From: Chitinophagaceae bacterium
Lineage (GTDB): Bacteria > Bacteroidota > Bacteroidia > Chitinophagales > Chitinophagaceae
Assembly: GCA_003455235.1 (NCBI GenBank)
Contig: DMRT01000119.1
Coordinates: 1 to 10,651 of the forward strand
DNA: 10,651 nucleotides
Direction: 5' to 3'
The notes below the pieces were generated by a model. It was not told where the DNA came from. It worked only from the letters and a program-made list of their open reading frames with translations, and made no database searches. This document shows, in pieces, positions 1 through 10,651 of this stretch (positions are counted from its first letter, which is position 1; every line of letters starts with the position of its first letter). Position numbers and translations under genes: made by a program.

Positions 1-50
1 ACCTGGGGCGCCACCTGGTTGAAATGGGCGTATAACAGCTGATAAAAAAT

Positions 51-66
51 GCCTGGCTGGCCAGGC
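51..66. repeat. GC-rich inverted repeat upstream of the protease gene
   Basis: A perfect 7-bp inverted repeat (GCCTGGC, two bases, GCCAGGC). Folded as RNA it would form a 5-bp stem with a 6-base loop. On the minus strand it is followed at once by six T residues (44-49 on the plus strand), which resembles an intrinsic terminator, but no minus-strand gene lies just upstream to be terminated. On the plus strand there is no T-run. It may mark the end of a gene lying left of the window, or be part of the leader of the protease gene. The rest of 1-145 holds no clear promoter and no long gene. Confidence 0.4.
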
Positions 67-145
67 GGCCAACAAAGGCAGTTAACAGGCAGCCTGCCGG
101 GTTCAGGAAGAATCTTAATCGTATACCCACGAGTAAAATAAGCGT

Positions 146-2557
146 ATGAAAAAAATTGTACTTCTTCTTTTTATCGGTTTGATTGCTGGCATTTCAGAAA
201 GCCATGCCCAGTTCACCCGGTACATTGTACGGCTGAAAGACAAAGGCACCAACCCGTATTCGCTTGCCAACCCTTCGCAATACCTTACGGCCAGGTCTAT
301 ACAAAGAAGAACACGCTATGGCATTGCCATCGACTCCGCCGATCTTCCCATCACACCCCGGTATATCGACAGCATCCGGCTTGCCGGCGCTGTAACCATA
401 CTCAATACATCCAAGTGGCTGAACCAGGTTGCCATTCAAACAACTGATGCAGCTGCATTGGCCAAAATAAACAGCTTTCCCTTTGTGATCGGCACCAGCG
501 GCATTGCCGCCAGAACTGCACAGGCAGGCATTGGCGTAAATAAAAAACTGGAAGAAGCGTTTGTTCCCATTACAGAACAAACTTCTTCGATTATAGCGGT
601 GGATCATTACAATTACGGGCAGAGTTACGGACAGGTGCATTTACACAACGGTGAGTTTTTACACAACCGTGGTTTCCGCGGCCAGGGTATGCAAATGGCT
701 GTGCTGGATGCAGGTTTTTATCATTACCTCAGCCTGCCCACGTTCGACAGCATACGCAACAACAACCAGGTACTGGGCACCTGGGATTTTGTAGCCGGCA
801 ATGCCAGCGTGGATGAAGATCATACACATGGCATGAACTGCCTGAGTACGATTGCGGCCAATATGCCCGGCGTGTTTGTGGGCACTGCACCCAAAGCTTC
901 TTTTTATTTATACCGCACCGAAGATGCGGCTACGGAATATCCCATTGAAGAACAGAACTGGGTGGCCGGTATGGAACGGGCCGACAGCCTCGGCGTGGAA
1001 ATCACTTCCACGTCTTTGGGTTATTACAATTTTGATAATGCATCGCTCAATTATACCTATGCCAACATGGATGGCAACACCACGCTGAGTGCAAGAGGCG
1101 CCGACTTTGCTGCCAAAAAGGGTATGCTGGTGGTAATGGCAGCAGGCAATGAAGGCAATGGCGCCTGGCATTACATCATCACTCCTTCGGATGCTGACAG
1201 CGTGATGGCAGTAGGCGCTGTATCCACTGCCGGCGTGGTGGGCGGGTTCAGCAGTTATGGCCCCAGCAGCGATGGCCAGGTAAAACCTTCTGTTGCGGCC
1301 GTGGGAGTAAATGCGGTAATCGCCAGTCCATCCACCGGTCAACCCGTGTTTGGCAGCGGAACATCATTCGCCTGCCCGAACATGGCCGGGCTTACCACCT
1401 GCTTATGGCAGGCATTTCCGGAAATAAACAACATGGGCATCATCAATACCATGCAGCTGGCTGCTACAAGGGCAACCAATCCCGACAACCGCGTTGGCTA
1501 TGGCATTCCGGATATGAAGAAAGCATTTGTGCTGCTCATCCGGCAATTGTACACCCAGCAGGCACCGCAGGTGGCCAATTGCAGTGTTACCTGGCAATGG
1601 ACGGTAAAAACAGATTCCGCAATCAGCCTGGTGATGGAAAGAAAACTACCGGCCGATATTAATTACACCCCGGTAAGCACACAAACATCAACGGGTGCAT
1701 TTCTGTCACGCAACTTTTCATTTACCGATGACCTGAGAAGTTTTACCGCCAGCGGAATAAAATACCGGCTTAAAATGAACATTGCGGCCGATACCAGTTT
1801 TTACCTTGATTCCATCACGGTGAACTTTACACCCAGGCCCAATTTCGGCGCCGATAAAAATGCAGGCATCTGCAGCGGCAGCAGCTTTGATCTTACCACC
1901 CAGTTTGTAACCACCGGGCTTACCAGCAACTGGACCATTGGAGGAAACTCCGTTGCCAACCCGGCTGCCGTAACCACCGCGGGAACCTACCAGCTCATCG
2001 GCATCAACAATTCAGGATGCGCAGATACTGCATTGGTTGTGCTGGCCGTTTCGCCCAAGCCTGCATTGGGACCTGATGTAGCCATTACAAAATGCACCGA
2101 CAGCATCGTTAATCTTACAACGGTATATACCACAACGGGTGGTATAACAACCGCCTGGACCCTTGGCGGAAACCCCGTGGCCACACCTGCTTCTGTTACT
2201 GCGGCAGGCACCTACCGGTTGATTGCTACCAATACATCCAGTTGCAGCGACACGGCTTTTGTGGTGATCAGCAACAACCCGCAATTGTGCATTACCACAC
2301 TCATCGAAAAAATCGTCATCAGTCCGAACCCGGTTAGTGATGACCTGAAAGTACAGGTGGTACGAAAAGCGGCGGTGAAGGTGGAGATTAGTATTGTGAA
2401 TGCGGGCGGACAACTGGTTTTCCGCACCAGTAACCAGCAGCAGGCGGGTTCTCAAACCTATACCGTACCCATGAAGAAGATGGCGGATGGCGTTTATTTT
2501 GTAACGGTGAGGGTGAATGATAAAAAAGAAGCGGTGAAGAAAATCATCAGGAGATAA
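146..2557 (+). CDS. Secreted S8 family (subtilisin-like) serine protease with T9SS sorting domain
   Basis: This 803-residue protein is a predicted extracellular or cell-surface serine endopeptidase. Residues 1-21 form a signal peptide (MKK, hydrophobic core, SHA before QF), followed by a propeptide-like region to about residue 150. The S8 catalytic domain spans about 175-465: Asp188 in AVLDAGF, His228 in DHTHG, oxyanion Asn335 in AAGNEG and Ser407 in GTSFACPNMAG, so the triad is complete. After a beta-rich region (about 470-565) come two similar Ig/PKD-like repeats (about 567-637 and 641-709), each ending in a GTY...C.DTA..V motif. The last 80 or so residues (ISPNPVSDDL..., GVYFVTV, KKIIRR) are a type A C-terminal domain for type IX secretion, which exports substrates across the outer membrane and attaches or releases them. 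The ATG at 146 is chosen because it opens the signal peptide; no Shine-Dalgarno sequence is seen, as is normal in Bacteroidota. The substrate cannot be told from sequence. It converges on rsmB with a gap of 4 bases and no obvious terminator. Confidence 0.93.
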   Translation: MKKIVLLLFIGLIAGISESHAQFTRYIVRLKDKGTNPYSLANPSQYLTARSIQRRTRYGIAIDSADLPITPRYIDSIRLAGAVTILNTSKWLNQVAIQTTDAAALAKINSFPFVIGTSGIAARTAQAGIGVNKKLEEAFVPITEQTSSIIAVDHYNYGQSYGQVHLHNGEFLHNRGFRGQGMQMAVLDAGFYHYLSLPTFDSIRNNNQVLGTWDFVAGNASVDEDHTHGMNCLSTIAANMPGVFVGTAPKASFYLYRTEDAATEYPIEEQNWVAGMERADSLGVEITSTSLGYYNFDNASLNYTYANMDGNTTLSARGADFAAKKGMLVVMAAGNEGNGAWHYIITPSDADSVMAVGAVSTAGVVGGFSSYGPSSDGQVKPSVAAVGVNAVIASPSTGQPVFGSGTSFACPNMAGLTTCLWQAFPEINNMGIINTMQLAATRATNPDNRVGYGIPDMKKAFVLLIRQLYTQQAPQVANCSVTWQWTVKTDSAISLVMERKLPADINYTPVSTQTSTGAFLSRNFSFTDDLRSFTASGIKYRLKMNIAADTSFYLDSITVNFTPRPNFGADKNAGICSGSSFDLTTQFVTTGLTSNWTIGGNSVANPAAVTTAGTYQLIGINNSGCADTALVVLAVSPKPALGPDVAITKCTDSIVNLTTVYTTTGGITTAWTLGGNPVATPASVTAAGTYRLIATNTSSCSDTAFVVISNNPQLCITTLIEKIVISPNPVSDDLKVQVVRKAAVKVEISIVNAGGQLVFRTSNQQQAGSQTYTVPMKKMADGVYFVTVRVNDKKEAVKKIIRR

Positions 2558-2561
2558 ATAT

Positions 2562-3767
2562 TTATTCCTTCACAAAGGCTGCCGTAAACATCGAATCAGC
2601 CCTTTTATTATAACCTTTTAATAATTCCATCTGCAGCAACCGCAGGTGGAATTTTTCTTTTAGAAAGTTCGCCACTTCTTCATTTTCCTGCCTGAATACC
2701 GAACAGGTGATGTAAATGAACATGCCGTTTGCTGAAAGATGGGGGATCACATTGGAAACGATCTGCTTTTGTTTATCAGCATATTCTTTGATCATTTCCT
2801 TCTTAAAAAAGTAAAGTTGCTCGGGGGTGCGGCTCCAGGTACCGCTGCCGGTGCAGGGGGCGTCGCAGATGATGAGATCAAAGTTTGTCCTTCGGCTACG
2901 CTCAGGATATGTTTGTGGTTGAAGGTTTGTGGCTGGAGGCTTGCGGCTGGAGGTTTGCAAATCAGCGATAAAGGAATGGTAGTTCTTGATACCTGCAGCA
3001 TTGAATCTTTTTTTAAGATTGGCTAAAATGCTTTCCCGGATATCAGAAACGGTTAGGCTGATCTTTCCATCAAGTATGTCGTAGGCCAGCAGGGATTTAC
3101 CTCCACTGGCGGCGCAGCAATCCCAGACGGATACAGGTTGTGGATTACCGGCGGCGGGATGTTTGAGAACATTAAGCACCTGCTGGGAATGGTAATCCTG
3201 TACCATGGCTTCCTTATCCGGATCAATGATCCCATCCAGCTTTGTTGCATTCGGCAAGGCAATACAATCATCGGCCGGAGTTTGAAAGGCAATGCCCGCT
3301 TCGCTGAGTTTTTTCAATACGATTTCATTTTTTCCGGGCCTTACCCGCAGGAACAGGTCCGGTTGCCGGAGAAAAGAAAGGCAAAAAGAATCGGGATCAG
3401 TCCCATCACTTAATTCAGTCAGCCATGGAAAGATATTATGTGGATCAATGCCAAGAAGGCGGAGTTTTTCTGAAACCGCTTTCTCAACCCATTCATTCCA
3501 TTCCGGTTTATGAAACCGGAGGAACTCACTGGACTGTTGCTCACAAAGAAATGCGGCACTCATTATTCTTTCTTCTGCAGGAACTGTACGCATGGCATGT
3601 CCCAGCCGGTAATAATAATAGCAGAGTGATGCAATATACTTTCTGTCTTTAGAGCCGTATTTTTTATCCGAGGCAAATTTTTTTTTCAGGAACCCCGGCA
3701 ACGGTTCTTTCCCATCGTAGGCTTCGATGATTTTTACAGCCGAATTAAGATAGGAGTGCTGGCGCAT
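2562..3767 (-). CDS. rsmB: RsmB/NOP family 16S rRNA (cytosine-C5) methyltransferase
   Basis: Predicted cytoplasmic SAM-dependent methyltransferase of the Fmu/Sun/NOP2 family, which transfers a methyl group to C5 of a cytosine in rRNA (C967 of 16S rRNA for E. coli RsmB). The 401-residue protein has an N-terminal RNA-binding region (about 1-130) and a Rossmann methyltransferase domain from about residue 180. Visible motifs are the SAM loop WDCCAASGGKS (215-225), acidic SDIRE (241-245), motif IV CDAPCTGSGTW with Cys305, and motif VI TCS with Cys355, matching the two conserved cysteines of the family (motif VI Cys is the nucleophile in RsmB). Residues 270-294, just before motif IV, are encoded by repeat DNA and form an odd basic, Pro/Gln-rich insertion ending PERSRR; the frame stays open, so the gene is probably functional. 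A family member acting on another rRNA position cannot be excluded. The ATG lies only 4 bases from a -7 promoter box, which suggests a nearly leaderless mRNA. Confidence 0.88.
   Translation of the reverse strand: MRQHSYLNSAVKIIEAYDGKEPLPGFLKKKFASDKKYGSKDRKYIASLCYYYYRLGHAMRTVPAEERIMSAAFLCEQQSSEFLRFHKPEWNEWVEKAVSEKLRLLGIDPHNIFPWLTELSDGTDPDSFCLSFLRQPDLFLRVRPGKNEIVLKKLSEAGIAFQTPADDCIALPNATKLDGIIDPDKEAMVQDYHSQQVLNVLKHPAAGNPQPVSVWDCCAASGGKSLLAYDILDGKISLTVSDIRESILANLKKRFNAAGIKNYHSFIADLQTSSRKPPATNLQPQTYPERSRRTNFDLIICDAPCTGSGTWSRTPEQLYFFKKEMIKEYADKQKQIVSNVIPHLSANGMFIYITCSVFRQENEEVANFLKEKFHLRLLQMELLKGYNKRADSMFTAAFVKE
2888..2907. repeat. 20-bp interspersed element inside rsmB (PERSRR-encoding)
   Basis: The sequence is TCCTTCGGCTACGCTCAGGA, with complementary ends (TCCT/AGGA). 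Read on the rsmB coding strand it gives part of the peptide PERSRR (about residues 288-293). From memory, near-identical 20-mers recur as short interspersed elements in many environmental bacterial genomes, Bacteroidota included; the copy number in this genome cannot be seen here. It lies 3 bases from the heptad repeat at 2911-2959, and the two together fill one in-frame insertion. Confidence 0.6.
2911..2959. repeat. Seven tandem 7-bp units inside rsmB
   Basis: Forty-nine bases divide cleanly into seven 7-mers with plus-strand consensus GYTKGNG (for example GTTTGTG, GCTGGAG, GCTTGCG). Units tend to alternate in type, giving a 14-bp superperiod. Positions 1 and 3 are invariant G and T; positions 5 and 7 each have one exception. 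Seven is not a multiple of three, so the peptide period is 7 residues per 21 bases. It encodes about residues 270-286 of RsmB, directly before motif IV. The same unit family occurs in odhB at 4773-4800. Confidence 0.75.
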
Positions 3768-3771
3768 GGGG

Positions 3772-3779
3772 CAAAAATA
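3772..3779 (-). promoter_or_regulatory. Candidate -7 promoter box of rsmB
   Basis: The minus strand reads TATTTTTG, an exact match to the Bacteroidota -7 consensus TAnnTTTG, followed by CCCC and then the rsmB ATG at 3767. A start site the usual few bases downstream would fall at or beside the start codon. No TTTG -33 box is seen at about 20 bp spacing, because that place is occupied by the hairpin at 3782-3802. Confidence 0.4.
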
Positions 3780-3802
3780 AAGCCTGCGTTTTTATTGCAG
3801 GC
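3773..3802 (-). terminator. Hairpin with U-tract between odhB and rsmB
   Basis: A 6-bp GC-rich stem (GCCTGC at 3782-3787 pairing with GCAGGC at 3797-3802) has a 9-base AT-rich loop. On the minus strand it is followed by TTTATTTTT, giving the form of an intrinsic terminator for odhB transcripts. It lies 84 bases past the odhB stop and ends 5 bases before the rsmB start, so its T-tract also forms the candidate rsmB -7 box. Confidence 0.55.
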
Positions 3803-3886
3803 GTTTAAATTATTCTGACTAAGATGTCGAAGGAACTAATGTTCTGTACTTTTTAACTTCTTTTTGCTTTTTTATTCTCTTAGCAG

Positions 3887-5104
3887 CTATAGTTCCAGCA
3901 AACTCTTCACCGGGTCTTTACCGAACAACAACAGTTCAGGGTTCTCCAGCAATTCTTTCACCCGTACAAGGAAGCTTACCGATTCTCTGCCGTCGATGAT
4001 GCGGTGATCGTAACTCAATGCCACATACATCATGGGTTTGATAACCACCTGCCCGTTTACGGCCATCGGTCTTTCCACGATATTGTGCATTCCCAGTATC
4101 GCCGATTGTGGTATATTAATGATGGGTGTGCTCATCATAGAACCGAATACACCGCCATTGGTGATGGTGAAGGTTCCGCCGGTCATTTCTTCAATGGTGA
4201 GTTTATTTTCTTTTGCCTTACCGGCCAGCTCTACCACTTTTGCTTCGATGCCTGCCATGCTAAGGCTTTCGGCATTGCGTATCACCGGCACCACCAGGCC
4301 CTTGGGCGCACTAACGGCAATGGAGATGTCGCAGTAATCGTGGTAAACAATGCTTTCGCCGTCGATATAGGCATTTACGGCCGGCCATTCCATCAACGCA
4401 TAGGTACATGCTTTGGTAAAAAAGCTCATAAAGCCGAGGTTAACACCGTGTATCTCTTTGAATTTATCCTTGTATTTTTTTCGGATCTCCATGATGGGGC
4501 TCATGTCCACCTCATTGAAGGTGGTGAGCATGGCTGTGGTATTCTTGGCTTCCACCAGGCGGCGGCTGATCGTTTTGCGCAGGTTGCTCATTTTCTCCAC
4601 CCGGTCGTTGCGTTCAAATAACACCGTACCTGGTCTCAGTCCTGGGTTGTTCAATGCGTCCATCACGTCCTGCTTCACAATCTTTCCATTGCTGCCGGAG
4701 GGAGTTACCACTTTTACGTCTACCTTTTTATCAGCGATGATGGCAGCGGCAACGGGGGTTGCTTTAAGATCTGTTTGAGGTTTGAGGCTTGAAGCTTGAG
4801 GTTGCGCCGCAGGAGTTTCTTTTACCGTTGCTGGTTTTTCTGCCTTTACGGTTTCGGCTGGTTTGGCTGCATCTGTGTCGATGGAGCAAACAACGTCGCC
4901 TATATTGAGTGTATCTCCTTCTTTGGCAATGGTTTTAATAGCACCTGCCTGCTCGGCGTTCAGTTCAAAAGTGGCTTTTTCACTTTCCAGTTCGGCAATC
5001 ACTTCATCCCTGTTCACCCAATCCCCGTCTTTTTTATGCCATTTCACCAACGTCACTTCATTGATGCTTTCACCTACAGTGGGAACTTTTATTTCAATTG
5101 CCAT
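3887..5104 (-). CDS. odhB: 2-oxoglutarate dehydrogenase E2 component (dihydrolipoyllysine succinyltransferase)
   Basis: This protein forms the core of the 2-oxoglutarate dehydrogenase complex of the TCA cycle and moves the succinyl group from lipoamide to coenzyme A in the cytoplasm. The 405-residue protein has one lipoyl domain (1-75, with lipoylated Lys43 in [11 protein letters not shown]), an Ala/Pro/Lys-rich linker (about 78-112), a peripheral subunit-binding domain (about 113-150) and a catalytic domain to the end, with the active-site motif [11 protein letters not shown] (His367, Asp371). The length matches the family. Residues 102-111 of the linker ([10 protein letters not shown]) come from the 7-bp repeat at 4773-4800. 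The gene for the E1 partner (odhA/sucA), often adjacent in other bacteria, is not beside it: neighbours are rpoD upstream and rsmB downstream. The sequence [11 protein letters not shown] and the GGVFGS motif favour succinyltransferase over acetyltransferase, though I cannot prove the acyl group from sequence alone. Confidence 0.93.
4773..4800. repeat. Four tandem 7-bp units inside odhB
   Basis: Four consecutive 7-mers follow plus-strand consensus GYTTGAR (GTTTGAG twice, GCTTGAA, GCTTGAG). This is the same unit family as in rsmB at 2911-2959. It encodes residues 102-111 in the flexible linker between lipoyl and subunit-binding domains, where extra residues should be tolerated. Confidence 0.7.
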
Positions 5105-5123
5105 CTCAGTAATTTATGTGGGG

Positions 5124-5155
5124 CAAATTTCGGGGAAAAATCAGGATTATTAAAA
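5124..5155 (-). promoter_or_regulatory. Candidate odhB promoter
   Basis: On the minus strand GAAATTTG (5124-5131) matches TAnnTTTG at 5 of its 6 fixed positions if one mismatch in the TA pair is weighed as half the element, strictly 4 of 6. TTTT at 5152-5155 stands 20 bases upstream as a 3-of-4 match to the -33 TTTG. The box is followed by CCCC, as at rsmB. Transcription from here would give a leader of roughly 10-15 bases before the ATG at 5104. Confidence 0.28.
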
Positions 5156-5180
5156 TAGAATTCAACCCGGGTGCCGGATA

Positions 5181-5210
5181 AAAATTCAGCGGGCTAAAGA
5201 GCCCGCTGAA
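5181..5210 (-). terminator. Intrinsic terminator of rpoD
   Basis: A perfect 11-bp stem (5185-5195 pairing with 5200-5210, sequence TTCAGCGGGCT / AGCCCGCTGAA) has a 4-base loop. On the minus strand it is followed by TTTTT. It starts 29 bases after the rpoD stop codon and precedes the odhB promoter region, so rpoD and odhB should be separate transcription units. Confidence 0.88.
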
Positions 5211-5239
5211 CAATGTTATCAGCAAGTGTGTGTGTATCT

Positions 5240-6109
5240 TTAAGATCCCAGGTACGCTTTCAGCAGTTTGCAACGGGAAGCTGTACGTAACTTGGTGATG
5301 GCTTTGTCTTTGATCTGACGTACCCGCTCACGGGTAAGGTTAAAATGTTCACCAATGTCTTCGAGGCTGAGGGCATGGTCAACACCAATGCCAAAGAAAA
5401 AGCGGATCACATCTTTTTGCCGTTCGGTTAATGTACTCAGTGAACGGTCAATCTCCGTTTTCAGCGATGCTTTAAATGCCAGTTCATCGTCAGTATTGGC
5501 AGCATTGTGATTCACGAGTACATCAATCAGTGTACTTTCTTCTCCATCGGCCAGCGGCTGGTCCATACTAACGTGGCGGCTTGCAACCCCCAGTGTGGCG
5601 GCAATTTCATCGGCATCCATGTCGAGCAAAAACGCCACTTCTTCCGGGGTTGGTTCCCGCTCATACTCCTGCTCAAGCTGTGAAAAAGCTTTGCTGATGC
5701 GGTTGGTCAGCCCTACTTTATTGAGCGGCAACCGCACAATCCTCGACTGTTCGGCCAATGCCTGTAAAATACTCTGGCGTATCCACCATACGGCATAAGA
5801 GATAAATTTGAATCCTCTGGTTTCATCAAAACGCTGTGCGGCTTTTATCAAACCAAGATTGCCTTCATTGATCAGGTCGGGTAATGTCAATCCCTGGTTC
5901 TGGTATTGTTTTGCCACCGAAACCACAAAACGAAGATTGGCCTTGGTAAGTTTTTCCAATGCTTTCTGATCGCCCTGTTTAATGCGGATGGCTAATTTTA
6001 CTTCTTCTTCGGGGGTTATTAATTCTACTTTACCAATCTCCTGCAGGTACTTCTCTAAACTCTGGCTTTCACGGTTGGTGATCGACTTAGTGATTTTTAG
6101 CTGGCGCAT
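5240..6109 (-). CDS. rpoD: Primary RNA polymerase sigma factor RpoD (sigma-70 family)
   Basis: This is the housekeeping sigma subunit that directs RNA polymerase to promoters. The 289-residue protein lacks the acidic region 1.1 and the long non-conserved insert of E. coli RpoD (613 residues), as is usual for Bacteroidota primary sigma factors. Numbering from the longer start (6115), region 1.2 is about 18-50, region 2 about 55-125 with the -10-contacting stretch [10 protein letters not shown] (108-117), region 3 about 130-205, and region 4 about 225-280 with the helix-turn-helix [20 protein letters not shown] contacting the -33 element. I start at the ATG at 6109 ([14 protein letters not shown]) because that is the familiar N-terminus in the phylum; an in-frame ATG at 6115 would add Met-Ser. 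A strong terminator lies downstream and an AT-rich region with a candidate promoter upstream. Confidence 0.95.
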
Positions 6110-6192
6110 ACTCATAAGCCTGATGGTTTAAAGGTTAGGTTAGAAATAGACGATGGGTTAATAACTTGTTAAAAATTTATAAATCTATTAAC

Positions 6193-6224
6193 GTAATTTA
6201 TGTTATTTCCAATATGCAGCCAAA
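6193..6224 (-). promoter_or_regulatory. Candidate rpoD promoter
   Basis: On the minus strand TTTG (6221-6224) is followed after exactly 20 bases by TAAATTAC (6193-6200), which matches TAnnTTTG at 4 of 6 fixed positions. The upstream side is a run of 11 A/T bases (6222-6232). The predicted leader is about 75 bases, very rich in A and T. The whole rpoD/START-like gap (6116-6377) is AT-rich and holds no other gene. Confidence 0.38.
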
Positions 6225-6306
6225 AAAAAAAATCTAAAACACTGGCTTTCAAAAGATTGAAACCCTGTTTGTTTAAGATTTTTGACACAAAAGTGAAACA
6301 AAAAAA

Positions 6307-6328
6307 CTTGGCTAAATAAATTGCCAAG
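6307..6328. repeat. Inverted repeat upstream of the START-like gene
   Basis: CTTGGC, a 10-base AT-rich spacer, then GCCAAG: a perfect 6-bp dyad 49 bases before the START-like ATG. It lies just upstream of TATTTTG (6334-6340), which is one base short of the TAnnTTTG box. This position would suit an operator or a short hairpin near the promoter. No regulator can be named. Confidence 0.35.
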
Positions 6329-6377
6329 CAGATTATTTTGGTATTATTGCGCATTGCTACGATTTTAAACGAAAAGG

Positions 6378-6758
6378 ATGAGTAAGAAAGTTTTATATAC
6401 ATTAGAATACCCTGTAAGATGCTCACCCAGTATTTTATATGAATTTTTGATCTCTCCTGCAGGTTTGCAGGAGTGGTTTGCCGATAAAGTGGACGAAAAA
6501 GACGGTGTGTACAGTTTCAGCTGGAATGGTTCGGTAGACAAGGCCCGGATGCTGGAAACAGAAGAAGATAAGTTTGTGCGTTTCCGCTGGGACCACCAGG
6601 CAAAAGATGAGTATTTTGAATGGCGCATTGAAAAATCTGAAGTCACCAATCAAACCATTCTGGTGATCAGCGACTTTGCAGATAAAAAGGAAATCAAGGA
6701 CCAGAGCCAGTTATGGGAATACCAGGTGAAGGAACTTTTTCACCGCCTCGGCAGTTAA
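6378..6758 (+). CDS. START-like domain protein (SRPBCC fold)
   Basis: This small soluble protein of 126 residues resembles the START-like/AHSA1 families of the SRPBCC helix-grip fold, which bind hydrophobic ligands or partner proteins. Typical features are the N-terminal beta strand and short helix (YTLEYPVRCSPSILYEFLISPAGLQEWFAD, cited here as positions 7-36), the middle strands with FSWNG (about 47-51) and VRFRW (about 67-71), and a long C-terminal helix (about 107-124). Close relatives are, to my recollection, conserved across Bacteroidota without a known ligand. No signal peptide or membrane segment is seen. It diverges from rpoD and ends in a 4-base overlap with the stop codon of the convergent gene at 6755-7363. 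Confidence 0.8.
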   Translation: MSKKVLYTLEYPVRCSPSILYEFLISPAGLQEWFADKVDEKDGVYSFSWNGSVDKARMLETEEDKFVRFRWDHQAKDEYFEWRIEKSEVTNQTILVISDFADKKEIKDQSQLWEYQVKELFHRLGS

Positions 6759-7363
6759 GGCTGCAGCAGCCCCACCATTGTACAAAAATTTCTTTCCAGC
6801 ACTGACGGTATCTCATTCCAACCGGATAAGGGGAATTTTACAGCCAGTTTCACAAACGGTTTTTGCCGGATGCATTCTTCAAAAGCTTCCCGGGAAAATG
6901 TATTCACCGGACGGTAATTATCTTCTTCAAAATGGTGTTGCCAGGGATCGGTATGAATACACAGGTGATAACTATCTTCTTTCAATGACTCAAAAGCACT
7001 GAACAGTTCAGCCTCGTACTTCTGTTTGTGTGCGCCGGAAAGATGCAGGGTAATGCTGAAAAAATTCCCCCACCAGAAAAGGGTGCGTATGGCTACAATG
7101 TTTTCCTGTTCAAAGCAGCGGGGGTAATCCAGTATTACATAAGGCAGCTGCCGGTAATTTTCTCCCCGGGAAATTTTGGGCGAGGGTCCGGTTACATCCA
7201 ATGGCAATAGCAGCTGTTCCATAACCAGCCTGTATTGCTCTGCCAGTTTCCCGAACATAGCGTACACTTTACCGGTAATGGTATGTTTCGTTAAAATCCA
7301 GCCGGCATCGGTTACCAGTTGCAGTTCCTCGGCAGAAAGAGTTAATTTTGATGGATGCTTCAT
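6755..7363 (-). CDS. Unrecognised 202-residue protein
   Basis: I do not recognise this protein. The open frame continues upstream to 7771, but that part runs antisense through the LptF permease; the ATG at 7363 (MKHPSKLTLSAEEL) is the sensible start, giving 202 residues. It is predicted soluble, with no signal peptide. Features are LTLSAEELQLVTDAGWILTK at the N-terminus, a central strand-rich part with TLFWWGNFFSITLHLSG (about 94-110), several His/Trp residues (IHTDPWQHHFEEDNYRP, 136-152) and a C-terminal FPLSGWNEIP. The start resembles small proteins whose N-terminal helix begins with an AEE motif and may bind partners, but no enzyme motif is visible. Its start lies 49 bases from the divergent lptF start, so regulation may be shared. 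Confidence 0.72.
   Translation of the reverse strand: MKHPSKLTLSAEELQLVTDAGWILTKHTITGKVYAMFGKLAEQYRLVMEQLLLPLDVTGPSPKISRGENYRQLPYVILDYPRCFEQENIVAIRTLFWWGNFFSITLHLSGAHKQKYEAELFSAFESLKEDSYHLCIHTDPWQHHFEEDNYRPVNTFSREAFEECIRQKPFVKLAVKFPLSGWNEIPSVLERNFCTMVGLLQP
7318..7350 (+). promoter_or_regulatory. Candidate lptF promoter inside the divergent gene
   Basis: TAATTTTG (7343-7350) is an exact TAnnTTTG -7 box, with GTTG (7318-7321, 3 of 4 to TTTG) 21 bases upstream. A start near 7357 would give a leader of about 56 bases before the lptF ATG. The box lies within the first codons of the 202-residue gene on the other strand, so transcription in the two directions would overlap. Confidence 0.4.
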
Positions 7364-7412
7364 ACGTAACGTCAAATTACTACAATTAACGTTCAGTGCA
7401 GCAGCAGCGGGC

Positions 7413-8852
7413 ATGATCAAAAAATTAGACAAACTCATCCTTAAGGCATTTATCGGGCCGTTCATCATAACGTTCTTCATCGCCTTTTTCATTCTCATGA
7501 TGCAGGGTTTGTGGAAATACCTGGATGACCTCGTGGGAAAGGGCCTCGATTTTATCACCATCGGCCAGTTCCTCTGGTACGTTAGTGCCTCCATGCTTAC
7601 CCTCGCCATGCCCATTGCCATTCTTATTTCTTCTATTATGACCTTCGGCAACCTCGGCGAAAGCTTTGAGCTGGTGGCCATCAAAGCATCGGGCATTTCG
7701 TTGCTGCGCTTTATGCGGCCGCTGATATGGGTTTCGCTGCTCTTCTGCGGTATCACGTTCGTGTTTGCCAATTACGTGATCCCCTATGCCAACCTGAAAT
7801 TTGTGGCACTGTACAATGATATTTATTATAAAAAACCCGCCTTCGATCTCAAGGAAGGCGTCTTCTTCACCCACATTCCCAGGTATGCCATCAAAGCCGG
7901 GAAAAAGGATGCCGATGGAAAAACCATTCACAACGTACTTATCTATGAACAAACCAACCTGCTGCAAAACAACTGCATCATTGCACAGAAAGGGGTGATG
8001 CGTATTTCTGATGATAAAAAATTCCTCGAGTTCAATCTCGAAAATGGTTTCCGGTACCAGGAAAACGGTAATATCGGTGATACTGCCACTGAATACATCC
8101 GGCTCGGCTTCAGCTCCTTTAAAAAATTATTCGACCTGAGCGCCCTGCAGAAACAAAATACAAACGACAGCATATACCGGAACAACTTCAAAATGCTGAG
8201 TGCCGGGCAAATCAACCGTTTCCTGGATTCCCTTAACCGGATGAGCGACAGCCTGCAGGCAAGAACAAGCCGTTCGTATGACATGTATCTTCATTACATG
8301 CATGTACCCGACAGCACCTGGAAAAAGATACCGAAAGCAAAGGGCGGTTATAAAAACTTTGATACGGTAATTCCCGATTCCACCCGTTACCAGGTAAAAG
8401 ATGCCGCCAAGAATATTGCCAGCAATCTCAAGATCAACGTTGACAATGCCGCCAGCGAGGCCGAAAACCGAAAAACCGAGATCCGGTATCACAAAATAGA
8501 ATGGCACCGGAAATTTTCCCTGTCGATGGCCTGTTTCGTTCTATTCTTCCTGGGCGCCCCACTGGGTTCAATCATCCGAAAAGGCGGACTGGGCATGCCC
8601 CTGGTGGTGGCCATCATCTTCTTTCTCATCTTTCACCTGCTGAACATGTTTGGCGAAAAATTTGTGAAAGAAAACATGACGTCTCCGTTTGTAGGCATGT
8701 GGCTGGCCGTGCTGGTGCTTACCCCGGTAGGCATCTTCCTCACCTATAAAGCCATGCACGACTCACAGCTCTTTAACAAGGAATTTTACTATCGCTTCTT
8801 TAAACGGGTGCAGAATCTTGTTTCCCCGTCGAAAAGAAATTCAACCACATAA
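7413..8852 (+). CDS. LptF/LptG family lipopolysaccharide export permease
   Basis: Inner-membrane permease of the LptB2FG-type ABC exporter, which extracts lipopolysaccharide from the inner membrane and passes it to the periplasmic bridge. From the ATG at 7413 it has 479 residues. Predicted helices are at about 12-31, 54-77, 102-123, 369-386, 393-411 and 425-446, three on each side of a large periplasmic part, which is the family topology. The coupling region LGESFELVAIKASGISLLRFMRP (within 81-103) is strongly diagnostic, as is FFLGAPLGSIIRKGGLG near residue 379-394. E. coli LptF and LptG are about 360 residues; the extra length is a hydrophilic stretch (about 235-365) after the beta-jellyroll. 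F versus G cannot be decided, so no symbol is given. The open frame extends back to 7176, but that part is antisense to the neighbour. The superoxide dismutase gene follows after 12 bases, probably on the same mRNA. Confidence 0.9.
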   Translation: MIKKLDKLILKAFIGPFIITFFIAFFILMMQGLWKYLDDLVGKGLDFITIGQFLWYVSASMLTLAMPIAILISSIMTFGNLGESFELVAIKASGISLLRFMRPLIWVSLLFCGITFVFANYVIPYANLKFVALYNDIYYKKPAFDLKEGVFFTHIPRYAIKAGKKDADGKTIHNVLIYEQTNLLQNNCIIAQKGVMRISDDKKFLEFNLENGFRYQENGNIGDTATEYIRLGFSSFKKLFDLSALQKQNTNDSIYRNNFKMLSAGQINRFLDSLNRMSDSLQARTSRSYDMYLHYMHVPDSTWKKIPKAKGGYKNFDTVIPDSTRYQVKDAAKNIASNLKINVDNAASEAENRKTEIRYHKIEWHRKFSLSMACFVLFFLGAPLGSIIRKGGLGMPLVVAIIFFLIFHLLNMFGEKFVKENMTSPFVGMWLAVLVLTPVGIFLTYKAMHDSQLFNKEFYYRFFKRVQNLVSPSKRNSTT

Positions 8853-8864
8853 AAATTTACAACT

Positions 8865-9626
8865 ATGGCAACGAAGAAAACAACCAACCGCAGGGAATTC
8901 ATTTCCACATCACTGAAAGGAGGTTTGGCCATCGGCGTTGGACTGGGCGCCACGGCTCCTCTCCTCCAGTCATTTTCTACCGCAGACCAGCATACATATT
9001 CCGGCTTTCAAACCGGCTTCGATCAGCAGCCATTGCCCTATAAATATGATGCACTGGAAAACGTAATTGATGCGATGACCATGGAGATCCACTACAGCAA
9101 ACATGCAGCGGCTTATGCCAAGAACGTGAAAGAGGCCGCCGGGGCTGAAAAGGTGGACATTACCAAACCGCTGGAAGAAGTACTTGCAAAAATCTCTTCC
9201 TACTCCGCCAAAATGCGGAATAACGGCGGTGGCCACTATAACCACGAACTCTTCTGGCAATGCATGCAGCCAAAAAAAGAAGGCAATACCCCTTCCGGAT
9301 CTTTGCAGCAATCCATTACCCAGGCTTTCGGATCGTTCGATGAATTCAAAAAACAATTTACCGATGCAGGCAAAAACCGGTTCGGCAGCGGTTGGGCCTG
9401 GCTGTATGTTGATAAAGACAAAAAACTGAAGATCGGCTCCACCCCCAACCAGGATAACCCGCTAATGGACATCAGTGATGTAAAAGGATTTCCTTTGCTC
9501 GGACTGGATGTTTGGGAACACGCCTATTATTTAAAGTACCAGAACAAAAGAGCAGATTACATCGATAACTGGTGGAACGTGGTGAACTGGAATTATGTGC
9601 AGCAGCGGTTTGATAAAATGAGTTAA
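8865..9626 (+). CDS. Superoxide dismutase (Fe/Mn family) with Tat signal peptide
   Basis: Converts superoxide to hydrogen peroxide and oxygen. The 253-residue protein begins with a twin-arginine signal (NRREFIST, Arg9-Arg10, then a hydrophobic stretch about 19-34), so it should be exported folded, with its metal, to the periplasm. The mature Fe/Mn SOD domain starts about residue 55 (LPYKYDALE). Metal ligands by alignment to E. coli SodA are His76, His127, Asp215 and His219, with gateway residues His80 and Tyr84. Gly123 and Gln196 (in TPNQDNPL) place the active-site glutamine where manganese enzymes have it, favouring Mn or cambialistic use; this is inference. Spacing of 12 bases suggests co-transcription with the LptF/G permease upstream. 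Cytosolic SODs of the family are about 200 residues; the extra 50 are the export signal and linker. Confidence 0.93.
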   Translation: MATKKTTNRREFISTSLKGGLAIGVGLGATAPLLQSFSTADQHTYSGFQTGFDQQPLPYKYDALENVIDAMTMEIHYSKHAAAYAKNVKEAAGAEKVDITKPLEEVLAKISSYSAKMRNNGGGHYNHELFWQCMQPKKEGNTPSGSLQQSITQAFGSFDEFKKQFTDAGKNRFGSGWAWLYVDKDKKLKIGSTPNQDNPLMDISDVKGFPLLGLDVWEHAYYLKYQNKRADYIDNWWNVVNWNYVQQRFDKMS

Positions 9627-9730
9627 GGTGATATAAGCAAGGGAACATTCTTCGACAAAAGCCAGGAAAGAAAAGGTGCTGAAGGAGAAGATTGCATTCC
9701 CTCCTTTGTCTTCTTGCCAAAATACGAATC

Positions 9731-10255
9731 ATGAAAAAATTACCGCTCCCTTTATTTTTCATTGGCACTATCGCAATGATGGTGGTAATGGCTAAAACCG
9801 GGGCCCCGTTAAAAACGCCAGCTACCCCGCTCGGCATCCTGGACCTGGAATTCGCATACGACAGCAGCAAAGCGGCGGCAGTAATTAATGCGTGGATGCC
9901 CGTTGATGCATCACCCGGTATTATTCCGGCTGCTAAAACCAACACTTACTTCGATTTTCTTTTCCTCTTCTTTTATTCATTCTTCCTGTTTCTTGCCTGC
10001 CGCAGGATTGCAGACCACTCCGGCGGACTCATTCAGAAAGCGGGCAACCTTATCGCTTCCGGCGCTTTGCTGGCCGGGCTTTTTGACATTATTGAAAACC
10101 TGGGCATGCTCGTTACGCTGGGCGGGCATGTATCCGGTACCATTGCATTTCTGACCACTTTTTTTTCGGTAATAAAATGGATATTGGCCCTGGCAGCGGT
10201 GCTGTACATGCTGAGCGGTATGCTTATGTTGCTGTGGCGGAAAATCAGAAACTGA
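9731..10255 (+). CDS. Unrecognised four-helix membrane protein
   Basis: I cannot name this 174-residue protein. The ATG at 9731 (MKKLPLPLFF) is preferred over one at 9692 because it opens directly on a membrane segment. Predicted helices are at about 5-22, 72-91, 103-131 and 146-169, with a periplasmic or outside loop at 23-70 containing TPLGILDLEFAYDSSKA and INAWMP. The pattern of one N-terminal helix, a loop with a GIxDLEFA-like motif ending in a Trp, then three helices is one I recall from small uncharacterised membrane proteins in several phyla. The C-terminus is basic (WRKIRN), suggesting a cytoplasmic end. It lies 104 bases after the superoxide dismutase gene; that gap holds a weak 6-bp dyad (9682-9687 / 9701-9706) without a T-run, so read-through is possible. 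Confidence 0.7.
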   Translation: MKKLPLPLFFIGTIAMMVVMAKTGAPLKTPATPLGILDLEFAYDSSKAAAVINAWMPVDASPGIIPAAKTNTYFDFLFLFFYSFFLFLACRRIADHSGGLIQKAGNLIASGALLAGLFDIIENLGMLVTLGGHVSGTIAFLTTFFSVIKWILALAAVLYMLSGMLMLLWRKIRN

Positions 10256-10273
10256 TCGCCTCTTAAAATGGAC

Positions 10274-10327
10274 TCAGCCTTTGCACCAGGCAGAACCCCA
10301 AGCAGGTCCAACTGGAACAAAGGCTGA
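10274..10327. repeat. Long hairpin between convergent genes
   Basis: A perfect 10-bp outer stem (TCAGCCTTTG at 10274-10283 pairing with CAAAGGCTGA at 10318-10327) continues, after a 2x2 internal loop, into a 4-bp inner stem (CCAG 10286-10289 / CTGG 10312-10315) around a 22-base loop. It lies 18 bases after the stop of the membrane protein gene. There is no T-run directly after it on either strand. It may be a bidirectional terminator or 3'-end stabiliser, or the body of a small RNA. Confidence 0.6.
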
Positions 10328-10349
10328 TAAATTGACAAACAATCTGGGG

Positions 10350-10357
10350 CAAATATA
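10350..10357 (-). promoter_or_regulatory. Candidate -7 promoter box facing the hairpin
   Basis: The minus strand reads TATATTTG, an exact TAnnTTTG, again followed by CCCC as upstream of rsmB and odhB. No -33 TTTG is seen at the usual spacing. No protein gene starts downstream on this strand; a transcript would enter the hairpin at 10327-10274 and then run antisense to the membrane protein gene. Confidence 0.3.
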
Positions 10358-10393
10358 AAGTTGATCAGGACACCGGCTGTTTGATCTGTCTTA

Positions 10394-10414
10394 AAGAATT
10401 GTTAGAAAATTCTT
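10394..10414 (-). terminator. AT-rich hairpin after the OmpH-like gene
   Basis: A perfect 7-bp stem (AAGAATT / AATTCTT) with a 7-base loop begins 9 bases after the stop codon of the minus-strand gene. The stem holds only one G-C pair and no long T-run follows, so it is a weak terminator candidate. Confidence 0.25.
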
Positions 10415-10423
10415 ACTAGGGCT

Positions 10424-10651
10424 TTATTTGATCCCGAGTCTCTTTTTTACTTTTTCTGTAATATCATCCTGTTCGGGAAAAACAATGGCCTGCTCCTTAT
10501 AAAGAATATGGGCATACCCGTTTTCCTTTGCCACGTCCTGTATGGCTTTCAGCATTTTTTCACGGATCGGTTTCAGTTGCCTTTCCTTTTCCGCTTCCAG
10601 CACCTGGTTCAATTCCTGTTCTTTATTGCTCATTCCGCTTATCTGCTCCTG
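10424..10651 (-). CDS. OmpH/Skp family periplasmic chaperone, C-terminal part (cut by window edge)
   Basis: The open frame runs to the window edge (75 residues visible), so the beginning of the gene lies outside; the internal Met at 10633 is not the likely start. Skp/OmpH proteins are trimeric periplasmic chaperones that hold unfolded outer-membrane proteins. The visible part matches their C-terminal end: a charged coiled-coil helix (QEQISGMSNKEQELNQVLEA, then KERQLKPIREKM) returning to the body, followed by IQDVAKENGYAHILY and the typical ending DDITEKVKKRLGIK. The usual full length is about 160-200 residues. Fit to the family is good in the final 45 residues. It faces the membrane protein gene across 168 bases that hold two hairpins and a candidate promoter. 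Confidence 0.8.
   Translation of the reverse strand, partial: QEQISGMSNKEQELNQVLEAEKERQLKPIREKMLKAIQDVAKENGYAHILYKEQAIVFPEQDDITEKVKKRLGIK

Follow-up and report, generated by a model that had tools for sequence, protein, structure and literature searches.

In a Chitinophagaceae genome, the loop that precedes the conserved motif IV of an RsmB-like rRNA methyltransferase is filled, in frame, with tandem heptanucleotides and a 21-bp element, and heptamer arrays are also found in many other core enzymes of this genome. With a probability of roughly 0.6, we read this as a permissive loop filled by repeat, in which heptamer arrays would arise by slippage in 7-nt steps, spread within genomes and be kept where the reading frame, the strand and a disordered loop allow it. 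Tolerance of the repeat is supported by the data, while its domestication is not. The window, that is, the whole stretch of DNA analysed (10,651 bp), is one contig (C261) of a genome assembly of 2.62 Mb that is 68% complete and consists of 346 contigs. The features of the window are collected in Table 1.

Table 1. Location of the RsmB-like gene, the parts of its repeat and a second heptamer array in the window
Feature	Position	Strand	Basis or remark
RsmB-like m5C rRNA methyltransferase gene	2562..3767	-	open frame over 401 aa
Motif IV, CDAPCTGSGTW, residues 301-311, first conserved stretch past the loop	2835..2867	-	invariant alignment columns
Eighth heptamer, CAAACTT, downstream of the 21-bp block	2881..2887	-	common to relative L035
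21-bp block, coding strand ATCCTGAGCGTAGCCGAAGGA, encoding YPERSRR with flanking bases	2888..2908	-	holds the interspersed 18-mer at 2889-2906
Seven heptanucleotides, coding strand CAAACCT CCAGCCG CAAGCCT CCAGCCA CAAACCT TCAACCA CAAACAT	2909..2957	-	TRF, codon shuffle
A further in-frame array of heptamers, within the linker of 2-oxoglutarate dehydrogenase E2 (sucB, 3887-5104), encoding 10 residues	4773..4801	-	codon-shuffle p 0.0002 at lag 7

On the coding strand the order in the loop is, 5’ to 3’, the seven heptamers, ATCCTGAGCGTAGCCGAAGGA and CAAACTT, together encoding residues 271-296. The preliminary description of this DNA, made from its letters alone, had placed a composite repeat in frame at residues 270-294, between the SAM-binding part and motif IV. 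This is borne out: the repeat resolves into seven 7-bp units, a 21-bp block with the 18-mer and an eighth unit, the residue numbers are correct (they correspond to 2886-2960), the segment is indeed flanked by the SAM-site strand and motif IV, and the frame stays open over all 401 codons. The heptamers of the array alternate, which results in a 14-bp period. TRF scores the array at 66 with period 14 and at 32 with period 7, and its identity is 0.59-0.60 at lag 7 and 0.82-0.83 at lag 14. When the codons of the array were shuffled, p was 0.0006 at lag 7 and 0.0002 at lag 14. The head-to-tail 7-bp units are beyond chance, and the array is a heptameric simple sequence repeat. If the 21-mer is included and the full 84-nt loop considered, the lag-7 identity drops to 0.40, yet it still exceeds that of every window of the same length elsewhere in the gene; the codon-shuffle p of this full loop was not below 0.01. 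None of the 25 longest of 59 inverted pairs lies within the 77-bp segment; one pair, I25, touches the segment, and its other arm is 5.9 kb away.

We call the predicted 401-aa protein RsmB-like on three grounds. It matches the RsmB/F domain (PF01189 of Pfam, 80.2 bits against a cut-off of 27), it has Cys305 and Cys355, and the nearest solved folds of its AlphaFold2 model in a Foldseek search are those of E. coli Fmu/RsmB (1sqg and 1sqf). Its scores with the NCBIfam equivalog models for RsmB remain under their cut-offs (98.8 bits against 269.05 and 98.7 against 375). Cys305 and Cys355, which we take to be the catalytic cysteines of the RsmB/F type, are invariant in an alignment of 40 rows. Homologues that carry an organism name are mostly from Chitinophagaceae, for example Ferruginibacter. 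The model used is the best of five (mean pLDDT 84.7; the other four range from 61.7 to 82.5) and has strands at residues 264-267 and 296-302. Its pLDDT falls below 50 at residues 277-292, and also at 306-310 inside motif IV. The segment encoded by the repeat is predicted to be disordered, and the enzyme probably functions normally, with no sign of its loss.

The stretch corresponding to residues 265-297, 33 residues long here, was compared in 29 orthologues from related genomes. In 22 of them it has 19 residues; three others have 20 or 21, and the remaining four have 31. The more distant orthologues mostly have a shorter loop devoid of repeats, so that the result named in the preliminary description as evidence for an ordinary family loop was not obtained. 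A conserved insertion shared by the whole family is rejected, since most of the 29 carry the shorter 19-residue loop. The four 31-residue loops (L038, L039, L041 and L045) have no 7-nt periodicity; they are not heptamer expansions and represent a separate expansion. The tree partner of the RsmB-like protein, L035 (SH-aLRT 92, 66% identity), has a loop of 19 residues spelled CAAACCT CAAACCC GAAACCT CAAACCT CAAACTT, without the 21-mer. This suggests that the heptamers were probably already present at the ordinary length, and that the lineage of the window then added three heptamers and the 21-mer (42 bp, 14 residues). The segment had been described as an extra insertion. The loop is indeed longer than the usual 19 residues, but the net gain is 14 residues rather than 25, and the heptamer part is no one-off, as L035 carries heptamers at 19 residues and 16 of 80 orthologues from named records show heptamer periodicity here in other sequences.

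Among 120 listed of 7730 RsmB homologues, own cluster included, the loop has 19 aa in 75, 26 aa in 14, 25 aa in 14, 18 aa in five, 33 aa in two and other lengths in 10. In the best 80 of at least 571 confirmed loci in public records, mostly titled as Chitinophagaceae or Bacteroidetes bins, it spans 17 to 40 aa; 43 of these 80 have 19 residues and 16 pass the periodicity test. In a phylogeny computed with the loop removed, the array state switches 14 times over 103 rows, while 200 label shuffles gave a mean of 17.6 changes and only one was as low. For this count six rows from duplicate genomes were removed and the RsmB-like gene was set by hand to ‘array’, since the whole-loop test includes the 21-mer. 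The array state is therefore partly inherited, yet it has been gained or lost repeatedly. In L340, P0041 and P0068 the loop holds another short repeat-like segment (peptides LPAGQAS, LPTGQAG and LPDRQAG), and several kinds of repeat may land in the RsmB loop.

The initial proposal that intergenic-type repeat DNA has been domesticated here would imply that the methyltransferase owes to the segment a function under selection, such as contact with rRNA or regulation. The segment does adjoin motif IV and the frame is kept. However, it is predicted to be disordered (pLDDT <50 at 277-292), relatives differ strongly in its residues, its length and its repeat sequence, and like segments are found in unrelated enzymes. 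We see no sign of a new function and regard domestication as very improbable.

Heptamer arrays are spread over the whole of the source genome (G000). With up to two mismatches, GTTTGNG has 71 matches in it and the reversed pattern eight. The GTTTGNG matches form 41 arrays, and 40 of these are distinct, one being duplicated on two contigs. The duplicated one is the array of the PurM locus, which lies near the ends of both C183 and C299 (L086 543-564 and L092 8413-8434), an assembly redundancy. The intergenic character that had been ascribed to the repeat DNA is seen in 16 of the 41 arrays, which are not within an ORF of 100 aa. Eighteen of the 40 distinct arrays are in frame inside ORFs with a family match, and all 18 lie on the stop-free strand. 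The genes are those for PBP1C, SCO1, adenine deaminase, an RluB-type pseudouridine synthase, a SAM methyltransferase, YggS, MetG, LpxB, pyruvate dehydrogenase (PDH) E2, an FAD monooxygenase, KdtA, PurM, LipB, HolB, PheS, MurB, SucB and the RsmB-like enzyme; KdtA, PurM and HolB are named by their best match and are under their NCBIfam cut-offs. One further ORF (L076), in which the array precedes the first domain match by about 40 residues, was left out of this count, as were L083 and four ORFs without a family match (L069, L072, L079 and L094). Repeats of CCTCAAA read P-Q-T-S-N-L-K in any frame, while the TTTGAGG strand has TGA in every frame. Array peptides include PQTSNLKP in MetG and LQTSNFKPQTSN in LpxB. 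The MetG array lies between two matched regions of the best-matching solved structure. For MurB and LpxB the array coincides with a loop that is four residues shorter in the best-matching solved structure. The arrays of the pseudouridine synthase and of the SAM methyltransferase are just ahead of the matched domain.

Arrays are rarer in genes than the coding density (~0.9) predicts, which is as expected if most of them are harmful there. The contigs examined from this genome contain 52 lag-7 segments, 31 of them GTTTG-like and 21 with other units. GAACAAG-type arrays, which constitute another heptamer family of the same genome, are repeated near a contig end at distances of 116 and 214 bp (L066 10529-10892), with related ones in L077, L087 and L264, and TATCCGG-like units recur in L072, L076, L078, L268 and L271. 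MetG has a second in-frame array, of the AATTC type, about 140 residues ahead of the PQTSNLK array (L074 1986-2021; L156 1501-1526). The PDH E2 (L078) has heptamers as well as SucB, and by eye so has a 547-aa E2-like ORF of the related genome G079 (L332 15447-15521). Also by eye, some arrays were seen to come as inverted pairs with a spacing between a few and a few hundred bp (L063 2844-2937, L080 1926-2022, L296 15749-15830 and L321 5340-5865); such pairs could form stem-loops, perhaps terminator-like ones.

The same loops carry different heptamers in different genomes. We compared the MurB, LpxB and PheS loops with that of RsmB across 30 genomes (30 RsmB, 27 MurB, 30 LpxB and 27 PheS loci). 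The heptamers vary between genomes in all four loops, frequently without a change of length in MurB, PheS and RsmB. The MurB loop has 14 residues in 18 of 27 loci, 10-13 or 16 in seven and 7 in two, one of which carries heptamers (G046). Its units are CAAACTC-like in the source genome and G060, AACGTTC in G082, CAACGAC in G015, CAACCAC in G021, CAACCAT in G061 and CAACTTC in G085. The PheS loop has 12 residues in 22 of 27 loci, with ACTCACC units in G043, and the LpxB loop varies freely in length, with AATTCCC-like units in G021. Codons were shuffled within the 99 loops of at least 36 nt, in a set where the rows are related and the four loops were picked because the source genome has arrays there. 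Of these loops 24 had p<0.01, or 21 of 95 when the source genome is left out; among control windows from the same genes the number was 29 of 2380.

This control bears on the possibility that we are dealing with an ordinary hypervariable family loop, in which periodicity follows from a biased amino-acid composition. The RsmB loop is certainly variable in length, as seen in the best 80 of at least 571 loci, and here it is rich in Q, T, N, P and S. The codon shuffle, however, keeps the composition, and the excess of periodic loops over control windows persists; moreover a lag of 7 is no multiple of a codon, so repeats at the protein level alone are insufficient. An artefact of composition is rejected by the shuffle control, and we consider the ordinary-loop explanation highly improbable.

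The prevailing heptamer differs from genome to genome. At up to one mismatch GTTTGNG is found in 29 of 147 genomes, the source genome included, with 27 matches in the source genome, 20 in G060 and none in G079 or G082. Across genomes the reversed GTTTGNG pattern is not a clean control: it also matches heptamer variants like GTTTGGT, and in several genomes it is found more often than the forward pattern. Lag comparisons and codon shuffles took its place. The source genome and G060 share array loci as well as sequence. This sharing is probably due to descent, and not every shared array is a new event. GACTCCC-type arrays have 15 matches in G082 and none in nine other genomes; they occupy five places in G082, of which only the RsmB loop lay in an ORF. 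In G082 the RsmB and MurB loops carry different heptamers, which indicates that one sequence per genome is not the rule. Many matches had been expected in G079 for the variant AATTCNG, but there were three, two of them being the RsmB array on both strands.

Seven is the preferred period. In 1.35 Mb from seven genomes, made up of 20-kb samples and small contigs, 39 segments had lag 7, seven lag 8, six lag 6 and five lag 12, with at most four segments at each of the other lags from 4 to 14; the part from the source genome omitted the array-bearing contigs and is biased against arrays. Every one of the seven genomes had 7 as its most frequent lag, and 11 of the 39 lag-7 segments were inside ORFs.

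At up to one mismatch the 18-mer of the 21-bp element is found in 15 of 147 genomes, that is, as a single copy in the source genome and in 14 of 146 others, while the control columns gave 0; a degenerate 17-mer has one further copy in the source genome at one mismatch. The intergenic character claimed for the repeat DNA also fits this element, since 15 of 28 inspected copies of the 18-mer are in no open frame of at least 100 codons; six are in frames of more than 400 codons. In G079, 18-mer copies (L138 and L140, near 1501) are inside CCCCCTCAT...CAGGGGG, a possible hairpin. The RsmB loops of P0001, P0002, P0004 and P0008 contain PERSRR, those of P0003, P0005 and P0006 contain SVAEG, and those of P0007 and P0016 contain SAAEG, a near-match to SVAEG. 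PERSRR and LSVAEG are readings of CCTGAGCGTAGCCGAAGG in neighbouring frames, and, judged by translation, the peptides in the RsmB loops of relatives fit the 21-bp element in two frames. Five further RsmB homologues have HPERGQK, a possible variant of PERSRR.

These homologues also speak to the quality of the assembly. An assembly or binning artefact might be suspected in a 68% complete metagenome bin of 346 contigs, in which the PurM locus is found on two contigs. However, the representative of the protein’s own cluster, P0001 (six members, longest contig 8765 bases), has the segment with a single change, Q285P, and P0002, P0004 and P0008, at 67-73% identity, have PERSRR in the same loop. On these grounds the artefact is rejected, and its probability is close to nil.

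Another explanation is that the heptamers and the 21-mer arrived together as a mobile unit similar to a Rickettsia palindromic element. The 21-mer is indeed found between heptamer-like units in a 445-aa ORF of G079, and there are RsmB homologues with PERSRR or LSVAEG-type peptides inside PQTSNLK-like arrays. Against joint arrival, L035 has heptamers without the 21-mer at the same place, a loose test of periodicity in the flanks was passed by only 6 of 32 distinct 18-mer copies, and homologues differ in where the 21-mer lies and in which frame it is read. We consider a mobile unit of this kind very unlikely.

The reading that we prefer, a permissive loop filled by repeat, involves three processes. 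Arrays would arise and turn over by replication slippage in 7-nt steps. A given heptamer sequence would then spread between loci of one genome by a copying process, as the shared sequence at many loci suggests. Survival inside a gene would need a stop-free coding strand (CCTCAAA giving PQTSNLK), a length change in steps of three units or of 21 bp, and a site in a disordered loop or linker. With a length of exactly three heptamers the 21-bp element too would keep the frame, and the repeat in the RsmB-like enzyme would be a tolerated passenger sequence. We infer that slippage, spread and selection together explain the facts with the least extra assumption. Not all lengths follow steps of seven residues: the RsmB loops of 25 and 18 aa (14 and 5 of the 120 listed), the seven of 27 MurB loops with 10-13 or 16 residues and the irregular LpxB loops stand against such steps.

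Slippage could also have acted locally only. In that case the arrays grew in place from chance near-repeats, and the heptamers shared between loci reflect descent and a bias to stop-free heptamers encoding polar residues, with no copying between loci. This would agree with the variety of heptamers among the loci of a single genome (G082, G021), with the CAA that by eye is common to many variants, with period 7 as the commonest lag in all seven genomes sampled, and with the over-representation of heptamers among bacterial simple repeats stated in two reports (PMC4679880, PMC4692102). It agrees poorly with the sharing of GTTTGNG by about 40 loci of the source genome when the related genomes G079 and G082 have none at up to one mismatch, against 27 matches in the source genome. 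Moreover, GACTCCC-type arrays are confined to one of ten genomes, and arrays outside genes, where there is no protein constraint, share the GTTTGNG unit too. Local slippage alone is therefore unlikely. A bolder version of the reading with spread is that an active process in Chitinophagaceae writes lineage-specific heptanucleotides at many loci. Permissive loops of essential enzymes would be overwritten time and again, often with no change in length, and sets of core proteins would as a result share a DNA-derived heptapeptide that switches between lineages. We think this possible but lean against it.

Heptameric repeats as a class are already known. The STRR heptanucleotides of heterocystous cyanobacteria are known mainly from intergenic sites and from sites of RNA genes. 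The arrays described here resemble them in being heptanucleotide tandem repeats with several sequences per genome. Rickettsia palindromic elements were reportedly described by Ogata et al. in 2000 and 2002. According to a later review, they are units of ~150 bp that encode a conserved peptide and are inserted in frame in unrelated genes (PMC10969869). The likeness is that repeat DNA is in frame inside unrelated metabolic genes and is translated; unlike the ~150-bp palindromic units, the repeats here are of 7 bp and 21 bp and the RsmB-like segment is 77 bp. A Rickettsia-type element is rejected, since the in-frame position is shared but a palindromic unit of ~150 bp is not found.

Among the nearest known systems are also the TAACTGA direct repeats of Beggiatoaceae, Cyanobacteria and some Bacteroidetes. 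In the report on them, one orientation has stops in all frames and the other reads the heptapeptide LSVISYQ, the arrays are mostly intergenic with many just ahead of start codons, and some are in ORFs, mostly at protein ends (PMC4679880). The two systems are alike in having dispersed heptanucleotide arrays with one stop-rich orientation and another that encodes one heptapeptide, and some arrays in ORFs. Here, however, the units are CAAACCT-like and not TAACTGA. Further, in contrast to the mostly intergenic arrangement given in that report, 18 of 40 arrays are in genes with a family match, several of them inside conserved domains, with 16 of 41 outside ORFs of 100 aa, and relatives have different heptamers in one and the same loop. 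The heptamers GGGAATC and GGGGA(C/T)T of Xanthomonas and Nostoc are described as G-quadruplex formers over-represented in non-coding DNA (PMC4692102). They are similar to the present arrays as genome-wide heptameric simple repeats that vary in length and sequence between close relatives, but they differ in that the unit here is GTTTGAG-like and many arrays are in genes. More generally, these two sources state that simple repeats are suppressed in the middle of genes and that heptamers are over-represented, mostly outside genes (PMC4679880, PMC4692102). In the titles and abstract openings of the open-access literature searched we found no in-frame heptamers in housekeeping genes of Bacteroidota, and no match to the combination of in-gene arrays with recurrence at the same loop in changing sequence.

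A simple repeat with a unit other than a multiple of three should be purged from the interior of a gene, yet many core enzymes contain such repeats here. The likely reasons are legible in the sequence: one strand is stop-free in all frames, three units make whole codons, and the sites are loops or linkers. A single loop that bears different heptamers in different lineages provides a natural series for the origin, spread and sequence change of a repeat, and heptamer loops show new protein sequence originating at the DNA level. Caution is also called for, as similarity between the linkers of proteins from such a genome can be due to repeat DNA and not to homology. Elsewhere in the window, an ORF at 8865-9626 resembles by eye an Fe/Mn superoxide dismutase and has an N-terminal leader with NRREFISTSLKGG, a twin-arginine-like signal.
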